A DNA stretch of 64,000 nucleotides from Thermosipho ferrireducens. GTDB taxonomy: Bacteria > Thermotogota > Thermotogae > Thermotogales > Fervidobacteriaceae. The stretch covers positions 1 through 64,000 of the forward strand of contig NZ_CP071446.1 of NCBI RefSeq assembly GCF_017358165.1. Direction: 5' to 3'. Made by a program: the position numbers and the translations under genes. The notes under the pieces were generated by a model that had not been told where the DNA came from, did no database searches, and saw only the letters and a program-made list of their open reading frames with translations. Positions 1-64,000 of the stretch are shown piece by piece (the stretch's first letter is position 1; each line of letters opens with the position of its first letter).

Positions 1-20
1 AACTTTGACACAATTGTTTC

Positions 21-50
21 TTGATTTTTTACATTAGGGTATGAGATAAT
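21..50 (+). promoter_or_regulatory. Probable dnaA promoter
   Basis: TTGATT at 21-26 and GATAAT at 45-50 are 18 bp apart and lie about 50 bp before the dnaA start. A better -35 match, TTGACA at 5-10, has no good -10 partner at normal spacing. The assignment rests on sequence match only. Confidence 0.4.
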
Positions 51-100
51 ATCTTTTGCACCCTCCCAGTAGAGAAAAAACCCACATGAGGTGTAATCCT

Positions 101-1420
101 ATGAAAGATGCGATAATAAAAGCCCTGCGTGAAAAAATTAGCAGACAGCGTTGGGAACACTGGTTTTCTGATTTTTCTGTAAAAAAAATAGACGGCAACC
201 ATGTTGTGTTCGAAGTAGGAAATATCTTTGTAAAAGATCACCTTGAAAAAGAGTTTGGAAAGGTGATATCCAAGGTTGTTCGGGAAATACTGGGTAAAAA
301 CTCAACATTTGAAATAGTTTATGCCGAAGTTAACACATCGCACCAGAATAGCTTTAAAGATGAAGGAGCTCTTATACGTAAAAGACCACTTTTACTAACA
401 CCACTTAACAATAAATACACTTTTGAAAACATGGTAGTCGGCGATTTCAACAGATTCGCTTACAACGTGTTTTTGGAAGCCAGTAAAAAACCTGGATTTT
501 ATAATCCTATATTTCTTTACAGCGACGTAGGATTAGGCAAAACACATCTTGCCCAGGCATTAGCAAATTATGTTCTTGAAACAGATCCCGACATGAAAGT
601 AGCGTATTTAACAAGCGAAGAATTTATGAATGAAATGATAACAGCTATAAAAGCAGGAAATACTGAAGAGTTTAGAGAGAAATATAGAAAAAAGGCCGAT
701 ATATTGATAATAGACGATATACAGTTTCTTATAGGAAAACCTGGAGCACAAATAGAACTTTTCCATACTTTTAATGCCGTTCATGAAGCAGGAAAACAAA
801 TAATAATATGTTCTGATCGTCCACCTCAAGAATTGAAAGATTTTCATTCGAGAATGGTCTCGCGCTTCCAAATGGGAATAGTTGTGAAAATAGAAAAACC
901 TTCTAAAGACGCATTAATAAAAATAGCAAGAAAAATTATGGAGGTTAAAGGTGGAGAAATAAATGACGAAATATTACTCTACGTGGTTGACATATTTGAT
1001 AGTCCCAGACTCCTTCAGGGAGCAATACTAAAACTAATCGCATATAAGAACCTTTTTGGTGAACTTAATATGGAAATAGCTCGTTCTTTGCTCCCGTCAG
1101 TAAGCTCTAAAAATACAGACAACGACAAACTCCTTGAGATCGTCTCAGAAATGTTTGATTGTAATAAAGAAGATATACTTTCAAAAAAACGATTGAAAAA
1201 CATATCTTTTGCAAGAAAAATAGGGATGTATTACGCTCATAAATACTTAGGTATGTCAACCCGGGAAATTGGCCGCCTTTTCAACAAAACCCACTCTTCT
1301 GTTGTTCAGAATATAAGACAAATAGAGGAGTCTTTAAAACAAGGTAATTTAGCTATAAAAAGTTATCTCAAAAGGCTTAATAAAAGTATAAAAGGTTTTG
1401 CAGAAGGTGGGACTCTGTGA
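101..1420 (+). CDS. dnaA: Chromosomal replication initiator DnaA
   Basis: DnaA is the AAA+ ATPase that binds DnaA boxes and opens the origin. The product has 439 residues, usual for the family. Seen: an N-terminal domain I (about 1-80), a short linker, and the AAA+ domain with Walker A SDVGLGKTH (141-149) and Walker B ILIIDD (201-206). The C-terminal DNA-binding domain carries the THSSVVQNI signature. The start at 101 is chosen because GAGGTG (88-93) sits 7 bases before it; a longer frame opening at 56 has no such site. No dnaN and no obvious DnaA-box cluster lie beside it, so this need not be the origin. The next gene is a ferredoxin 40 bp downstream on the same strand. Confidence 0.97.
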   Translation: MKDAIIKALREKISRQRWEHWFSDFSVKKIDGNHVVFEVGNIFVKDHLEKEFGKVISKVVREILGKNSTFEIVYAEVNTSHQNSFKDEGALIRKRPLLLTPLNNKYTFENMVVGDFNRFAYNVFLEASKKPGFYNPIFLYSDVGLGKTHLAQALANYVLETDPDMKVAYLTSEEFMNEMITAIKAGNTEEFREKYRKKADILIIDDIQFLIGKPGAQIELFHTFNAVHEAGKQIIICSDRPPQELKDFHSRMVSRFQMGIVVKIEKPSKDALIKIARKIMEVKGGEINDEILLYVVDIFDSPRLLQGAILKLIAYKNLFGELNMEIARSLLPSVSSKNTDNDKLLEIVSEMFDCNKEDILSKKRLKNISFARKIGMYYAHKYLGMSTREIGRLFNKTHSSVVQNIRQIEESLKQGNLAIKSYLKRLNKSIKGFAEGGTL

Positions 1421-1442
1421 TATAATGAATTACGAATCATGA

Positions 1443-1643
<201 letters not shown>

Positions 1644-1654
1644 TTTTAAAAATA

Positions 1655-1684
1655 AAAGGTCGGCAGCCTGCCGACCTTTTTTTA
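1655..1684. terminator. Rho-independent terminator, probably bidirectional
   Basis: AAAGGTCGGCA (1655-1665) pairs with TGCCGACCTTT around a 3-base loop and runs into a T tract. It ends the ferredoxin gene. The reverse strand has an A-rich flank that becomes a T run, so it can also serve the convergent rocA gene. Confidence 0.9.
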
Positions 1685-3256
1685 AAGAATTTTTTCCGAA
1701 ATAGCTTTTGCTTGAAGGAAAAGTCCAAGATAGTCTCTTCCACCCGCTTTACTGTCTGTTCCTGACATATTGAAGCCCCCAAATGGATGGACTCCAACCA
1801 GGGCACCAGTACATTTTCTGTTAAAATAAAGGTTTCCCACATGAAATTCCTCTTTTGCCTTTTCTATCCTATCTCTTGACTTTGAATATAAAGCTCCTGT
1901 TAGTCCATATTCTGTAGAATTTGCTATATGAAGCGCTTCTTCAAAATCGTTAGCCTTTATAATAGCTAAAACAGGACCAAATATTTCTTCCTGAGCAATT
2001 CTTGCATTTCCATCCACATCTTTAAAGATAGTAGGTTCTATGAAAAATCCTCCTAATTCTTCTCTTGTATTACCCCCAAAAATTAAGTTGCCTTCATTTT
2101 TCCCAATCTCTATATAAGCCTTGATTTTTTCAAAAGCTCCATGATTAATGACTGGTCCTAACCAGTTTTCTCTGAACCTCACATCGCCCATTTTTATTTT
2201 TTCAGCTTTTTCTATAACTTTCTCTACTAATTTGTCATAAACATCTTTTACTATAATGGCTCTACTACCGGCGCTACATTTTTGCCCTTGAAATCCAAAC
2301 GCACTTGTCACAATTCCCTCAGCAGCAGAATCAAGATCAGCTGTTTCATCAACAATTATCGCGTCTTTCCCACCCATTTCAAGGATGGTTCTTTTGATCC
2401 AGATTTGTCCTGGTTGAGGCCTGGCAGCAAGTTCATTTATTCTAAGCCCTACGTCTTTCGAACCGGTAAAACTTATAAACCTTATTTTAGGATGCTTTAC
2501 CAGATATTCTCCGGCAAGCGCACCGCTTCCAGGTAAAAAGTTCACAACTCCATCGGGTAGTCCAGCTTCTTGCAAAGCTTCAAAAAATTTCGCTGCAATA
2601 ACAGTGCTATCACTTGCTGGTTTCAAAACAACTGTATTCCCGGTGACTATTGCGGCACTGGTCATTCCAACAAGAATGGCAAGAGGAAAATTCCATGGTG
2701 GTATTATAGCTCCCACTCCAAGAGGTATATATCTTAACTCATTTTTTTCTGTTGGTATGCGAACTAAAGGTTGTTCAGAGGCGTATCTGAGCATTTCACG
2801 GGCATAAAACTCCAGAAAATCGACAGCTTCCGCAAAATCCGCATCTGCTTCCACCCAGTTTTTTCCAACTTCATATATCATTGTTGCACCAAATTCAAAT
2901 CTCTTTTTTCTAAGGATATCAGCCGTCTTAAGCAAAAATTCAGCTCTTTTGTAAGCAGGTGTTTTACTCCAAGTCTTAAATGCTTCCCAGGCCTTTTCCA
3001 CAGCTAACTCAGCTAATTCTTCTGTTGCTGAATTTGTGTATCCTACAATTTCATCTGTTTTGCTTGGGTTGATCGATTTAATCTTTTTATCGCTTTTGTA
3101 TGCCTTCCCTCCAATAACTATGTCATACTCCTTTCCAAATTCTACAGCAACTTTTTCCAGGGCTTTTTTCATCATAAATTCAGTTTCAGAATTGGAAAAA
3201 TCTGCAATTTTCAGATTTTCAAATGGTTTTAGGATCATAAAGTTTGTTGCCTCCAT
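1682..3256 (-). CDS. rocA: L-glutamate gamma-semialdehyde (P5C) dehydrogenase
   Basis: This NAD(P)-dependent enzyme oxidises glutamate-5-semialdehyde/P5C to glutamate in proline and arginine breakdown. It has 524 residues, slightly over the usual ~515 of the RocA branch. Aldehyde dehydrogenase landmarks are present: PPWNF with Asn189, the general base Glu293 in ILEMGGKD, and the nucleophile Cys327 in GQKCSAGSR. The C-terminal GGFNMSGTDSKAGG also fits RocA. ATG 3256 follows AAGGAGGGGG by about 8 bases. No proline dehydrogenase is next to it, so the P5C source (ornithine or proline) cannot be told from this window. Confidence 0.93.
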   Translation of the reverse strand: MEATNFMILKPFENLKIADFSNSETEFMMKKALEKVAVEFGKEYDIVIGGKAYKSDKKIKSINPSKTDEIVGYTNSATEELAELAVEKAWEAFKTWSKTPAYKRAEFLLKTADILRKKRFEFGATMIYEVGKNWVEADADFAEAVDFLEFYAREMLRYASEQPLVRIPTEKNELRYIPLGVGAIIPPWNFPLAILVGMTSAAIVTGNTVVLKPASDSTVIAAKFFEALQEAGLPDGVVNFLPGSGALAGEYLVKHPKIRFISFTGSKDVGLRINELAARPQPGQIWIKRTILEMGGKDAIIVDETADLDSAAEGIVTSAFGFQGQKCSAGSRAIIVKDVYDKLVEKVIEKAEKIKMGDVRFRENWLGPVINHGAFEKIKAYIEIGKNEGNLIFGGNTREELGGFFIEPTIFKDVDGNARIAQEEIFGPVLAIIKANDFEEALHIANSTEYGLTGALYSKSRDRIEKAKEEFHVGNLYFNRKCTGALVGVHPFGGFNMSGTDSKAGGRDYLGLFLQAKAISEKIL

Positions 3257-3316
3257 AAAGTTTCCCCCTCCTTATTGGTAAAGTGTAAGTTAAATAAGTT
3301 GAAGTAACCGTTAAAT

Positions 3317-3322
3317 ATTATA
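3317..3322 (-). promoter_or_regulatory. Candidate -10 of rocA
   Basis: TATAAT on the minus strand, about 60 bp before the rocA start, with no convincing -35. The 238-bp divergent spacer (3257-3494) holds this site and the plus-strand one at 3400-3408; I see nothing else in it. Confidence 0.35.
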
Positions 3323-3399
3323 TAACTTTGCAGTCATAAATGAAAAACAATTCATTAACTCCTATTAATACAAAAAACGCAAATTTTCAGGTAAAATTG

Positions 3400-3408
3400 T
3401 GCTATAAT
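3400..3408 (+). promoter_or_regulatory. Extended -10 before the 3495 gene
   Basis: TGCTATAAT matches an extended -10 and lies about 87 bp before the start of the next gene. No clear -35 is visible. Confidence 0.45.
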
Positions 3409-3494
3409 TCAAGGTGATAAATTTTCAAAACTTATGATAAAATTTCTAATACGATTGAATAAACAAAGCAAAAAACAACGGAGGTGCTTCTTAA

Positions 3495-5318
3495 ATGAAA
3501 CATTTTGTCAGTGTTATCATTATGGTAATTTTTGTTACAACCATTTTTGGGCTTGATTTACAAAAAGCCGAATCGATTTACTTAAATTACCTTGAAGCCT
3601 ATTCAAAGAAACTCGATGAACCTTTCGTTAACGATATCAGACCAATTATCGAAAGAGAGTTACCATTGTATCGATTTTACAAGATAAGATTAGTTGGAAG
3701 CGTTGAAAAAACAGACGTCACGAAAAAAGTGGGAGATTATTTGAATGTTATTTACAGAAAATTTAAGGGAACAAGCGAAGAAGAACAATTTGCAAGAGCC
3801 GCTTTCTTTGCCTATCTGGAAGCAATCCTTGAAAGAAAAAAATTTGGACCAAGTTTTATAAAAGCCTCTCCAAACTTTAATCAATTTTTTAATTCATATC
3901 AAAATAAAGTGATTTTCGCAGCAAGAAGTTATTTTACAGATTTATTAGCTGCTCATCTTGGCGCAGATATTGAACTTCCTTATGACATCGATGCTCCACA
4001 TTATAATTTTGAATTTAACTACAAACCAAGATATAAAGGTGGCTATGATTATGAAATAAAATACTTAACAAGTTCAGAAGAACTTATAAAAGCTTTTTCC
4101 AGTTATGTTGAACTCCTTTCAAAGAAAAAGCCAGAAATTATTGGTAAAAGCATAGGACGTTACGGTGGATTAATGCAAAGAAATATAATAAAAGTTATTG
4201 CGGGGTTAAAAAATGATTATTCGGAAAAAATAGCGGAAATCACCCCAAAAGCAGCAAATTTCTGGTGGATACGATGGTTTGTATATGGAGGATTACTTGC
4301 GATAATCTTTTATATGAAAAAGAACTGGGAATTGATACTAACGTTAATTTCTATATCTGAAATAATTTATCTGTTTATAGCATTCGACTCTCTGTCAACA
4401 GGCAACGCTGCACTATATGGGCTAATTTCATTTTTTGCCTTTTTGAGCTCAATATATATTTTCTTTAAAAATCGCAGGTACCTGCAATTCAGTATGGCAA
4501 TACTGCTTCTTATTTCTCTATTTGTCCCAACCTTTTTCATTAAAGAACTTGTTATGGCTAATAACTCTGGTTTCGATAATTCTGTTTATTATGATACTTT
4601 GTTTGGAGATGTTGTTAAAGATCAATATTCAAAATTTTCCAATATTATAAAGAACTTAACTTCCATTGTTAACTCGAGCATAGGAGAAACCGAAGATATT
4701 GTTCAGAGACTTAAAATAAGAACCAAAGCTTTAGATGGTAAAATAAAAGATGAAAATTACATGAACGTTGTTAGTTTTGAAAAAAGAATATTTGATGTAA
4801 AAAACATAGAAGATGAGCTGGAAAATTATCAGATAGAGGAAGGAATAAGATACAAGCAATATAAATCTTCAGAAAAAGCATTAAAAAGTTTTTCAAAAAA
4901 ATTATCAAGAATAGTGGATGAAAAATTTGAAGCAGATTATTTGAAAGAACTTGGAAAGAAATTATATTACCCTGAAATTCAACCCACGCTTTCAAAAATT
5001 GAAGAAACAATTAAAAATGTTGAAGACTCAAAAAGCGCTCCGGCTACTTTCATAAAAGAAAAGTGGGGAATAATTACGTTTTTGACGCTTTCAATTGCTA
5101 TGTTTTTAAGCGCGGTTAACTTCAAACAAGATGTTTTATGGTACGTGGCATCAATTATTTCAGGAATTTTAATGCTAATAAACCCGCTGGATTTCTTGGT
5201 ACAATATGGAGTTCCAATATTGAAAGTTAATTACTCTTTTGCAATTCCAATCGTATTAATTCCTGTAGTTGTATTAACAATAGTTAGAATTTTAAAGCCT
5301 TCCCGTAAGGGAGTGTAA
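3495..5318 (+). CDS. Exported multi-pass membrane protein, function unknown
   Basis: I do not recognise a family for this 607-residue protein. Visible layout: a cleavable-looking signal peptide (1-19), an extracytoplasmic alpha-rich region to about 255, four or so hydrophobic segments (about 258-355), a long charged heptad-like region (about 370-500) that may be coiled coil, and two to three membrane segments at the C-terminus. GGAGGTG precedes the ATG. It ends 29 bp before the BMP-family binding protein and may be its upstream operon mate, but nothing in the sequence ties it to transport. Confidence 0.75.
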   Translation: MKHFVSVIIMVIFVTTIFGLDLQKAESIYLNYLEAYSKKLDEPFVNDIRPIIERELPLYRFYKIRLVGSVEKTDVTKKVGDYLNVIYRKFKGTSEEEQFARAAFFAYLEAILERKKFGPSFIKASPNFNQFFNSYQNKVIFAARSYFTDLLAAHLGADIELPYDIDAPHYNFEFNYKPRYKGGYDYEIKYLTSSEELIKAFSSYVELLSKKKPEIIGKSIGRYGGLMQRNIIKVIAGLKNDYSEKIAEITPKAANFWWIRWFVYGGLLAIIFYMKKNWELILTLISISEIIYLFIAFDSLSTGNAALYGLISFFAFLSSIYIFFKNRRYLQFSMAILLLISLFVPTFFIKELVMANNSGFDNSVYYDTLFGDVVKDQYSKFSNIIKNLTSIVNSSIGETEDIVQRLKIRTKALDGKIKDENYMNVVSFEKRIFDVKNIEDELENYQIEEGIRYKQYKSSEKALKSFSKKLSRIVDEKFEADYLKELGKKLYYPEIQPTLSKIEETIKNVEDSKSAPATFIKEKWGIITFLTLSIAMFLSAVNFKQDVLWYVASIISGILMLINPLDFLVQYGVPILKVNYSFAIPIVLIPVVVLTIVRILKPSRKGV

Positions 5319-5347
5319 ACATTACTTTGGAAAAGGAGGGAGCTTTT

Positions 5348-6445
5348 ATGAAAAAGCTGTTTGTTTTTGCGATATTGGCTTTACTCATGGTTTCTGTTTT
5401 TGCTTTCAAAGCTATCATGGTGACTGATACAGGTGGTCTTGGGGACAAATCTTTCAATGATGGTACATGGGCTGGTATAAAGAGAGCAGCAGAGGAATTA
5501 GGGATAGAAACAAAAGTTATACAATCCTACGAACAGGCAGATTATATTTCAAACCTTACAAAAGCGGCACAGGAAATTCAAAAAGAGCCTGATGGAGGAA
5601 TAGTTTATGCAGTTGGATTCATGATGACAGACGCACTCTTTGAAGTTGCACAACAGTTCCCGGATGTTTATTTTGCTGGAATTGACATTGCCCCACCTAC
5701 AGATGTAGTTCCACCAAATGTCATATCATTCCTCTTTAAGGAACAGGAATCAGCATTCCTGGTTGGTTACGTTGCTGCAGCCACTACAAGAACTGGAAAA
5801 GTAGGATTTATCGGTGGTATTCCAATTCCACCAGTGGAAAGGTTTAGATACGGTTTTGAAGCTGGTGTAAAAGTTTACAACGAACTTCATGGTACAAATG
5901 TCACAATCCTCAAAGGGTACGCTAACAGCTTCAGCGATCCAAAGAAAGGTAAAGACCTTGCTCTTGCTCAATTTGCAGAAGGAGCCGACGTTATATTCCA
6001 TGCAAGTGGAGCTGTTGGTAACGGTGTTATAGAAGCAGCCAAAGAAAAGATGGTATCTCTGGTTGGAAGCGAAGACATGGCAAAAATTATTGAATATGCA
6101 TTTGAAAATGGCGGATTTTTTGCCATGGGCGTTGATGTTGATCAGGATTACATGGCACCTGGCGTAGTTCTCGCAAGTGCCATGAAAGGTGTAGACACAG
6201 CATCTTATTACGGTGTAATATGGGCCTACAATGGTGAATGGACACCAGGTATTCATACGCTCGGTCTTGCAGAAAACGGTGTCAGACTCAGTCCAATGAA
6301 ATATACAAAAGGGCTCATTTCCAACAGAACAGTTGCAGAACTTGAATACCTTGTTTACTTAATCAAACAGGGAATTCTTGTAGTTCCTAATACAGAAGAA
6401 GCACTTAAATCTTTCAGAGTTCCAAATATAGTATTCCCATTCTAA
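5348..6445 (+). CDS. BMP-family ABC transporter substrate-binding protein (nucleoside type)
   Basis: This is the periplasmic binding protein for an ABC importer; characterised BMP/PnrA proteins bind purine nucleosides. It has 365 residues with a signal peptide (1-20) and the family start TDTGGLGDKSFND. Unlike PnrA-type lipoproteins there is no lipobox cysteine, so it should be a soluble protein in the space under the toga. AAGGAGGG (5332-5339) selects the ATG at 5348 rather than the upstream in-frame start. The ATPase and two permeases follow, separated by two hairpins. Substrate is inferred from family only. Confidence 0.9.
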   Translation: MKKLFVFAILALLMVSVFAFKAIMVTDTGGLGDKSFNDGTWAGIKRAAEELGIETKVIQSYEQADYISNLTKAAQEIQKEPDGGIVYAVGFMMTDALFEVAQQFPDVYFAGIDIAPPTDVVPPNVISFLFKEQESAFLVGYVAAATTRTGKVGFIGGIPIPPVERFRYGFEAGVKVYNELHGTNVTILKGYANSFSDPKKGKDLALAQFAEGADVIFHASGAVGNGVIEAAKEKMVSLVGSEDMAKIIEYAFENGGFFAMGVDVDQDYMAPGVVLASAMKGVDTASYYGVIWAYNGEWTPGIHTLGLAENGVRLSPMKYTKGLISNRTVAELEYLVYLIKQGILVVPNTEEALKSFRVPNIVFPF

Positions 6446-6455
6446 AAAATATTAA

Positions 6456-6472
6456 GGGGGCAATTTGCCCCC
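6456..6472 (+). promoter_or_regulatory. GC-rich hairpin after binding-protein gene
   Basis: GGGGGCA pairs with TGCCCCC over a 3-base loop, 10 bp after the stop codon. It lacks a clean U run, so it looks more like an mRNA 3'-end protector or partial terminator than a full stop. Confidence 0.7.
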
Positions 6473-6478
6473 GTTCTG

Positions 6479-6522
6479 CTTTGTCATTCAACTGAGGAGA
6501 AATCTTTAGTTGAGTGACAAAG
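6479..6522 (+). promoter_or_regulatory. 15-bp stem hairpin between binding protein and ATPase genes
   Basis: A 15-base arm (6479-6493) pairs with 6508-6522 with a single G-U, around a 14-base loop. It sits 28 bp before the ATPase start and carries no T run. A role in keeping binding-protein mRNA more abundant than ATPase mRNA is inferred from position. Confidence 0.7.
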
Positions 6523-6550
6523 AGGAACGTGGAAAGGAGGAGAATAAACT

Positions 6551-8074
6551 GTGTATGCGGTGGAAATGGTTGGCATAGTCAAACGCTTTCCTGGCGTTTT
6601 AGCAAATGATCATGTGACTTTGAAAGTGAAAAAAGGAGATATCCACGCTATAGTTGGTGAAAACGGAGCAGGTAAAAGTACCCTTATGAACCAATTATAT
6701 GGTCTTTACCACCCAGACGCCGGAGACATCTTCATAAACGGAAAAAAAGTGAAAATTCGAGGTCCAAGAGACGCAATACGTGAAGGAATAGGAATGGTCC
6801 ACCAGCATTTTATGCTTGTAGATACATTAACTGTTGCTGAAAACGTAGTTCTCGGCTCTGAACCTACAAAAGGATTAAACTTTGACCTGAAAAAAGCGAG
6901 AAATGAAGTGAAAGAACTTTCTGAAAAATATGGACTCTTAGTGGATGTTGATGCAAAGATAGAGGATATACCCGTTGGAATGCAGCAACGTGTAGAAATC
7001 ATAAAAACTCTTTACAGAGGCGCAAATATAATAATTCTGGATGAGCCTACGGCTGTTTTAACACCGCAAGAAGTTGAGGAACTCTTTGAAATCATGAGAA
7101 AGCTCAAAGCTGATGGTAAAACAATTCTATTTATATCACATAAATTGCATGAGGTGATGGAAATAAGCGATAGAATAACCGTTATGAGACTTGGTAAAGT
7201 TACAGGAGAATTAGAAACTTCCAAAACTAATCCAAAAGAAATAGCACGTCATATGGTTGGACGTGACGTTGTTTTAAGGGTTGAAAAAGAACCACACAAA
7301 GCCAAAGATATTATATTTGAAATTAGAGATTTAAGGGTTAGAGACAACAGAAATTTAGAAGCCGTTAAAGGAATATCGTTCGCTGTAAGAAAAGGAGAAA
7401 TAGTAGGTATAGCAGGTGTAGCCGGTAATGGTCAAACAGAGCTTGTGGAAGCCATAACGGGTCTTAGAAAAGTTGAAAGTGGGCAGATAATCTTTAATGG
7501 AGAAGATGTGACAGGTGCTACAGTAAAGGAATTAAGGCAATTTGGTATGGCACATATTCCTGAAGATAGGTTAAAGCACGGACTTATAAAAGAGTTCGAA
7601 GCTTACTATAATGTCATTTTAGGTCAACATTACAATCGACCATTTTCCAATGGAACATTTTTAAATCACAAAGCAATGTTTGAATACACAAAAGCTTTAA
7701 TGGAAGAATTTGATGTTAGGCCAAGGATAATCGAACATTTAGGTGGAAACTTTTCCGGAGGAAATCAGCAAAAACTGGTAGTTGGTAGAGAGATAAAAAT
7801 GAATCCTAAATTTATAGTGGTTGCACAACCTACAAGAGGGCTGGATGTAGGAGCTATAGAATTTATCCATAAGCAAATTTTGAGATTAAGAGCACAGGAT
7901 GTTGGAGTATTATTAATTTCAATGGAATTGGAGGAGATTTTCTCGTTAAGTGATAGAATTCTGGTTATGTATGAAGGAGAAATAATGGGAGAAGTAAAAC
8001 CCGAAGAAACAACCATCGAAGAAGTTGGTTTGATGATGACTGGACATAGATTAGAAGAGGTTCGGAGGGGATAA
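6551..8074 (+). CDS. ABC transporter ATPase, tandem nucleotide-binding domains (BMP/nucleoside type)
   Basis: This 507-residue protein holds two ABC ATPase domains, as in RbsA/NupA-like importers, and energises the BMP transporter. Domain 1 has Walker A GENGAGKST, a QQRVEI signature end and Walker B ILDEPTAVL. Domain 2 has the degenerate Walker A GVAGNGQTE, signature FSGGNQQK and VAQPTRGLD, where Gln replaces the catalytic Glu region; this asymmetry is normal for the family. GTG 6551 follows GGAAAGGAGG by 10 bases. It ends one base before the first permease. Confidence 0.93.
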   Translation: MYAVEMVGIVKRFPGVLANDHVTLKVKKGDIHAIVGENGAGKSTLMNQLYGLYHPDAGDIFINGKKVKIRGPRDAIREGIGMVHQHFMLVDTLTVAENVVLGSEPTKGLNFDLKKARNEVKELSEKYGLLVDVDAKIEDIPVGMQQRVEIIKTLYRGANIIILDEPTAVLTPQEVEELFEIMRKLKADGKTILFISHKLHEVMEISDRITVMRLGKVTGELETSKTNPKEIARHMVGRDVVLRVEKEPHKAKDIIFEIRDLRVRDNRNLEAVKGISFAVRKGEIVGIAGVAGNGQTELVEAITGLRKVESGQIIFNGEDVTGATVKELRQFGMAHIPEDRLKHGLIKEFEAYYNVILGQHYNRPFSNGTFLNHKAMFEYTKALMEEFDVRPRIIEHLGGNFSGGNQQKLVVGREIKMNPKFIVVAQPTRGLDVGAIEFIHKQILRLRAQDVGVLLISMELEEIFSLSDRILVMYEGEIMGEVKPEETTIEEVGLMMTGHRLEEVRRG

Positions 8075-8075
8075 G

Positions 8076-9110
8076 ATGAACAAAAAGATATGGTCGATTC
8101 TTGTACCTGTTGTTTCAGTAATTATTGCTTTGTTATTCTCTGCTGTCATTATTGTGCTTATCGGTAAAAGTCCTTTTGAAGCTTACGCAGCCCTTTTGAG
8201 AGGAGCTTTTAGTTCAAAGCAGGCAATAGCCGATACTGTTATAAAAACCACTCCTTTGATTTTGACAGGACTGGCGGTAGGTTTTGGTTTCAGAGCAGGA
8301 GTGTTTAACATTGGTGCGGAAGGTCAAATGGTTATGGGTGCTTTAATTGCCGCTGCGTTTGCAGGAAACTTTGGCTCATTACCCCCGGTTGTTGCAATAC
8401 CACTTACAATGCTTATTGCAATGAGTGTAGGTGCTGCATACGCTGCAATTGCAGGGTATCTTAAAGCAAAGACAGGTGCTCATGAAGTTGTTACCACAAT
8501 AATGCTAAACTGGATAGCAACATATTTTGCTTCTTACATGGTTACAGGACCTCTTGCAGTTGGTTCTGGAACACCAAAAAGTCCTGAAATAGCTGATTCT
8601 GCTCAACTTCCGATTTTAATGAAAGTAGGGGCTATAGAAATGAGTAGTGGAATAATTATAGCTATTGTTGCAGCGATATTCATGTATATACTTTTAAACA
8701 AAACAGTTACTGGTTATGAAATAAAAGGAGTAGGATTCAATCCATACGCTGCTGAGTACGGTGGAATAAGTGTTGGAAAAAATGTAGTCCTTGCTATGGC
8801 TGTAAGTGGTGCACTGGCTGGACTTGCAGGAGCAATGGAGCTAATGGGAGTTCATCATAGATTCCTTGGAGAACTTTCAGGAGGTAAAGGATTTGATGGA
8901 ATAAGTATCGCATTGATAGGTCAAAACAACCCAATAGGAATAATATTCGCAGCACTTCTTATAGGTGCCCTTAGAACTGGAAGTAATGAAATGCAATTTA
9001 TAGGCGTCCCAAAACACATGGTAATGATCGTTCAAGGTATAGTAATCTTCCTGGTAGCCGCTGATAGAATTGTACGTACTATTATGATCAGAAAGAGGGT
9101 GAACGCATGA
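8076..9110 (+). CDS. ABC transporter permease 1 (BMP/nucleoside type)
   Basis: Inner-membrane channel subunit, 344 residues, with many hydrophobic helices and the branched-chain/ribose permease-like motif GVFNIGAEGQM. The YufP-like family forms the larger partner of a permease heterodimer. ATG 8076 is one base after the ATPase stop and follows GGAGGGG. Its end overlaps the next permease by ATGA. Confidence 0.9.
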   Translation: MNKKIWSILVPVVSVIIALLFSAVIIVLIGKSPFEAYAALLRGAFSSKQAIADTVIKTTPLILTGLAVGFGFRAGVFNIGAEGQMVMGALIAAAFAGNFGSLPPVVAIPLTMLIAMSVGAAYAAIAGYLKAKTGAHEVVTTIMLNWIATYFASYMVTGPLAVGSGTPKSPEIADSAQLPILMKVGAIEMSSGIIIAIVAAIFMYILLNKTVTGYEIKGVGFNPYAAEYGGISVGKNVVLAMAVSGALAGLAGAMELMGVHHRFLGELSGGKGFDGISIALIGQNNPIGIIFAALLIGALRTGSNEMQFIGVPKHMVMIVQGIVIFLVAADRIVRTIMIRKRVNA

Positions 9111-10066
9111 GAATTCTGGAAGCAATCTTTCTGGTTTTTATAAACCCCCTATTTTATAAAATAACTTTAACAGCATCAACACCGTTAATATTCGCCGCTC
9201 TTGGAGGGGTGTACAGTGAAATAACAGGAGTAGTAAATATCGCTCTTGAAGGAATAATGCTCATAGGTGCATTTACTTCTGTAGTTTTTACATGGTTAAC
9301 TGGAAATGTGTGGATCGGAGTATTTATGGCCATTGTATCAGGAGTTGCATTGGCATGGTTACACGCATGGGGAAGTATAAAATGGGCAGGCGATCAGGTG
9401 GTTTTAGGTACTGCGATAATCCTCATTGCTCAGGGTGTTACAGGCTTCTTGATGGAACCAATATTTGGAAAACCTGGACAAACAGACTTTGTTGGAAAAA
9501 TAGAGGAAATTAAAATTCCGGGTGTAGCAAAGGTCCCTTTCATTGGAAAAATTATAGGAGAATTGAGCCCAATGGTATATATTGCTTTTGCAAGCGTGGT
9601 TTTTTCATGGTGGTTAATTTATAAGACAAAACTTGGACTTAGAATGAGATCTGTGGGTGAAAATCCAGAAGCCGCAGATACTCTGGGAGTTAATGTGTAT
9701 GGCATAAGATACTTTGGGGTGTTAATGAGTGGAGTCTTTGCTGGAATAGCAGGTGCATATCTTAGTATAGGTGAAGTGGGTCATTTCAGAGAACTTATGA
9801 CAGGCGGTAGAGGTTTTATTGCACTTGCTGCAATGATTCTTGGAAAATGGAACCCTGTAGGCGCAATGCTCGTAAGTATTCTGTTTGGAGCCTCAAGTGC
9901 ATTTGCAAATCAACTTCAAAGCAGTTCCTTGATACACGTTCCAGCTACTGTTAAGCCATTGTTTGATATGATACCTTTTATACTGACTATAATAGTTGTG
10001 GCGGGATTTGTTGGTAGATCAAGACCGCCTAAAGCAGATGGTATACCTTATGAAAAAGAAGCATAA
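9107..10066 (+). CDS. ABC transporter permease 2 (BMP/nucleoside type)
   Basis: Second membrane subunit (319 residues), with the family motif GVVNIALEGIMLIGA near the N-terminus and about eight to ten hydrophobic segments. It is coupled to the first permease by a 4-bp overlap, which fits a one-to-one heterodimer. The product ends about 25 bp before a TM1266-like regulator gene. Confidence 0.9.
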   Translation: MRILEAIFLVFINPLFYKITLTASTPLIFAALGGVYSEITGVVNIALEGIMLIGAFTSVVFTWLTGNVWIGVFMAIVSGVALAWLHAWGSIKWAGDQVVLGTAIILIAQGVTGFLMEPIFGKPGQTDFVGKIEEIKIPGVAKVPFIGKIIGELSPMVYIAFASVVFSWWLIYKTKLGLRMRSVGENPEAADTLGVNVYGIRYFGVLMSGVFAGIAGAYLSIGEVGHFRELMTGGRGFIALAAMILGKWNPVGAMLVSILFGASSAFANQLQSSSLIHVPATVKPLFDMIPFILTIIVVAGFVGRSRPPKADGIPYEKEA

Positions 10067-10091
10067 AAGGCTTACTTAAGGAGGGGGGATC

Positions 10092-10367
10092 ATGGGAGAT
10101 ATGAAAGATATCACTGTGAGAACAGTCATGGCCATTCTTATTGACAATCGTGAGGTGTCTGCAACAAAAGTTCAGGAGCTTTTAACAGAGTATGGATGTT
10201 ACATCAAAACACGATTGGGGCTCCATGAAGGTGTTCCAAACTACTGTTCAAACTCAGGACTTATTATTCTGGAACTTGTAGATGATGAGAAAAAGCATGA
10301 GGAGCTTTGCAAAAAACTTAATGAAGTATCCGGAGTAAAAGCAGATTTTATGAGACTTCATTTTTAA
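10092..10367 (+). CDS. TM1266-like small ACT/NikR-C-fold protein (putative iron-only hydrogenase system regulator)
   Basis: This 91-residue protein matches the TM1266 family in layout: an N-terminal strand RTVMAILIDNRE, a central LG..EGVPNYCSNSGLIILEL, and a C-terminal LNEVSGVKADFMRL. The family has a NikR-C/ACT-like fold and is called a putative regulator of iron-only hydrogenase; its mechanism is not established. AAGGAGG lies 7 bases before ATG 10092. It is 25 bp behind the transporter operon and ends at its own terminator. No hydrogenase gene is in the window. Confidence 0.75.
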   Translation: MGDMKDITVRTVMAILIDNREVSATKVQELLTEYGCYIKTRLGLHEGVPNYCSNSGLIILELVDDEKKHEELCKKLNEVSGVKADFMRLHF

Positions 10368-10375
10368 CACATATT

Positions 10376-10403
10376 ACCTCCCCTTTTCACAGGGGAGGTT
10401 TTT
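10376..10403 (+). terminator. Rho-independent terminator
   Basis: ACCTCCCC pairs with GGGGAGGT around an 8-base loop, followed by a short T run. It closes the BMP transporter/TM1266-like transcript. Confidence 0.85.
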
Positions 10404-10430
10404 AATTAACACAACTCTAAGGTGGATAAT

Positions 10431-10694
10431 ATGTGCAAACGAATTTTAGTTTACGGGATAGTTCAAGGGGTAGGTTTTAGATACTGGACGTATAATATAG
10501 CAAAAAGCTTAAAAATAAATGGATATGTTAGAAATCTTCCAGATGGTTCTGTGGAAATTGTTGCATGTGGAGACAAAGAAAACTTGAGTGGTTTTATTAA
10601 AGAGATTTCAAAAGGTCCTATAACAGCAAGAGTTGATAACGTTCAAATAGAAGACACACAATACACTGATACGGGATTTAAAATAACATATTAA
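10431..10694 (+). CDS. acyP: Acylphosphatase
   Basis: A small (87-residue) cytoplasmic enzyme that hydrolyses the carboxyl-phosphate bond of acyl phosphates. The catalytic Arg17 lies in the phosphate loop GIVQGVGFR and the catalytic Asn35 in YVRNLPDGSVE. ATG 10431 is chosen because CTAAGGTGG ends 5 bases before it; the in-frame GTG at 10422 overlaps that site. It follows a terminator closely, so it may depend on read-through or an unseen promoter. Confidence 0.93.
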   Translation: MCKRILVYGIVQGVGFRYWTYNIAKSLKINGYVRNLPDGSVEIVACGDKENLSGFIKEISKGPITARVDNVQIEDTQYTDTGFKITY

Positions 10695-10843
10695 ATATAA
10701 CTGCCTGTTATTTTCTGATCTGGTTAGAGTAAATCTAATTTGCATGCTGCAAGGTTATTTTTTAAAATAAAGTGTCATATTGCGTGGTACTTTGATATTT
10801 TTTGAAATGTAAGTGAATTTTTGATTCTTTAGTTTTCGGGTTA

Positions 10844-10872
10844 TTGACACTCTTTTAGTCGTGTGCTATAAT
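10844..10872 (+). promoter_or_regulatory. Consensus promoter of the tRNA operon
   Basis: TTGACA (10844-10849) and TATAAT (10867-10872) are exact consensus hexamers separated by exactly 17 bp. They lie 19 bp before the first tRNA. This is the strongest promoter match in the window. Confidence 0.93.
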
Positions 10873-10891
10873 AATTCACGGCTTTGGTTGA

Positions 10892-10968
10892 CGGGGTGTA
10901 GCGCAGTCGGCTAGCGCGCCTGTCTTGGGAACAGGAGGTCGCTGGTTCAAGTCCAGTCACCCCGACCA
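10892..10968 (+). tRNA. tRNA-Pro (anticodon TGG)
   Basis: A 77-base cloverleaf with acceptor arms CGGGGTG/CACCCCG. The anticodon loop CTTGGGA sits between CCTGT and ACAGG, the T arm is GGTTCAAGTCC, and CCA is encoded. Confidence 0.97.
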
Positions 10969-10972
10969 GCAG

Positions 10973-11051
<79 letters not shown>

Positions 11052-11059
11052 AATGGTAA

Positions 11060-11136
11060 GCGCCCGTAGCTCAATAGGATAGAGCATCGGACTTCTAATC
11101 CGAGGGTTGTGGGTTCGACTCCCGCCGGGCGCGCCA
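11060..11136 (+). tRNA. tRNA-Arg (anticodon TCT)
   Basis: The acceptor arms are GCGCCCG/CGGGCGC. The anticodon loop CTTCTAA sits between TCGGA and TCCGA. CCA is encoded. It reads AGA, the main Arg codon in AT-rich thermotogal genes. Confidence 0.97.
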
Positions 11137-11173
11137 GAGTGGAGTTTGAAATATATAAATATTTTTTATTTGT

Positions 11174-11250
11174 GGTGGCTATAGCTCAGTTGGTAGAGCG
11201 CCTGACTGTGGATCAGGTGGTCGTGGGTTCAAATCCCACTAGCCACCCCA
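11174..11250 (+). tRNA. tRNA-His (anticodon GTG)
   Basis: The anticodon loop CTGTGGA sits between CCTGA and TCAGG. The extra 5' G (11174) pairs with C73 (11247), the histidine identity element, and CCA is encoded. Confidence 0.96.
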
Positions 11251-11266
11251 TTTGTTTTATAAAAAC

Positions 11267-11343
11267 GCGCCCGTAGCTCAACAGGATAGAGCGTCGGACT
11301 TCGGATCCGATGGTTGCGGGTTCAAGTCCTGCCGGGCGCGCCA
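11267..11343 (+). tRNA. tRNA-Arg (anticodon TCG)
   Basis: The acceptor arms GCGCCCG/CGGGCGC are the same as in the other Arg tRNA. The anticodon loop CTTCGGA sits between TCGGA and TCCGA. CCA is encoded. Confidence 0.96.
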
Positions 11344-11420
11344 GTTGTTACTATTTTGAAGATTCAAAACTGTGCTGTAGCAAACTTATTCTCATCACAA
11401 GGGAAAAGGAGGTATCTTCC

Positions 11421-11684
11421 ATGGAAGTACTCAAGGTTGCATCAAACTCTAATCCAAACAAAGTTGCAGGGGCTCTTGCGGGTGTTATTAGAGAAAAAGG
11501 AAAGGCAGAGGTTCAAGCAATAGGGGCCGGTGCTGTTAACCAGGCAGTTAAAGCTATTGCTATTGCGAGAGGTTATCTGGCACCAAGCGGAATTGACCTT
11601 GTATGCGTACCTGCGTTTACAGATGTAAGTATTGAAAATGAATCAAGAACTGCGCTGAAATTTATCGTTTTTCCACGTGAGTAA
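11421..11684 (+). CDS. spoVS: SpoVS-family small protein
   Basis: This 87-residue protein matches stage V sporulation protein S along its length (VLKVASNSNPNKVAGALAG near the start, IGAGAVNQAVKAIAIARGYL in the middle). The fold is Alba-like, suggesting nucleic-acid binding, but the role in non-sporulating bacteria such as Thermotogota is not known. GGAGG precedes ATG 11421. It lies 77 bp after the last tRNA and may be read from the tRNA promoter. A strong terminator follows. Confidence 0.92.
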   Translation: MEVLKVASNSNPNKVAGALAGVIREKGKAEVQAIGAGAVNQAVKAIAIARGYLAPSGIDLVCVPAFTDVSIENESRTALKFIVFPRE

Positions 11685-11695
11685 TAGAATAGAAA

Positions 11696-11733
11696 AAACC
11701 CCCGATGGAGATCATCGGGGGTTTAATTTTTTT
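11696..11733. terminator. Bidirectional Rho-independent terminator
   Basis: A 12-bp stem made of AAACCCCCGATG and CATCGGGGGTTT is flanked by T-rich sequence on the right and by A-rich sequence on the left. It separates the convergent spoVS and 5'-nucleotidase genes. Confidence 0.9.
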
Positions 11734-11744
11734 TATTGTTTCAA

Positions 11745-13292
11745 TTATTTTCGCTCATATCGAGGACTATCATCATAATCCTTTATTAATCCTTTAAGTC
11801 CTTTTTGAATATATTCAACAACCACATCTGCCAGTACAAAGCCTGTATCATAACCTGAAGATTTGTTTGCTTTCAACATAGAATAACCATCTCCACCACC
11901 GGCCATATAATTATTTGTAGCAACTACGTAAACTTTGTCCAGGTTCAGTGGTTGACCGTTTACATAAACTTCTGTTACTTTTCCATTTTCACTTTTCCAT
12001 GTAAGTCCTCCTACCTGTAGAAAAGCTCCTTTTCCTTCAGGAATTGTAGCAGCATATTCAAGAACTTTCATAATTTCTGATCCTTTGAGTTTCATTACAT
12101 ACACAGTATTTCCAAACGGAAGAACTGTAAGTATATTTCTTATAGTTATTTTTCCAGGCTGTATTGATGCTCTAATACCTCCTCCATTCTGGAAGGCAAT
12201 ATCTGCACCTGTTTTCCATATCATCGCATCTGCTATAATGTGTGCGAGGTTGGTATCTCCAGAACGTACATGAGCGCGTTCGCCATCAAGAAGAATCTTT
12301 GTCTCTCCAATTACAGTATCGAGCTTTTCAGAACCTATCTTTTTGAATACATCAAGTGGAGTTTTAACATATACAGCTTCAGGATATGGTTTGCCTACGT
12401 ATTCGTAAATGGATTTACCATTTTCATCTTTACCTTTATAGTTCTTTAAATTCACAGGAATAGCTTCCCATGACCAGTTGTTAATTTTTCCATTTTCTAC
12501 TTCAAGCTCGAGTTTCCCTAATTTTTTGCCCCATTCCCATGACTGTACGATAATTGTTCCGTTTACAACTTTTGCCTCTTTTAAATTTGTGTGGCTATGA
12601 CCATCTACTATAATATCGATCCCATTTACAGCTTTTGCAAGTTGCTCTGATGTTGTATAGTTTCCAGAATGTTCCATTCCCATCCCAAGATGAGTAAGAG
12701 CAACAACGATATCTGCTTCCTTTTTCAATTCTGGAACAAGTTTTTTCGCAACTTCAATTGCGTTTTTAAATTCTAAATCTCCACTGTAAAGTGGTTCTAG
12801 AATAGCAGTTTCTTCAGTTGTAAGGCCGAATATTGCGACTTTAACTCCTCCAACATTTTTGATAATATAAGGTGTAAAGAAAGGTTTTCCATTTTTGTAT
12901 ATATTTGCTGACAAAAATGGAAATTTTGCTATATTCATTTGATAGTTGAGTACCTCACGTGGCTTATCAAACTCGTGGTTACCAACAACCATTGCTGTAA
13001 GTCCTATTCTGTTAAACGCGAAAATATCAGGAAAAGCGTTGAGAAGGTCAGATTCTGGAACACCTGTATTTAAGTCACCAGCGTGAAGGAAAAGGACATT
13101 TGGGTTTGAAGCTCTTTCTTCATCGATAATTGATGCTATTACCGCATATCCACCAATACCAGGGTTGCGCCATTCACTAAACGGCCATGCATGACCATGT
13201 GTGTCATTAACATGAAAAATCGTTACTTTTGTGCCAAACAATGTTAAAGCTATAACCAACAAAACCAGAGTTAAAAGTTTAACCTTTTTCAC
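11745..13292 (-). CDS. Secreted 5'-nucleotidase / UshA-type metallophosphoesterase
   Basis: An exported enzyme (515 residues) of the UshA/YfkN type that would dephosphorylate nucleotides or nucleotide sugars outside the cytoplasm. Signal peptide about 1-20; metallophosphoesterase domain with HVNDTHGH (D30, H32), GDLNTG and GNHEFD; C-terminal nucleotidase domain with NGGGIRASI and NNYMAGGGDGY. GTG 13292 is chosen because GGGGAGGTG lies 6 bases upstream; the longer reading frame has none. It is the last gene of the minus-strand run. Its product nucleosides could feed the BMP transporter encoded at 5-10 kb (inference). Confidence 0.9.
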   Translation of the reverse strand: MKKVKLLTLVLLVIALTLFGTKVTIFHVNDTHGHAWPFSEWRNPGIGGYAVIASIIDEERASNPNVLFLHAGDLNTGVPESDLLNAFPDIFAFNRIGLTAMVVGNHEFDKPREVLNYQMNIAKFPFLSANIYKNGKPFFTPYIIKNVGGVKVAIFGLTTEETAILEPLYSGDLEFKNAIEVAKKLVPELKKEADIVVALTHLGMGMEHSGNYTTSEQLAKAVNGIDIIVDGHSHTNLKEAKVVNGTIIVQSWEWGKKLGKLELEVENGKINNWSWEAIPVNLKNYKGKDENGKSIYEYVGKPYPEAVYVKTPLDVFKKIGSEKLDTVIGETKILLDGERAHVRSGDTNLAHIIADAMIWKTGADIAFQNGGGIRASIQPGKITIRNILTVLPFGNTVYVMKLKGSEIMKVLEYAATIPEGKGAFLQVGGLTWKSENGKVTEVYVNGQPLNLDKVYVVATNNYMAGGGDGYSMLKANKSSGYDTGFVLADVVVEYIQKGLKGLIKDYDDSPRYERK

Positions 13293-13347
13293 AATAAACA
13301 CCTCCCCATTATGAGATAATAAAATAAAGACTTTACAGCAGAACACA

Positions 13348-15090
13348 TTAATTTGTTTCTTCTAATTCCTCTTCGATCATTTGTTTGCGATACATTTGAG
13401 CATATAATCCACCCTTTGATAGGAGTTCCTCGTGAGAACCTTTTTCTACAATTTTCCCTTCATCAAGTACGTATATTATATTTGCATTGCGTAAAACTTT
13501 TAACCTGTGAGTTATGATTATCATTGTTTTATCTTTCATGGTGTTTCTCAGACTGGAAATGATTTTTTCCTCTGTTTCTGGATCAACAGCTGAAAGACAA
13601 TCGTCAAATATATAAACATCCGCATTCCTCATTAAAGCCCGCGCTATTGTCACACGTTGTTTCTGACCACCTGAAAGTGACACTCCTCTTTCTCCAACGA
13701 CTGTTTTGTACCCTTCTGGAAATTGTTTTATATCCTTATCAACAGCTGAAAGCGACGCGTATGCTTCAACTAACTCTTCATTGTAATCTTCCATACCAAA
13801 AGCTATGTTTTCTTCAACACTGGTTGAAAAAAGAAAGGTTTCTTGTGGAACATAAGAAATTTTTGTTCTCACTATATCAGATGGAATGTAATTTATATCA
13901 ATGCCATTTATAAAAAGATGACCTTTGCCTACAGGATAGAATTTACTTATAATTTTTACCAATGTAGATTTTCCACTTCCAACCGTGCCGACAATGCCAA
14001 CAAGCTGACCGGATTTTATTTCCATTGAGACATCTTTGAGCACAAGCCTTTCAGTAAAAGGATAGGAAAAGTTCAAATTTTCAATTTTAATAGAATCGAT
14101 ACTTTTAATCTCTACAGGTTCTTCTGGTTCAGTAACCAGTGGAGGAGTTTCTAATATCTTTCTAATTCTTGCATATGATGCGCGGCCTCGTTGTATCATG
14201 TTTATTACCCACCCATAAGCAGTTAACGGCCACACAATCATACCTATGTAACTATTAAAAGCAATGAAAGCACCAAGTGAAACGGTTCCCTTTATTACCA
14301 TTGGCCCTCCATAAACTATGGCAAGAAAATAAGCAAGAGAGCTTATAAAATGAATAGAAGGCCACATGACTCCCCACAATTTTATTAAAGAAATATTAGC
14401 CTTAAAATTGTTATTAGCTTTAGTTGAAAATATTTTTTCAAATTTCGGCAGTATTGAAAACGTTTTTACAATACGAATACCATCGATTGATTCTTCAATA
14501 AACCCACTCATATCAGAAAATGTATCCTGAACAGTTTTGGAACGCGTAAAAATAAATTTTCCAAAGCTTGCTGAAATTACTATTATAAATGGAAGAGGAA
14601 TTAAAGCTATGAATGTCAAGCGCCATCCAACAGTGGTAGCCATAAAAAATAATGTTATAGAGGACATAAAGAGCGCATCTACCATCAAAACTATACCGGG
14701 TCCAAGCATCCGCTCAACGTTATTCATATCGTTGGTAAAATGTGCCATTAAATCGCCACTTCTATTTTTATCAAAAAAACTCATATCCAGGGATAATATT
14801 TTCTTGTAAAGATAATTTCTCGCTTCATAAACAAACTTTCGTGAGCTTCCTATAATAAAAAATCTCCAAAAAAACCTTGAAAGGAACATACCCAAAGCCA
14901 CGCCAACTATAGACCACGACAAAATGGCTATCAATGAAATGTCAGGAGTACTTGTGTTGAGAGTATCTACAGCCTTTGATATAAATCTGGGGATAAGAAG
15001 CTGGAGGGTATCTACAATTATAAGCATTATTATTCCAGCTAAATAAAAAGGCCAACGCCTTTTCAAAAAATCCTTTATCAATTCCTTCAC
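13348..15090 (-). CDS. ABC exporter half-transporter (MdlA/TM287-like, degenerate Walker B)
   Basis: This is a type IV ABC exporter subunit of 580 residues: six membrane helices (about 1-300) then an ATPase with Walker A GTVGSGKST, signature LSGGQKQR and Walker B VYIFDDCLSAVD. The catalytic Glu after Walker B is Asp. In the T. maritima TM287/TM288 heterodimer, the TM287 half carries this Asp. No TM288-like partner is adjacent: upstream is the Fn3 protein (overlap 4 bp) and downstream the nucleotidase. It may pair with a subunit encoded elsewhere or act alone; substrate unknown. Confidence 0.88.
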   Translation of the reverse strand: MKELIKDFLKRRWPFYLAGIIMLIIVDTLQLLIPRFISKAVDTLNTSTPDISLIAILSWSIVGVALGMFLSRFFWRFFIIGSSRKFVYEARNYLYKKILSLDMSFFDKNRSGDLMAHFTNDMNNVERMLGPGIVLMVDALFMSSITLFFMATTVGWRLTFIALIPLPFIIVISASFGKFIFTRSKTVQDTFSDMSGFIEESIDGIRIVKTFSILPKFEKIFSTKANNNFKANISLIKLWGVMWPSIHFISSLAYFLAIVYGGPMVIKGTVSLGAFIAFNSYIGMIVWPLTAYGWVINMIQRGRASYARIRKILETPPLVTEPEEPVEIKSIDSIKIENLNFSYPFTERLVLKDVSMEIKSGQLVGIVGTVGSGKSTLVKIISKFYPVGKGHLFINGIDINYIPSDIVRTKISYVPQETFLFSTSVEENIAFGMEDYNEELVEAYASLSAVDKDIKQFPEGYKTVVGERGVSLSGGQKQRVTIARALMRNADVYIFDDCLSAVDPETEEKIISSLRNTMKDKTMIIITHRLKVLRNANIIYVLDEGKIVEKGSHEELLSKGGLYAQMYRKQMIEEELEETN

Positions 15091-17483
15091 CTCTCAAGCA
15101 GGATGTATCCCATGAATATATCACTCTCTCCAGAATTTGAATTAAAATCTCCATCTCTTGAATATGTGTAACCAGTAAAATACAATTTGTTCCCGGCTAA
15201 TTTTCCAACAATAGCTGTATCATTATCGAAACCACCAGATACTCTACTCCAGATGAGTTTATCATTAGTGATTTTCATAACGAAATAATCTTTTAAACCT
15301 TTTTTATTGTAAAAATCTTTGTAGAAAATGCCAGAGGTTGATGTAGTGGAACCAATTAATATTATACCATCATCCAGTGCAAGAAGTTCATTACACACAT
15401 CATTTCCGTTTCCACCAACTGTTAATTTCTTTACCAGAGTTCCATCTTTGTCGAGCTCAATTAAAAGAATATCACTTCCTCCATAGTTCTTTGCAATATC
15501 ATTATCACTGGAATAAGTTTTCATCGCAACTATTATATTCTGATTGTATTCAATGGCTGCAGAAGCTTTATCTATATCTTTCCCTCCAAAAATTCTACTC
15601 CAGAGCAATTTTCCATCTTTCGAAATAGAAAATATCCACACATCGAATTTTCCATAGTTTTTTGGAACAAGATAATCAGAAGACCTTGTATTAGCTACTA
15701 TTACGTACCTATCTTTTAAATCCAGAATCTTAACCGCATTATCAAGAGAACTACCGCCATAACTTTTAATCCATTGAACATCTCCTTCAAAATCTATTTT
15801 CATAATAAAAATATCGTTCCATCCAGAGCGTTCTCCTTTAATAAAATCTGCCGACCAGCTACTCCCCAATACAATAAAACCATCCCTGATTTTTATCATA
15901 TCAACAGCTGTATCTTTTTCATTGCCTCCATAATATTTTGTCCATAGTTCATTGCCGCTTCTATCAAGCTTTTTAACGAACATATCACCATTATTTATTT
16001 CATCGTTTCCAAGTATATAAATATAATCTTTATTAGAAAGTACTTTTACACCTTCCTGATTCCTATCCCGCATAAAAGTTTTCACCCAGCTAATCTGGAA
16101 TCCTTCAGTTTTCAAAAGAATCAAGTCATCATCAACTTTGTTTTTTTTCAATTGTTCAGAAGTACCTAATATCAGAAACGTTTCGTCTTCCAGAAGATAC
16201 ATATCATTTACAACATCAGAAAATTTTTGTCCGTAAATAACTTTTATGTTCACATAAGGACCTGTTGAAAATGAATTTATACTGCTCTCAGATGAGTTTC
16301 CAGAATTATCCTTTGCAACAATTTTCCAGTAATAAACTGTAAAAGGTTCTAAATTTCTAAGTTCGTAAATGTTATTTTTGTAGTTCTTTGAAATTAGTTT
16401 CATTTTATCAATAGATTTCCCGATGTAAATATCATAACTTATATCTTCACTATCAGGATCTACACCGGACCATTTCAAAACAACCTTCTCAGGCATACTA
16501 ATTGATCTATTCCCTGGAAATATAAGGCTAACTTCAGGTGGTTGATTCAAATCTGGCATTTTAATGGTAATAGTATCACTTTCATTTTTTGCCCCATAAG
16601 GATCTTTCGCAATTAACTTTACACCATATAGAGCTCCAGGTGATGCGTTTTCTAAAGTGTAGCTATTTGTTTTTAAATCTTTTAAAATCATAATTTTGGT
16701 TTGGTCTTTGTACAACGTAAGATCATATTTTACAGGATCACCATCTAAATCTTTTACTTTTTTCCAGGAAATAATAAGATTGTTTTCTTTTTTCATCACG
16801 GTAACCGAAGGTTTTGCAGGAGGATGATTTTCAACTTCAAAACTCCAGATAGGACTCTCTGAAATTCCTCCATACTTATCCCTGGCAATTACTTTCCAAT
16901 AATAATTTCCAGGTTTTGGAAGTTTTATTGTAATTCTATTCTTATCGAGAGATTTCGCGTAAAGTTGAGGATTGGTTTCAGTACCAAAAAATAAATCAAA
17001 AAAAAGTTGATCGCCATCAGGATCTACAGCTTTCCAGCCAAGAGTTACTTTTCTTTCATTCAATATTTCCTCATTTACTGGCGTTGCCTGTGAAATTATT
17101 TTTGGAGGGCTGTTTATTACAGTGAATTTGTAAATTTCTGATTCTTTTGATGACTTTCCATCGGTTATCATTACCTTCCAGTAATATGTTTTTGATGGTT
17201 CTAAGCCTTTTAATTCATATACAGTATTTGTTCCAGAGTAAACAATAGAATTTGGGGTAGCCTCGCCAAAAAGTAATTTTGAGATAACATTTTCAGATTT
17301 TTTGGACTCAACGTTCCACGAAAACTCTATCATTCTTTTCGAAAGAAACGAATTATTTTCAGGGAAAAGTAAATAAACTCTGGGAGGTGTTTTTTCAGTT
17401 AGTTTCATAACAAAAATAACGGATAAAAAGGTTATCAATACAAAAACTAAGTATATTAAATTTCTTTTTTTAGAAAAAGTCAA
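15087..17483 (-). CDS. Membrane-anchored Fn3-repeat and beta-propeller surface protein
   Basis: An exported or anchored protein of 798 residues. One hydrophobic segment lies near the N-terminus (about 8-27). Four fibronectin type III-like repeats follow, each opening with a PP pair and holding W..VD.DGD and TYYWKV motifs. From about residue 410 there is a beta-propeller-like region with repeated W.K.YGG..D.A units. TTG 17483 is taken as the start because GGGAGGTG ends 6 bases before it; the in-frame GTG at 17492 falls inside that site. It ends overlapping the ABC exporter gene. A cell-surface or envelope role is inferred; the ligand is unknown. Confidence 0.8.
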   Translation of the reverse strand: MTFSKKRNLIYLVFVLITFLSVIFVMKLTEKTPPRVYLLFPENNSFLSKRMIEFSWNVESKKSENVISKLLFGEATPNSIVYSGTNTVYELKGLEPSKTYYWKVMITDGKSSKESEIYKFTVINSPPKIISQATPVNEEILNERKVTLGWKAVDPDGDQLFFDLFFGTETNPQLYAKSLDKNRITIKLPKPGNYYWKVIARDKYGGISESPIWSFEVENHPPAKPSVTVMKKENNLIISWKKVKDLDGDPVKYDLTLYKDQTKIMILKDLKTNSYTLENASPGALYGVKLIAKDPYGAKNESDTITIKMPDLNQPPEVSLIFPGNRSISMPEKVVLKWSGVDPDSEDISYDIYIGKSIDKMKLISKNYKNNIYELRNLEPFTVYYWKIVAKDNSGNSSESSINSFSTGPYVNIKVIYGQKFSDVVNDMYLLEDETFLILGTSEQLKKNKVDDDLILLKTEGFQISWVKTFMRDRNQEGVKVLSNKDYIYILGNDEINNGDMFVKKLDRSGNELWTKYYGGNEKDTAVDMIKIRDGFIVLGSSWSADFIKGERSGWNDIFIMKIDFEGDVQWIKSYGGSSLDNAVKILDLKDRYVIVANTRSSDYLVPKNYGKFDVWIFSISKDGKLLWSRIFGGKDIDKASAAIEYNQNIIVAMKTYSSDNDIAKNYGGSDILLIELDKDGTLVKKLTVGGNGNDVCNELLALDDGIILIGSTTSTSGIFYKDFYNKKGLKDYFVMKITNDKLIWSRVSGGFDNDTAIVGKLAGNKLYFTGYTYSRDGDFNSNSGESDIFMGYILLER

Positions 17484-17505
17484 TTTAAACACCTCCCGTC
17501 AGGGA

Positions 17506-18123
17506 TTAAAAAATAAGTGGTTTCCACAATACAGTGATAATAATGCTTGAAAGGGGGCTTATCCACCACACATGACTGAATTTTTTTATTTTCCAGATTC
17601 TATATAAAAATCCTATCCCAAGTGAAAGGAATGCCAGTCCTGGCTTTCCAGCCAGAAAAAATACAAAAAACGCAAGTCTTTCTGAAATACCTTCAAGGTC
17701 TTCAAAATCTTCATCTCCCGGGTAAAAATTTCTAAAAAAATAAGATACAGCCGTTGACACAACAGCCATTCCCAACAGATAATAAACAAATTCTTTTGAA
17801 AGATAAGAAAATTCAAAATATTTCGATACCAAAAAATTAAAGATTAAAGCTGTAAAAATCCCTGTTAGTTCTATAATATGCAAATAGAACTTATTTTTAA
17901 CTTTTACACGAACGTAGTCCATTACCAGGTGTATGACTATAAAAATTACCAAAACTGTTATAGTAAAGGAGCTTTTTAACAGCGTGTCAAATGTGAAAGC
18001 AAGAATTGCAAAAATTGACCAGATCATATGCTGGAAGAGTTTTAAATTCTGAAGATTTCTTATTTTACTATTGTTTGTAAAGCCATGATCTGCAACAAAA
18101 TGCCCGAGAAAAAGATGCAACAT
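17506..18123 (-). CDS. DUF3307-like multi-pass membrane protein
   Basis: A 205-residue integral membrane protein with about six hydrophobic segments. The N-terminal LFLGHFVADHGFTNN and later HLVMDYVRVK, with conserved His and Asp in helices, resemble the DUF3307 family. No function is established. GGAGGG precedes ATG 18123. It sits between the two large envelope-protein genes with short gaps, so it probably belongs to the same transcript. Confidence 0.65.
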   Translation of the reverse strand: MLHLFLGHFVADHGFTNNSKIRNLQNLKLFQHMIWSIFAILAFTFDTLLKSSFTITVLVIFIVIHLVMDYVRVKVKNKFYLHIIELTGIFTALIFNFLVSKYFEFSYLSKEFVYYLLGMAVVSTAVSYFFRNFYPGDEDFEDLEGISERLAFFVFFLAGKPGLAFLSLGIGFLYRIWKIKKFSHVWWISPLSSIIITVLWKPLIF

Positions 18124-18140
18124 TTATATCCCTCCATTTT

Positions 18141-20528
18141 TTAATCTTTTAGTATTTTATATCTTATAATTCCTCTGTCTGTTACAAGATAAAGGTAGTC
18201 TGTATCAGAACCTGAACTGAAAACCTGCGCATCTACTTTTTCTATAATTCTCAACACCCTTCTTTCCGCAAGGTCGACAATAGTCACAAAGTTTTCACCA
18301 ATTGTGAAGATATAATTTCCAATTTGATGAATTCCTTTATTTCCTATCCAGCCTTCTCCTATATAAATCCCGTTCCCGGTTCCAATATCAAAGAAAATAA
18401 GCCCATAATTTCTCGTGATTGCAAAAACTTCGTTTCGTACGACAATAACGTCAGTTATATCAAGACTTTTCCCTTCAGTTTCCGGTACTGAAAGAGTTAA
18501 ATTAAGCTTTGGAATAAATATCTGTTTGTTAGTAAACATTATTAAATAGTTTTTATCAACCTTAAACTTTCCATATTGCCCACGTAATTCTTTTATCTTA
18601 TTATTTTTTGGATCCCAGAAACTTACTGTGTTTCCAGAAAATATAGCAGTGTAGACCCCCTCTGTTGTTGCAAGAAAGTCGCCTGCGTATACCACATCGT
18701 AGACTTTTTTTACAGCCGGACTATAAAAATAGATTTTATCAGTTGTTCTAAATGACACTCCTCCAAATGACGCCTTTAAATTATTTATAGGACCATCAAG
18801 TAATTTTGTGCCATTTCCATATAACCCATCTTTATCTGCTGTATATATTACGGATTTGAAAATAGCTATTTGCTTACCAGGATATTCTAATGTTTTATCA
18901 GGGGTTAAAACAACAGAATTGCCAATTTTTGCTCCGTCAAATCTATATGGTCTTAAACGGGAAAGATAAACTTCACGTTCTTTTTCCGTCTTTGAAATAT
19001 ATTCTCTATAAGTATCATCTTTATATTCTGGTACCAACGTTGTTTTGTATGCGAAAAATTCTTTTAGTTTATTAACAAATTCTGTGGTTGAATAATAGGA
19101 ATATACAGAACCTTTTATTGGAACAAGCTGCATATTTCCTATTTTTGCAGACGAATTTACTACTATACCATCACCTTTTCCTCTGGCAAGTTCAGGATAA
19201 AACTTTTCCAGCGAAGAACCCGAAACGTCTATGGAGAGCGGAGGTTTTGTCCCCATAAAAGCAATACTTTCTACTGAAGGAGGATTTAACTGACTGATTT
19301 TTTTCAAAAATTCTGATCCGGGAATGAGATCACTCCAATATGTATTCACAGTTTCAATGAATGTAAATATGTGGTTCTGTATTGCAGTAATTATATCTTT
19401 TTGAATATTATAAACAGCGGAAAGAGCTTCTGGATTTTTTCCATACAAAAGCGAGGAAAAGTAAACCGGATTAACTATATTAGTGCCTGAAAAAGGAACA
19501 GAAACGTATGCTACTTTCCTCACGTTTTGAATTTCAGGGTGTAGTGCCAGAGCATAATAAACTATTAAACCACCAACATCTTGTGCCACAATATCGAACT
19601 TAAAATTTTTAAATCTTTTCAACTCAGTTATTAATCTTTCTGCCTCAAATTCAATGTAACTCTTTAAACCAGTCCTTTTGAAAAAATCGTTAGCCATATC
19701 CTGATACATTTTTGAACGCGTCTGATAAAGCGGATAATTGTACAGCATAATGGTTCTATCAGGGAAAATAACAGACCACAAATTTACATCCGGATTAATT
19801 TCAGATTTAAAGTAACCAGAAAAATTTTTATCTGTCCCGGGGACAATTAACACCACAGGTTTTTCCGATACCTGCTCTGCAAGTACTTTGATTCCAAGCT
19901 CCTGTTTTTTAGGTGAAAGCACAACAACTCCTATTTTAGAACTATGGAACGATTGAGCCTCTGCGTAATATCCCTTATCATCCAGACCTATATATGAACC
20001 CGGGAATATTCTATACACGTTACTATTCTCTGGAATGTATGCCAGAGCAATGTTGTTATACTCAATTCCCTGATAAAATTCCTGTGGAAAATAATACCTA
20101 TAACGTATAGGTATATAAGCCATATCGTTTTTTCCATCCGTTGGTACAACATCATAAATAGTATCCACAAAAGGAGAACTTGCAAAAAGGTCTGGATTAT
20201 CCTGGGAAGTTATAGGAATAAGGTTAAATTCTTTTTTGTAGGGAAAAGCCCCTTGAGGAATTTGAATATAGAGATTTTTAACTACCGTTGTTCCCTGCTC
20301 TGATTTAATTTCTACTGTTTTTGGCCTGGTAAAAATTGAAATAAGCAAAGCAATAGAAACTATAAGTGCCACTAATCCCACTATAAACATAAGAAGTAAT
20401 TTTCTTTTCCATAAACTTTTAAATGCACCAACATAATCAATTTTTGTTAATGATTTAAGAAAATCCAATCTAATTTTAATCTTTTTCTTTTTTTCCTGCG
20501 TTGTTTCTTCTTTCTTATCTTCAGGCAT
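18141..20528 (-). CDS. Membrane-anchored alpha/beta-hydrolase-like protein with C-terminal propeller-like region
   Basis: This 795-residue protein starts with a Lys-rich cytoplasmic tail (1-44) and one membrane helix (about 45-66). An extracytoplasmic hydrolase-like domain contains VVLIVPGTDKNFSGYF (about 225-240) and AQDVGGLIVYYALALHPE, where Asp317 occupies the nucleophile-elbow position. A region of short beta repeats from about 540 to the end suggests a propeller. The Asp elbow recalls haloalkane dehalogenases and epoxide hydrolases, but catalytic activity is not shown. GAGGTG precedes ATG 20528; BFN lies 26 bp upstream. Confidence 0.7.
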   Translation of the reverse strand: MPEDKKEETTQEKKKKIKIRLDFLKSLTKIDYVGAFKSLWKRKLLLMFIVGLVALIVSIALLISIFTRPKTVEIKSEQGTTVVKNLYIQIPQGAFPYKKEFNLIPITSQDNPDLFASSPFVDTIYDVVPTDGKNDMAYIPIRYRYYFPQEFYQGIEYNNIALAYIPENSNVYRIFPGSYIGLDDKGYYAEAQSFHSSKIGVVVLSPKKQELGIKVLAEQVSEKPVVLIVPGTDKNFSGYFKSEINPDVNLWSVIFPDRTIMLYNYPLYQTRSKMYQDMANDFFKRTGLKSYIEFEAERLITELKRFKNFKFDIVAQDVGGLIVYYALALHPEIQNVRKVAYVSVPFSGTNIVNPVYFSSLLYGKNPEALSAVYNIQKDIITAIQNHIFTFIETVNTYWSDLIPGSEFLKKISQLNPPSVESIAFMGTKPPLSIDVSGSSLEKFYPELARGKGDGIVVNSSAKIGNMQLVPIKGSVYSYYSTTEFVNKLKEFFAYKTTLVPEYKDDTYREYISKTEKEREVYLSRLRPYRFDGAKIGNSVVLTPDKTLEYPGKQIAIFKSVIYTADKDGLYGNGTKLLDGPINNLKASFGGVSFRTTDKIYFYSPAVKKVYDVVYAGDFLATTEGVYTAIFSGNTVSFWDPKNNKIKELRGQYGKFKVDKNYLIMFTNKQIFIPKLNLTLSVPETEGKSLDITDVIVVRNEVFAITRNYGLIFFDIGTGNGIYIGEGWIGNKGIHQIGNYIFTIGENFVTIVDLAERRVLRIIEKVDAQVFSSGSDTDYLYLVTDRGIIRYKILKD

Positions 20529-20554
20529 TTTGACACCTCACTGGTATTTTCTTT

Positions 20555-21088
20555 TTATTCACCTTGTTCGGAATCTTTCTTTAATCTTTTTCTAAACTCA
20601 TTTATATCAAGGTTTTCAACAAATCTTTTAAACGCTTCGTCTTCTTTGTCACTACTATGCGATTCTTCAAGTTCTATAGTTTGAGTGTTAACAATCTCAG
20701 AAGCTACATAAATTGGTATATTGGATTTCAATGCAATTATAATACAGTCAGATGGTCTTGCATCAAATTCCAGAAAGCTACTTGCATGTTCCTCAGGTGG
20801 TATGGTTAAATCTTTTAATATTAGCTTTGCGTAAAAAGTGTTATCTTCTATTTTATTTATTATAACTTTTTCCGGCACAGCTTCCAGAGTTTCAATTATA
20901 TTCAACATAAGATCATGTGAGAGTGGTCGAGCAAACTCTGTTTGTTCAAGTATCATAGCAATTATACTTGCTTCGCACGCTCCTATCCAGATAGGAAGTA
21001 TTTTTCTCGTCCCCTCAATTTCAAGAAGTACAACAGGGGCATTATTGAGTTTGTCTAATACCAAAGCTTTAACCTTTGCTTTCTTCAT
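20555..21088 (-). CDS. Bifunctional nuclease (BFN/DUF151) domain protein
   Basis: A 177-residue protein with the BFN domain over residues 1-135 (ILPIWIGACEASIIAMIL, RPLSHDLMLNIIE, DARPSDCIIIAL). T. maritima TM0160 is a structural representative of the family. A plant homologue has been reported as a nuclease; the bacterial role is unclear. The C-terminal 40 residues are acidic and charged. The start overlaps the end of plsC by 20 bp, and GAGGAGG precedes the ATG. Confidence 0.9.
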   Translation of the reverse strand: MKKAKVKALVLDKLNNAPVVLLEIEGTRKILPIWIGACEASIIAMILEQTEFARPLSHDLMLNIIETLEAVPEKVIINKIEDNTFYAKLILKDLTIPPEEHASSFLEFDARPSDCIIIALKSNIPIYVASEIVNTQTIELEESHSSDKEDEAFKRFVENLDINEFRKRLKKDSEQGE

Positions 21089-21833
21089 TATCTAACCTCC
21101 TCTCGATTTCCTTGACCCCATTTTTTATAACATTTTCCACATAGAGTCTAAATTCTTCCTCATTTTGAAATTCTTTGGGGTCTACTAAATCATGAATCTT
21201 TATACCTGCCGGAGTTCTATGAACAACCAGACTTTTCTTTTTTAATATTTTGTGATTTCCCCATATTGAAACAGGTAACACTTTTATCCCATTTCTAAAA
21301 GCAAGTTCAAGACTTCTTGGTTTAAAAGGAAGCATTTTTCCATCTCTGGAACGTGTTCCTTCTGGAAAAATAACAAAATGAGTACCACTCTTCATTTTTT
21401 TTACCACTTCTTTTAAAGCAACCGCAGTTTGTCGGATATTCCCTCTGTCTATTAACACACTTCCCAGATATTTTAGATACCAGTTTATTCCAGGGAGTTT
21501 CCCTAATTCTTTCTTTGCTATGAAAGCAACAGGTGCGCAAAAACCCAAAATCATCGGAATATCCAGTGCGCTCTGGTGATTAGCTACAACAAGAAAATTC
21601 TCATCTACAGGAGGAATGTCTCCAAATTTGTAAACTTTAATTCCTAATAACTTAAACGCCATTCTCCCAAAAATTACAACCTGATTAATGACAAACCTTT
21701 TAGCTGCTTTTTTACTGAATAACCTGATTATAAAACCTACAACCAGAACAATTGCTCCGTATATAAAAATATAGATTACCGCACCTATTAGAAAATACAA
21801 AGTCATTATAAAATTTTTTATTTTCGTTCCCAT
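21069..21833 (-). CDS. plsC: 1-acyl-sn-glycerol-3-phosphate acyltransferase
   Basis: This enzyme acylates lysophosphatidic acid to phosphatidic acid at the membrane. It has 254 residues, an N-terminal membrane segment (about 6-40), the catalytic HX4D motif NHQSALD, and the substrate-binding FPEGTRS. ATG 21833 is chosen: GCGAGGG lies 8 bases upstream and the gene then begins 4 bp after the thiI stop. A longer frame would overlap thiI by 32 bp. Confidence 0.93.
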   Translation of the reverse strand: MGTKIKNFIMTLYFLIGAVIYIFIYGAIVLVVGFIIRLFSKKAAKRFVINQVVIFGRMAFKLLGIKVYKFGDIPPVDENFLVVANHQSALDIPMILGFCAPVAFIAKKELGKLPGINWYLKYLGSVLIDRGNIRQTAVALKEVVKKMKSGTHFVIFPEGTRSRDGKMLPFKPRSLELAFRNGIKVLPVSIWGNHKILKKKSLVVHRTPAGIKIHDLVDPKEFQNEEEFRLYVENVIKNGVKEIERRLDNEESKG

Positions 21834-21837
21834 AATA

Positions 21838-23031
21838 CTATCCCTCGCTTTTGTTCTGAAGCATTCCATGTATAAATGTATATTTTTCTATTTTTTCATA
21901 AACAATACTTTCCAGTTCCTCTAATTCTAAAAGGCTTTGTTCGATTTTTTCAATCTCCTTTAACGAAGACTTTGTTGCCGGTCTTTTTGGAGCAAACGCA
22001 ACACAGCTATCAATGTATGGGAGGATAGAAATATCATAAGTACCTATTTCCTTTGCTTTATCAATAATTTCAATTTTGTCAAAACCAATTAATGGTCTTA
22101 AAACTGGTAATTTTGATGCATCTTCAATGCTGTGTAAATTAGTAAGAGTTTGACTCGCAACCTGGCCAAGATTTTCTCCTGTTATTAACGCTTTCGCCTT
22201 AATTTTTCTTGCTAATTTATTTGCTATTCTCATCATACTTCGTCGCTGTAAAATAAGAGAATATTCATCTGGCGCATTGTTTTTTATATATGTTTGAACC
22301 TCTGTAAAAGGAACTATCCAGCATTTAAAAATATCCGGGCTGTACATTGAGAGTTTTTGGGCAAGATCTAATATTTTTCTTACAGATTTTTCGGAAGTGT
22401 AAGGAGGACTTAAAAAAGTAATGCTATTCACATCAACGCCCCGCTTTAACATATACCACCCGGCTACAGGACTATCTATTCCGCCACTTAAAAGCAATAA
22501 TCCTTTACCGGCAACTCCAACAGGTAATCCTCCTGACATCGATATCTTATTACTGAATATAAATGTTTCCACTTCCTTTATTTCAATCCCAATTTTAAAC
22601 TCAGGATTATGCACATCCACCGAAATCCCGGGAATATTTTTTAATATATATGAACCAACTTCGGCACTAATCTTATAGCTGCCCATTGGGAATTTTTTAA
22701 AAGATTTTTTTGTTTCAACTTTAAAAGTTCTGGCACCATTTTCGAACATTTCTCTTGCTAACTCCAGCGAAATTTCTTTAATCTGTTCAAAATCATGGGG
22801 AACGGAATATGCTACACTGACGTTCTGAATTCCAAAAACATAATTTAACTTTGGAAGAATATCATTTTCATTTTTATTTTCAAGGCGGATAACCAACCTT
22901 CCATAACGTTTATTCACTCTTGGTGCTTCTGCTATCTTTATTATATTGTCAATAAGCCTCTTCTCAAAAAAACTCCGATTTTTTCCTTTCAGTCCAATCT
23001 CTGAATATCTAACAAGTATAACTTTCTCCAC
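21838..23031 (-). CDS. thiI: tRNA 4-thiouridine synthetase ThiI
   Basis: This protein adenylates U8 of tRNA and, with a sulfur carrier, makes 4-thiouridine; it can also serve thiamine synthesis. It has 397 residues: N-terminal ferredoxin-like/THUMP region (1-165) and a PP-loop ATPase with LLLSGGIDSPVAGW. There is no C-terminal rhodanese domain, as in the short form found in Thermotoga. GTG 23031 follows GGGAGGT by 6 bases. It heads the minus-strand run that continues through plsC. Confidence 0.95.
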   Translation of the reverse strand: MEKVILVRYSEIGLKGKNRSFFEKRLIDNIIKIAEAPRVNKRYGRLVIRLENKNENDILPKLNYVFGIQNVSVAYSVPHDFEQIKEISLELAREMFENGARTFKVETKKSFKKFPMGSYKISAEVGSYILKNIPGISVDVHNPEFKIGIEIKEVETFIFSNKISMSGGLPVGVAGKGLLLLSGGIDSPVAGWYMLKRGVDVNSITFLSPPYTSEKSVRKILDLAQKLSMYSPDIFKCWIVPFTEVQTYIKNNAPDEYSLILQRRSMMRIANKLARKIKAKALITGENLGQVASQTLTNLHSIEDASKLPVLRPLIGFDKIEIIDKAKEIGTYDISILPYIDSCVAFAPKRPATKSSLKEIEKIEQSLLELEELESIVYEKIEKYTFIHGMLQNKSEG

Positions 23032-23107
23032 ATCCCTACCTCCCATCAAAATAATTCTTACAATCCATTTACTTATAATATTTTACCACATTTTTCAGAT
23101 CTAAAAT

Positions 23108-23395
23108 GAACACATATAAGGGCGAGTGTTGGTGAAAATAAGATCCATCGCCTTCGCGCTCCTCAGGATAACATCCCTCTCGTCACTTCGTTCCTCGGGA
23201 TGACAGGAAAGGATTGTCATTCCGAGGAGCATAGAAGGCGAGGAATCCACCCCCATGTCATTCCGAACCCGAAGGGTGAGGAACCTTGTAATTAGCGAGA
23301 TTAGCGAGAGTTAGTAAAAAATAAGATTCCTCACATGCGTTCGGAATGACAAAAAATAGCGGTGTTGGCGAGGTTGGTAAAATAAGTCTTTATAT
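23108..23395. repeat. Interspersed hairpin repeat cluster, copy 1
   Basis: It holds several imperfect hairpins whose arms are ATTCC/GGAAT or ATCC(C/T)/(G/A)GGAT next to GTCAT, separated by GCGAG-TTAG short repeats. The same modules recur near 37.0, 41.9-42.3, 45.7-46.1 and 49.9 kb. It fills most of the 470-bp gap upstream of thiI; no gene is supported in the gap. Confidence 0.85.
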
Positions 23396-23467
23396 CTAAC
23401 TCATTTAAAACTATGAAAATAATAAATAATAAAAATCCAAAAAAATTAATCTAATTTTTCAAATTTA

Positions 23468-23476
23468 TGATATAAT
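23468..23476 (+). promoter_or_regulatory. Extended -10 promoter element
   Basis: TGATATAAT is an exact extended -10, 29 bp before the start of the exported-protein gene at 23505. The -35 region is weak. Confidence 0.6.
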
Positions 23477-23504
23477 CTTAGCACACTGGAAGGGAGGTGA
23501 AGTT

Positions 23505-23981
23505 ATGAAAAAGCTATTATTGTTAATTTTATTGATAGTCACTACACTGATGTTCGCTGTAGATTTAGGAGTGTTGGCTGGCACCGAAATTGGTGGAAGG
23601 CAGAGAACCTACATAGGAGTTCAATTTGGGACTACTGCAAGTTTGATAGGACTTTCCCTGGATGTCTACTATCCAATATCGTTTGAGGAGTTAGAAGAAA
23701 TAGAATTTGAAGACATAACTCTTGTTGAATTTGACCCGTATCTCCTTCTCGTTATTCCACTCAGAGACTTGAAAATATATGCAGGTGCAGCTCCGATACT
23801 TTTACTTGATTTAGAAGAAGGAGGACTGGGACTTTATTCAGACGAAGTTTTTCATGTAAAAGCGGGTGTAAAAATAGGAAGTGGTATAGCGTTTACCCTG
23901 GAAGTATTAACAACAATGACTCTTGATTTTATGAGTACAGGAATATATGCAGTAACCGCTGGTTTGGGTTTAAGCTTTTAA
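23505..23981 (+). CDS. Exported small protein, possibly beta-barrel
   Basis: A 158-residue protein with a signal peptide (1-18). The rest alternates hydrophobic and polar residues and is Gly-rich, with a C-terminal aromatic residue (GLGLSF). This pattern would fit a small outer-membrane barrel, but I do not recognise the family. GGGAGGTG precedes ATG 23505. The VWA lipoprotein gene starts 27 bp after it, so the two are probably co-transcribed. Confidence 0.75.
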   Translation: MKKLLLLILLIVTTLMFAVDLGVLAGTEIGGRQRTYIGVQFGTTASLIGLSLDVYYPISFEELEEIEFEDITLVEFDPYLLLVIPLRDLKIYAGAAPILLLDLEEGGLGLYSDEVFHVKAGVKIGSGIAFTLEVLTTMTLDFMSTGIYAVTAGLGLSF

Positions 23982-24008
23982 ACTTTTGTAAAGAAGGGAG
24001 GGATGTTT

Positions 24009-25073
24009 ATGAAAAAGTTAATTGTTTTGACTTCATCAATTGCAATTGTAGTTTTCCTGCTTTTCAGTTGTACAAATATTCCTACACTTCCGAAAATTAT
24101 ACCGCCTGATCCTACAGGGGTTGTAAAACCAGATCCTGCAAATTTTGCAGGACTTGAAATATATCTATCTACAGATAAAATGCCATTTCTTGTACCCCTG
24201 GCAGTGCCAGATTATATTAGAATAAGAATAAGTGTTCCAGAACTTACCGAGCTTACAGAAGATGATATTCTGCTCTTTGAAGATAATAAAGCGCAAGGCT
24301 TCGTTCTTTTTAAAGAATCAGAGAGAAGAAGTGCTGTGGATATAATAATTGTAATAGATACCACTGGAAGTATGTATAATGCAATTGAAGGGGTAAAGGC
24401 AAGTATAATAGCATTTATAGATTCTATAAAGGGAGAAGGACTTGATGCAAGAGTTGGTATAATACCATTTGATGATGCAGCACCTGCAAGGGACATTTAT
24501 ATAGATGGTGTGAGCAGAGTATGGCAGGATTTAACAGATCCTGATACAGCTAAAACTTTCGCTGATAAACTTTATGCAGATGGAGGTGGGGATTGGCCAG
24601 AAAATCCATACGCCGCTCTTATGTATGCATGGGAGAATGCTTCATGGCGTACAGGAGCTCAAAGAATCCTGATATTGATCACAGACGCAACTGCACATTA
24701 TGCATCTGAACCTGATCCAGGGGATGCTTATGGTGAAGACCTGTATGACAAAGAAGATGTAATAGATACAATAAGAGGTTATGGAACAGTACATGGAGCT
24801 TTTGTTCCAAAATGGCCTTATTCCGACACAAACACAGATTTCAGTGCACCGGATGATCCAAGGGAAATCGTTGTAGAAACAGGTGGAATTTTACAATACA
24901 CAGATAGCATCGGTAATGTTGATCTTACTGCACTTGGAATCGCCGAATATATCGCATCAAGCTGGATAGTGGCATTTGAAAGTGACTCTCCAGCTGCAAC
25001 CCATACTATAGAAGTATTCATAGAACAGGATTTACAAAAAGGTTATGCAAAACTTGAAAATGTAAACTACTAA
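24009..25073 (+). CDS. VWA-domain lipoprotein
   Basis: A 354-residue lipoprotein: signal peptide with lipobox FLLFSC, a linker, then a von Willebrand A domain from about residue 112. The metal-site motif VIDTTGSMYNA is intact (DxTxS), and LILITDATAHY forms a later strand. VWA domains bind proteins through a metal ion; no partner is evident. ATG 24009 is preferred over the in-frame ATG two codons upstream, because GGGAGGG is then spaced normally. A bidirectional terminator follows. Confidence 0.85.
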   Translation: MKKLIVLTSSIAIVVFLLFSCTNIPTLPKIIPPDPTGVVKPDPANFAGLEIYLSTDKMPFLVPLAVPDYIRIRISVPELTELTEDDILLFEDNKAQGFVLFKESERRSAVDIIIVIDTTGSMYNAIEGVKASIIAFIDSIKGEGLDARVGIIPFDDAAPARDIYIDGVSRVWQDLTDPDTAKTFADKLYADGGGDWPENPYAALMYAWENASWRTGAQRILILITDATAHYASEPDPGDAYGEDLYDKEDVIDTIRGYGTVHGAFVPKWPYSDTNTDFSAPDDPREIVVETGGILQYTDSIGNVDLTALGIAEYIASSWIVAFESDSPAATHTIEVFIEQDLQKGYAKLENVNY

Positions 25074-25098
25074 TAATTCCAGGAAAGTTTAAAAAAAC

Positions 25099-25126
25099 AA
25101 AAGGAGCCGCTCAGGCTCCTTTTTTC
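25099..25126. terminator. Bidirectional terminator between VWA gene and rnfA
   Basis: AAGGAGCC and GGCTCCTT pair over a 5-base loop, with T runs on the right and (on the other strand) from the A-rich left flank. It ends both convergent transcripts directly at the rnfA stop. Confidence 0.9.
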
Positions 25127-25702
25127 TTACATTTTAATCATACCCTGGAATCCCATAAATGCAAGTGAAAGAAGAGAAGCAGTGATCAAGGCAATAGGTA
25201 ATCCTTCAAACGATTTTGGTAAATCATATAATTCAAGTTTTTCTCGAATAGCACTAAATATTATCAGCGCAAGTAAAAATCCAAGCCCAGCACCCAACGC
25301 GTTAAAAATTGTTTCAAGTAATGTGTAAGTATTCATACTATTTATTATTGCAACACCAAGGATTATACAGTTTGTAGTTATCAACGGTAGAAATATTCCA
25401 AGTTCTTCGTAAAGATTTGGATTGTTCTTTTTCATAAACAACTCTACAAATTGAACAAAAGAGGCAATAACCAATATGAAAGCAATTGTACGCAAGAACC
25501 CAAGACCTAAAGCTGTTAAAAGAAGATCCACAAACCATGCAATCGTTGAAGACATCACCAGAACAAAAGTGGCAGCAAGCCCCATTCCAATTGCCGTGTC
25601 CATTTTTTTGGAAACACCCAAAAATGGACAAATCCCAAGAAACCTCATGAAAACATAGTTATTCACAAGCATTGTAGAAAGGAGAATTAAAAACACGTTC
25701 AT
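25127..25702 (-). CDS. rnfA: Rnf complex subunit RnfA
   Basis: Integral membrane subunit (191 residues, about six helices) of the ferredoxin:NAD+ oxidoreductase that pumps Na+ or H+. The start MNVFLILLSTMLVNNYVFMR and GICPFLGVS are typical; the conserved Cys in ICPF helps bind the intramembrane Fe-S cluster shared with RnfE. It overlaps rnfE by ATGA. It is the last gene of the operon: the terminator lies immediately behind the stop, where rnfB would be expected. Confidence 0.95.
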   Translation of the reverse strand: MNVFLILLSTMLVNNYVFMRFLGICPFLGVSKKMDTAIGMGLAATFVLVMSSTIAWFVDLLLTALGLGFLRTIAFILVIASFVQFVELFMKKNNPNLYEELGIFLPLITTNCIILGVAIINSMNTYTLLETIFNALGAGLGFLLALIIFSAIREKLELYDLPKSFEGLPIALITASLLSLAFMGFQGMIKM

Positions 25703-26310
25703 TTAGCCTTCCCCCTTTCTTTTCTTTTCATTCCAATATAGGCAAAGAGCGCTGCAAGAAGTCCAAGAGTCAGGTACGCTCCCGGGGGAAGAATCATTAA
25801 AAATACATTAAAAGCCTTTCCCCAGAGGGTTATATCAAATAACGAACCATTTCCAAAAAGTTCTCTAATGCTTCCAAGAAAAGTTAAACTTGCAGTAAAT
25901 CCAAGTCCCATTCCCAGACCATCAAGCAACGAATACCAGACATTGTTTTTTGAAGCAAATGCCTCTGCTCTCCCCATTATCACACAGTTAACAACAATTA
26001 ATGGTATAAACAATCCCAGAGTTTTCCACAAATCGTATGTGTAAGCGTGCATAACAAGATCCACTATTGTAACAAAAGAGGCAATAATGGTTATGAAAAT
26101 AGGAATTCTTATTTTTTCCGGCACAGCCTTTCTTAATATTGAAATAACAAGGTTTGACATAACAAGCACAGCAGTAGTGGCAAGTCCCATACCAAGACCA
26201 TTTATAGCACTTGTAGTGGTAGCAAGAGTTGGACACATGCCCAGCGCCTGAACAAAAGTGGGATTTTCAGCCACAAAACCCTTTGAAAATTCCTTCCACG
26301 ATCTACTCAT
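25699..26310 (-). CDS. rnfE: Rnf complex subunit RnfE
   Basis: Membrane subunit homologous to RnfA (203 residues, about six helices). The motif ALGMCPTLATTTSA carries the conserved Cys facing RnfA. ATG 26310 overlaps the rnfG stop (TAATG). The C-terminus is basic (KRKERGKAK). Confidence 0.95.
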   Translation of the reverse strand: MSRSWKEFSKGFVAENPTFVQALGMCPTLATTTSAINGLGMGLATTAVLVMSNLVISILRKAVPEKIRIPIFITIIASFVTIVDLVMHAYTYDLWKTLGLFIPLIVVNCVIMGRAEAFASKNNVWYSLLDGLGMGLGFTASLTFLGSIRELFGNGSLFDITLWGKAFNVFLMILPPGAYLTLGLLAALFAYIGMKRKERGKAK

Positions 26311-26981
26311 TATTTTACACCCCCTGAAGAGAGGTACTTGAACATAGCTGTAAGTGTACTTGCGACCGCTCGTGGAGTAATAGTAGCTCCTGTCATTACA
26401 TCACTTATTTTTACTATTCCAAGTTTTTTAGCTTCTTCTGGTTTTAAAAAACTTTTTCGAGCGTCTTTGTCTACCAAAACACCATTTTTTAGACCTTCAT
26501 AAGGCATTGGGTAAAACCTTTCCTGAGACTCGTTTTCGGAAATCTTCGCACCAAGTCCAGGAGTTTCTTGAGAATATTCAATAACCTTTATTGCGTGAAG
26601 ATCTATCCTGTCACCGTTTTTGTAGAACGAGGCAACTGTTATTACTTTTCCACCATATCCAATCCCATAACCTTTTAATACGTAAACAGTTCCCTGTGAA
26701 GTTTCAAACTTGAACACTGGAGAGATAACTGTACCACCCTCGTAGGTATACAAAACCTTCTCAGGTTCCTTAGCCTTCTCTGTGGCCTGCTTTACCAGGA
26801 TATTTTTATCTATCAGCAATTTCCCATCGTGTGTTAAAACAAATTCCAGGGCTTTTAACGTATTGTTGAGCTCAGCCTGATCTATTGCTGGTTTTGCAAG
26901 GTTGTAAATTAAACCAAGAATCACACCTGCAACTAATGTAAATAACATTAATGTTACACCTGTTTTTATAATGTTCTTCAT
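26310..26981 (-). CDS. rnfG: Rnf complex subunit RnfG (covalent FMN)
   Basis: A 223-residue subunit: one N-terminal membrane helix (about 8-29) and an extracytoplasmic FMN-binding domain. The flavin attachment motif appears as MTGATITPRAV; in this family FMN is linked to the Thr through phosphate. It overlaps rnfD by ATGA. Confidence 0.94.
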   Translation of the reverse strand: MKNIIKTGVTLMLFTLVAGVILGLIYNLAKPAIDQAELNNTLKALEFVLTHDGKLLIDKNILVKQATEKAKEPEKVLYTYEGGTVISPVFKFETSQGTVYVLKGYGIGYGGKVITVASFYKNGDRIDLHAIKVIEYSQETPGLGAKISENESQERFYPMPYEGLKNGVLVDKDARKSFLKPEEAKKLGIVKISDVMTGATITPRAVASTLTAMFKYLSSGGVK

Positions 26982-27943
26982 GGTTTCACCTCACCAAATA
27001 TGCGAGGTTGAGTGTACCTGTCAATAAGAGGTACAAAAGAATTCATCAATAATATAGATAAAGAAACGCCTTCAGGATAACCTGCGAAATACCTGATCAT
27101 AAGAGTCATCACACCACAACCAACTCCAAATATAGCCTGACCTTTTGGAGTCATAGGACTGGTTACCATATCAGTTGCCATGAACAGAGCACCGAGGATT
27201 AATCCTCCCGCTAAAATATGTAAAATAGGTGAGCCAAATTTTTCAGGATTTATCAAATAGAAAAGACTTGACATGAGAAATACCGTACCTATATAGGTTA
27301 AAGGAATCATCAACTTAATTCGCTTTCTAACCACCAGATAAATGAAGCCGATTAAAAGAAGCAACACACTTGTTTCCCCTATTGAACCTGCTCTGTTCCC
27401 AATAAAAAGGTCAAAATAACTGACATTCACATTTGAAATTCCACCTTCTTTTAACAAAGCAAGAGGTGTAGCTGTTGTCTGAGTGTCAATCCATTTTGAA
27501 AAACTAAGTGTTGGTGAATACCATGTAGTCATGTAAACAGGAAAAGAAATCAGAAGAAAGGCCCTACCGGCAAGTGCTGGATTAAATATATTCATTCCAA
27601 GTCCGCCAAACGCATGTTTCGCCACGCCAAGAGCAAAGACAAGACCTATAATCATTATCCACCAGGGAACATCAGGACTCAGGTTCATCACAAGTAATAA
27701 TCCAGTAATTGCGGCACTGCCATTTGGTGTAAAAGTTTTATCTTTCCTCAAACCCCTCATTATGAAAAGCTCAATTAACTCTCCGGCAACAGCACCGAGA
27801 ATACTCAAGAAAAACGCATAAAAACCAAAAAAGTACCATGCGCCAATTAAGGCAGGTATTAAAGCAATAATTACATCCAGCATAACCTTTGTTGTGGTGT
27901 CATCATTTCTTAAATGTGGCGATGCTCCTGTAACCAGCTTCAT
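26978..27943 (-). CDS. rnfD: Rnf complex subunit RnfD
   Basis: Integral membrane subunit of 321 residues with about nine to ten helices, opening with MKLVTGASPHLRNDDTT. The NqrB/RnfD-type motif MATDMVTSPMTPKG near residue 235 marks the conserved flavin-region loop. ATGA overlaps join it to rnfC and rnfG. Confidence 0.95.
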   Translation of the reverse strand: MKLVTGASPHLRNDDTTTKVMLDVIIALIPALIGAWYFFGFYAFFLSILGAVAGELIELFIMRGLRKDKTFTPNGSAAITGLLLVMNLSPDVPWWIMIIGLVFALGVAKHAFGGLGMNIFNPALAGRAFLLISFPVYMTTWYSPTLSFSKWIDTQTTATPLALLKEGGISNVNVSYFDLFIGNRAGSIGETSVLLLLIGFIYLVVRKRIKLMIPLTYIGTVFLMSSLFYLINPEKFGSPILHILAGGLILGALFMATDMVTSPMTPKGQAIFGVGCGVMTLMIRYFAGYPEGVSLSILLMNSFVPLIDRYTQPRIFGEVKP

Positions 27944-29259
27944 TTTTTCCTACCCCCTCTCAGGGCTCTGTATACTTTCTTGGCAAGTTTAATAGATTTT
28001 ACATGTTCTATCTTAGCAGGACAGATATAAGAGCAGGATCCACATTCAATACAATCAAGAAGACCTATCTCCACAGCATCGTCAAATTTTCTTTTCTTTG
28101 ACAGAAGGTCCAGAAGGTAGGGTTGTAATCCCATTGGACATACTGTTACACAATAAGAACACCTGATACAAAAAGTACTCTTCTCTTTTTTTGGAATGAG
28201 TGTAGTAATTCCGTTGTTGCCTTTTACTATTGGAGTATCTAAGTTATTGATAGGTATTCCCATCATTGGCCCACCCATCAACACTTTTACATTTTCAATA
28301 TTTTCTTTAAAACCTCCGGCAAGATTATCAATTAACCACGAAATAGGAGTCCCAATGCGAACCCACCAATTTCCTGGAGTGTTGATAGCTTCACCTGTCA
28401 ACGTCAAACCTCTTTCAATTAATGGTTTACCATCCACTACTGCTTCTTTAATAGCAATCATTGTGCTGACATTTTGCACAACAACTCCAACGTCCATTGG
28501 TAATCCACCACGTGGAACTTTTCTATTTGTTATGGCATAAATTAACTGCTTTTCAGCCCCCTGTGGATACTTTGTTTTAAGAGGCACAACTTCCACTTTT
28601 CCACTCCAGATCTTTTTAAGGTGTTCTATAGCATCAAGCTTGTTATCCTCTATTCCTATATAAACCTTTTCCACTTCAAGGATTTTCTTAACAATTTCTA
28701 TACCTGCAAAAATATCTTCTGCTTTTTCCAACATCACTCTGTGATCAATGGTAAGATAAGGTTCACACTCAGCGCCGTTGATTATTAATGTGTCAATTTT
28801 CTTGTCTTTAGGAGGGTTAAGTTTTACATGCGTGGGAAACATAGCGCCACCAAGTCCAACTATACCAGCCTGTTTTATGATATCAAGCAGTTCCTCTTTA
28901 GAAAATTTCTCTGGATCTCCGTGTGGCAAGAGTTCCCACTCATCTTCACCTGTTCTTTCTATTGTTACAGCCTCTACAGCAACTCCATATATTACATTTG
29001 ATACCTTTTTAACATCTGTTACTGTACCCGTTACAGGTGAATGAACATATCCGGATATAAATCCATTTGGTTCTCCAATAACCTGACCAGTTTTTACTTT
29101 CTGACCAACTTCTACTACCACTTTTGCCGGTGCCCCCGCGTGTTGTTGCATAAAAATCACTACTTTTTCAGGCAACGGTGCAACTTTTATAGCAGAAGTT
29201 TTAGACAACTCCTTTCTATACGGTGGATGCACTCCACCCTTGAAAGTAGCAAGTTTCAA
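27940..29259 (-). CDS. rnfC: Rnf complex subunit RnfC
   Basis: Peripheral subunit (439 residues) that binds NADH/FMN and two [4Fe-4S] clusters. Seen: the N-terminal FKGGVHPPYRKE, a Gly-rich GLGGAMFPTHVKL flavin/NAD region, and two cluster motifs, CIRCSYCVTVCP and CIECGSCSYICP. TTG 29259 is taken as start: AGGAGGT lies 9 bases upstream and the protein then begins MKLATFKGG. The longer frame adds a hydrophobic stretch with no ribosome site. First gene of rnfCDGEA. Confidence 0.94.
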   Translation of the reverse strand: MKLATFKGGVHPPYRKELSKTSAIKVAPLPEKVVIFMQQHAGAPAKVVVEVGQKVKTGQVIGEPNGFISGYVHSPVTGTVTDVKKVSNVIYGVAVEAVTIERTGEDEWELLPHGDPEKFSKEELLDIIKQAGIVGLGGAMFPTHVKLNPPKDKKIDTLIINGAECEPYLTIDHRVMLEKAEDIFAGIEIVKKILEVEKVYIGIEDNKLDAIEHLKKIWSGKVEVVPLKTKYPQGAEKQLIYAITNRKVPRGGLPMDVGVVVQNVSTMIAIKEAVVDGKPLIERGLTLTGEAINTPGNWWVRIGTPISWLIDNLAGGFKENIENVKVLMGGPMMGIPINNLDTPIVKGNNGITTLIPKKEKSTFCIRCSYCVTVCPMGLQPYLLDLLSKKRKFDDAVEIGLLDCIECGSCSYICPAKIEHVKSIKLAKKVYRALRGGRKK

Positions 29260-29417
29260 GAATACCACACCTCCTTTCAATATCACATAAACTGCTAAAA
29301 TTATAGCATATACTCCAAAAATGCAATAAACGTGGTATACTTCTTTTAGACACTGTAACATTAATAGACAGCCTTTAAATTAACAATATCTTTGCCATTT
29401 TTATGTATCTATATGTA

Positions 29418-29426
29418 TGTTATAAT
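29418..29426 (+). promoter_or_regulatory. Extended -10 before the GGDEF-like gene
   Basis: TGTTATAAT matches an extended -10 and is 28 bp before the start codon at 29455. No clear -35 is present. The divergent rnfC/GGDEF-like spacer is about 195 bp. Confidence 0.55.
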
Positions 29427-29454
29427 TTAAAAAAATCGGTCTGGAGGAGATTTT

Positions 29455-29877
29455 ATGGAATATTTACTTAAATTATTAAACGGAAGCTGGATAGATGACG
29501 TTACAAGGTTACCAAACGGGGAATTTGCAAAAGAAATTCTGAATGTAATCAAAGATTCCAGGGAAGAATTTTTCATTATAAAAATAGTGCTTAATTTTCC
29601 GGCGGAAAAGGTAAACGAAAGCAATTTTGTTATAGCAAGAGCAGCTTCTGTTATAAAACACAGTGTAAGGCTTCCCAAAGATTTTGTTTGCAGGGTTAGC
29701 GAAAACGAGTTCTGGATATTATTACATGGGGTAAATAAAAATGTGGCAGAGCAAATTGCCACAAGAATAAAAGAATCTTTAGATTATTTATTGGTATCAT
29801 TTGGCAACAAACAGATAAAAATAAATACTGACATAAAAATAGAAAAGTTAGGAGGTGCACCAGATGAGTCTCAATGA
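29455..29877 (+). CDS. Degenerate GGDEF-like domain protein
   Basis: A 140-residue cytoplasmic protein laid out like a single GGDEF domain. VTRLPNGEFAKEIL matches the entry motif LTxLPNRxxF, and RVSENEFWILL stands where RxGGDEFxIL occurs in diguanylate cyclases. The first two Gly of the active site are replaced by Ser-Glu and the following Asp by Asn, so cyclase activity is unlikely; nucleotide sensing or a structural role are possible. GGAGG precedes ATG 29455. It overlaps valS by 14 bp, so it is translated together with a tRNA synthetase. Confidence 0.7.
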   Translation: MEYLLKLLNGSWIDDVTRLPNGEFAKEILNVIKDSREEFFIIKIVLNFPAEKVNESNFVIARAASVIKHSVRLPKDFVCRVSENEFWILLHGVNKNVAEQIATRIKESLDYLLVSFGNKQIKINTDIKIEKLGGAPDESQ

Positions 29878-32458
29878 AATAGGAATAAGATATGACCCGA
29901 AAAACATAGAAACGAAATGGTACAGTTTCTGGCTTGAAAAAGGTTACTTTTCTCCAAAAGAAGGTGAAGACACTTATACCATAGTCATTCCGCCTCCAAA
30001 CATAACCAGCAAGCTACACCTTGGACATGCCTTAAACATCACTCTGCAGGACATCCTCATAAGATTTAAAAGAATGCAGGGATACTCTGTTTTGTGGATT
30101 CCTGGAGAAGATCATGCGGGAATAGCCACACAGACAGCAGTGGAAAAATTCCTTGCAGCCAAAGGGCAACACAGAGAAGATCTTGGCAGAGAAAAGTTTG
30201 TTGAGATCGTCTGGGATTGGGCTAACACCTACAGAAAAACAATAAAAGATCAGATAATGTTAATAGGAGCTTCCGTTGACTGGAGTAGAGAAAGATTTAC
30301 TCTGGACGAGGGACTTTCAAAAGCTGTGAGAAAAGTATTTGTATCACTTTACAAAAAAGGACTGATTTATAAAGGAAAATATATAGTCAATTGGTGTCCG
30401 CGGTGTAAAACAGTACTTTCCGATGAAGAAGTGGAGTATTCAGAACATGACGGAAAACTTTATTACATAAAATACCCATTTGAAGGAGAAAATGGAGAAA
30501 TAATAATTGCAACGACACGCCCCGAAACAATGCTCGGTGATACTGCTGTAGCGGTTCATCCATCAGATGAACGATACAGAGCGTATATTGGTAAAACAGT
30601 AATACTACCGTTAATAGGAAGAAAATTAAAAATAATAGGCGATGTTCACGTAGATCCAAAATTTGGTACAGGTGCCCTTAAAGTGACTCCGGCACATGAT
30701 CCCAATGATTATTTGATAGGCCAGAGACATAATCTGGAATATGTAAACATATTTAACGAAGACATGACAATCAACGAAAATGGTGGGAAATACATAGGAC
30801 TTGATAGATATAAAGCTCGAGAAATGATAGTGGAAGACCTTGAAAAAGAAGGTTATCTGGTAAAGATAGAAAACATAAAACACTCAGTAGGCCATTGTTA
30901 TAGATGCAACACAGTAATTGAACCAATGTTAATGGATCAATGGTTCGTTAGTATGAAACCCCTTGCAGAAAAAGCAATAAAAGCAGTTGAAAATGATGAA
31001 ATAAAGTTTTATCCAGAACGCTGGAAAAAAGTATATCTAAACTGGATGTACGAAATAAGAGATTGGTGTATAAGCAGACAATTATGGTGGGGACATAGAA
31101 TTCCTGTGTGGTACTGTCAGGATTGTGGACACATAAATGTGGAAGAAAATGTGGAAAAATGTGAAAAGTGCGGAAGTACAAATATAAAGCAAGATGAAGA
31201 TGTCCTTGATACATGGTTCTCTTCGGCATTATGGCCAATAAGTACTCTTGGATGGCCTGAAATAACTGAAGATTTGAAAAGATTTTATCCCACAAATGTG
31301 CTGGTTACAGGTTTTGATATTATATTCTTCTGGGTCGCAAGAATGATAATGATGGGCTATGAATTCATGGATGAAAAGCCATTTAGTGATGTCTATATTC
31401 ATCAGCTGGTTCGGGATAAATATGGACGAAAAATGAGTAAGTCCCTTGGAAATGGAATAGACCCTGTAGAAGTTATAGAAAAATACGGTGCTGATCCAAT
31501 GAGATTTACACTTGCCATACTTGCAGCTCAGGGAAGAGACATCAATCTTGATGTAAAATACTTTGAAGTTTACAAAAAATTTGCCAACAAGATCTGGAAT
31601 GCTACAAGATTTGTACTTATGAACCTTGAAGATTACGAAGAAGTACCTTTAGAAAACTTAAAACTATCCGATAAGTGGATACTTTCAAGAACCCAAAAAG
31701 CGATTAAAAGAGTAACAGAAGCACTTGAATCTTATGAATTTAACATAGCTTCTCGTGAAATATATAATTTCTTCTGGGATGAATTGTGTGACTGGTATAT
31801 AGAATCTGTGAAGAAGAGACTTAGAAGTGAAGAAAAAAATCTTGTGCAAACAGTGCTGGTAAAAGTACTCGATACAAGTTTAAGATTATTGCACCCATTC
31901 ATGCCATTTATAACCGAAGAATTATGGCAGAAATTACCTGTTAAGGGTGAATCGGTAATGACAGTCAGCTGGCCTGAATACAATGAAAATTTCATAGATG
32001 AAGTGAGTGAAAGAAAATTTGACACATTAATGAAAATAATTAAAGGAATCCGAAATGTTCGAGCTGAAATGAACATACCACAGACTACAAAAGTTGAAAT
32101 AACAATTAAGGGAGAAATTAGTAAGGAAGAAGAAGCGTATTTGCATCATTTGGGAAATGTTTCAAAAATCGAGTACTCTGCAGAAAAACCAGCCCAAAGT
32201 GCCAGCGCTTATGTAGATGAAAAAATGGAAGTTTACGTAAAGTTAGGCGAATTAATAAATATCCAATCTGAGATAGAAAGGTTGAGCAAAAAAGTAAAAA
32301 AACTGGAACAGGATGCTGAAAAGTTTAGAAAAAAACTCTCTAATCAAAAATTCTTGAACGGTGCCCCTGAGGAAATCATAGAAGAAGCCCGGGAAAAACT
32401 TCAAAATATAGAAAATCAAATTACTAAAATAAGTGAAATCATAGAGAATCTCAGATAA
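29864..32458 (+). CDS. valS: Valyl-tRNA synthetase
   Basis: Class I aminoacyl-tRNA synthetase of 864 residues. HLGH of the HIGH motif is seen in PPPNITSKLHLGHA and KMSKS in GRKMSKSLGNG. The CP1 editing region (TTRPETMLGD) and a Cys pair cluster (YCQDCGH..CEKCGS) that may hold zinc are also present. The C-terminal 65 residues form the tRNA-binding coiled coil. ATG 29864 follows AGGAGGTG by 6 bases; the in-frame GTG at 29855 lies within that site. folC starts 15 bp downstream. Confidence 0.97.
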   Translation: MSLNEIGIRYDPKNIETKWYSFWLEKGYFSPKEGEDTYTIVIPPPNITSKLHLGHALNITLQDILIRFKRMQGYSVLWIPGEDHAGIATQTAVEKFLAAKGQHREDLGREKFVEIVWDWANTYRKTIKDQIMLIGASVDWSRERFTLDEGLSKAVRKVFVSLYKKGLIYKGKYIVNWCPRCKTVLSDEEVEYSEHDGKLYYIKYPFEGENGEIIIATTRPETMLGDTAVAVHPSDERYRAYIGKTVILPLIGRKLKIIGDVHVDPKFGTGALKVTPAHDPNDYLIGQRHNLEYVNIFNEDMTINENGGKYIGLDRYKAREMIVEDLEKEGYLVKIENIKHSVGHCYRCNTVIEPMLMDQWFVSMKPLAEKAIKAVENDEIKFYPERWKKVYLNWMYEIRDWCISRQLWWGHRIPVWYCQDCGHINVEENVEKCEKCGSTNIKQDEDVLDTWFSSALWPISTLGWPEITEDLKRFYPTNVLVTGFDIIFFWVARMIMMGYEFMDEKPFSDVYIHQLVRDKYGRKMSKSLGNGIDPVEVIEKYGADPMRFTLAILAAQGRDINLDVKYFEVYKKFANKIWNATRFVLMNLEDYEEVPLENLKLSDKWILSRTQKAIKRVTEALESYEFNIASREIYNFFWDELCDWYIESVKKRLRSEEKNLVQTVLVKVLDTSLRLLHPFMPFITEELWQKLPVKGESVMTVSWPEYNENFIDEVSERKFDTLMKIIKGIRNVRAEMNIPQTTKVEITIKGEISKEEEAYLHHLGNVSKIEYSAEKPAQSASAYVDEKMEVYVKLGELINIQSEIERLSKKVKKLEQDAEKFRKKLSNQKFLNGAPEEIIEEAREKLQNIENQITKISEIIENLR

Positions 32459-32473
32459 AAAAGAGGGATTTAC

Positions 32474-33778
32474 ATGGATTTCATAGATGCTCTCGAATAT
32501 TTATACCGGCAACGTCCGTATGGCAAAATAAAACTCGGGTTGTATAGAATAGAAGAACTTGTCGAAAAACTCGGACACCCGGAAAAAAAATTTAAAAGCG
32601 TTCATATAACAGGGTCTAATGGAAAAGGCAGTGTAACAACCTTCGTACATTATTTAATGAAAGAACATGGATACAAAGTGGGGGGATATATTTCTCCCCA
32701 CTTATCGACTATTTTTGAAAGGTTCCCGTTAAATGGTGGATACATTTCAAAAGATAGGTTTCTGGAAAGTTTTCTTAAAGTTAAAACTTCTTGCGAGGAA
32801 ATGGATAAAAAAGGCGAAGAATATGCCCCCAGTTTTTTTGAATTTACCACAGCACTTTCATTCCAAATTTGCGCTGATGAGGACGTCGATGCTGCTTCCA
32901 TAGAAGTAGGTTTGGGAGGGCGATACGATGCTACAAATGTTATAATTCCAAAAGTTTCAGTAATAGTTACAGTTTCACTGGAGCACACTAAAATACTGGG
33001 AAACACTATAGCAAAGATTGCTTTTGAAAAAGCAGGAATAATAAAAGAAAAAGTTCCTGTGGTACTGGGAAATCTCCCACCTGTTGCAAGAGATATTGTA
33101 CACCATGAAGCTCAAAAAAGACAGGCCCCGATATTTGAATACAAAAAAGACTTTGATTTTGAAGTAAAAGATTACAAATTCAATATGAACACTTTCGACT
33201 ATTTCGGAGATACAACTATCAAAAATATTCCAGTGAAAATGAATGGTACTCATCAGCCAATAAATGCTTCTATAGCTTTGAAAGTGTTTGAGATTTTCCA
33301 TGGGAAACTTGACAAAGATGCTGTAACCCGCGCTTTTAAAAATGCTTTTTTACCAGGACGATTTGAAATGTATAAAGGGTTTCTTTTTGATGGTTCACAC
33401 AATCCACAGGCTGCAGAAAAGTTTGTTGAAAATCTCTCACTTTATTTTCCAGACAAAACGAAAACTGCTATTATTGGAATACTCGACGACAAAGATAAAA
33501 ATTCTGTTTTGTCTACCCTATGTCCGGCATTTGATAAAATTATAATAACAAAACCACCTTCCCATAGAGCGGTGAACTCTTACGAAACTTATGAAATAGC
33601 CCGTCAATTACATGACAAAGTATCTTACATAGAAGATCCAATAAACGCTTTCGAGAGGCTAAAAACCATGGAAGGCGATTTAAAAATAATTGTTGGTTCC
33701 TTCTATTTAGTGGGATATATAAGAAGTTATCTTGAGAAAGGATTTGTTGATAAAGAATGGGATGTTATGCGGAGGTGA
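32474..33778 (+). CDS. folC: Folylpolyglutamate / dihydrofolate synthase
   Basis: A Mur-ligase-family enzyme adding glutamate to folates (434 residues). The P-loop is HITGSNGKGSVTT; GLGGRYDATNV and the C-terminal-domain motif DGSHNPQAAE are typical of FolC. It follows valS closely, a common arrangement, and its stop is 4 bp before the rsfS start. Confidence 0.95.
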   Translation: MDFIDALEYLYRQRPYGKIKLGLYRIEELVEKLGHPEKKFKSVHITGSNGKGSVTTFVHYLMKEHGYKVGGYISPHLSTIFERFPLNGGYISKDRFLESFLKVKTSCEEMDKKGEEYAPSFFEFTTALSFQICADEDVDAASIEVGLGGRYDATNVIIPKVSVIVTVSLEHTKILGNTIAKIAFEKAGIIKEKVPVVLGNLPPVARDIVHHEAQKRQAPIFEYKKDFDFEVKDYKFNMNTFDYFGDTTIKNIPVKMNGTHQPINASIALKVFEIFHGKLDKDAVTRAFKNAFLPGRFEMYKGFLFDGSHNPQAAEKFVENLSLYFPDKTKTAIIGILDDKDKNSVLSTLCPAFDKIIITKPPSHRAVNSYETYEIARQLHDKVSYIEDPINAFERLKTMEGDLKIIVGSFYLVGYIRSYLEKGFVDKEWDVMRR

Positions 33779-33782
33779 TTGG

Positions 33783-34130
33783 TTGAAAACTATAGAAATT
33801 ATCGAAAAAATATGGGCAAAACTTGTTGAAAAAGAGGCAATAGATCCCATTGTGCTTGATATGTCCCGTACAAACATTCCCACAGACTATTTTGTAATAA
33901 TGACTGCTAATAGTAATATTCATATGAAAAGTTTAAGAGAATCTATACTGGAATTACTTGAAGAGATAGGAAAAGAAGTTATATATTGGGACAAAGGCGA
34001 TGAGTACGATTGGCTTTTAATTGATGCGGCAGACATAGTAATCCATATTTTCACGCAAGATGCCAGGGAATTTTATGATCTTGAAGGGCTATGGATAGAC
34101 GCTGAAAGGATAAGGGTGCTTGAGAAATGA
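33783..34130 (+). CDS. rsfS: Ribosomal silencing factor RsfS (Iojap/YbeB)
   Basis: A 115-residue protein that binds ribosomal protein L14 and blocks subunit joining in starvation. The conserved core is seen as DMSRTNIPTDYFVIMTANS and later DEYDWLLIDAADIVIHIF. TTG 33783 is chosen: GGAGGTG, which overlaps the folC stop, ends 5 bases before it. mtaD starts within its stop codon (ATGA). Confidence 0.95.
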   Translation: MKTIEIIEKIWAKLVEKEAIDPIVLDMSRTNIPTDYFVIMTANSNIHMKSLRESILELLEEIGKEVIYWDKGDEYDWLLIDAADIVIHIFTQDAREFYDLEGLWIDAERIRVLEK

Positions 34131-35368
34131 TATTAAAAAATGGTCTGGTTTTTAAAAGCGATGAAAATACCCTTGAAAAGTTAGATCTGAGGATAGAGAA
34201 CGGAAAAATAAAAGAAATAGGAAATAACCTTATTGCCAGCAAATATGAAGAACTTTACGATTTAAATGACAAACTAATATTGCCTGGATTTATAAACACG
34301 CATACACACGCAGCAATGGTCATATTTAGAGGCATTGTTGAGGATAAATCGTTCGATGACTGGCTTTTTAAAAATATCATTCCGCTTGAGAGTAAACTCA
34401 CATCTGAAATAATATATTGGGCAACGCTCCTATCTCAAATGGAGATGGCAGCAAATGGTATAGTTGCATTTTGTGATATGTATATGTACGAAGAAGAAAC
34501 CGCCAAAGCTGTTGCAGATTTTGGTATGAAAGCACTTTTAACCAGAGGCCTTGTAGATGATAATGGAGATGATGGTGGAAGACTTGCTGAAAATTTAAAG
34601 CTTTATGAAAAATGGCATGGATACAATGAAAGGATTTACGTAGGCCTGGGTCCACACGCTCCATACACCTGCTCCATTGAATATCTAAAAAAAGTTTGCG
34701 ATATTGCAAAAAAGGAAAATATGGTTGTCACAATGCACTTGATGGAAAATTCCTGGGAAAAAGAAAAATTTTCTATAAACCAACTTCTAAAAGCAGGGTT
34801 AGCTGATATCCACTTTTTAGCCGTACACTGCGTGCACCTTGATGACAACGATATAAATCTGCTTGCAAATACTAACACCTATATTTCCCATAATCCTTCC
34901 AGTAATTTGAAACTTGGCAATGGTATAGCTCCTATTCAAAAGATGTTTGAAAAAGGTCTGAAAATAACGTTCGGTACCGATGGTGCAGCAAGCAATAATA
35001 GCTTGAATGTACTATTTGAGGCAAGACTTGCCTCACTGCTTCAGAAAAAGGATAATCCTGAAAATATGAAAGTGACAGATGTTTTAAATATGCTAACAAC
35101 AAATGGATACAATGCTCTTGGACTGACTGGAGGAAAAATAAAGGTGGGAGCAGACGCTGATCTGGTCGTTCTGGATTTAAACACTCCTTCTTTTTATCCA
35201 AAAGAAAATGTAATCAATCACATAATTCATTCCACACCAAAAGTTTATGCAACTATGGTAAAAGGAAAATTTTTATACATAAATGGTAAGTTTCCAACTG
35301 TAAACGCAGAGGAGGTTTATAAAAAATTTACGACTTTTTACAGGAAGGTTATAGGTACAGAAAATTAA
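34127..35368 (+). CDS. mtaD: 5'-methylthioadenosine/S-adenosylhomocysteine deaminase
   Basis: An amidohydrolase (413 residues) that deaminates MTA and SAH; T. maritima TM0936 is the characterised relative. Zinc ligands and catalytic residues fit: H59 and H61 in NTHTH, H204 and E207 in MHLMEN, a His in VHCVH (234-237), and D285 in FGTDGAASN. ATG 34127 overlaps the rsfS stop. The 3' end overlaps the next gene's proposed start by 43 bp. Confidence 0.92.
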   Translation: MILKNGLVFKSDENTLEKLDLRIENGKIKEIGNNLIASKYEELYDLNDKLILPGFINTHTHAAMVIFRGIVEDKSFDDWLFKNIIPLESKLTSEIIYWATLLSQMEMAANGIVAFCDMYMYEEETAKAVADFGMKALLTRGLVDDNGDDGGRLAENLKLYEKWHGYNERIYVGLGPHAPYTCSIEYLKKVCDIAKKENMVVTMHLMENSWEKEKFSINQLLKAGLADIHFLAVHCVHLDDNDINLLANTNTYISHNPSSNLKLGNGIAPIQKMFEKGLKITFGTDGAASNNSLNVLFEARLASLLQKKDNPENMKVTDVLNMLTTNGYNALGLTGGKIKVGADADLVVLDLNTPSFYPKENVINHIIHSTPKVYATMVKGKFLYINGKFPTVNAEEVYKKFTTFYRKVIGTEN

Positions 35369-36279
35369 GTGTAGAACTAAAAAAAAAGTACGGTGAAAAA
35401 GTTTACAGACTCCCAATAAATGCAGGGTTTTCCTGTCCAAATCGTGAGGATGGAAAACCTGGATGTTTATTTTGTGATGAAACAGGAAGTGGGTTTACTA
35501 CTATAAAAGGTATTGATATTAAATCTCAAATTGCGGAAATGAAAGAAAGATATTTCAAAAGAGGAATCAAAAAATTCATAGCATATTTTCAGAATTATTC
35601 AAATACATACGCATCACCAGAAGTACTCAAAGAGATTTATTATCAAGCTATAGACAAGGATATCGTTCAAATTTCCATTTCAACACGCCCTGACTGTGTA
35701 TCAGACGAGATACTTGATTTGCTTGAGCAGCTTAGAAATAAAATTGAAGTTTCAATAGAAATGGGTCTGCAAACTGCCAATTATCACACATTAGTGAAAA
35801 TGAACAGAGGTCATACACTCGCTGAATACATAAATGCTGCCATGAAAATTAAAAACAGAGATTTTGAACTTGTTTCTCATGTAATTCTGAATCTTCCAGA
35901 GGATAATATGTTAGATGTCATTGAAACTGCAAAAATCTTATCTGTCCTTGGTGTTGATGGAGTAAAAATCCATTCTCTTTATATAGTAGAAAACACAATC
36001 CTGGGAAAAATGTATAAAAAAGAGAAAATCAAAATAGGTACACTTGAAGATTACATAGAAAGGACTGTTAGATTTTTAGAATATTTATCTCCAGAAATTG
36101 TAATACATAGATTAGTTGCTGATCCACCAAAAGAAGGCACAATATTTGGAAACTGGAATAAACCGAAGATCCAGATTATAAACTTGATAGAAAAAGCTCT
36201 TGAGGAAAAAAATACATATCAGGGAAAAAGATTTCTAAGCTGGTATACTCCCAAAACTGAAAAGTTCAAAAAGCAGTGA
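35326..36279 (+). CDS. TIGR01212/YtqA-type radical SAM protein, apparent ATT start
   Basis: A radical SAM enzyme of 317 residues. The cluster ligands are C37, C47 and C50 in GFSCPNREDG and PGCLFC, followed by STRPDCVSDE and IEMGLQTAN, all typical of the YtqA/TIGR01212 family, whose substrate is not settled. The conserved Cys region lies upstream of the first ATG (35539). Between the last stop in frame (35320) and that region there is no ATG, GTG, TTG or CTG. ATT at 35326 lies 10 bases after GGAGG (311-315), inside mtaD, and gives a normal N-terminus. It is the best start candidate. Confidence 0.82.
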   Translation: MYDFLQEGYRYRKLSVELKKKYGEKVYRLPINAGFSCPNREDGKPGCLFCDETGSGFTTIKGIDIKSQIAEMKERYFKRGIKKFIAYFQNYSNTYASPEVLKEIYYQAIDKDIVQISISTRPDCVSDEILDLLEQLRNKIEVSIEMGLQTANYHTLVKMNRGHTLAEYINAAMKIKNRDFELVSHVILNLPEDNMLDVIETAKILSVLGVDGVKIHSLYIVENTILGKMYKKEKIKIGTLEDYIERTVRFLEYLSPEIVIHRLVADPPKEGTIFGNWNKPKIQIINLIEKALEEKNTYQGKRFLSWYTPKTEKFKKQ

Positions 36280-37013
36280 TTTATATGCTTTATATTGGAA
36301 CATCAGGGTGGAGTTATGAGCACTGGAAAAATATTTTTTACCCGGAAAATCTCGAAAAAAGTGAATGGTTGAAGTACTATTCTAACCATTTTAATACAGT
36401 GGAAGTTAACGCAACATTTTATAGACTTCCCTTTGAAAATATAGTTAAAAGCTGGTACAGAAAAACACCAAAAAGTTTTTCTTTTTCAATAAAGGGTCCA
36501 CGATTTATTACTCACAAGCAAAAATTAAAAAACATTTCAGGCCATTTAGAAAAATTCATTAAAAGAGTTAACTTTCTAAATGAAAAGTTAAAAGTTATAT
36601 TATGGCAATTACCCCCATCTTTAAAAGCAGACGAGTTACTTTTAAATGAGTTTATTGGCCTTCTTCCAAAACATGTAAAACACACTATTGAATTTAGACA
36701 TCCTTCCTGGTTTACTGATAACATATTCAATCTATTAAAAGAAAACAATGTAAGTTTTTGTATTACCGATTCTTCAAGATATAAAGGATTATGGATAAAA
36801 ACTACTGATTTTGTCTATGTAAGGCTCCACGGTCCCGCAAAATTATACGCATCAGAATACGGTGAAACACTTTTAAAAGACTTTGCAAGAAAAATTCGAG
36901 AGTTTAATTGCAAAACTTATATCTATTTCAACAACGATTTTAATGGTTACGCTTTAAAAGATGCAAAAATGTTAATAGAAATTCTGAAAAAGAGTAACTT
37001 CTATTCAGTGTAA
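36276..37013 (+). CDS. DUF72 (YecE-like) TIM-barrel protein
   Basis: A 245-residue protein with the family opening LYIGTSGWSYEHWKN, the substrate-cavity motif VEVNATFYRLP, and IEFRHPSW, as well as VYVRLHGPAKLY and YIYFNNDFNGYA. The fold is a TIM barrel; the reaction is unknown. GTG 36276 overlaps the previous stop (GTGA), but ATG 36285 is equally possible since neither has a clear ribosome site. It is the last gene of the valS run; a repeat cluster starts just after the stop. Confidence 0.88.
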   Translation: MIYMLYIGTSGWSYEHWKNIFYPENLEKSEWLKYYSNHFNTVEVNATFYRLPFENIVKSWYRKTPKSFSFSIKGPRFITHKQKLKNISGHLEKFIKRVNFLNEKLKVILWQLPPSLKADELLLNEFIGLLPKHVKHTIEFRHPSWFTDNIFNLLKENNVSFCITDSSRYKGLWIKTTDFVYVRLHGPAKLYASEYGETLLKDFARKIREFNCKTYIYFNNDFNGYALKDAKMLIEILKKSNFYSV

Positions 37014-37200
37014 GATTCTTCGTCACTTCCTTCCTCAGGATGACAGAAAACAGCGATGGTTAGCGAGAGTTAGCGAGGTTGGCATTCTCAAAACATGTCA
37101 TTCCAAGGGGGAAGACGGCGAGGAATCCACCACCCATGTCATTCCGAACCCGAAGGGTGAGGAATCTTAATTTAGCGAAATTGACGAAAGCAGGAAAGAA
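37014..37200. repeat. Interspersed hairpin repeat cluster, copy 2 (left edge of island)
   Basis: About 150 bp that is, in reverse complement, highly similar to part of the repeats at 42.1 and 45.8 kb. It includes the hairpin with ATTCC/GGAAT arms around ACCCGAAGGGT and TTAGCGAG-type short repeats. It fills the gap between DUF72 and the convergent AAA/nuclease gene. Confidence 0.85.
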
Positions 37201-37231
37201 TTGGTAAACCAAACATCCCACGCAACTATTT

Positions 37232-38764
37232 TTATATCTTTTCTATTTTATACTCCACAATATTTCTTAATTCAGATGAAATGTTAATACCAATAAGGTA
37301 AATCTCTCTTCCAGAATATTTTTCATAATATTTTTTTGTTTTTATTTGCTCTAATGCTTCATTTGAATTTTTATCTATTTTTATCTCAAATATATATACT
37401 TTATTTGCATATTTTACAACAAGATCACTTCTTCCCAGATTTGTTAATTCTTCTGCCACTACGTCTAAACCTGAAGCTGCCATTATCGTGTATATTAACG
37501 AATGATAATAACTTTCTTCTCTTTTATGCAAATTATATGGTATCGAACTAATTATTTTTTTTATTTCTTCAATTATTCCTTTTATATCATTTTTGCATAT
37601 TTTCTCATATATTATATTTTCCATTAATTCTACATTTTTTAAATGGTAATTTGCTTCTAATATAATTTTTGAAAAACTGTTTTTTACTTCAAGATTTGGA
37701 TAGTCCAATATATATTTTTCTTTTAATCCAATTTTTTTAGTTCTTTTAAATGTTAAATATCCAGCCTGGGTAAAAAATATGTTCGCGCTTGCAGCTTCTA
37801 TTTCTCGGGAAGAAAAGTCCAATTCACTCACAGGATATTTTACCAGTTCCTCATACGTTATCTCCTTTTCTTTTATATATTCATACAAAAATGATGGAGA
37901 ACCACTTTCGAACCAATAGTTTTGAAATTTTCTTTCGTCAAAAAACTTTAGAACAGAAAACGGATTATATACAAATTGCTTGCCGTCAAATGAAAAGCCA
38001 TTATAATATGACTTTATATTTTCCAAAAGCTCATCTTTACTTATTCCCAGTTCTCTGGCTGTTTCATATATATGTTCTTTGAAATAATACTCTAACTCTT
38101 CCTGGGTATATCCTAGCATCTGCGCATATTTCTTGTTTAACGATACATCGTTTAAATTATTTAAAGCAGAAAATACACCTGTTTTTGTAAATTTCGTTAT
38201 TCCTGTTATAAATACAAATTTTATATATTCATCTTTTGATTTTATAGTTACATAAAAATTTCTTAGGATCTCCCTATATCTTTCTGCTTTTTCTTTATTG
38301 TTTATGTTGTCAAGTATAGGCTTTTCATACTCATCTATAAGAATCACTACTTTACCTTTTTTCGATAATTTCACTATCAATTCGTCAAATGCATATTTAT
38401 AATGCTTAGACTTTATATCTATATTATGTTTTGTTGCTTCATTCATCACTATATTTAATATCCCTTCTTTTAATTCTTCTTCACTATCACTTATTACATC
38501 CAGCATACTTATTTTTATTACTGGAAATTGCTTAAAACTCCATTTGTTATATATATAAGTATTTCTAAACAATTCTTTCTTTCCTTCAAACAAGCAATAA
38601 AGTGTTGATATAGTTAGACTTTTTCCAAATCTCCTTGGACGGGATAAAAAATAAAATTTGCCATTTTGAATCAGGTTGTATATATACATTGTCTTGTCTA
38701 CATAAACATAGTCTTCCATTATCAACTCTTCAAAATTTTGAACACCTATCGGCAACTTCTTCAC
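37232..38764 (-). CDS. AAA-ATPase-like / PD-(D/E)XK nuclease fusion protein
   Basis: A 510-residue protein of the AAA-ATPase_like plus DUF1703-type family found in many copies in Thermotogota, fusobacteria and Bacteroidetes. N-terminal P-loop RPRRFGKSLTIST (about 42-54), VILIDEYEKPI as Walker B (about 143), and a C-terminal PD-(D/E)XK core with GRSDLVVKY and YIFEIKID. The cellular role is unknown; scattered copies suggest a mobile or accessory gene. GTG 38764 follows GGAG by about 8 bases. It lies at the end of the island on the same strand as the peptide cluster but is not evidently part of it. Confidence 0.88.
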   Translation of the reverse strand: MKKLPIGVQNFEELIMEDYVYVDKTMYIYNLIQNGKFYFLSRPRRFGKSLTISTLYCLFEGKKELFRNTYIYNKWSFKQFPVIKISMLDVISDSEEELKEGILNIVMNEATKHNIDIKSKHYKYAFDELIVKLSKKGKVVILIDEYEKPILDNINNKEKAERYREILRNFYVTIKSKDEYIKFVFITGITKFTKTGVFSALNNLNDVSLNKKYAQMLGYTQEELEYYFKEHIYETARELGISKDELLENIKSYYNGFSFDGKQFVYNPFSVLKFFDERKFQNYWFESGSPSFLYEYIKEKEITYEELVKYPVSELDFSSREIEAASANIFFTQAGYLTFKRTKKIGLKEKYILDYPNLEVKNSFSKIILEANYHLKNVELMENIIYEKICKNDIKGIIEEIKKIISSIPYNLHKREESYYHSLIYTIMAASGLDVVAEELTNLGRSDLVVKYANKVYIFEIKIDKNSNEALEQIKTKKYYEKYSGREIYLIGINISSELRNIVEYKIEKI

Positions 38765-38897
38765 GTTCTCATCTCCAGGTAACTATTTATAAATTATTAT
38801 ATCACGAAAAAAATAATCTTACTTTATTTGTTCATCTTTTGCTATTCATGATGCCACCCTATATACACCTGGAGAAAAAAACACGTTGACACTTTGC

Positions 38898-39599
38898 TTA
38901 GATATAACTCAAAAGTGTATTTTCCATTTCCAGGTGAGTATATTCTTTAACATTTAATTCTCCGAGCTTTTCGCCTCTTTTTAGAATTATTATTCTATCC
39001 ATTTTTTTTAATTCTTCTATTTCGTGTGTTGCAAAAAGAATTATTTTTTTTCTTTGAACAAGTTTTTCAACAAGATTGTGTATTTCATTTCTTGTTTTTA
39101 TATCCACACCACTTGTTGGTTCGTCAAATATGTATACTTCTGCTTCTTTCATCAATGCCCTTGCTATATCCAGCCTTCTTTTCAATCCTTTTGATAATTC
39201 CATATATTTTATGTTTTTATATTCTGTTAATCCAGTTTCCGTAATCACTTTTTCTACAGTCAGCCTCAAATCTTTTCCAAGCAAGCCATTGAGTATTCCA
39301 AAAAATTCCAGGTTTTGTTTTACAGTCAGCCTATAGTAAAAACTTCTTTCTATGCCTGTTGATATACTTATCATTTTTTTAGCATACTTTTGATTCTTGA
39401 ATAAATCAATTCCATCTAATGTAACCTTTCCATCATCTGGTATCAAAAATGTCGCTATTATTTTTAATAAAGTTGTTTTTCCAGCACCGTTTTCACCAAA
39501 TAGTGCTATCTTTTCGCCTCTTTTTATTTTTATATCTATTCCTTTTAATGCTTCTATTCCATTTTTGTACTTCTTTCTTATTTGCCTTATTACAAGCAC
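38898..39599 (-). CDS. ABC exporter ATP-binding protein (peptide-cluster exporter)
   Basis: A single-domain ATPase of 233 residues with Walker A GENGAGKTT, a divergent signature LSKGLKRR, and Walker B VYIFDEPTSGVD. It would drive the ABC-2 permease encoded just upstream. GTG 39599 is chosen because GAGGTG, formed at the permease stop, lies 6 bases before it; the longer frame overlaps the permease by 22 bp without a ribosome site. Export of the modified peptide is inferred from position in the cluster. Confidence 0.88.
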   Translation of the reverse strand: MLVIRQIRKKYKNGIEALKGIDIKIKRGEKIALFGENGAGKTTLLKIIATFLIPDDGKVTLDGIDLFKNQKYAKKMISISTGIERSFYYRLTVKQNLEFFGILNGLLGKDLRLTVEKVITETGLTEYKNIKYMELSKGLKRRLDIARALMKEAEVYIFDEPTSGVDIKTRNEIHNLVEKLVQRKKIILFATHEIEELKKMDRIIILKRGEKLGELNVKEYTHLEMENTLLSYI

Positions 39600-39609
39600 A
39601 CTATCCACC

Positions 39610-40425
39610 TCAATACCAGGTAAGTGTTCCATCTTTTCTTGCTTTGTTGAAATTTGTATTAAACAACCATATTCCTAATGGAGCAATGATTAGTCCCATT
39701 GTTAGTATAATTAACAAACCTTCTTTTATTTTGATAATATCGTATCCTTTTAGCAATGTCTTTCTTAAAAGGTCCATACCATATGTTGTAGGAAGAAGAT
39801 ACGATACTCCCCTCAAAGGGAAAGGCATAATTTCTATGGGATAGTATATGCCAGAGAAAAGTCCTGATAGAGTGAAATATATCCAGCCTATCGGATCGCC
39901 CCTTTTTGTTATAAGTATCATTGCAGCTGAAAGTAATCCTATCCCGGAAAGTGGAAGCATTACTACTATCAACACCAAAAGCGCTGAAAATATATTGGGG
40001 TTTATTTCTACAGAAAAAAACCACACAAGTGCAAAGAACATAATTATTATATTTATTGTTGTAAATAAAAATTTGCTCAAAAAATTAAAAATGAAAAGCT
40101 GCCAGAATGGAGTTTCAGAAAGCAAAAAATACTCAAGTGTACCCATATTTTGCTCTCTCTGAATTGAAGTTTTAAAAGTAGATAAAGCAAGATTTGTATA
40201 AGACATAAATACAGAACCTGTAATAAAATATGCGAGAATATCCCCGCCGTATTTTTCTATCAAAGGGAAATAATTTCCACCAGCTATAAATTTACCTATA
40301 AGACCAAACTGGATTATTCCCACAAAACCACTTAAAAAGCCCAATATAAACTGTGTTCTATACGAAAACCAGATAATTATGTCTCGCTTTATAAAGCTAA
40401 ACAGCTTCAGGAAAAACTTTATCAA
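39610..40425 (-). CDS. ABC-2 type permease (peptide-cluster exporter)
   Basis: A 271-residue membrane protein with about six hydrophobic segments and the ABC-2 permease pattern (GNYFPLIEKYGGDILAYFITG, then GIYYPIEIMPFPLRG before the last helices). The start is TTG 40425, 7 bases after AGAGGAGG. It lies 62 bp downstream of the broken S41 gene on the same strand, consistent with one transcript: peptidase, permease, ATPase. Confidence 0.87.
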   Translation of the reverse strand: MIKFFLKLFSFIKRDIIIWFSYRTQFILGFLSGFVGIIQFGLIGKFIAGGNYFPLIEKYGGDILAYFITGSVFMSYTNLALSTFKTSIQREQNMGTLEYFLLSETPFWQLFIFNFLSKFLFTTINIIIMFFALVWFFSVEINPNIFSALLVLIVVMLPLSGIGLLSAAMILITKRGDPIGWIYFTLSGLFSGIYYPIEIMPFPLRGVSYLLPTTYGMDLLRKTLLKGYDIIKIKEGLLIILTMGLIIAPLGIWLFNTNFNKARKDGTLTWY

Positions 40426-40487
40426 CTTTTATCCTCCTCTATTTAAATCTCTGTTGAAAAATATCAATTCAACAAACAATTGAAATT

Positions 40488-41835
40488 TTATTTATTATCA
40501 ATAAACTCTATTGCCTTTTCAAGCATTGGATCAGAAATACCAGCTATCCATTCCAACTTTTCTTATGTTGTCATTGTGATTTCATAATCTGGTGTTATTT
40601 CATAATATTCTGGAAAATACATATATGAACCAGGAATATAAGCATAAAGTTTTACTGCTGGTAAATAGTGCATAATACCACCACGGGTAGTATTTATTGA
40701 GTAAACAGGCTTTTCACCTATTACCTTTCCAAATTTATTGTTTTGAACAATAGCTGTGAAAACTAACGCCGCAGATGCTATACTACTATCTACAAGCACC
40801 CATACTTTTCCTTCAAAAGCAGGAGGTATTGGACTTACTATCAAAGATCTACTTATTTGAATAATTTTCCCTTTTGTACTTTCATCATAACGAATCCCTG
40901 CCATTTCTAAAGCCTTTATATTGTATTTAGAATTTTTTATACGTTCTTTGTATTTCACATAAAGCTTTTCTTTCACTAAATGTCCCAGTACTTCTGATAC
41001 ACTATCCAATGTTCCTCCGGGATTTCCTCTTATATCTATTATTAGGTCTGTTATATCCTTGTTTTTTTCAAAAATTTCTTTTAAAAATTCTCTGAAATCA
41101 TTAAACAGATATCCTCTAAGTTTAAAACTATATATCCTTAATATCCCTATATTTCCTCTTCTTTCAAATTCATAAAGTGTTCTTGAGATTCTTTTATCTT
41201 CTTGAACTTTCTTTAAAGCTTCTCTTTTTGTTATAGCATCTACCTTTATTTTTTTCTTAAATTGTTATATTCAAATTCTATTTTTACACTTTTTTTGTTC
41301 CAGAAAGTTGGTATTGAAATAAGATATCTGGTCAAAAAGCGTTCTTTGAGCTCTGTATTTTCTCTTATATAAGTGTATTGTTCAAATTCTTTTATAATTT
41401 CTTTTGAAGGAATACCGTCTATTTTTAAAATCTTTGCTTTTACCGGTATATTATCAACTAAAGAGAAAACAACATAGATATCACCATCTATAACATAGGG
41501 TGAAAAAGGAAAAACTAAATTATTATATGAAAAAGGAAATGCTATACTACAGTGGTAATCATTTAAATAATGGAAAAGTGGTGCAACTGTTTTGAAAAAC
41601 TCTAATTTATCCATAGGTTTGTCAAGTTCTTTTCTTATCTCCTCAACAATCTCTGTAAACTCTGGTTTTTTAACCAATCCATATGGATCGATATATGCCT
41701 CTTTTAGGAGAGTAATTAAGAAATCAAAATCTCTTTGCAACTTTGCCACTTCAACTTTACCTGCAAATGTTATGGATGAGAAAATAATACTTGTTAAAAA
41801 AATACAAATAGCAGCACTTTTTTATGCTTTTTCAT
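40488..41835 (-). pseudogene. Broken S41-family peptidase gene
   Basis: This is a diverged third copy of the S41 proteases at 46.5 and 48.1 kb. Reading from ATG 41835 (after GGGGAG) there are three lesions. A 7-base homopolymer at 41796-41802 shifts the frame within the signal peptide. Another 7-base run at 41249-41255 shifts it again mid-protein. A TAA at 40563-40565 stops it about 26 codons before the natural end (stop at 40488). One extra base in each run would restore the frame. The Ser site (SSIASAAL) and DLIIDIRGNPGG are retained, so decay is recent or the gene is read by slippage. Confidence 0.85.
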
Positions 41836-41856
41836 AGAATTCTCCCCTTTTAATAC

Positions 41857-42362
41857 TTTGCATTATACGCTCGGAATGAGAAAAAATACTTACCTTACCA
41901 ACATTACTAATTACAAGATTCTTCGTCGCTTTGTTCCACAGAATGACAATAAAGAATATGTCATCCTGGGTAAAACACCAGCAAAGCCGTTCTTTTCCTC
42001 CTTGGGATGTCATCCTGAAGAACACGGTGACGAAGGATCTTATTCCTTTCCCTAACCTTGCTAATCTCACCAACTCTCGCCAATCTCGCCAACACCGCTA
42101 AATATAAGATTCCTCACCCTTCGGGTTCGGAATAACAGGTGCGGCGGATTCCTCGCCGTCTTCCCCCTTGGAATGACATGTTTTGAGAATGCCAACCTCG
42201 CCAACGCTTGCTAACTCTCGCTAACCCTCGCTGTTTTTTGTCATCCTGAGGAGCGCAGCGACGAAGGGGATGTCATCCCGAGGAATGAAATGACGAGGGA
42301 TCTTATTTTCCCCAACCTCGCTAACCCTCGCTAACCTCGCCAATCTCGCCAACCTCGCTAAT
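41857..42362. repeat. Interspersed hairpin repeat cluster, copy 3
   Basis: About 500 bp without a supported gene. It has several GTCAT-linked hairpins with arms ATTCC/GGAAT, ATCCT/AGGAT and ATCCC/GGGAT. Runs of a 9-base unit close to AACCTCGCT also occur (for example 42312-42362, about five units). The right part belongs to the 475-bp direct repeat. Confidence 0.88.
41862..41867 (-). promoter_or_regulatory. Candidate -10 for the broken S41/ABC exporter transcript
   Basis: TATAAT on the minus strand, 27 bp before the ATG at 41835. The -35 would fall at the edge of the repeat and is weak. Confidence 0.35.
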
Positions 42363-42577
42363 TACCCTCTTCACAAAGCCATGGAAATAGCCATTCCCAC
42401 CAGTGCCTTTTTTTATGGTTTTCGCTACACAGAGCATTACACTCACTTTCATTTACGCAGCTATCACAGTTTTTTACATCACCTGTGCATAGTCCTTTTT
42501 CTCCATCACAGAATGAAAGATACACTTTTTCTTTCACAATTGGTTCGTTTAAAAATTCCACCCTTTCACCCCTTTTT
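42103..42577. repeat. 475-bp direct repeat, left copy (with peptide A gene)
   Basis: Nearly identical to 45804-46278 at a constant offset of 3701 bp; I count three mismatches, all outside the peptide gene. It includes hairpin repeats plus the whole peptide A gene and its ribosome site. Confidence 0.95.
42358..42561 (-). CDS. Cys-rich peptide A, putative RiPP precursor (copy 1)
   Basis: A 67-residue peptide with seven Cys (18, 25, 32, 35, 41, 45, 63), an acidic N-terminal part resembling a leader (MEFLNEPIVKEK), and an aromatic C-terminal motif HWWEWLFPWLC. It starts 18 bp after the stop of the second radical SAM gene, with AGGGGTGA as ribosome site before GTG 42561. The coding sequence is preserved exactly in a second copy at 46.1 kb, which supports it as a real gene. 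A role as substrate of the adjacent maturases is inferred from size, Cys content and position; no known precursor family was recognised. Confidence 0.78.
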   Translation of the reverse strand: MEFLNEPIVKEKVYLSFCDGEKGLCTGDVKNCDSCVNESECNALCSENHKKRHWWEWLFPWLCEEGN

Positions 42578-42579
42578 GT

Positions 42580-43929
42580 TTAAACTCTGACAGTTTTTAA
42601 CTTCTCTGAGGTAAGTTCTACCATTTCTTTTAAGTTGTATTTTAATGGTATACATCTATATGGTTTTTTGATAGGTGAACCATGTAGTTTGTCCACTACA
42701 ACAGCATTGAAAGTGCATCCCCCCATACAAACAGGAAACACTATACAATTTTTACATTCTTCATCTGTGTACGGTTCATATGTTAGCCACTTTGCATATT
42801 TCTGATTCAGCTCTATTCCTTCTTCTGACAATTGCCCAACTACAGTTATTGGATTACCAACTTCTCCCCAGCATTTGTGTATACTTCCATCGGTATCAAT
42901 TACGAAACTGTTCTGGCACAACGCATCGCATCTTGCTATTTTTAAATGTCTGAATGGATTAAATGGATACTGAGGTATATATTTTAAAATTTCTTTATAC
43001 AATTCCACTTCTAATTTTGCAAATTCTTTTAATGTTAATGGGGTATCGTTAAACTGGATGGGGATTTCTCTGGCTATTTCTACCATCTGAAAGTCAAATT
43101 CTATCATTAAACCTTTTTCCCCGATTAGCTTTATAAGTTTTTTTACTGAATTTATACTTTCTTTTGAAATGTTTATTCTTATTTGAACAAACATCTTTTT
43201 GTGAATTTTCTCTATATTATCAATTAATTTTGAAAATGTTGGTTTTCCGTCGAGTAGTTTTCTATATCTGTCATGAATTTCTTCAGTACCATCTATGGTT
43301 ATAATAACTCTGTTTATACCAACATTTAGTAACCTATCCGCGATTTCTGAGGTAAGTAAATATCCGTTTGTCACTATAAACGGCTTATACTCAACGGAAT
43401 ATTTTTCGCAGAGTTTCTTGAAATTTTCACTTAAAAATAATAAGTTTTTCAATGTAAGCAATGGTTCACCACCATAAAAAGTAACACTTAAAACATTTGG
43501 GCGTTGCTTTTCAAACCTTCTTTTTGTTTCATCTATCAATAATTTTAATTGCTTCTCTTTTAAATCTAAAGGAGAGTTTTCTATAACTGTCTGGAGTTGT
43601 TGCTGGTAGCAATATATACAATTAAAATTACATTTTTCAGTCATAACTACTGTATATCTCAGATATCTATCACTATATTTGTATGCATTGAATCTAAATT
43701 TCAGATATTCAATTTCATCAAAATCATTTTCCAAAATAAAAAATCCTTTTTTTAAAGTTTTTATTTCGCTTTCATCAAAATCGCCTGAATCAACCTTTTG
43801 TCTATCAAACATCTTTTTTATTTTATCTTTTTTTGAAGGTTCAACGTAAAGCATTGCATATGAAAGCACATTAAAAAGGATTATGTAATCTTCTTTTTCT
43901 ATCAATAAATTATATTTTGAAAGTTTCAT
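42580..43929 (-). CDS. Radical SAM/SPASM peptide maturase 2
   Basis: This 449-residue enzyme is probably a peptide-modifying radical SAM protein. An N-terminal ~90-residue region may recognise a leader peptide. The SAM cluster binds C100, C104 and C107 in EKCNFNCIYCYQQ; FYGGEPLL is the SAM-binding motif. A C-terminal SPASM domain has C334, C338, C353, C392, C395, C401, C405 and C426 for auxiliary clusters, with the CMGGC ending typical of SPASM maturases. It overlaps maturase 1 by ATGA. Cys-rich substrates suggest thioether formation, but the bond type is not shown. Confidence 0.88.
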   Translation of the reverse strand: MKLSKYNLLIEKEDYIILFNVLSYAMLYVEPSKKDKIKKMFDRQKVDSGDFDESEIKTLKKGFFILENDFDEIEYLKFRFNAYKYSDRYLRYTVVMTEKCNFNCIYCYQQQLQTVIENSPLDLKEKQLKLLIDETKRRFEKQRPNVLSVTFYGGEPLLTLKNLLFLSENFKKLCEKYSVEYKPFIVTNGYLLTSEIADRLLNVGINRVIITIDGTEEIHDRYRKLLDGKPTFSKLIDNIEKIHKKMFVQIRINISKESINSVKKLIKLIGEKGLMIEFDFQMVEIAREIPIQFNDTPLTLKEFAKLEVELYKEILKYIPQYPFNPFRHLKIARCDALCQNSFVIDTDGSIHKCWGEVGNPITVVGQLSEEGIELNQKYAKWLTYEPYTDEECKNCIVFPVCMGGCTFNAVVVDKLHGSPIKKPYRCIPLKYNLKEMVELTSEKLKTVRV

Positions 43930-45254
43930 TTTTCCACCCCACAGCTTTTTTCCAACTTCTTTGTAAAATACCAGACCTTTGCAAAATGTTCCATATCTCT
44001 TTTTTCTTCAGGACATCCCTTATTTCCACCCATCTTTGCATTTCTGCACCCGCCCATACAAATAGGAAGAATTTTACAACTTTTACATTCTTCATCTTCA
44101 AAAGCATCCGGTTTATACCAGTACAGGTATTTTTCTTTTTCATACTCTATCCCATTTTCTGTCACTTTTCCAAACTCAGAGCCTTTCATTACTGCAACAG
44201 TACATGGATATACTTCTCCTTCAGGTCCTATCACAGTCGCTGCTACGCTATCATATTCACAATATCTGCTTTGCGTAAGTATAGGAAAAAATACTTTAAA
44301 TCCTTTTTCGGCAGCTTTAACGTAAAATTTAGAAATCTTCTTGAAAGAATTTAATCCCTTAAATTCATGCAATTTTTTATAAAACCCATTTTTATCTTCT
44401 CCCCCCTGGAATATCCACCTGAAATAAATTCTCATCCTTTCTTTCGGAAACTCGTCAAACATATCAAGAAGCTGTGGAATATGATCATAATTTTCAACTC
44501 CCACATTTACCCTTAAAGAGATCTGTGTTGTCTCTGTTACTTCCAATAATTTTTTCATGTTGTTGTATATCTTATCAAATGTTTCTGCTCCACCTTTTAA
44601 TGGTCTGTACTTATTGTGGTACTCTGGCGGACCATCAAGTGTAATCTGAACATTTCTTATTTTAAGCTCATCAAAATATCTGGCTTTATCCTCTGAAAGT
44701 AAAAATCCATTTGTAGACATCGAAGAATGAAATTCAGAATTATATTCTTCACATACTTTTGCCACTCTTTCGTTTATATATCTTATGATTTCAAAACTTA
44801 TTAATGGTTCTCCCCCAAACCAGCCTATACTTATTTTTCTCTTTTTCCTGGCAATTTCACACAAATAATCTACTATCCTTTCTGCTATTTCATATCTCAT
44901 AGATGGACCTTCTTTTGATTCATAGCAATAGACACAATCAAAATTACATTGAAGTGTCGGCATTATAGTAAATATTGGAGAACTTGTATCATATCTTGAA
45001 ATATAATTCATCATTTTTAGATGTTGAAGCTCATCGAAATACTTATTAACAAGGTATCCTCCATAGATTAAATCTTCTTTTAACTTTTTATATTCGCCAT
45101 TCCAATTTTTATTTGGATTTTCCAGTATCTCTTTTATCATTTTTGCCCGGTCTTTGTTTACAGTCGCAATTGCGCGTGTTAAATAATTCACAAATACAAC
45201 CTTTTCACCTTCTTCAAACCACACATTGTATTTTGATTCTTTGTATTCTATCAT
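43926..45254 (-). CDS. Radical SAM/SPASM peptide maturase 1
   Basis: A 442-residue paralogue of maturase 2. The N-terminal region (about 1-90) is followed by C103, C107 and C110 in LQCNFDCVYCYES, then WFGGEPLI, STNGFLLSED and QITLDGPP. SPASM cysteines are C332, C351, C390, C393, C399, C403, C414 and C438. AGGGAGGT precedes ATG 45254, and a plausible promoter lies about 50 bp upstream. Two different maturases in one operon suggest two steps on one peptide or two peptide types (A against B and C). This is inference. Confidence 0.88.
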   Translation of the reverse strand: MIEYKESKYNVWFEEGEKVVFVNYLTRAIATVNKDRAKMIKEILENPNKNWNGEYKKLKEDLIYGGYLVNKYFDELQHLKMMNYISRYDTSSPIFTIMPTLQCNFDCVYCYESKEGPSMRYEIAERIVDYLCEIARKKRKISIGWFGGEPLISFEIIRYINERVAKVCEEYNSEFHSSMSTNGFLLSEDKARYFDELKIRNVQITLDGPPEYHNKYRPLKGGAETFDKIYNNMKKLLEVTETTQISLRVNVGVENYDHIPQLLDMFDEFPKERMRIYFRWIFQGGEDKNGFYKKLHEFKGLNSFKKISKFYVKAAEKGFKVFFPILTQSRYCEYDSVAATVIGPEGEVYPCTVAVMKGSEFGKVTENGIEYEKEKYLYWYKPDAFEDEECKSCKILPICMGGCRNAKMGGNKGCPEEKRDMEHFAKVWYFTKKLEKSCGVEK

Positions 45255-45302
45255 CTTTACCTCCCTTATTGTTGTAATTAGTAACTCAACATAATTATAT
45301 AC

Positions 45303-45332
45303 ATTATATAAACCTAACAGTTAATTTTGCAA
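45303..45332 (-). promoter_or_regulatory. Promoter of the maturase operon
   Basis: On the minus strand, TTGCAA (45327-45332) and TATAAT (45303-45308) are 18 bp apart and about 50 bp before maturase 1. Confidence 0.6.
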
Positions 45333-45726
45333 ACATCAAAAAATTCTGTTATGTTTCTTTTTTTTTTAACAGCAATTATAATGTTCATTCTTTTCTTTTT
45401 GCATGATTACGAATTTATAACCTATTTATTTCTATAATTATAATTTGTATTTCGTTTTTAAATTTTAAATGTACCTTATCCAAAATAACAACAAAAAAAT
45501 TAGTTTAAAACGTGTCAGGATAACATCTTATAAGTTCTGTTGTATAGTTCGATTACTTTTAAGTAATATTAATAAAATTTTTGAGATTAAAATAATTATA
45601 TTCATGTATTATCTAATCCAGGCACTTCAAAACATCATTCTATTTTGCTTCTCTTTTTTCGTTCCAAACATATGTGAAGGAAACGTCATCCCCGACAAGA
45701 CATTGCAAAGAATGTAAATGACAATG
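45333..45726. other. AT-rich spacer, no gene seen
   Basis: About 390 bp of very AT-rich sequence with long T runs upstream of the maturase promoter. The only open frame is short and lacks a ribosome site. I see no RNA gene. Confidence 0.6.
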
Positions 45727-46062
45727 CTTCTTATCTTTTACCAACTCTCGCTAACCTCGTAAGCCCCTTTATCGTTTCACTCATCAGGACAAGCCTTGCT
45801 AATTATAAGATTCCTCACCCTTCGGGTTCGGAATGACAGGTGCGACGGATTCCTCGCCGTCTTCCCCCTTGGAATGACATGTTTTGAGAATGCCAACCTC
45901 GCCAACGCTTGCTAACTCTCGCTAACCCTCGCTGTTTTTTGTCATCCTGAGGAGCGCAGCGACGAAGGGGATGTCATCCCGAGGAATGAAATGACGAGGG
46001 ATCTTATTTTCCCCAACCTCGCTAACCCTCGCTAACCTCGCCAATCTCGCCAACCTCACTAA
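45727..46062. repeat. Interspersed hairpin repeat cluster, copy 4
   Basis: The same hairpin and 9-base modules as copy 3; from 45804 on it belongs to the right-hand 475-bp direct repeat. Confidence 0.88.
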
Positions 46063-46278
46063 TTACCCTCTTCACAAAGCCATGGAAATAGCCATTCCCA
46101 CCAGTGCCTTTTTTTATGGTTTTCGCTACACAGAGCATTACACTCACTTTCATTTACGCAGCTATCACAGTTTTTTACATCACCTGTGCATAGTCCTTTT
46201 TCTCCATCACAGAATGAAAGATACACTTTTTCTTTCACAATTGGTTCGTTTAAAAATTCCACCCTTTCACCCCTTTTT
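45804..46278. repeat. 475-bp direct repeat, right copy (with peptide A gene)
   Basis: Partner of 42103-42577. The repeat ends just inside the T run before the peptide A ribosome site, so the upstream neighbour differs: the second maturase gene at the left copy, the peptide B gene at this one. Confidence 0.95.
46059..46262 (-). CDS. Cys-rich peptide A, putative RiPP precursor (copy 2)
   Basis: Identical in coding sequence to the copy at 42358-42561. Here it is the last gene of the S41/peptide operon, 19 bp after peptide B. A long open frame running through from 46424 is in a different frame from peptide B and lacks a ribosome site, so GTG 46262 behind AGGGGTGA is preferred. Confidence 0.78.
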   Translation of the reverse strand: MEFLNEPIVKEKVYLSFCDGEKGLCTGDVKNCDSCVNESECNALCSENHKKRHWWEWLFPWLCEEGN

Positions 46279-46281
46279 TGA

Positions 46282-46461
46282 TTAAGAAGCGTTTGGATTG
46301 TCCAGAGTACAATCAATAGGTAAATCAAAAACACACCATATTGGAGGAACTGGTCCACATGGTCCACTTCCCCCATCACACAATTGTGCAGCAATATCAC
46401 AACCACCAGTTGGAGATGGTTCATCTGGAGGTATTACAGGGTTTAATACTTTTATCTCCAT
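46282..46461 (-). CDS. Cys-rich peptide B, putative RiPP precursor
   Basis: A 59-residue peptide. Leader-like part MEIKVLNPVIPPDEPSPTGG, then a core with C21, C28, C35, C43 and C51, including AQLCDGGS. A Gly-Gly directly before C21 looks like a double-glycine leader end. Peptide C shares MxIKVLNP, a Gly before C21 and AQLCDGGS, which shows that these are members of one precursor family. GGGTGG lies 6 bases before the second of two adjacent ATGs (46461). It sits 29 bp after the S41 peptidase gene. Confidence 0.83.
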   Translation of the reverse strand: MEIKVLNPVIPPDEPSPTGGCDIAAQLCDGGSGPCGPVPPIWCVFDLPIDCTLDNPNAS

Positions 46462-46490
46462 CATTCTCCACCCTTTCTGTTTGTTTTTCA

Positions 46491-47801
46491 CTAATTTTTA
46501 CTTATGATCTCAAAAGCATAGTCTAACATTACATCTCCCTCTCCAAGCAGATAATCAATTTTTTCCTCTTCTGTTAGATTTTTTCCATAATCTATTTCTA
46601 TTTCCGGGTTATCTTCAATCCAGTAGTACCCACCTGATATAGATACTAATATTTTTGTATTTGGAAGGATATATTTACCTAATGATGCCCCAAGCGAGTT
46701 TACAGGTTCTGTAGTTTTTTCTCCTATTATTTTTCCAAAACTAAATTTTTTAAACAAATAAGTTGTTATAACAGCTCCAGAAGCTATTCTATTATTTATA
46801 AGAAGCCATATTTTTCCTTTGAAATTATCTTTTGCTGGTATTATTTTGGGGTTTAATTCGTATTTTTCCAAAGTTCTTTTTATCCTTCCGTCGGTTAGTG
46901 GTATATTTTTGCAGTTGTAACCAACTAAGTGTACCTTCAAAGGGTGAAATGTTAAATATTTAAAAAGTTCCCAAACATTGTATAAAGGTCCCCCACTATT
47001 TCCTCTCAAATCGATTATTAAATCTGACATATCTTTATTCTCTTTGAATGTTTTTTCTAAAAACTCTTTGTAATACCCTGATGACCTATAACTATATGAA
47101 AACGTCCTTATTTTCAATATCCCAATGCTTCCTTTTCTTTCAAATGAAAACTTCCTTTTTTCCCATTCATCCGGGTATAGTTGTTTTGTTTGTTTTAGTT
47201 TTTCCCCATATTTAATAGCATTTATTTCTACTGATTTTTTTGTGCCGTTAATTTTTAGCAATAATTCAAATGTATTTTTATCTTCTATCTCTGGAAAATA
47301 CGAAAATAAAAAAGATACCTGAGCATGAATCACATCCGAACGAACTTTTGGTAAGTATTGCTTCAGTTCGTTAATTATTTCTTTTACATCTTTACCTTCT
47401 ATTTTCAAAATCTCTGCTTTGTTTTCTAATTCTTTCACCAGTGAATTTTTAACAAACAATCTATTTCCTACCACAACAGGTTCAAATGGCATTACCAGTG
47501 TGTCTGTGGTTATGTTGAAAACTATACCATAATGCACATCACTAAAAAGATGTATCATAGGTGCTATGGTTTTAAAAAACTCCCCTTTTGTCATAGGTTT
47601 GTTGAGCTTGGTTTTTATTTCATCTACTTTTGAGTAGAATGTTTCTTCTGAAACAAATTTAAAAGGATCAATTCCCGCCTTTAAGATATAGTTTATGAAA
47701 ACATCAAAGTCTTTCTGGAGTTCTTCCGGTTGAAATAATTCCTGGGAAATTGTCAATACAGATAAAAACATTAAGAAAAGTATAATTATCTTCTTTTTCA
47801 T
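46491..47801 (-). CDS. Exported S41-family serine peptidase (copy b)
   Basis: A 436-residue protein: signal peptide (1-19), an N-terminal helical region, and an S41 core with DLIIDLRGNSGG (oxyanion/strand motif), the likely nucleophile Ser in NNRIASGAV, and GEKTTEPVN downstream. S41 enzymes such as CtpA and tricorn-like proteases cleave peptides outside or at the membrane; here removal of a leader or trimming of the modified peptide is inferred from context. ATG 47801 matches the start of copy a; the in-frame GTG at 47813 overlaps the ribosome site. Confidence 0.88.
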   Translation of the reverse strand: MKKKIIILFLMFLSVLTISQELFQPEELQKDFDVFINYILKAGIDPFKFVSEETFYSKVDEIKTKLNKPMTKGEFFKTIAPMIHLFSDVHYGIVFNITTDTLVMPFEPVVVGNRLFVKNSLVKELENKAEILKIEGKDVKEIINELKQYLPKVRSDVIHAQVSFLFSYFPEIEDKNTFELLLKINGTKKSVEINAIKYGEKLKQTKQLYPDEWEKRKFSFERKGSIGILKIRTFSYSYRSSGYYKEFLEKTFKENKDMSDLIIDLRGNSGGPLYNVWELFKYLTFHPLKVHLVGYNCKNIPLTDGRIKRTLEKYELNPKIIPAKDNFKGKIWLLINNRIASGAVITTYLFKKFSFGKIIGEKTTEPVNSLGASLGKYILPNTKILVSISGGYYWIEDNPEIEIDYGKNLTEEEKIDYLLGEGDVMLDYAFEIISKN

Positions 47802-47854
47802 ATGTTGTTTCACCTTCCTTTTATTAATGTCAATCTTGAACTTTAAAGGTTAAA

Positions 47855-48028
47855 CTAAATATCTGGAATATCTTGAGGGCATACAAAAGGAAAATCAAAA
47901 GCAAAACATACCATAGCACATAAACCATCACAACTTCCTCCATCACACAATTGAGCGATCATTTCACAGCCACTTGTTGATTCTAGTTCTTCTGGTGAAA
48001 TTATGGGATTTAATACTTTTATTTTCAT
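47855..48028 (-). CDS. Cys-rich peptide C, putative RiPP precursor
   Basis: A 57-residue peptide lying between the two S41 genes. The leader-like MKIKVLNPIISPEE and a TSG before C21 precede a core with C21, C28, C33, C37, C41 and C50, containing AQLCDGGS. The strong likeness to peptide B in leader and first core Cys, along with the same paired ATGs after a GGGGGGAGA site, identifies it as a real gene. ATG 48028 is the second of the pair. Core sequences of B and C differ, so the products would differ. Confidence 0.83.
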   Translation of the reverse strand: MKIKVLNPIISPEELESTSGCEMIAQLCDGGSCDGLCAMVCFAFDFPFVCPQDIPDI

Positions 48029-48057
48029 CATTCTCCCCCCTTTCTGTTTGTTTTTTA

Positions 48058-49362
48058 CTAACTTTTACTTATGATCTCAAAAGCATAATCTAACACTACG
48101 TCTCTCTCTCCAAGCAGATAATCAATTTCTTCCTTTTCCGTCATTTTTCTTTCATAATCTATTACTATTTTTGGTTCCTCTTCAAAATAATATTTTCCAT
48201 TTGGAATCAGTAATGAGAGTTCTGTATTGGGAAGAATATAGTTAGTACTAAAACGTACAGAAAGTGTATTTACTGGTTCCTTTGGTTTTTCTCCTATTAT
48301 TTTTCCAAGTTCAAACTTTTGAAATAAATAAGTGGCAACTACTGCTATCGAAGCCATAGTGTCGTCTACCAGAAGCCATACCTTACCTTTAAAATTATCT
48401 TTCACTGGTATTATCTCTATCTTTAAATCATGATTTTTTCTGATTCTTTTTATTTCCTTATTTCCAGGTAAGTTAGTATATACGTATTCAATTCCCCATG
48501 TTACTAACTTTTTATCTGTAAGATATTTAAAAAGTTCATAAATATTTTCCAGATATCCCCCGGGGTTTTTTCGCAAATCAATTATTAAGTCTGTCATATC
48601 TTTGCTATTTTTAAACACCTCTTTTAAAAAATCTTTGTAATATTCAAGCCGCTCGTATTTAAACGAAAATGACTTTATGTTTAGTATTCCTATTTTTCCT
48701 TTCCTTTCAAATGAAATAGGTTTGTCTATTTTTAAATTTAATTTTTTTATCTTGTTTATTATTCCAACTTTTGTAAAAGCACTTATTTGTATCTGCTTTT
48801 CGATATTTCCATTTTTAATTAATAGATCAAAAGTATCTTTTCCTTCAATTTCTGGCAACAATAAAACCATATGCCCTAATACTAAATCTATCCTTTTCGA
48901 AATAATTCTTGGAATATACTTTCTAAATTCTTCTATCATATCCTGAACTTTTCTACCATCGATTTCTAAAACCTCTGAATTATTATTTAAATCTTCAACC
49001 AGTGAATTTTTAACAAACAATCTATTTCCCACCACAACAGGTTCAAATGGCATTACCAGTGTGTCTGTGGTTATGTTGAAAACTATACCATAATGTACAT
49101 CACTAAAAAGATGTATCATAGGTGCTATGGTTTTAAAAAACTCCCCTTTTGTCATAGGTTTGTTGAGTTTGGTTTTTATTTCATCTACTTTTGAGTAGAA
49201 TGTTTCTTCTGAAACAAATTTAAAAGGATCAATTCCCGCCTTTAAGATATAGTTTATGAAAACATCAAAGTCTGTTTGGAGCTCTTCTGCTGAGAATAAC
49301 TTTTGAGAAAACGTAAGTATCGATAGAAATGTTAAGAAAAATACAAGTATTTTCTTTTTCAT
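48058..49362 (-). CDS. Exported S41-family serine peptidase (copy a)
   Basis: A 434-residue paralogue of copy b: signal peptide (1-19), S41 core with DLIIDLRKNPGG, nucleophile Ser in DDTMASIAV, and GEKPKEPVN. Residues about 31-120 are identical to copy b and the DNA there is almost identical, while the rest is much more diverged. AAAGGAG lies before ATG 49362. It is the first gene of the operon S41a, peptide C, S41b, peptide B, peptide A. Confidence 0.88.
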   Translation of the reverse strand: MKKKILVFFLTFLSILTFSQKLFSAEELQTDFDVFINYILKAGIDPFKFVSEETFYSKVDEIKTKLNKPMTKGEFFKTIAPMIHLFSDVHYGIVFNITTDTLVMPFEPVVVGNRLFVKNSLVEDLNNNSEVLEIDGRKVQDMIEEFRKYIPRIISKRIDLVLGHMVLLLPEIEGKDTFDLLIKNGNIEKQIQISAFTKVGIINKIKKLNLKIDKPISFERKGKIGILNIKSFSFKYERLEYYKDFLKEVFKNSKDMTDLIIDLRKNPGGYLENIYELFKYLTDKKLVTWGIEYVYTNLPGNKEIKRIRKNHDLKIEIIPVKDNFKGKVWLLVDDTMASIAVVATYLFQKFELGKIIGEKPKEPVNTLSVRFSTNYILPNTELSLLIPNGKYYFEEEPKIVIDYERKMTEKEEIDYLLGERDVVLDYAFEIISKS

Positions 49363-49851
49363 GTGCTTCTTCTCCTTTTTACTATTAAAGTTTCTTTCAA
49401 CTTTTCAGGAAGATATGAGTATAAAATAATAGAGGATTCTGTTATTCCCCCTCTCCCATCATTTAATACACAAACATTTTTAAAATAATTTCAAAGCTAT
49501 TTCACCGGCTATGTGTAAAATTTCACTTGTAAAATAAAATACTTAACTTTTTTCACTCACTTTTTTTATTTTTCTTATACGACTGAATTTTAAAATATTT
49601 TTAAAATATCTACAAACTTTATTTATCTGGATTATAAATAATTATCTTTCTTTTTTGAAAAATATTATATATTTGCTTTTGTGTTCATTAATGGTTACAT
49701 TTTTTTGACAGAAACCACTCGGATACTAATTTTGAAGCAGAATTTTGCTATACAATATTATTTGATCATTGTTTGTTCTTAAAGATTGAATTTTTCTTAA
49801 TATGATTTTTTGTATGTTTTAGCATAGATAACAATACTGGCAAAAATACTG
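49363..49851. other. AT-rich spacer upstream of the S41/peptide operon
   Basis: About 490 bp without a supported gene. It must hold the promoter of the leftward operon; TATACT on the minus strand near 49420 is one weak candidate. Long T/A runs dominate the middle. Confidence 0.5.
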
Positions 49852-53001
<3,150 letters not shown>

Positions 53002-53016
53002 AAAAAAACACCTTTC

Positions 53017-53598
53017 TTAATCACTATCCCGGTTATATGAGTTCTCCAGTATTTTCTCAAAATCAATGTTATATTCCCCAGAAAATTTCCACAATTTTCT
53101 GCTAAACTCATCCTCGGCAATAGGTATAAATTTTTTGATCTTCGGCATGAGCACTAAAATAGTATGAATTTCATAAAAAGTTCCCCTTGGTCTTCTCCAT
53201 ACAATATATTCCAGCGTATGGTTTAATATAGCCGCAAGTTCAATTCCTATATCGCTTTCAGAACCATAATCTGCTATTACTTCCCCGCTTTTTGTAGAAA
53301 TATCAATTCCCAGAAAATCGATTATTTTCCTTGCTGCATCAACCCTTGCTTTTAGCAAAGCATGCTCTACATTAACACCACCAGTCTGAGCTATTCCCTC
53401 AAAATAATATATCGTATCCATATCACTAAGCACCGGTAAATATGAAACGTTTATGCTAATTATTTCATCTTCAGCGCGAAGATACAATTTCTCTTTGCCT
53501 ATAAGCACATAATCGCTTTTATTTTCACACGCTATTAAAAAGAAACCTGTTAAGATAAACATAAAAATTACCACATTTTTCCAGATTCTTTTTTTCAT
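53017..53598 (-). CDS. LPP20-like lipoprotein
   Basis: A 193-residue lipoprotein: signal peptide with lipobox LIAC, then a domain where EGIAQTGGVNVEHALLKARVDAARKI resembles the LPP20 family (repetitive Ala-rich helix near the start). The family is of unknown function. It begins 14 bp after recN. Confidence 0.75.
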   Translation of the reverse strand: MKKRIWKNVVIFMFILTGFFLIACENKSDYVLIGKEKLYLRAEDEIISINVSYLPVLSDMDTIYYFEGIAQTGGVNVEHALLKARVDAARKIIDFLGIDISTKSGEVIADYGSESDIGIELAAILNHTLEYIVWRRPRGTFYEIHTILVLMPKIKKFIPIAEDEFSRKLWKFSGEYNIDFEKILENSYNRDSD

Positions 53599-53612
53599 AA
53601 TAAATTCTCCCT

Positions 53613-55130
53613 TTAAATGTGGTTAAGAACATCCTCAGAACCGAGCATTCTTTTTATCTCTGTTTTTCTTTCTTTTTCGTCAAGTTCTTTAATTTCACCC
53701 GAATCTTCATTTCTTATCACCGCAAAATGTTTGTTCGCTCTAACTGCTACTTGAGGCAAATGTGTTACAACAATAACCTGATAATTTTCAGAGACTTCTT
53801 TTAATTTTTCCGCAAGTTTATTCCCTGTTTCTCCTCCAATACCTGTATCCACTTCGTCAAATATTAAAACTCCTCCTGATGCGATTGATAGCTCCAGTGC
53901 AAGCATGATTCTTGAAAGTTCCCCACCGGAAGCAATAGACCTGAGGGGTTGCATTTTTTGTGATTTAACTGTTTGTCCAACTAATTCTACTTTATCAAAT
54001 CCATGGCCAGTCATTTCTATACTTTTGAAAATAAAATCAACCTTTGCTGTCATACTCAAATCCTTCAAATGGTTCCTGAACTTTTTCAAGATCTTTTCGG
54101 AAGCTTTTTTTCTTTTTTCAGTAAGTTTTTTTCCAAGATCTTTTAATTCTTTCTCGAGTGACATTAACTTACTTTCTGAATTTCTAAGTACTTCGATTCT
54201 TTCCATTATATTCTCATATTCTTTTTTCATATTTGAATAGTTTTCCAGAACATCTTCAAGAGTAGGGCCATATTTCCTTTTCAGGTTATTATAAGCCCAT
54301 ATTCTTTCTTCTATTTGAGTAATATCAAGTTCTTCTATATCGCTTAACTCTTTTTCAATTTCAAGATTCAGAGTAACAACAACATCAAGTGCTGTATCCA
54401 AAAAAGATGTGTATTTTTCTGGAAGTATCTTTTTCAAATTCCACAGGTATTCATTAATTTTTTGCCCTGTTTCCAAAGCTTCGTTAAAATTGGCAAGAAG
54501 CTGCTGAAAATTTAATGCCGACTGATATTTTTCGTTTAATTCATATTCTTCCTGAAGGTCGGGTTTAACCGCTTCTATCTCGTTTATCTGATATTCAAGG
54601 TCTTCTTTACGTTTTTCAAGAATTTCTAAGTTTTCAGAGTTTAAAATTTCCTGAATCTTTTTGTACTCCTCGTATCTTTTTCTAAAATCCCTTAAAAGCG
54701 TTTTGTTATCACCTATTTGATCAAGTACTCCCAGCAAAAAATTTGGTTCTAAAAATTTGATGTGAGAATTCTGTCTGTGAATAGATATGTGATTCCCCAA
54801 AACTTTTGACACAATATTTTTTGGAAAAACTTTTCCGTTAATTTTAAACGTAGTCCTTCCATTTTTCCTCAGCACAGAAAACACATTTTCCCCTTCAACA
54901 ATTTCATAATCTGGATAGCTTTCAGGGAGATGTATTACAATCTCAGCGCTGTAATTATCTATTTTAGTATTTCCATATCCAAGTAATATACCTATGACAT
55001 CCAGCAGTAAACTTTTCCCTGCACCTGTTTCTCCAGTAAAAACGTTTAACCCTGATGAAAAATACACATCTACATCTTTAAAATATAAATAATCATGAAG
55101 ATGCAAGGAAAATATTTCAGCTGTTTTCAT
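53613..55130 (-). CDS. recN: DNA repair protein RecN
   Basis: An SMC-like ATPase for double-strand break repair. It has 505 residues, shorter than the ~550 of E. coli and Bacillus, mostly in the coiled coil. Walker A GETGAGKSLLLD near residue 36; two coiled-coil arms (about 150-370); signature SGGELSRIMLALE and Walker B VLIFDEVDTGIGG. ATG overlaps the cdd stop (ATGA). Confidence 0.95.
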   Translation of the reverse strand: MKTAEIFSLHLHDYLYFKDVDVYFSSGLNVFTGETGAGKSLLLDVIGILLGYGNTKIDNYSAEIVIHLPESYPDYEIVEGENVFSVLRKNGRTTFKINGKVFPKNIVSKVLGNHISIHRQNSHIKFLEPNFLLGVLDQIGDNKTLLRDFRKRYEEYKKIQEILNSENLEILEKRKEDLEYQINEIEAVKPDLQEEYELNEKYQSALNFQQLLANFNEALETGQKINEYLWNLKKILPEKYTSFLDTALDVVVTLNLEIEKELSDIEELDITQIEERIWAYNNLKRKYGPTLEDVLENYSNMKKEYENIMERIEVLRNSESKLMSLEKELKDLGKKLTEKRKKASEKILKKFRNHLKDLSMTAKVDFIFKSIEMTGHGFDKVELVGQTVKSQKMQPLRSIASGGELSRIMLALELSIASGGVLIFDEVDTGIGGETGNKLAEKLKEVSENYQVIVVTHLPQVAVRANKHFAVIRNEDSGEIKELDEKERKTEIKRMLGSEDVLNHI

Positions 55131-55516
55131 TTTCCAAGGTGCTCCTTCTCAAAAGCATATGGCAACAGTTCTTTCACTCTTGTCTCCTTGACTTTACCAG
55201 TATTGTTTGCCATAACAACTTTGAAATCACCAAATTCAGCCATCACCTGTCTACACGCTCCACAAGGAGATATAGGCTCGTCTGTATTGCCTACTATGAC
55301 CAATGTATCAAATTCTTTTTCTCCTTCAGACACTGCTTTAAAAATAGCTATTCTCTCTGCACAGCAAGACAATCCATAAGAGGCATTCTCAATGTTACTG
55401 CCAGTATAAACCTTCCCGGATCTGGCCAATAACACTGCCCCCACTTTAAAATTAGAATATGGCGCGTATGCGTTTTTCTGAGCTTCAATCGCCATCTGTA
55501 TCAGCTTGTTCAACAT
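55127..55516 (-). CDS. cdd: Cytidine deaminase
   Basis: Deaminates cytidine and deoxycytidine in pyrimidine salvage. It has 129 residues, typical for the tetrameric form. AYAPYSNFKVGA, the zinc/proton-transfer motif CCAERIAI, and PCGACRQ are complete. AAGGTGG precedes ATG 55516; the start overlaps the CorC-like gene by 32 bp, and a start seven codons later is possible. Confidence 0.96.
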   Translation of the reverse strand: MLNKLIQMAIEAQKNAYAPYSNFKVGAVLLARSGKVYTGSNIENASYGLSCCAERIAIFKAVSEGEKEFDTLVIVGNTDEPISPCGACRQVMAEFGDFKVVMANNTGKVKETRVKELLPYAFEKEHLGK

Positions 55517-56798
55517 CGCTCACCACCTTAATAAGGACTTTTTCTATCCTGTTTTTTGAAGCTGCTACTATTTTAAAAATAAACCCATTTATTCTTACAG
55601 TTTCTCCTACCCTTGGAATTCTTTGTAACAGTTCTAACAGATACCCGGCAAGTGTTTCGTAATCACTCTCTGGAAATGTAATGTTCAGCTCTCTTTCAAG
55701 GTCATTTATTGGAACAGTTGCATCAACCACATAAGAACCATCTTCCATTTTCTTTATTCCAATCACTTCGTTTTGATCATATTCGTCCATTATTTCACCG
55801 AATATTTCTTCAAGAATATCCTCCAGTGTAACGAGACCCGCAGTTCCTCCGTATTCATCAACAACAATTGCCATGTGAATTTTCTGCTCTTTAAAAATTT
55901 TCAACAAATCCGATATTTTCATGGTTTCCGGTACAAAAAGTGGTTCTCTCATAAGGTCCTTCACTTTTACTTTCTGCTTTATTTCAGTCCCTCGTTCACT
56001 TACGAATACCAACACATCCTTTGCATAACATATACCAACTATGTTATCAATAGTATCTTTATACACGGGAATCCTTGAATATTCTTCTTCTTTTATAAGT
56101 TCCATTATCTCTTCGAGTGTGGAAGATTCATCAACTGCTACAATATCTATTCTTGGAATCATTATTTCCTTAACCTGAGAAACTTCCATCTCAATAGTTC
56201 TTTTAAGCATAAAACTCTCTTCATGTTTTATAGTTCCTTCTTCTCTACCAGCTTCCACATACATCAATATGTCATCAGTGGTTATGAAAGGAGTTTCGCT
56301 AACAGCTTTACCGCCAGTTAAACCAATTACCACATTTGAAAAAGCTACTAAAAATCTTATAATTGGTGAAAAAATCCTGGATAAAAATAACAATACTGGA
56401 AGCATTCGATTAAAAATCTTTTCGTGATTTTGTCTTGCGTATATTTTAGGAGTAATCTCTCCGAAAACCAATATAAAAAAGGTCAGAGTAAGTGTAGATA
56501 CAAGAGCAGATAATCCCTCGGGAATAACACTCTTAAATAGTGAGACAAACAAAAGGGTTGCGATAGATGAAGCGAGAATGTTAACCAGATTGTTCATTAT
56601 AAGAATAACTGTTAGAAACTTGTTAAAGAGGTGTATTTCTGATTCCTCTTCCTTTTTATTTCCACGTCTCAAAGATTCCCTGAGTTTTATCTTACTTACT
56701 GAAGTTAACGCTGTTTCAGATGCTGAAAAAAGAGCCGAAAAATATAACAATATCGCCAGAAAAAGGATGTTCCATAAATAACTCGAAGGATCATCCAT
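55485..56798 (-). CDS. HlyC/CorC-family (CNNM + CBS pair) membrane protein
   Basis: A 437-residue protein with a CNNM/DUF21 transmembrane domain (about 1-190), two CBS motifs (about 205-330), and a C-terminal CorC/HlyC domain (about 345-430). Relatives have been linked to Mg2+ or Co2+ efflux and to ion homeostasis; the substrate here is unknown. GGAGGTG precedes ATG 56798. Confidence 0.9.
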   Translation of the reverse strand: MDDPSSYLWNILFLAILLYFSALFSASETALTSVSKIKLRESLRRGNKKEEESEIHLFNKFLTVILIMNNLVNILASSIATLLFVSLFKSVIPEGLSALVSTLTLTFFILVFGEITPKIYARQNHEKIFNRMLPVLLFLSRIFSPIIRFLVAFSNVVIGLTGGKAVSETPFITTDDILMYVEAGREEGTIKHEESFMLKRTIEMEVSQVKEIMIPRIDIVAVDESSTLEEIMELIKEEEYSRIPVYKDTIDNIVGICYAKDVLVFVSERGTEIKQKVKVKDLMREPLFVPETMKISDLLKIFKEQKIHMAIVVDEYGGTAGLVTLEDILEEIFGEIMDEYDQNEVIGIKKMEDGSYVVDATVPINDLERELNITFPESDYETLAGYLLELLQRIPRVGETVRINGFIFKIVAASKNRIEKVLIKVVSDVEQADTDGD

Positions 56799-56821
56799 TA
56801 AAATACCACCTCCACTTTAGA

Positions 56822-58490
56822 TTATACCATAACATTCCTCTTCATTTGATTACGAACTTTAACAGATTTTTCAACGTATACTTTTTCTTTTGTAAAAGGG
56901 TCAATCCCGGTATAAAACATGGTAGTACTTAAAGTTCCTGGGGTTGGAGTAAATATTTGAATCTGTTGAGGTTTATACCCTAACTCTTTTCTAATAAATT
57001 TTCTGAGATGATTATTCTCTTTCCAGCCTTCTCCAGGGTGTCCAACTATGAAATAAGCCACAACATACTTTCTATTTGCAACTTTCTCAAATTTTCTCTT
57101 AAATTCTAAAAATTTATTTATAGACGGTTTCCTCATTATTCTAAGGACCTTAGGATCCGAATGTTCAGGTGCTAACTTCAACTGTCCTGGTGTAAATTTT
57201 GGTAACTCTTTTACAAAAAGCTCCCCATACTTTTTATCTTCAACGATCATATCATGCCTTATGCCGGACGCTATAAACACGTTTTTTACATATGGTAATT
57301 TCCTTATCTCATAAAGAAGCTTGAGATATTTTTCGTGATGCGCTTCTACACCTTTGCAAACACCAGGATGTAAACAGAATTTTGAACATTGCCCATATGT
57401 ATTTCTCACCTTACAGGTCGACCCATACATATTTGCCGTTGGACCACCAACATCAAAAATTGTACCCTTGAATTTTCTATGTTTTGATATGATTTTGATT
57501 TCCTCAATTATTGACTCAATACTTCTTGATACTACATGCGTGGTTTGATGTTGAGTCAAAGCACAAAATGAACACATACCGTAACAGCCACGAACAGCTG
57601 TTACAGAAAATCTAACAGTTTCTATTGCTTTTACTTTACCCTGCAAGCTATAATAAGGATGAACTTCACGTTCGTAAGGTAATAAATAAAGCCTGTCTAA
57701 AACATCTTGAGGAATTGGAGTTTGAGGAGGATTTTGTACAACATATCTTGTATCATGTTTCTGGAAAATTTTTTGTATTTTTGAATGGATCTGTAAACAA
57801 ACTTTGCTTTACAAACATTTCAATATATTTGTTTTTATCATCAGCAACTTCTTCAAATGAAGGAAGTTCTACTCCATCGGGCTTTGAAGAAGTCCACCAC
57901 ATTACTCCTGGAATATCTCTACATTTTTCAACAGCTCCATACTTTTCAAGAGTTTTAGCCACTTCCAGTATACTTAGTTCTCCCATTCCATATATCAACA
58001 AGTCAGCTTTTGAATCAAGTAAAATAGATTTTCTAACCTTATTAGACCACCAATCATAGTGAGCAAATCTTCTTAAACTTGCTTCTATTCCTCCGATTAT
58101 TATCGGAACACCTTTAAAAAATTTTCTAATAAGATTTGAATAAACTATAACAGCCCTATCAGGCCTCTTTCCCCCAATACCACCAGGTGTGTAATCATCA
58201 CTTCTTCTTTTTTTACCAGAAGCAGTGTAATTTGCCACCATTGAATCAACATTGCCACCTGTTACTCCAAAAAAAAGTCTCGGACGGCCAAGTCTTGTTA
58301 TATCCTTTTCAGATTTCCAATCAGGTTGAGCAATTACTCCTACTTTATAACCATTTGAAACCAAAAAATGTCCTATTAACGCTACACCAAAAGCCGGATG
58401 ATCTACATATGCATCCCCTGTTACAAGAATAATATCTAAACCTTTCCAGCCTAATTTTCTCACTTCTTCAAGCGTCGTTGGTAAAAACAA
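56822..58490 (-). pseudogene. ygiQ: YgiQ-family radical SAM gene with a frameshift
   Basis: The full length (about 555 residues) matches YgiQ, an uncharacterised radical SAM family. The N-terminal part from TTG 58490 (MFLPTTLEEVRKLGW) ends early at 57753. The rest continues in another frame, starting KHDTRYVVQNPP and then RGCYGMCSFCAL with the cluster Cys. The shift lies at the six-base run 57769-57774; one base fewer there would join the frames as KNTKIFQKHDTRYV. Both halves are otherwise intact. Recent mutation, slippage or a sequencing error are all possible. GGAGGG precedes the TTG, immediately after the rsgA stop. Confidence 0.85.
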
Positions 58491-59363
58491 TCATTTTCCC
58501 TCCGTGAGCTCTTTAAACATCTCTACATAACTTTGATATCTTGTTTCAGTTATTGTCCCTTTTTCCACAGCAAGTTTTATAGCACAATTTGGTTCGTTAA
58601 TATGCTCACAATCTCCAAACATGCATTGAGAATCATATGCAAGAAATTCAGGAAAAAGCTTTTTCAAATCTTCCGGATTTATACCAGAAATATCGAGACT
58701 GGCAAATCCTGGAGTATCTGCTATCCATCCCCCAAATTCCAGATGTAACAATTCTATGACTGTCGTTGTGTGTTTTCCACGTTCTAACTTTTCCGAAATC
58801 TCATTAACCTTTAATGACAAACCCGGACTTATCGCATTCAAAAGACTACTTTTGCCAACCCCGGACATTCCAGCCATTGTAGAAATTTTCCCTTTTAGCA
58901 CCATTTTCAATTCGTCCAAGCCGTCTCCTTTGAGAGCACTCGTTTTCAATACTTTATATATTCTGGAATATATCGATTCAAAAAATTCAATTTCTTCATC
59001 GCTTAAAAGATCCGTCTTGTTTAAAACGATAACCAGCGGTAATTTGGCGTTTTCCACAAGAACTAAATATCTATCAATAATCTTCAATGGTGTCTGGGGC
59101 TTTTTTAATGTAACTACCACTATAACCTGATCCACATTGGCAATCCTTGGTCTTTTTAATTCATTGCGTCTATTTATAATGTTTTCGATAACCCCATCTT
59201 TACCATGCACAACTCTGTATTCAACGATATCTCCTACAATTGGTCTTATTTTCTGCTCCTTAAATTTCCCTCTTAGTTTACATAAAAAGATTTCTGCTGT
59301 TTCATAATCCTGAACCTGTGCCATATTTGAAAGAAACTTTACCACAACTCCTTTTTTTCTCAT
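58491..59363 (-). CDS. rsgA: Ribosome biogenesis GTPase RsgA
   Basis: A circularly permuted GTPase (290 residues) acting late in 30S assembly. OB fold (about 1-70), G4 NKTD, G1 GMSGVGKSS, G3 DTPG, and a C-terminal zinc knuckle CMFGDCEHINEPNC. GGGAGGT precedes ATG 59363, 3 bp after the PASTA gene. Confidence 0.96.
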   Translation of the reverse strand: MRKKGVVVKFLSNMAQVQDYETAEIFLCKLRGKFKEQKIRPIVGDIVEYRVVHGKDGVIENIINRRNELKRPRIANVDQVIVVVTLKKPQTPLKIIDRYLVLVENAKLPLVIVLNKTDLLSDEEIEFFESIYSRIYKVLKTSALKGDGLDELKMVLKGKISTMAGMSGVGKSSLLNAISPGLSLKVNEISEKLERGKHTTTVIELLHLEFGGWIADTPGFASLDISGINPEDLKKLFPEFLAYDSQCMFGDCEHINEPNCAIKLAVEKGTITETRYQSYVEMFKELTEGK

Positions 59364-59366
59364 ATC

Positions 59367-59852
59367 TTACCTCCCGGAGTCAATGTCGCCATCATCTATT
59401 AAAAGCTTAATACTATCGCCTGTTTTAACCACCGAACCTTTTTCTGGATATGTAGCAAGAACACGACCATCTGGACCAGGATATTTAATTTTTACAATTT
59501 CAACATTCAATCCCCATGATTTAAGGATTTCTACAACTGTATGGGCATTTGTACCATAAAAATCTGGCAATTTGAATTGTCTCTCTATAAGGCTACTCCC
59601 AAACACTCTTATCTTTCTTCCCCTTTTCACGACTTCTCCTGCTCCAGGATCAGTGTTTACCACTTTTCCATTTCCAACAATTTCCGCTACAAAACCATAC
59701 ATTTCCAGCTTATTTTTGGCTTCAGCGATATTTAACCCTATAACATCCGGCACAAAAACATCACCGGTCTTTTCACCAAGATATATAATACCCAAAAACG
59801 CCAGTATCCCAAACATAACCCCAACAAGAAATAAAAAAACAATTCTTATCAT
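59367..59852 (-). CDS. Membrane-anchored two-PASTA-domain protein
   Basis: A 161-residue protein: an N-terminal membrane helix (about 4-26), then two PASTA repeats (VPDVIGLNIAEAKNKLE and LPDFYGTNAHTVVEILKSW). PASTA domains occur on penicillin-binding proteins and Ser/Thr kinases and bind muropeptides. Here no kinase domain is attached; a typical PASTA kinase next to rsgA/rlmN in other bacteria may be its evolutionary source (inference). It overlaps rlmN by ATGA. Confidence 0.88.
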   Translation of the reverse strand: MIRIVFLFLVGVMFGILAFLGIIYLGEKTGDVFVPDVIGLNIAEAKNKLEMYGFVAEIVGNGKVVNTDPGAGEVVKRGRKIRVFGSSLIERQFKLPDFYGTNAHTVVEILKSWGLNVEIVKIKYPGPDGRVLATYPEKGSVVKTGDSIKLLIDDGDIDSGR

Positions 59853-60880
59853 CTTTTCTTCAACATTCTCCTTCTCAATTGTCCACAGGCAGCGCTTATA
59901 TCTGTCCCTTTTTCTTGCCTGATCTCAGCTTCAATATTATATCTTTCAAGCACACTTTTAAACCTTTCTAACACCCATTTACTTGGACGATGAAATTCTG
60001 GATTTACTGGATTTACCGGTATAAGATTTACAAAAACAGACATTCCCTTCAAAAGCTGCGAAAGTTTCTCAGCGTCGTCCAGATAATCATTAAATTCCTT
60101 TATCAAAATATATTCTATTGTAACCCTATTACCAGTAATTTCCTGATACTTTTTCAACGCATAAATTATTTCTTCCACACTATACTTCTTATTAAGAGGT
60201 ACAATTTTATCTCGCTTGAAATCTGTAGGCGCATGCAAAGATACCGCTAATTTAAAATCCAAACCTGACTTTGCCAATTCCACAATCTTTTCGGGTATAC
60301 CAACTGTTGAAACGGTGATTCTTCGAATACCTATACCTGACATCTTTCTATGATTCAACATTTTTAAGCTTTTTAAAGTTGCATCAAAATTCAAAAGAGG
60401 TTCGCCCATTCCCATATAAACCACATTCCCAACATTTACCTTTCTATGAAACTCTATCGCTAAAATCTGGGCTACAATTTCTCCTGCTGTAAGATTTCTA
60501 ACATATCCACTCTGTCCAGTAGCACAAAAAGAGCATTTTACAGGACAACCTACCTGAGTAGATATACACGCAGTAACTCTTCCCGAATGAAAAAGAGCCA
60601 CAGATTCTATAGTGTTTCCATCACTTAATCTCCATAAAAATTTTGTAGTTTTATCAATTCTTGAAATTTGCATCTCAACAAGTTCTGGAATCTCTATAAC
60701 AAAATGCTCAGCTAACTTTTTTCTGTGCTCTTTCGAAAGATTCGTCATTTTGTCAAAATCAAATACTTTTTTCTTATAAACCCAATCTAACACCTGATCA
60801 ACACGATATTTTTCTAATTTCATTATTGAGAACTCTTCTACAAGTTCCTCGTATGAAAAATTTAGCAAATTTTTTTTCAT
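59849..60880 (-). CDS. rlmN: 23S rRNA (A2503)-C2 / tRNA (A37) methyltransferase RlmN
   Basis: Radical SAM methyltransferase (343 residues). The cluster motif is CPVKCSFCATG, GEPLLNFDAT follows, and the C-terminal catalytic Cys is in ISAACGQLR. AAGGAGG precedes ATG 60880. It heads the minus-strand run to 52 kb. Confidence 0.95.
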   Translation of the reverse strand: MKKNLLNFSYEELVEEFSIMKLEKYRVDQVLDWVYKKKVFDFDKMTNLSKEHRKKLAEHFVIEIPELVEMQISRIDKTTKFLWRLSDGNTIESVALFHSGRVTACISTQVGCPVKCSFCATGQSGYVRNLTAGEIVAQILAIEFHRKVNVGNVVYMGMGEPLLNFDATLKSLKMLNHRKMSGIGIRRITVSTVGIPEKIVELAKSGLDFKLAVSLHAPTDFKRDKIVPLNKKYSVEEIIYALKKYQEITGNRVTIEYILIKEFNDYLDDAEKLSQLLKGMSVFVNLIPVNPVNPEFHRPSKWVLERFKSVLERYNIEAEIRQEKGTDISAACGQLRRRMLKKR

Positions 60881-61011
60881 AAACCATACCTCCTTGATTA
60901 CTCTAAAATTATTTTAACACAATTTTATTCGTTATAATTTCCTTTACAAAAACAAAACACTCGTTTTATACACACGCATTTCTACTAAATAGTTGTTACT
61001 AATATTAAGTA

Positions 61012-61041
61012 TTGCATATAAGAGTTACTTTATGGTAAAAT
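61012..61041 (+). promoter_or_regulatory. Probable promoter of the oligopeptide-type ABC operon
   Basis: TTGCAT (61012-61017) and TAAAAT (61036-61041) are 18 bp apart, about 33 bp before the GTG start. A short inverted repeat, GGTAA/TTACC (61034-61050), overlaps the -10. Confidence 0.5.
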
Positions 61042-61073
61042 AATGTTACCAAACCGGAAAAGGAGGGGTTGCT

Positions 61074-62576
61074 GTGAAAAAATTTGTTATTATCTGGTTA
61101 TTTTTGCTTGTTGTGATATCTTACGCTGCAAGCAGTGCTATTGTAATAGGAACAACTGACAAAATCAGGACTCTTGATCCAGCCAACTGTTACGACTACT
61201 TCTCGAGTAATATTTTGCAAAATGTTTTAGCAGGACCGGTAGATTATGAAATTGGAACCGCAAATATCAAACCATGGCTTTTTGAAAAATGGGAAGTATC
61301 AGAGGATGGACTGATTTACACATTCCACATTCGAAAAGACGCTTACTTTGAAGATGGCACACAAATTGATGCAAATGTTTTTAAATTTTCTTTTGACAGA
61401 GTTATGAAATTAAATGGAGATCCTGCATTTTTACTTACAGACGTTGTAAAAAAGACAGAAGTAGTTGATAAGTTCACTTTTAAAGTAACTTTAAAGTACA
61501 AATTCTCTGCGTTTGTTTCCGTTCTTGGATACACTGTGGCATTTCCCGTGAATCCAAAAGTTGTTCCAGAAAATGCATTTTATGACTTCGCTCCTTCAGC
61601 ATCTGGTCCCTACAAAATTACTGAATGGATCAGAGACGTCAGAATTGTACTTGAGGAAAATCCAAGATATTTTGGCCCAAAACCAAAAACCAAAAAGATT
61701 ATTATCCAATTTTATGAAAATTCCCAGCAACTTAGATTGGCTCTTGAAACAGGTGAAATTGATGTCGCTTACAGACATCTTGATCCAAGAGATATTTTAG
61801 ATTTGCAAAACGTTCCAGGAATAAAAGTTTATCTTGGCCCAAGCCCTCAGATAAGATATCTTGTCGTTAATGTGCAGCAAAAACCGTTCAATGATCCTCT
61901 TGTAAGACAGGCGATAGCCCTTGCCGTTAATAGAAAAACAATAACGGAAGATATCTTTGTAGGACTTACAAAACCTCTTTATTCCATGGTACCAGCTGGA
62001 ATGTGGAGTCATGTAAACGTCTTCCCCGAAAGGGATATCGCCGCTGCAAAAGAAGTTCTCAAATTAGCTGGTTACAGCAAAGCAAATCCTCTTGTCATAG
62101 ATTTATGGTACACTCCATCGCACTATGGAACAACTGAGGCAGACGTAGCTCAAGTACTGAAAGAAGCTTTAGAAGAAACAGGCATGATAAAAGTTAACAT
62201 TAAATACGCAGAATGGTCAACATATGTTGAATATTTCTTGAATGGTACAATGGGACTCTTCCTGCTTGGTTGGTATCCTGATTATCTTGATCCAGATGAC
62301 TATTTATGGCCGTTCCTGAGTGTAAATGGTGCAAAATCACTTGGAAGTTTCTATGAAAATAAGACTGTTGAAAATCTAATGATAGCCGGTCGTGCAGCAA
62401 CGAATCAGTTCTCAAGGGAAATGATTTACAAACAGGTTCAAAATTTCCACGCTTCAGATGTTCCTTACATACCACTATGGCAGGGAATCGCCGACTGTGA
62501 GGCATGGGATTATATCAAAGGAATCGTTCTTGAACCAACTCAAATATTCAGATATTACATTCTTGAAAAGAAATAA
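61074..62576 (+). CDS. ABC transporter substrate-binding protein, family 5
   Basis: Periplasmic binding protein (500 residues) of the Dpp/Opp type. Signal peptide (about 1-18) without a lipobox Cys; family-5 motifs DPANCYDYFSSNILQNVL and WEVSEDGLIYTFHIRKDAYFEDG. In Thermotoga, members of this family bind oligosaccharides as often as peptides, so the ligand cannot be named. GTG 61074 follows AAGGAGGGG. Two permeases follow. Confidence 0.92.
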   Translation: MKKFVIIWLFLLVVISYAASSAIVIGTTDKIRTLDPANCYDYFSSNILQNVLAGPVDYEIGTANIKPWLFEKWEVSEDGLIYTFHIRKDAYFEDGTQIDANVFKFSFDRVMKLNGDPAFLLTDVVKKTEVVDKFTFKVTLKYKFSAFVSVLGYTVAFPVNPKVVPENAFYDFAPSASGPYKITEWIRDVRIVLEENPRYFGPKPKTKKIIIQFYENSQQLRLALETGEIDVAYRHLDPRDILDLQNVPGIKVYLGPSPQIRYLVVNVQQKPFNDPLVRQAIALAVNRKTITEDIFVGLTKPLYSMVPAGMWSHVNVFPERDIAAAKEVLKLAGYSKANPLVIDLWYTPSHYGTTEADVAQVLKEALEETGMIKVNIKYAEWSTYVEYFLNGTMGLFLLGWYPDYLDPDDYLWPFLSVNGAKSLGSFYENKTVENLMIAGRAATNQFSREMIYKQVQNFHASDVPYIPLWQGIADCEAWDYIKGIVLEPTQIFRYYILEKK

Positions 62577-62600
62577 CATTTCACCTGGTTATTAATAAAG

Positions 62601-62630
62601 TCCCGCCCGTTAATGCGGGCGGGATTTTTT
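62601..62630 (+). terminator. Hairpin with T run between binding protein and permease genes
   Basis: TCCCGCCCG pairs with CGGGCGGGA, followed by six T. It is a full intrinsic-terminator shape inside an operon, so it probably limits permease expression relative to the binding protein. Confidence 0.88.
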
Positions 62631-62648
62631 AAAAGAGGAGGAGATAAT

Positions 62649-63656
62649 GTGTCCCTGAAAAGCTATATTATAACCCGAATAATACTGGCCCTTCCTATGA
62701 TATTAGTTCTTCTTGTCATGATCTTTTTTATTCTTCGTATAATTCCAGGTGATCCAGTACTTGCAATTTTAGGTGGGAAAGCTCCTGTTGAAGTGATAGA
62801 AGCCAAAAGACATGAGCTTGGCCTGGATAAACCTGTTATAGTACAATTTTTTGATTATCTTGGTAACGTAATTAAAGGAGATCTTGGAACTTCGACTCTT
62901 ACAAATAGACCTGTCTGGAATGAAATCAAGGACAGATTCCCTGCAACCTTAGAATTAACCATCTTTTCATTTATAGTTGCATTGCTAATAGGTATTTTCT
63001 GGGGAGCGGAAGCTGCATGGAGGAAAGACGGACCCATAGATATTAGCGCAAGGGTATATTCCATATTCATATATGCCGTCCCGGTTTTCTGGTTAGGACT
63101 AATGCTCCAGCTTCTTTTTGGCATTTATCTAAGGTGGTTACCTGTAGGGGGAAGAATTTCCCCGCGGGTTAGTATAGACGTCAAAACAGGCTTGTATCTT
63201 TTCGACACATTAATTACCGGAAATTGGGAAGGATTTATAGATGTTCTTGAACATTTATTACTTCCAGGTATAACACTTGGACTTGTAATATCAAGTATAT
63301 TTTTACGTATGGTAAGAAACAATACTGTGTTAACTCTTTCAAAAGATTTTATAAAAGCAGCACGTGCTCGTGGATTAAAATCACGAGTAATACTTTATGG
63401 CCATGCTGTTAGAAACGCATTTGTTCCAATTTTTACAATAATGGGAATGCAGTTTGCTCTTCTTTTAGCAGGGGCTATTCTGACAGAAACAACTTTTTCG
63501 TGGCCCGGGGTTGGTAGTTATCTTGTACTAAAAATAAAATACAGAGATTTCCCTGCAATACAGGGTACAATCGTATTCTTTGCCTTATTCGTTGTTATTA
63601 TAAGTATCATAATTGACATTGTAAATGCTCTTGTGGACCCAAGAGTCAGATATTAA
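62649..63656 (+). CDS. ABC transporter permease, DppB/OppB type
   Basis: A 335-residue inner-membrane permease with the N-terminal helix, FFILRIIPGDPVLA, and the EAA loop near ARARGLKSRVILYGHAVRNA. GTG 62649 follows GAGGAGGAG; the longer frame would begin within the terminator. The partner permease follows 15 bp on. Confidence 0.92.
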   Translation: MSLKSYIITRIILALPMILVLLVMIFFILRIIPGDPVLAILGGKAPVEVIEAKRHELGLDKPVIVQFFDYLGNVIKGDLGTSTLTNRPVWNEIKDRFPATLELTIFSFIVALLIGIFWGAEAAWRKDGPIDISARVYSIFIYAVPVFWLGLMLQLLFGIYLRWLPVGGRISPRVSIDVKTGLYLFDTLITGNWEGFIDVLEHLLLPGITLGLVISSIFLRMVRNNTVLTLSKDFIKAARARGLKSRVILYGHAVRNAFVPIFTIMGMQFALLLAGAILTETTFSWPGVGSYLVLKIKYRDFPAIQGTIVFFALFVVIISIIIDIVNALVDPRVRY

Positions 63657-63671
63657 AAGAGGGGTGATTCT

Positions 63672-64000
63672 GTGCGAAAAAAATTTATGAGTGAAAGATT
63701 AGGTGAATTTCTAAGTGACCTGTTCAAAACAGGTACCGGATGGCTCACGTTTGTCGGTGCAACAATATTAATCTTTTACATAATTCTTGCAATATTTGCA
63801 CCGCAAATTGCCCCTTACAATCCCATACAACGAGTGGGAAGATCTTTAAGCGCCCCAAATGATCAGTTTATATTTGGTACAGACAATCTCGGAAGAGATG
63901 TTTTGAGTAGAGTAATTTATGGTGCGAGAATCGCCTTAATGATTGCTTTTCTTGCAGTAGCAATCGCCGCAGGTATAGGCGTCCCACTTGGACTAATTTC
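63672..64000 (+). CDS. ABC transporter permease, DppC/OppC type (3' end outside window)
   Basis: The first 109 codons of the second permease are present; the gene runs off the window. Seen: an N-terminal cytoplasmic stretch, one helix (about 25-45), APQIAPYNPIQ, and the family motif FGTDNLGRDVLSRVIYGARIA. GTG 63672 follows AGAGGGGTG. Confidence 0.9.
   Translation, partial: MRKKFMSERLGEFLSDLFKTGTGWLTFVGATILIFYIILAIFAPQIAPYNPIQRVGRSLSAPNDQFIFGTDNLGRDVLSRVIYGARIALMIAFLAVAIAAGIGVPLGLI

Follow-up and report, generated by a model that had tools for sequence, protein, structure and literature searches.

The DNA analysed here (the window) comprises the first 64,000 nucleotides of the Thermosipho ferrireducens genome, which is assembled as a single contig of 1.98 Mb. 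Between positions 38898 and 49362 it carries a block of genes that, as an earlier note on this sequence had described, lie on the minus strand and include four small Cys-rich ORFs, two radical SAM (rSAM) enzymes with SPASM cysteines, S41 peptidase genes and an ABC-2 exporter (Table 1). However, the four ORFs represent only three different peptides, as pepC is present twice with the same sequence, once in each copy of a 488-bp duplication (42097-42583 and 45798-46285, 98.8% identity). Two of the S41 genes are intact and a third one is broken, and the leader motif shared by pepA and pepB, KVLNPxIxPxE, is real; both had been correctly observed. Profile searches with NCBIfam and Pfam models gave no match to any of the peptides, in agreement with the view that the precursors belong to no named class.

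Table 1. Features of the gene block and of the sequence just upstream (positions in the window)
Feature	Position	Strand	Description
S41_1	48058-49362	-	Secreted-type S41 peptidase, assigned to pathway 2, directly before pepA; PF03572, 61.8 bits
MatS scar	49371-49445	-	Remnant (last ~25 codons) of a third maturase that was lost; S41_1 starts shortly downstream
pepA	47855-48031	-	Putative pathway 2 precursor; family in 7 genomes
S41_2	46491-47813	-	Secreted-type S41 peptidase, assigned to pathway 2, directly before pepB; PF03572, 59.1 bits
pepB	46282-46464	-	Putative pathway 2 precursor; start is ATG ATG at 46464
pepC copy 2	46059-46262	-	Peptide identical to copy 1; part of the 488-bp duplication
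MatA	43926-45254	-	Putative pathway 1 rSAM/SPASM maturase, predicted RRE-like N-terminal domain; PF04055, 76.8 bits
MatB	42580-43929	-	Second rSAM/SPASM maturase; start overlaps the MatA stop; PF04055, 71.9 bits
pepC copy 1	42358-42561	-	67-aa Cys-rich putative precursor, downstream of MatB; family conserved with MatA
S41_3	~40497-41821	-	S41 gene broken by a frame change and stops, located upstream of the exporter
ABC-2 permease of exporter	39610-40425	-	PF01061, 54.3 bits
ABC ATPase of exporter	38898-39632	-	PF00005, 102.3 bits

The locus is syntenic with those of two relatives (G078 and G084), and promoter and terminator scans of it gave nothing above the level of shuffled sequences. The 488-bp duplication also carries a dispersed repeat of the GTCATTCC/GGATGACA type, which is found elsewhere in the block as well. 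A gene for an AAA-ATPase_like and PDDEXK_9 protein (37232-38764) adjoins the exporter.

MatA and MatB each have a CX3CX2C motif and the full set of SPASM cysteines, and both exceed the Pfam cut-off for PF04055. The best NCBIfam models for these enzymes are all peptide maturases, which agrees with the RiPP logic on which the earlier note was built, but none of them is matched at its cut-off. For instance, with the Clo7bot (TIGR04334), TIGR04463 and CefB (NF038107) models, whose cut-offs are 600, 525 and 600 bits, MatA scores 260, 219 and 211 bits and MatB 230, 235 and 253 bits. Similarly, the PapB ranthipeptide model NF047865 (cut-off, 340 bits) is reached neither by MatA (141), MatB (115) nor by a third maturase discussed below, the MatS of G078 (237), and the SCIFF model TIGR03974 (cut-off, 425 bits) is not reached by MatA (107 bits) or MatB (83 bits). 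As each scored below cut-off, we rejected the named RiPP maturase families as the identity of MatA and MatB. An AlphaFold2 model of MatA, built with 24 sequences (mean pLDDT 89.6), is nearest to CteB, followed by anSME, TigE, SuiB and ChlB. Judging from the secondary structure of this model, residues 1-90 (strands and three helices) resemble RRE domains and may form an RRE-like domain.

Relatives were searched for in 103 Thermotogota genomes, and MatA orthologues (46-77% identity) were found in 19 of them, those of G041 and G045 being fragments. The pepC pattern consists of a short leader, MEFLNEP, followed by NCxxCxNxxxC. A profile (A2) of 16 such peptides, built from loci that it then recovered, gave clear matches in 18 of the 19 MatA genomes and in none of the other 84 (Fisher p = 3.5e-19). 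The only MatA genome without a match is G045, where MatA is a fragment at a contig end, and we regarded a match in G086 (18 bits, E=0.005) as doubtful and did not count it. In the loci of the relatives, MatB directly follows MatA wherever the contig is long enough, and both genes are adjoined by a Cys-rich ORF starting with ME(F/Y)xNxP; if the locus reaches far enough, an ABC exporter lies downstream. The pN/pS ratios against relatives in G078 (0.23-0.27 for pepC, 0.36-0.46 for pepA and pepB) are as for constrained coding sequences, and the value of 0.27 for pepC is close to those of MatA (0.22) and MatB (0.29). Across the phylum, pepC thus occurs together with the maturases, as is generally expected of a RiPP precursor and its modifying enzyme; the earlier note had named a lack of such conservation in related genomes as one of two findings that would refute its proposal.

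Several pepC-type precursors are found in some genomes (G001 and G090 have at least three), while in four others (G036, G048, G049 and G052) both maturases accompany a single one; this suggests a single peptide as the substrate of both MatA and MatB. About five different Cys-rich precursors are found in a row upstream of MatA in G001 (L049:2383-3272), a possible combinatorial set. In the pathway that we propose, pathway 1, the precursor would be pepC, and the maturases would bind its very short leader through their predicted RRE-like domain. The Cys-rich core would then be modified by MatA and MatB together; thioether-type crosslinks involving some of its conserved cysteines are the most likely outcome, and the product would leave through the ABC-2 exporter. 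A bolder version, which we offer as possible but rather doubtful, is that MatA and MatB form an obligate pair, whose radical modifications of a single very-short-leader peptide are of two different types, so that these systems would constitute a RiPP class of the Thermotogota that has a distinct chemistry and shares its exporter with an unrelated RiPP processed by S41 peptidases.

Alternatively, the CxxC-rich core might mean that the mature peptides are metal-binding or signalling molecules with little or no crosslinking, and that the enzymes produce some other radical modification, such as epimerisation. The pathway 1 copy of a T. maritima-type genome (G090) would also fit this idea, as it lies ~8 kb downstream of a peptide (MQKMPKPVVPNDYLNPGKGCGGAGLVCGWCG; L052:354-449) that we take to be TM1316, whose operon is reportedly a stationary-phase locus of T. 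maritima. However, among the enzyme families and folds that come closest, most are maturases that form thioethers, and we consider this alternative unlikely.

Beyond these loci, at least one named orthologue, from a Thermotogota MAG, was among the matches listed in a contig-wide scan for MatA. In a sample of 398 Bacillota genomes, the matches have at most 35% identity, and those with 29-35% belong to further Cys-rich peptide systems, whose maturases are nearest to Clo7bot and likewise below its cut-off. In two of these systems (L302 and L305) the precursors begin with M(E/N)WI and are accompanied by an ABC ATPase like that of the window and, in L302, also by the corresponding permease. Additionally, two full-length MatA-like rSAM/SPASM enzymes (L194 and L195; 27-28% identity) are encoded in a 467-kb contig that is classed as viral in IMG/VR.

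The leaders of pepA and pepB differ from that of pepC, and their distribution points elsewhere. A pepA/pepB profile has matches in seven genomes. In G078, G081 and G019, a cassette formed by S41 and peptide genes is accompanied by a third rSAM enzyme, MatS, which is nearest to the nif11 and PapB maturase models, although below their cut-offs; in G039, MatS adjoins pepA/pepB-like peptides. In two of these genomes, G081 and G019, the cassette occurs without MatA. In the window, pepB is 61% identical to its G078 copy (pN/pS 0.46), S41_2 is 69% identical to the G078 copy located between MatS and a pepB, and the broken S41_3 groups with S41a of G081 (73% identity in the C-terminal part), where the arrangement relative to the exporter is the same. 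MatS itself is absent from the genome of the window, apart from a C-terminal scar (tblastn E=0.004, 67% over 21 aa) whose alignment score of 83 contrasts with a best score of 45 among 20,000 shuffles. As a substitute for MatS we considered and rejected an rSAM-ABC fusion (32% to MatS) encoded at ~1.279 Mb of the same genome, which looks like a separate peptide system. This gene (L005:1273-3471 of G000) is one open frame of ~990 aa, in which an rSAM/SPASM enzyme is fused to an ABC exporter, and probably represents another peptide system of this genome.

S41_1 and S41_2 clearly exceed the Pfam cut-off for PF03572 (24 bits), and three residues, H94, S345 and E417, are invariant in 15 S41 sequences; they may correspond to a Ser/His/Glu triad of the CPAF type, as opposed to Ser/Lys. 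The two proteins are 92-100% identical at residues ~26-125 (window 47440-47740 and 48990-49290) and only 32-68% identical in most of the rest, which suggests gene conversion of the shared N-terminal part. Only 3 of the 19 genomes with MatA gave matches to S41 proteins like those of the window (E <= 1e-10); therefore, these peptidases do not serve as leader protease for the MatA/MatB product. The leader-removing role that the earlier note had given them is, nonetheless, still plausible for pepA and pepB. In a Peptostreptococcaceae MAG, weak relatives (24-28% identity) are located on the flanks of an rSAM RiPP cluster, so the association of S41 peptidases with rSAM RiPPs seems to be recurrent; a literature search found no paper on S41 peptidases in such clusters. 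It might also be proposed that the S41 enzymes serve for self-protection or destroy the product instead of maturing it, as there is one S41 gene next to each precursor and S41_1 has diverged from S41_2 in the catalytic part. By contrast, the S41 gene of the relatives belongs to one operon with MatS and the precursor and lies between these two genes, as would be expected for a processing enzyme, and we give this proposal only a small chance.

The initial interpretation was that the block encodes one pathway, in which all the peptides are substrates of MatA and MatB, with leader removal by the S41 peptidases. The adjacency and common direction of the genes in the window, the position of a pepC copy directly after pepB and the S41 relatives beside the Peptostreptococcaceae cluster might be read in this way. 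However, the scarcity of S41 in MatA genomes, the presence of the S41-peptide cassettes elsewhere with MatS, and even without MatA, and the difference between leaders all speak against it. The distribution of S41 and MatS led us to reject this interpretation, which we regard as quite improbable: pepA, pepB and the S41 genes belong to another cassette, with its own rSAM enzyme, lost here.

We consider it likely, instead, that two RiPP pathways lie adjacent in one island, MatA and MatB acting on pepC and MatS on pepA and pepB, with an exporter that is probably shared. The permease is 81% identical to that of G078, where the exporter lies beside MatA/MatB, and 85% identical to that of G081, where, as in G019, it lies beside MatS/S41; the exporter is nearest to the G081 copy, in a weakly resolved fork. 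These sequence relationships suggest that one exporter is probably common to both pathways. In pathway 2, pepA and pepB would be former substrates of MatS; export would have relied on a transporter of the same kind, with the S41 peptidase paired to each peptide doing the trimming once it had left the cytoplasm. Pathway 1 is complete in this genome, but the deletion of MatS would have left pathway 2 orphaned or reliant on another maturase. Counting against the two-pathway reading, and in favour of a single pathway, pepA, pepB and both S41 genes are intact despite the loss of MatS, so that MatA/MatB or another rSAM enzyme could serve these peptides. In any case, the block represents real, conserved RiPP biology, and its first interpretation is partly supported.

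The locus includes an unnamed two-maturase RiPP family whose conservation across the Thermotogota extends to a T. maritima-type genome; heat stability should be expected of both its enzymes and its products. In addition, the locus is an example of adjacent RiPP cassettes that merge, use a common exporter and decay, which is a warning for cluster mining strategies that take one cluster as one product. Additionally, the intact MatS cassettes of the relatives make the role of S41 peptidases as dedicated RiPP proteases testable.

Among known systems, those with the Clo7bot, TIGR04463 and CefB maturases, which are also rSAM/SPASM enzymes for small Cys-rich peptides, provide the best models for MatA and MatB, over nearly their whole length. 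However, the scores are less than half of the cut-offs, two maturases are found here in tandem and the precursor matches no model. Among solved structures, that of the SCIFF maturase CteB is closest to MatA in both sequence and fold, while the nif11 and PapB models are nearest to MatS, but the enzymes of the window and its relatives are all below the cut-offs of these families. Moreover, the Cys-X3-Asp/Glu motifs of PapB ranthipeptides are missing from the pepC sequence and appear only once (CFAFD) in that of pepA. The TM1316 peptide, with its rSAM and ABC genes, is a system separate from pathway 1; for its locus in Thermotoga maritima, PMC13157175 cites Frock et al. 2013. A third peptide system that resembles the TM1316 operon (a 35-aa Cys peptide, an rSAM enzyme and an ABC transporter) lies between the two pathways in G078 (L044:11176-14551, plus strand). 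The one Thermotogae rSAM peptide cluster listed in 2014 was a putative sactipeptide cluster of Thermosipho melanesiensis, Tmel_0409 (PMC4289311); if this is MatS, it would be a counterpart of pathway 2 and not of MatA/MatB. Finally, the S41 peptidases of the window share the PF03572 domain with CPAF-like and C-terminal processing peptidases, their PDB relatives include CtpB, Tsp and CT_858, and their best NCBIfam model is NF033424. Unlike CPAF, they score only 43-48 bits with this model, against a cut-off of 250, and are paired with small Cys-rich peptides.
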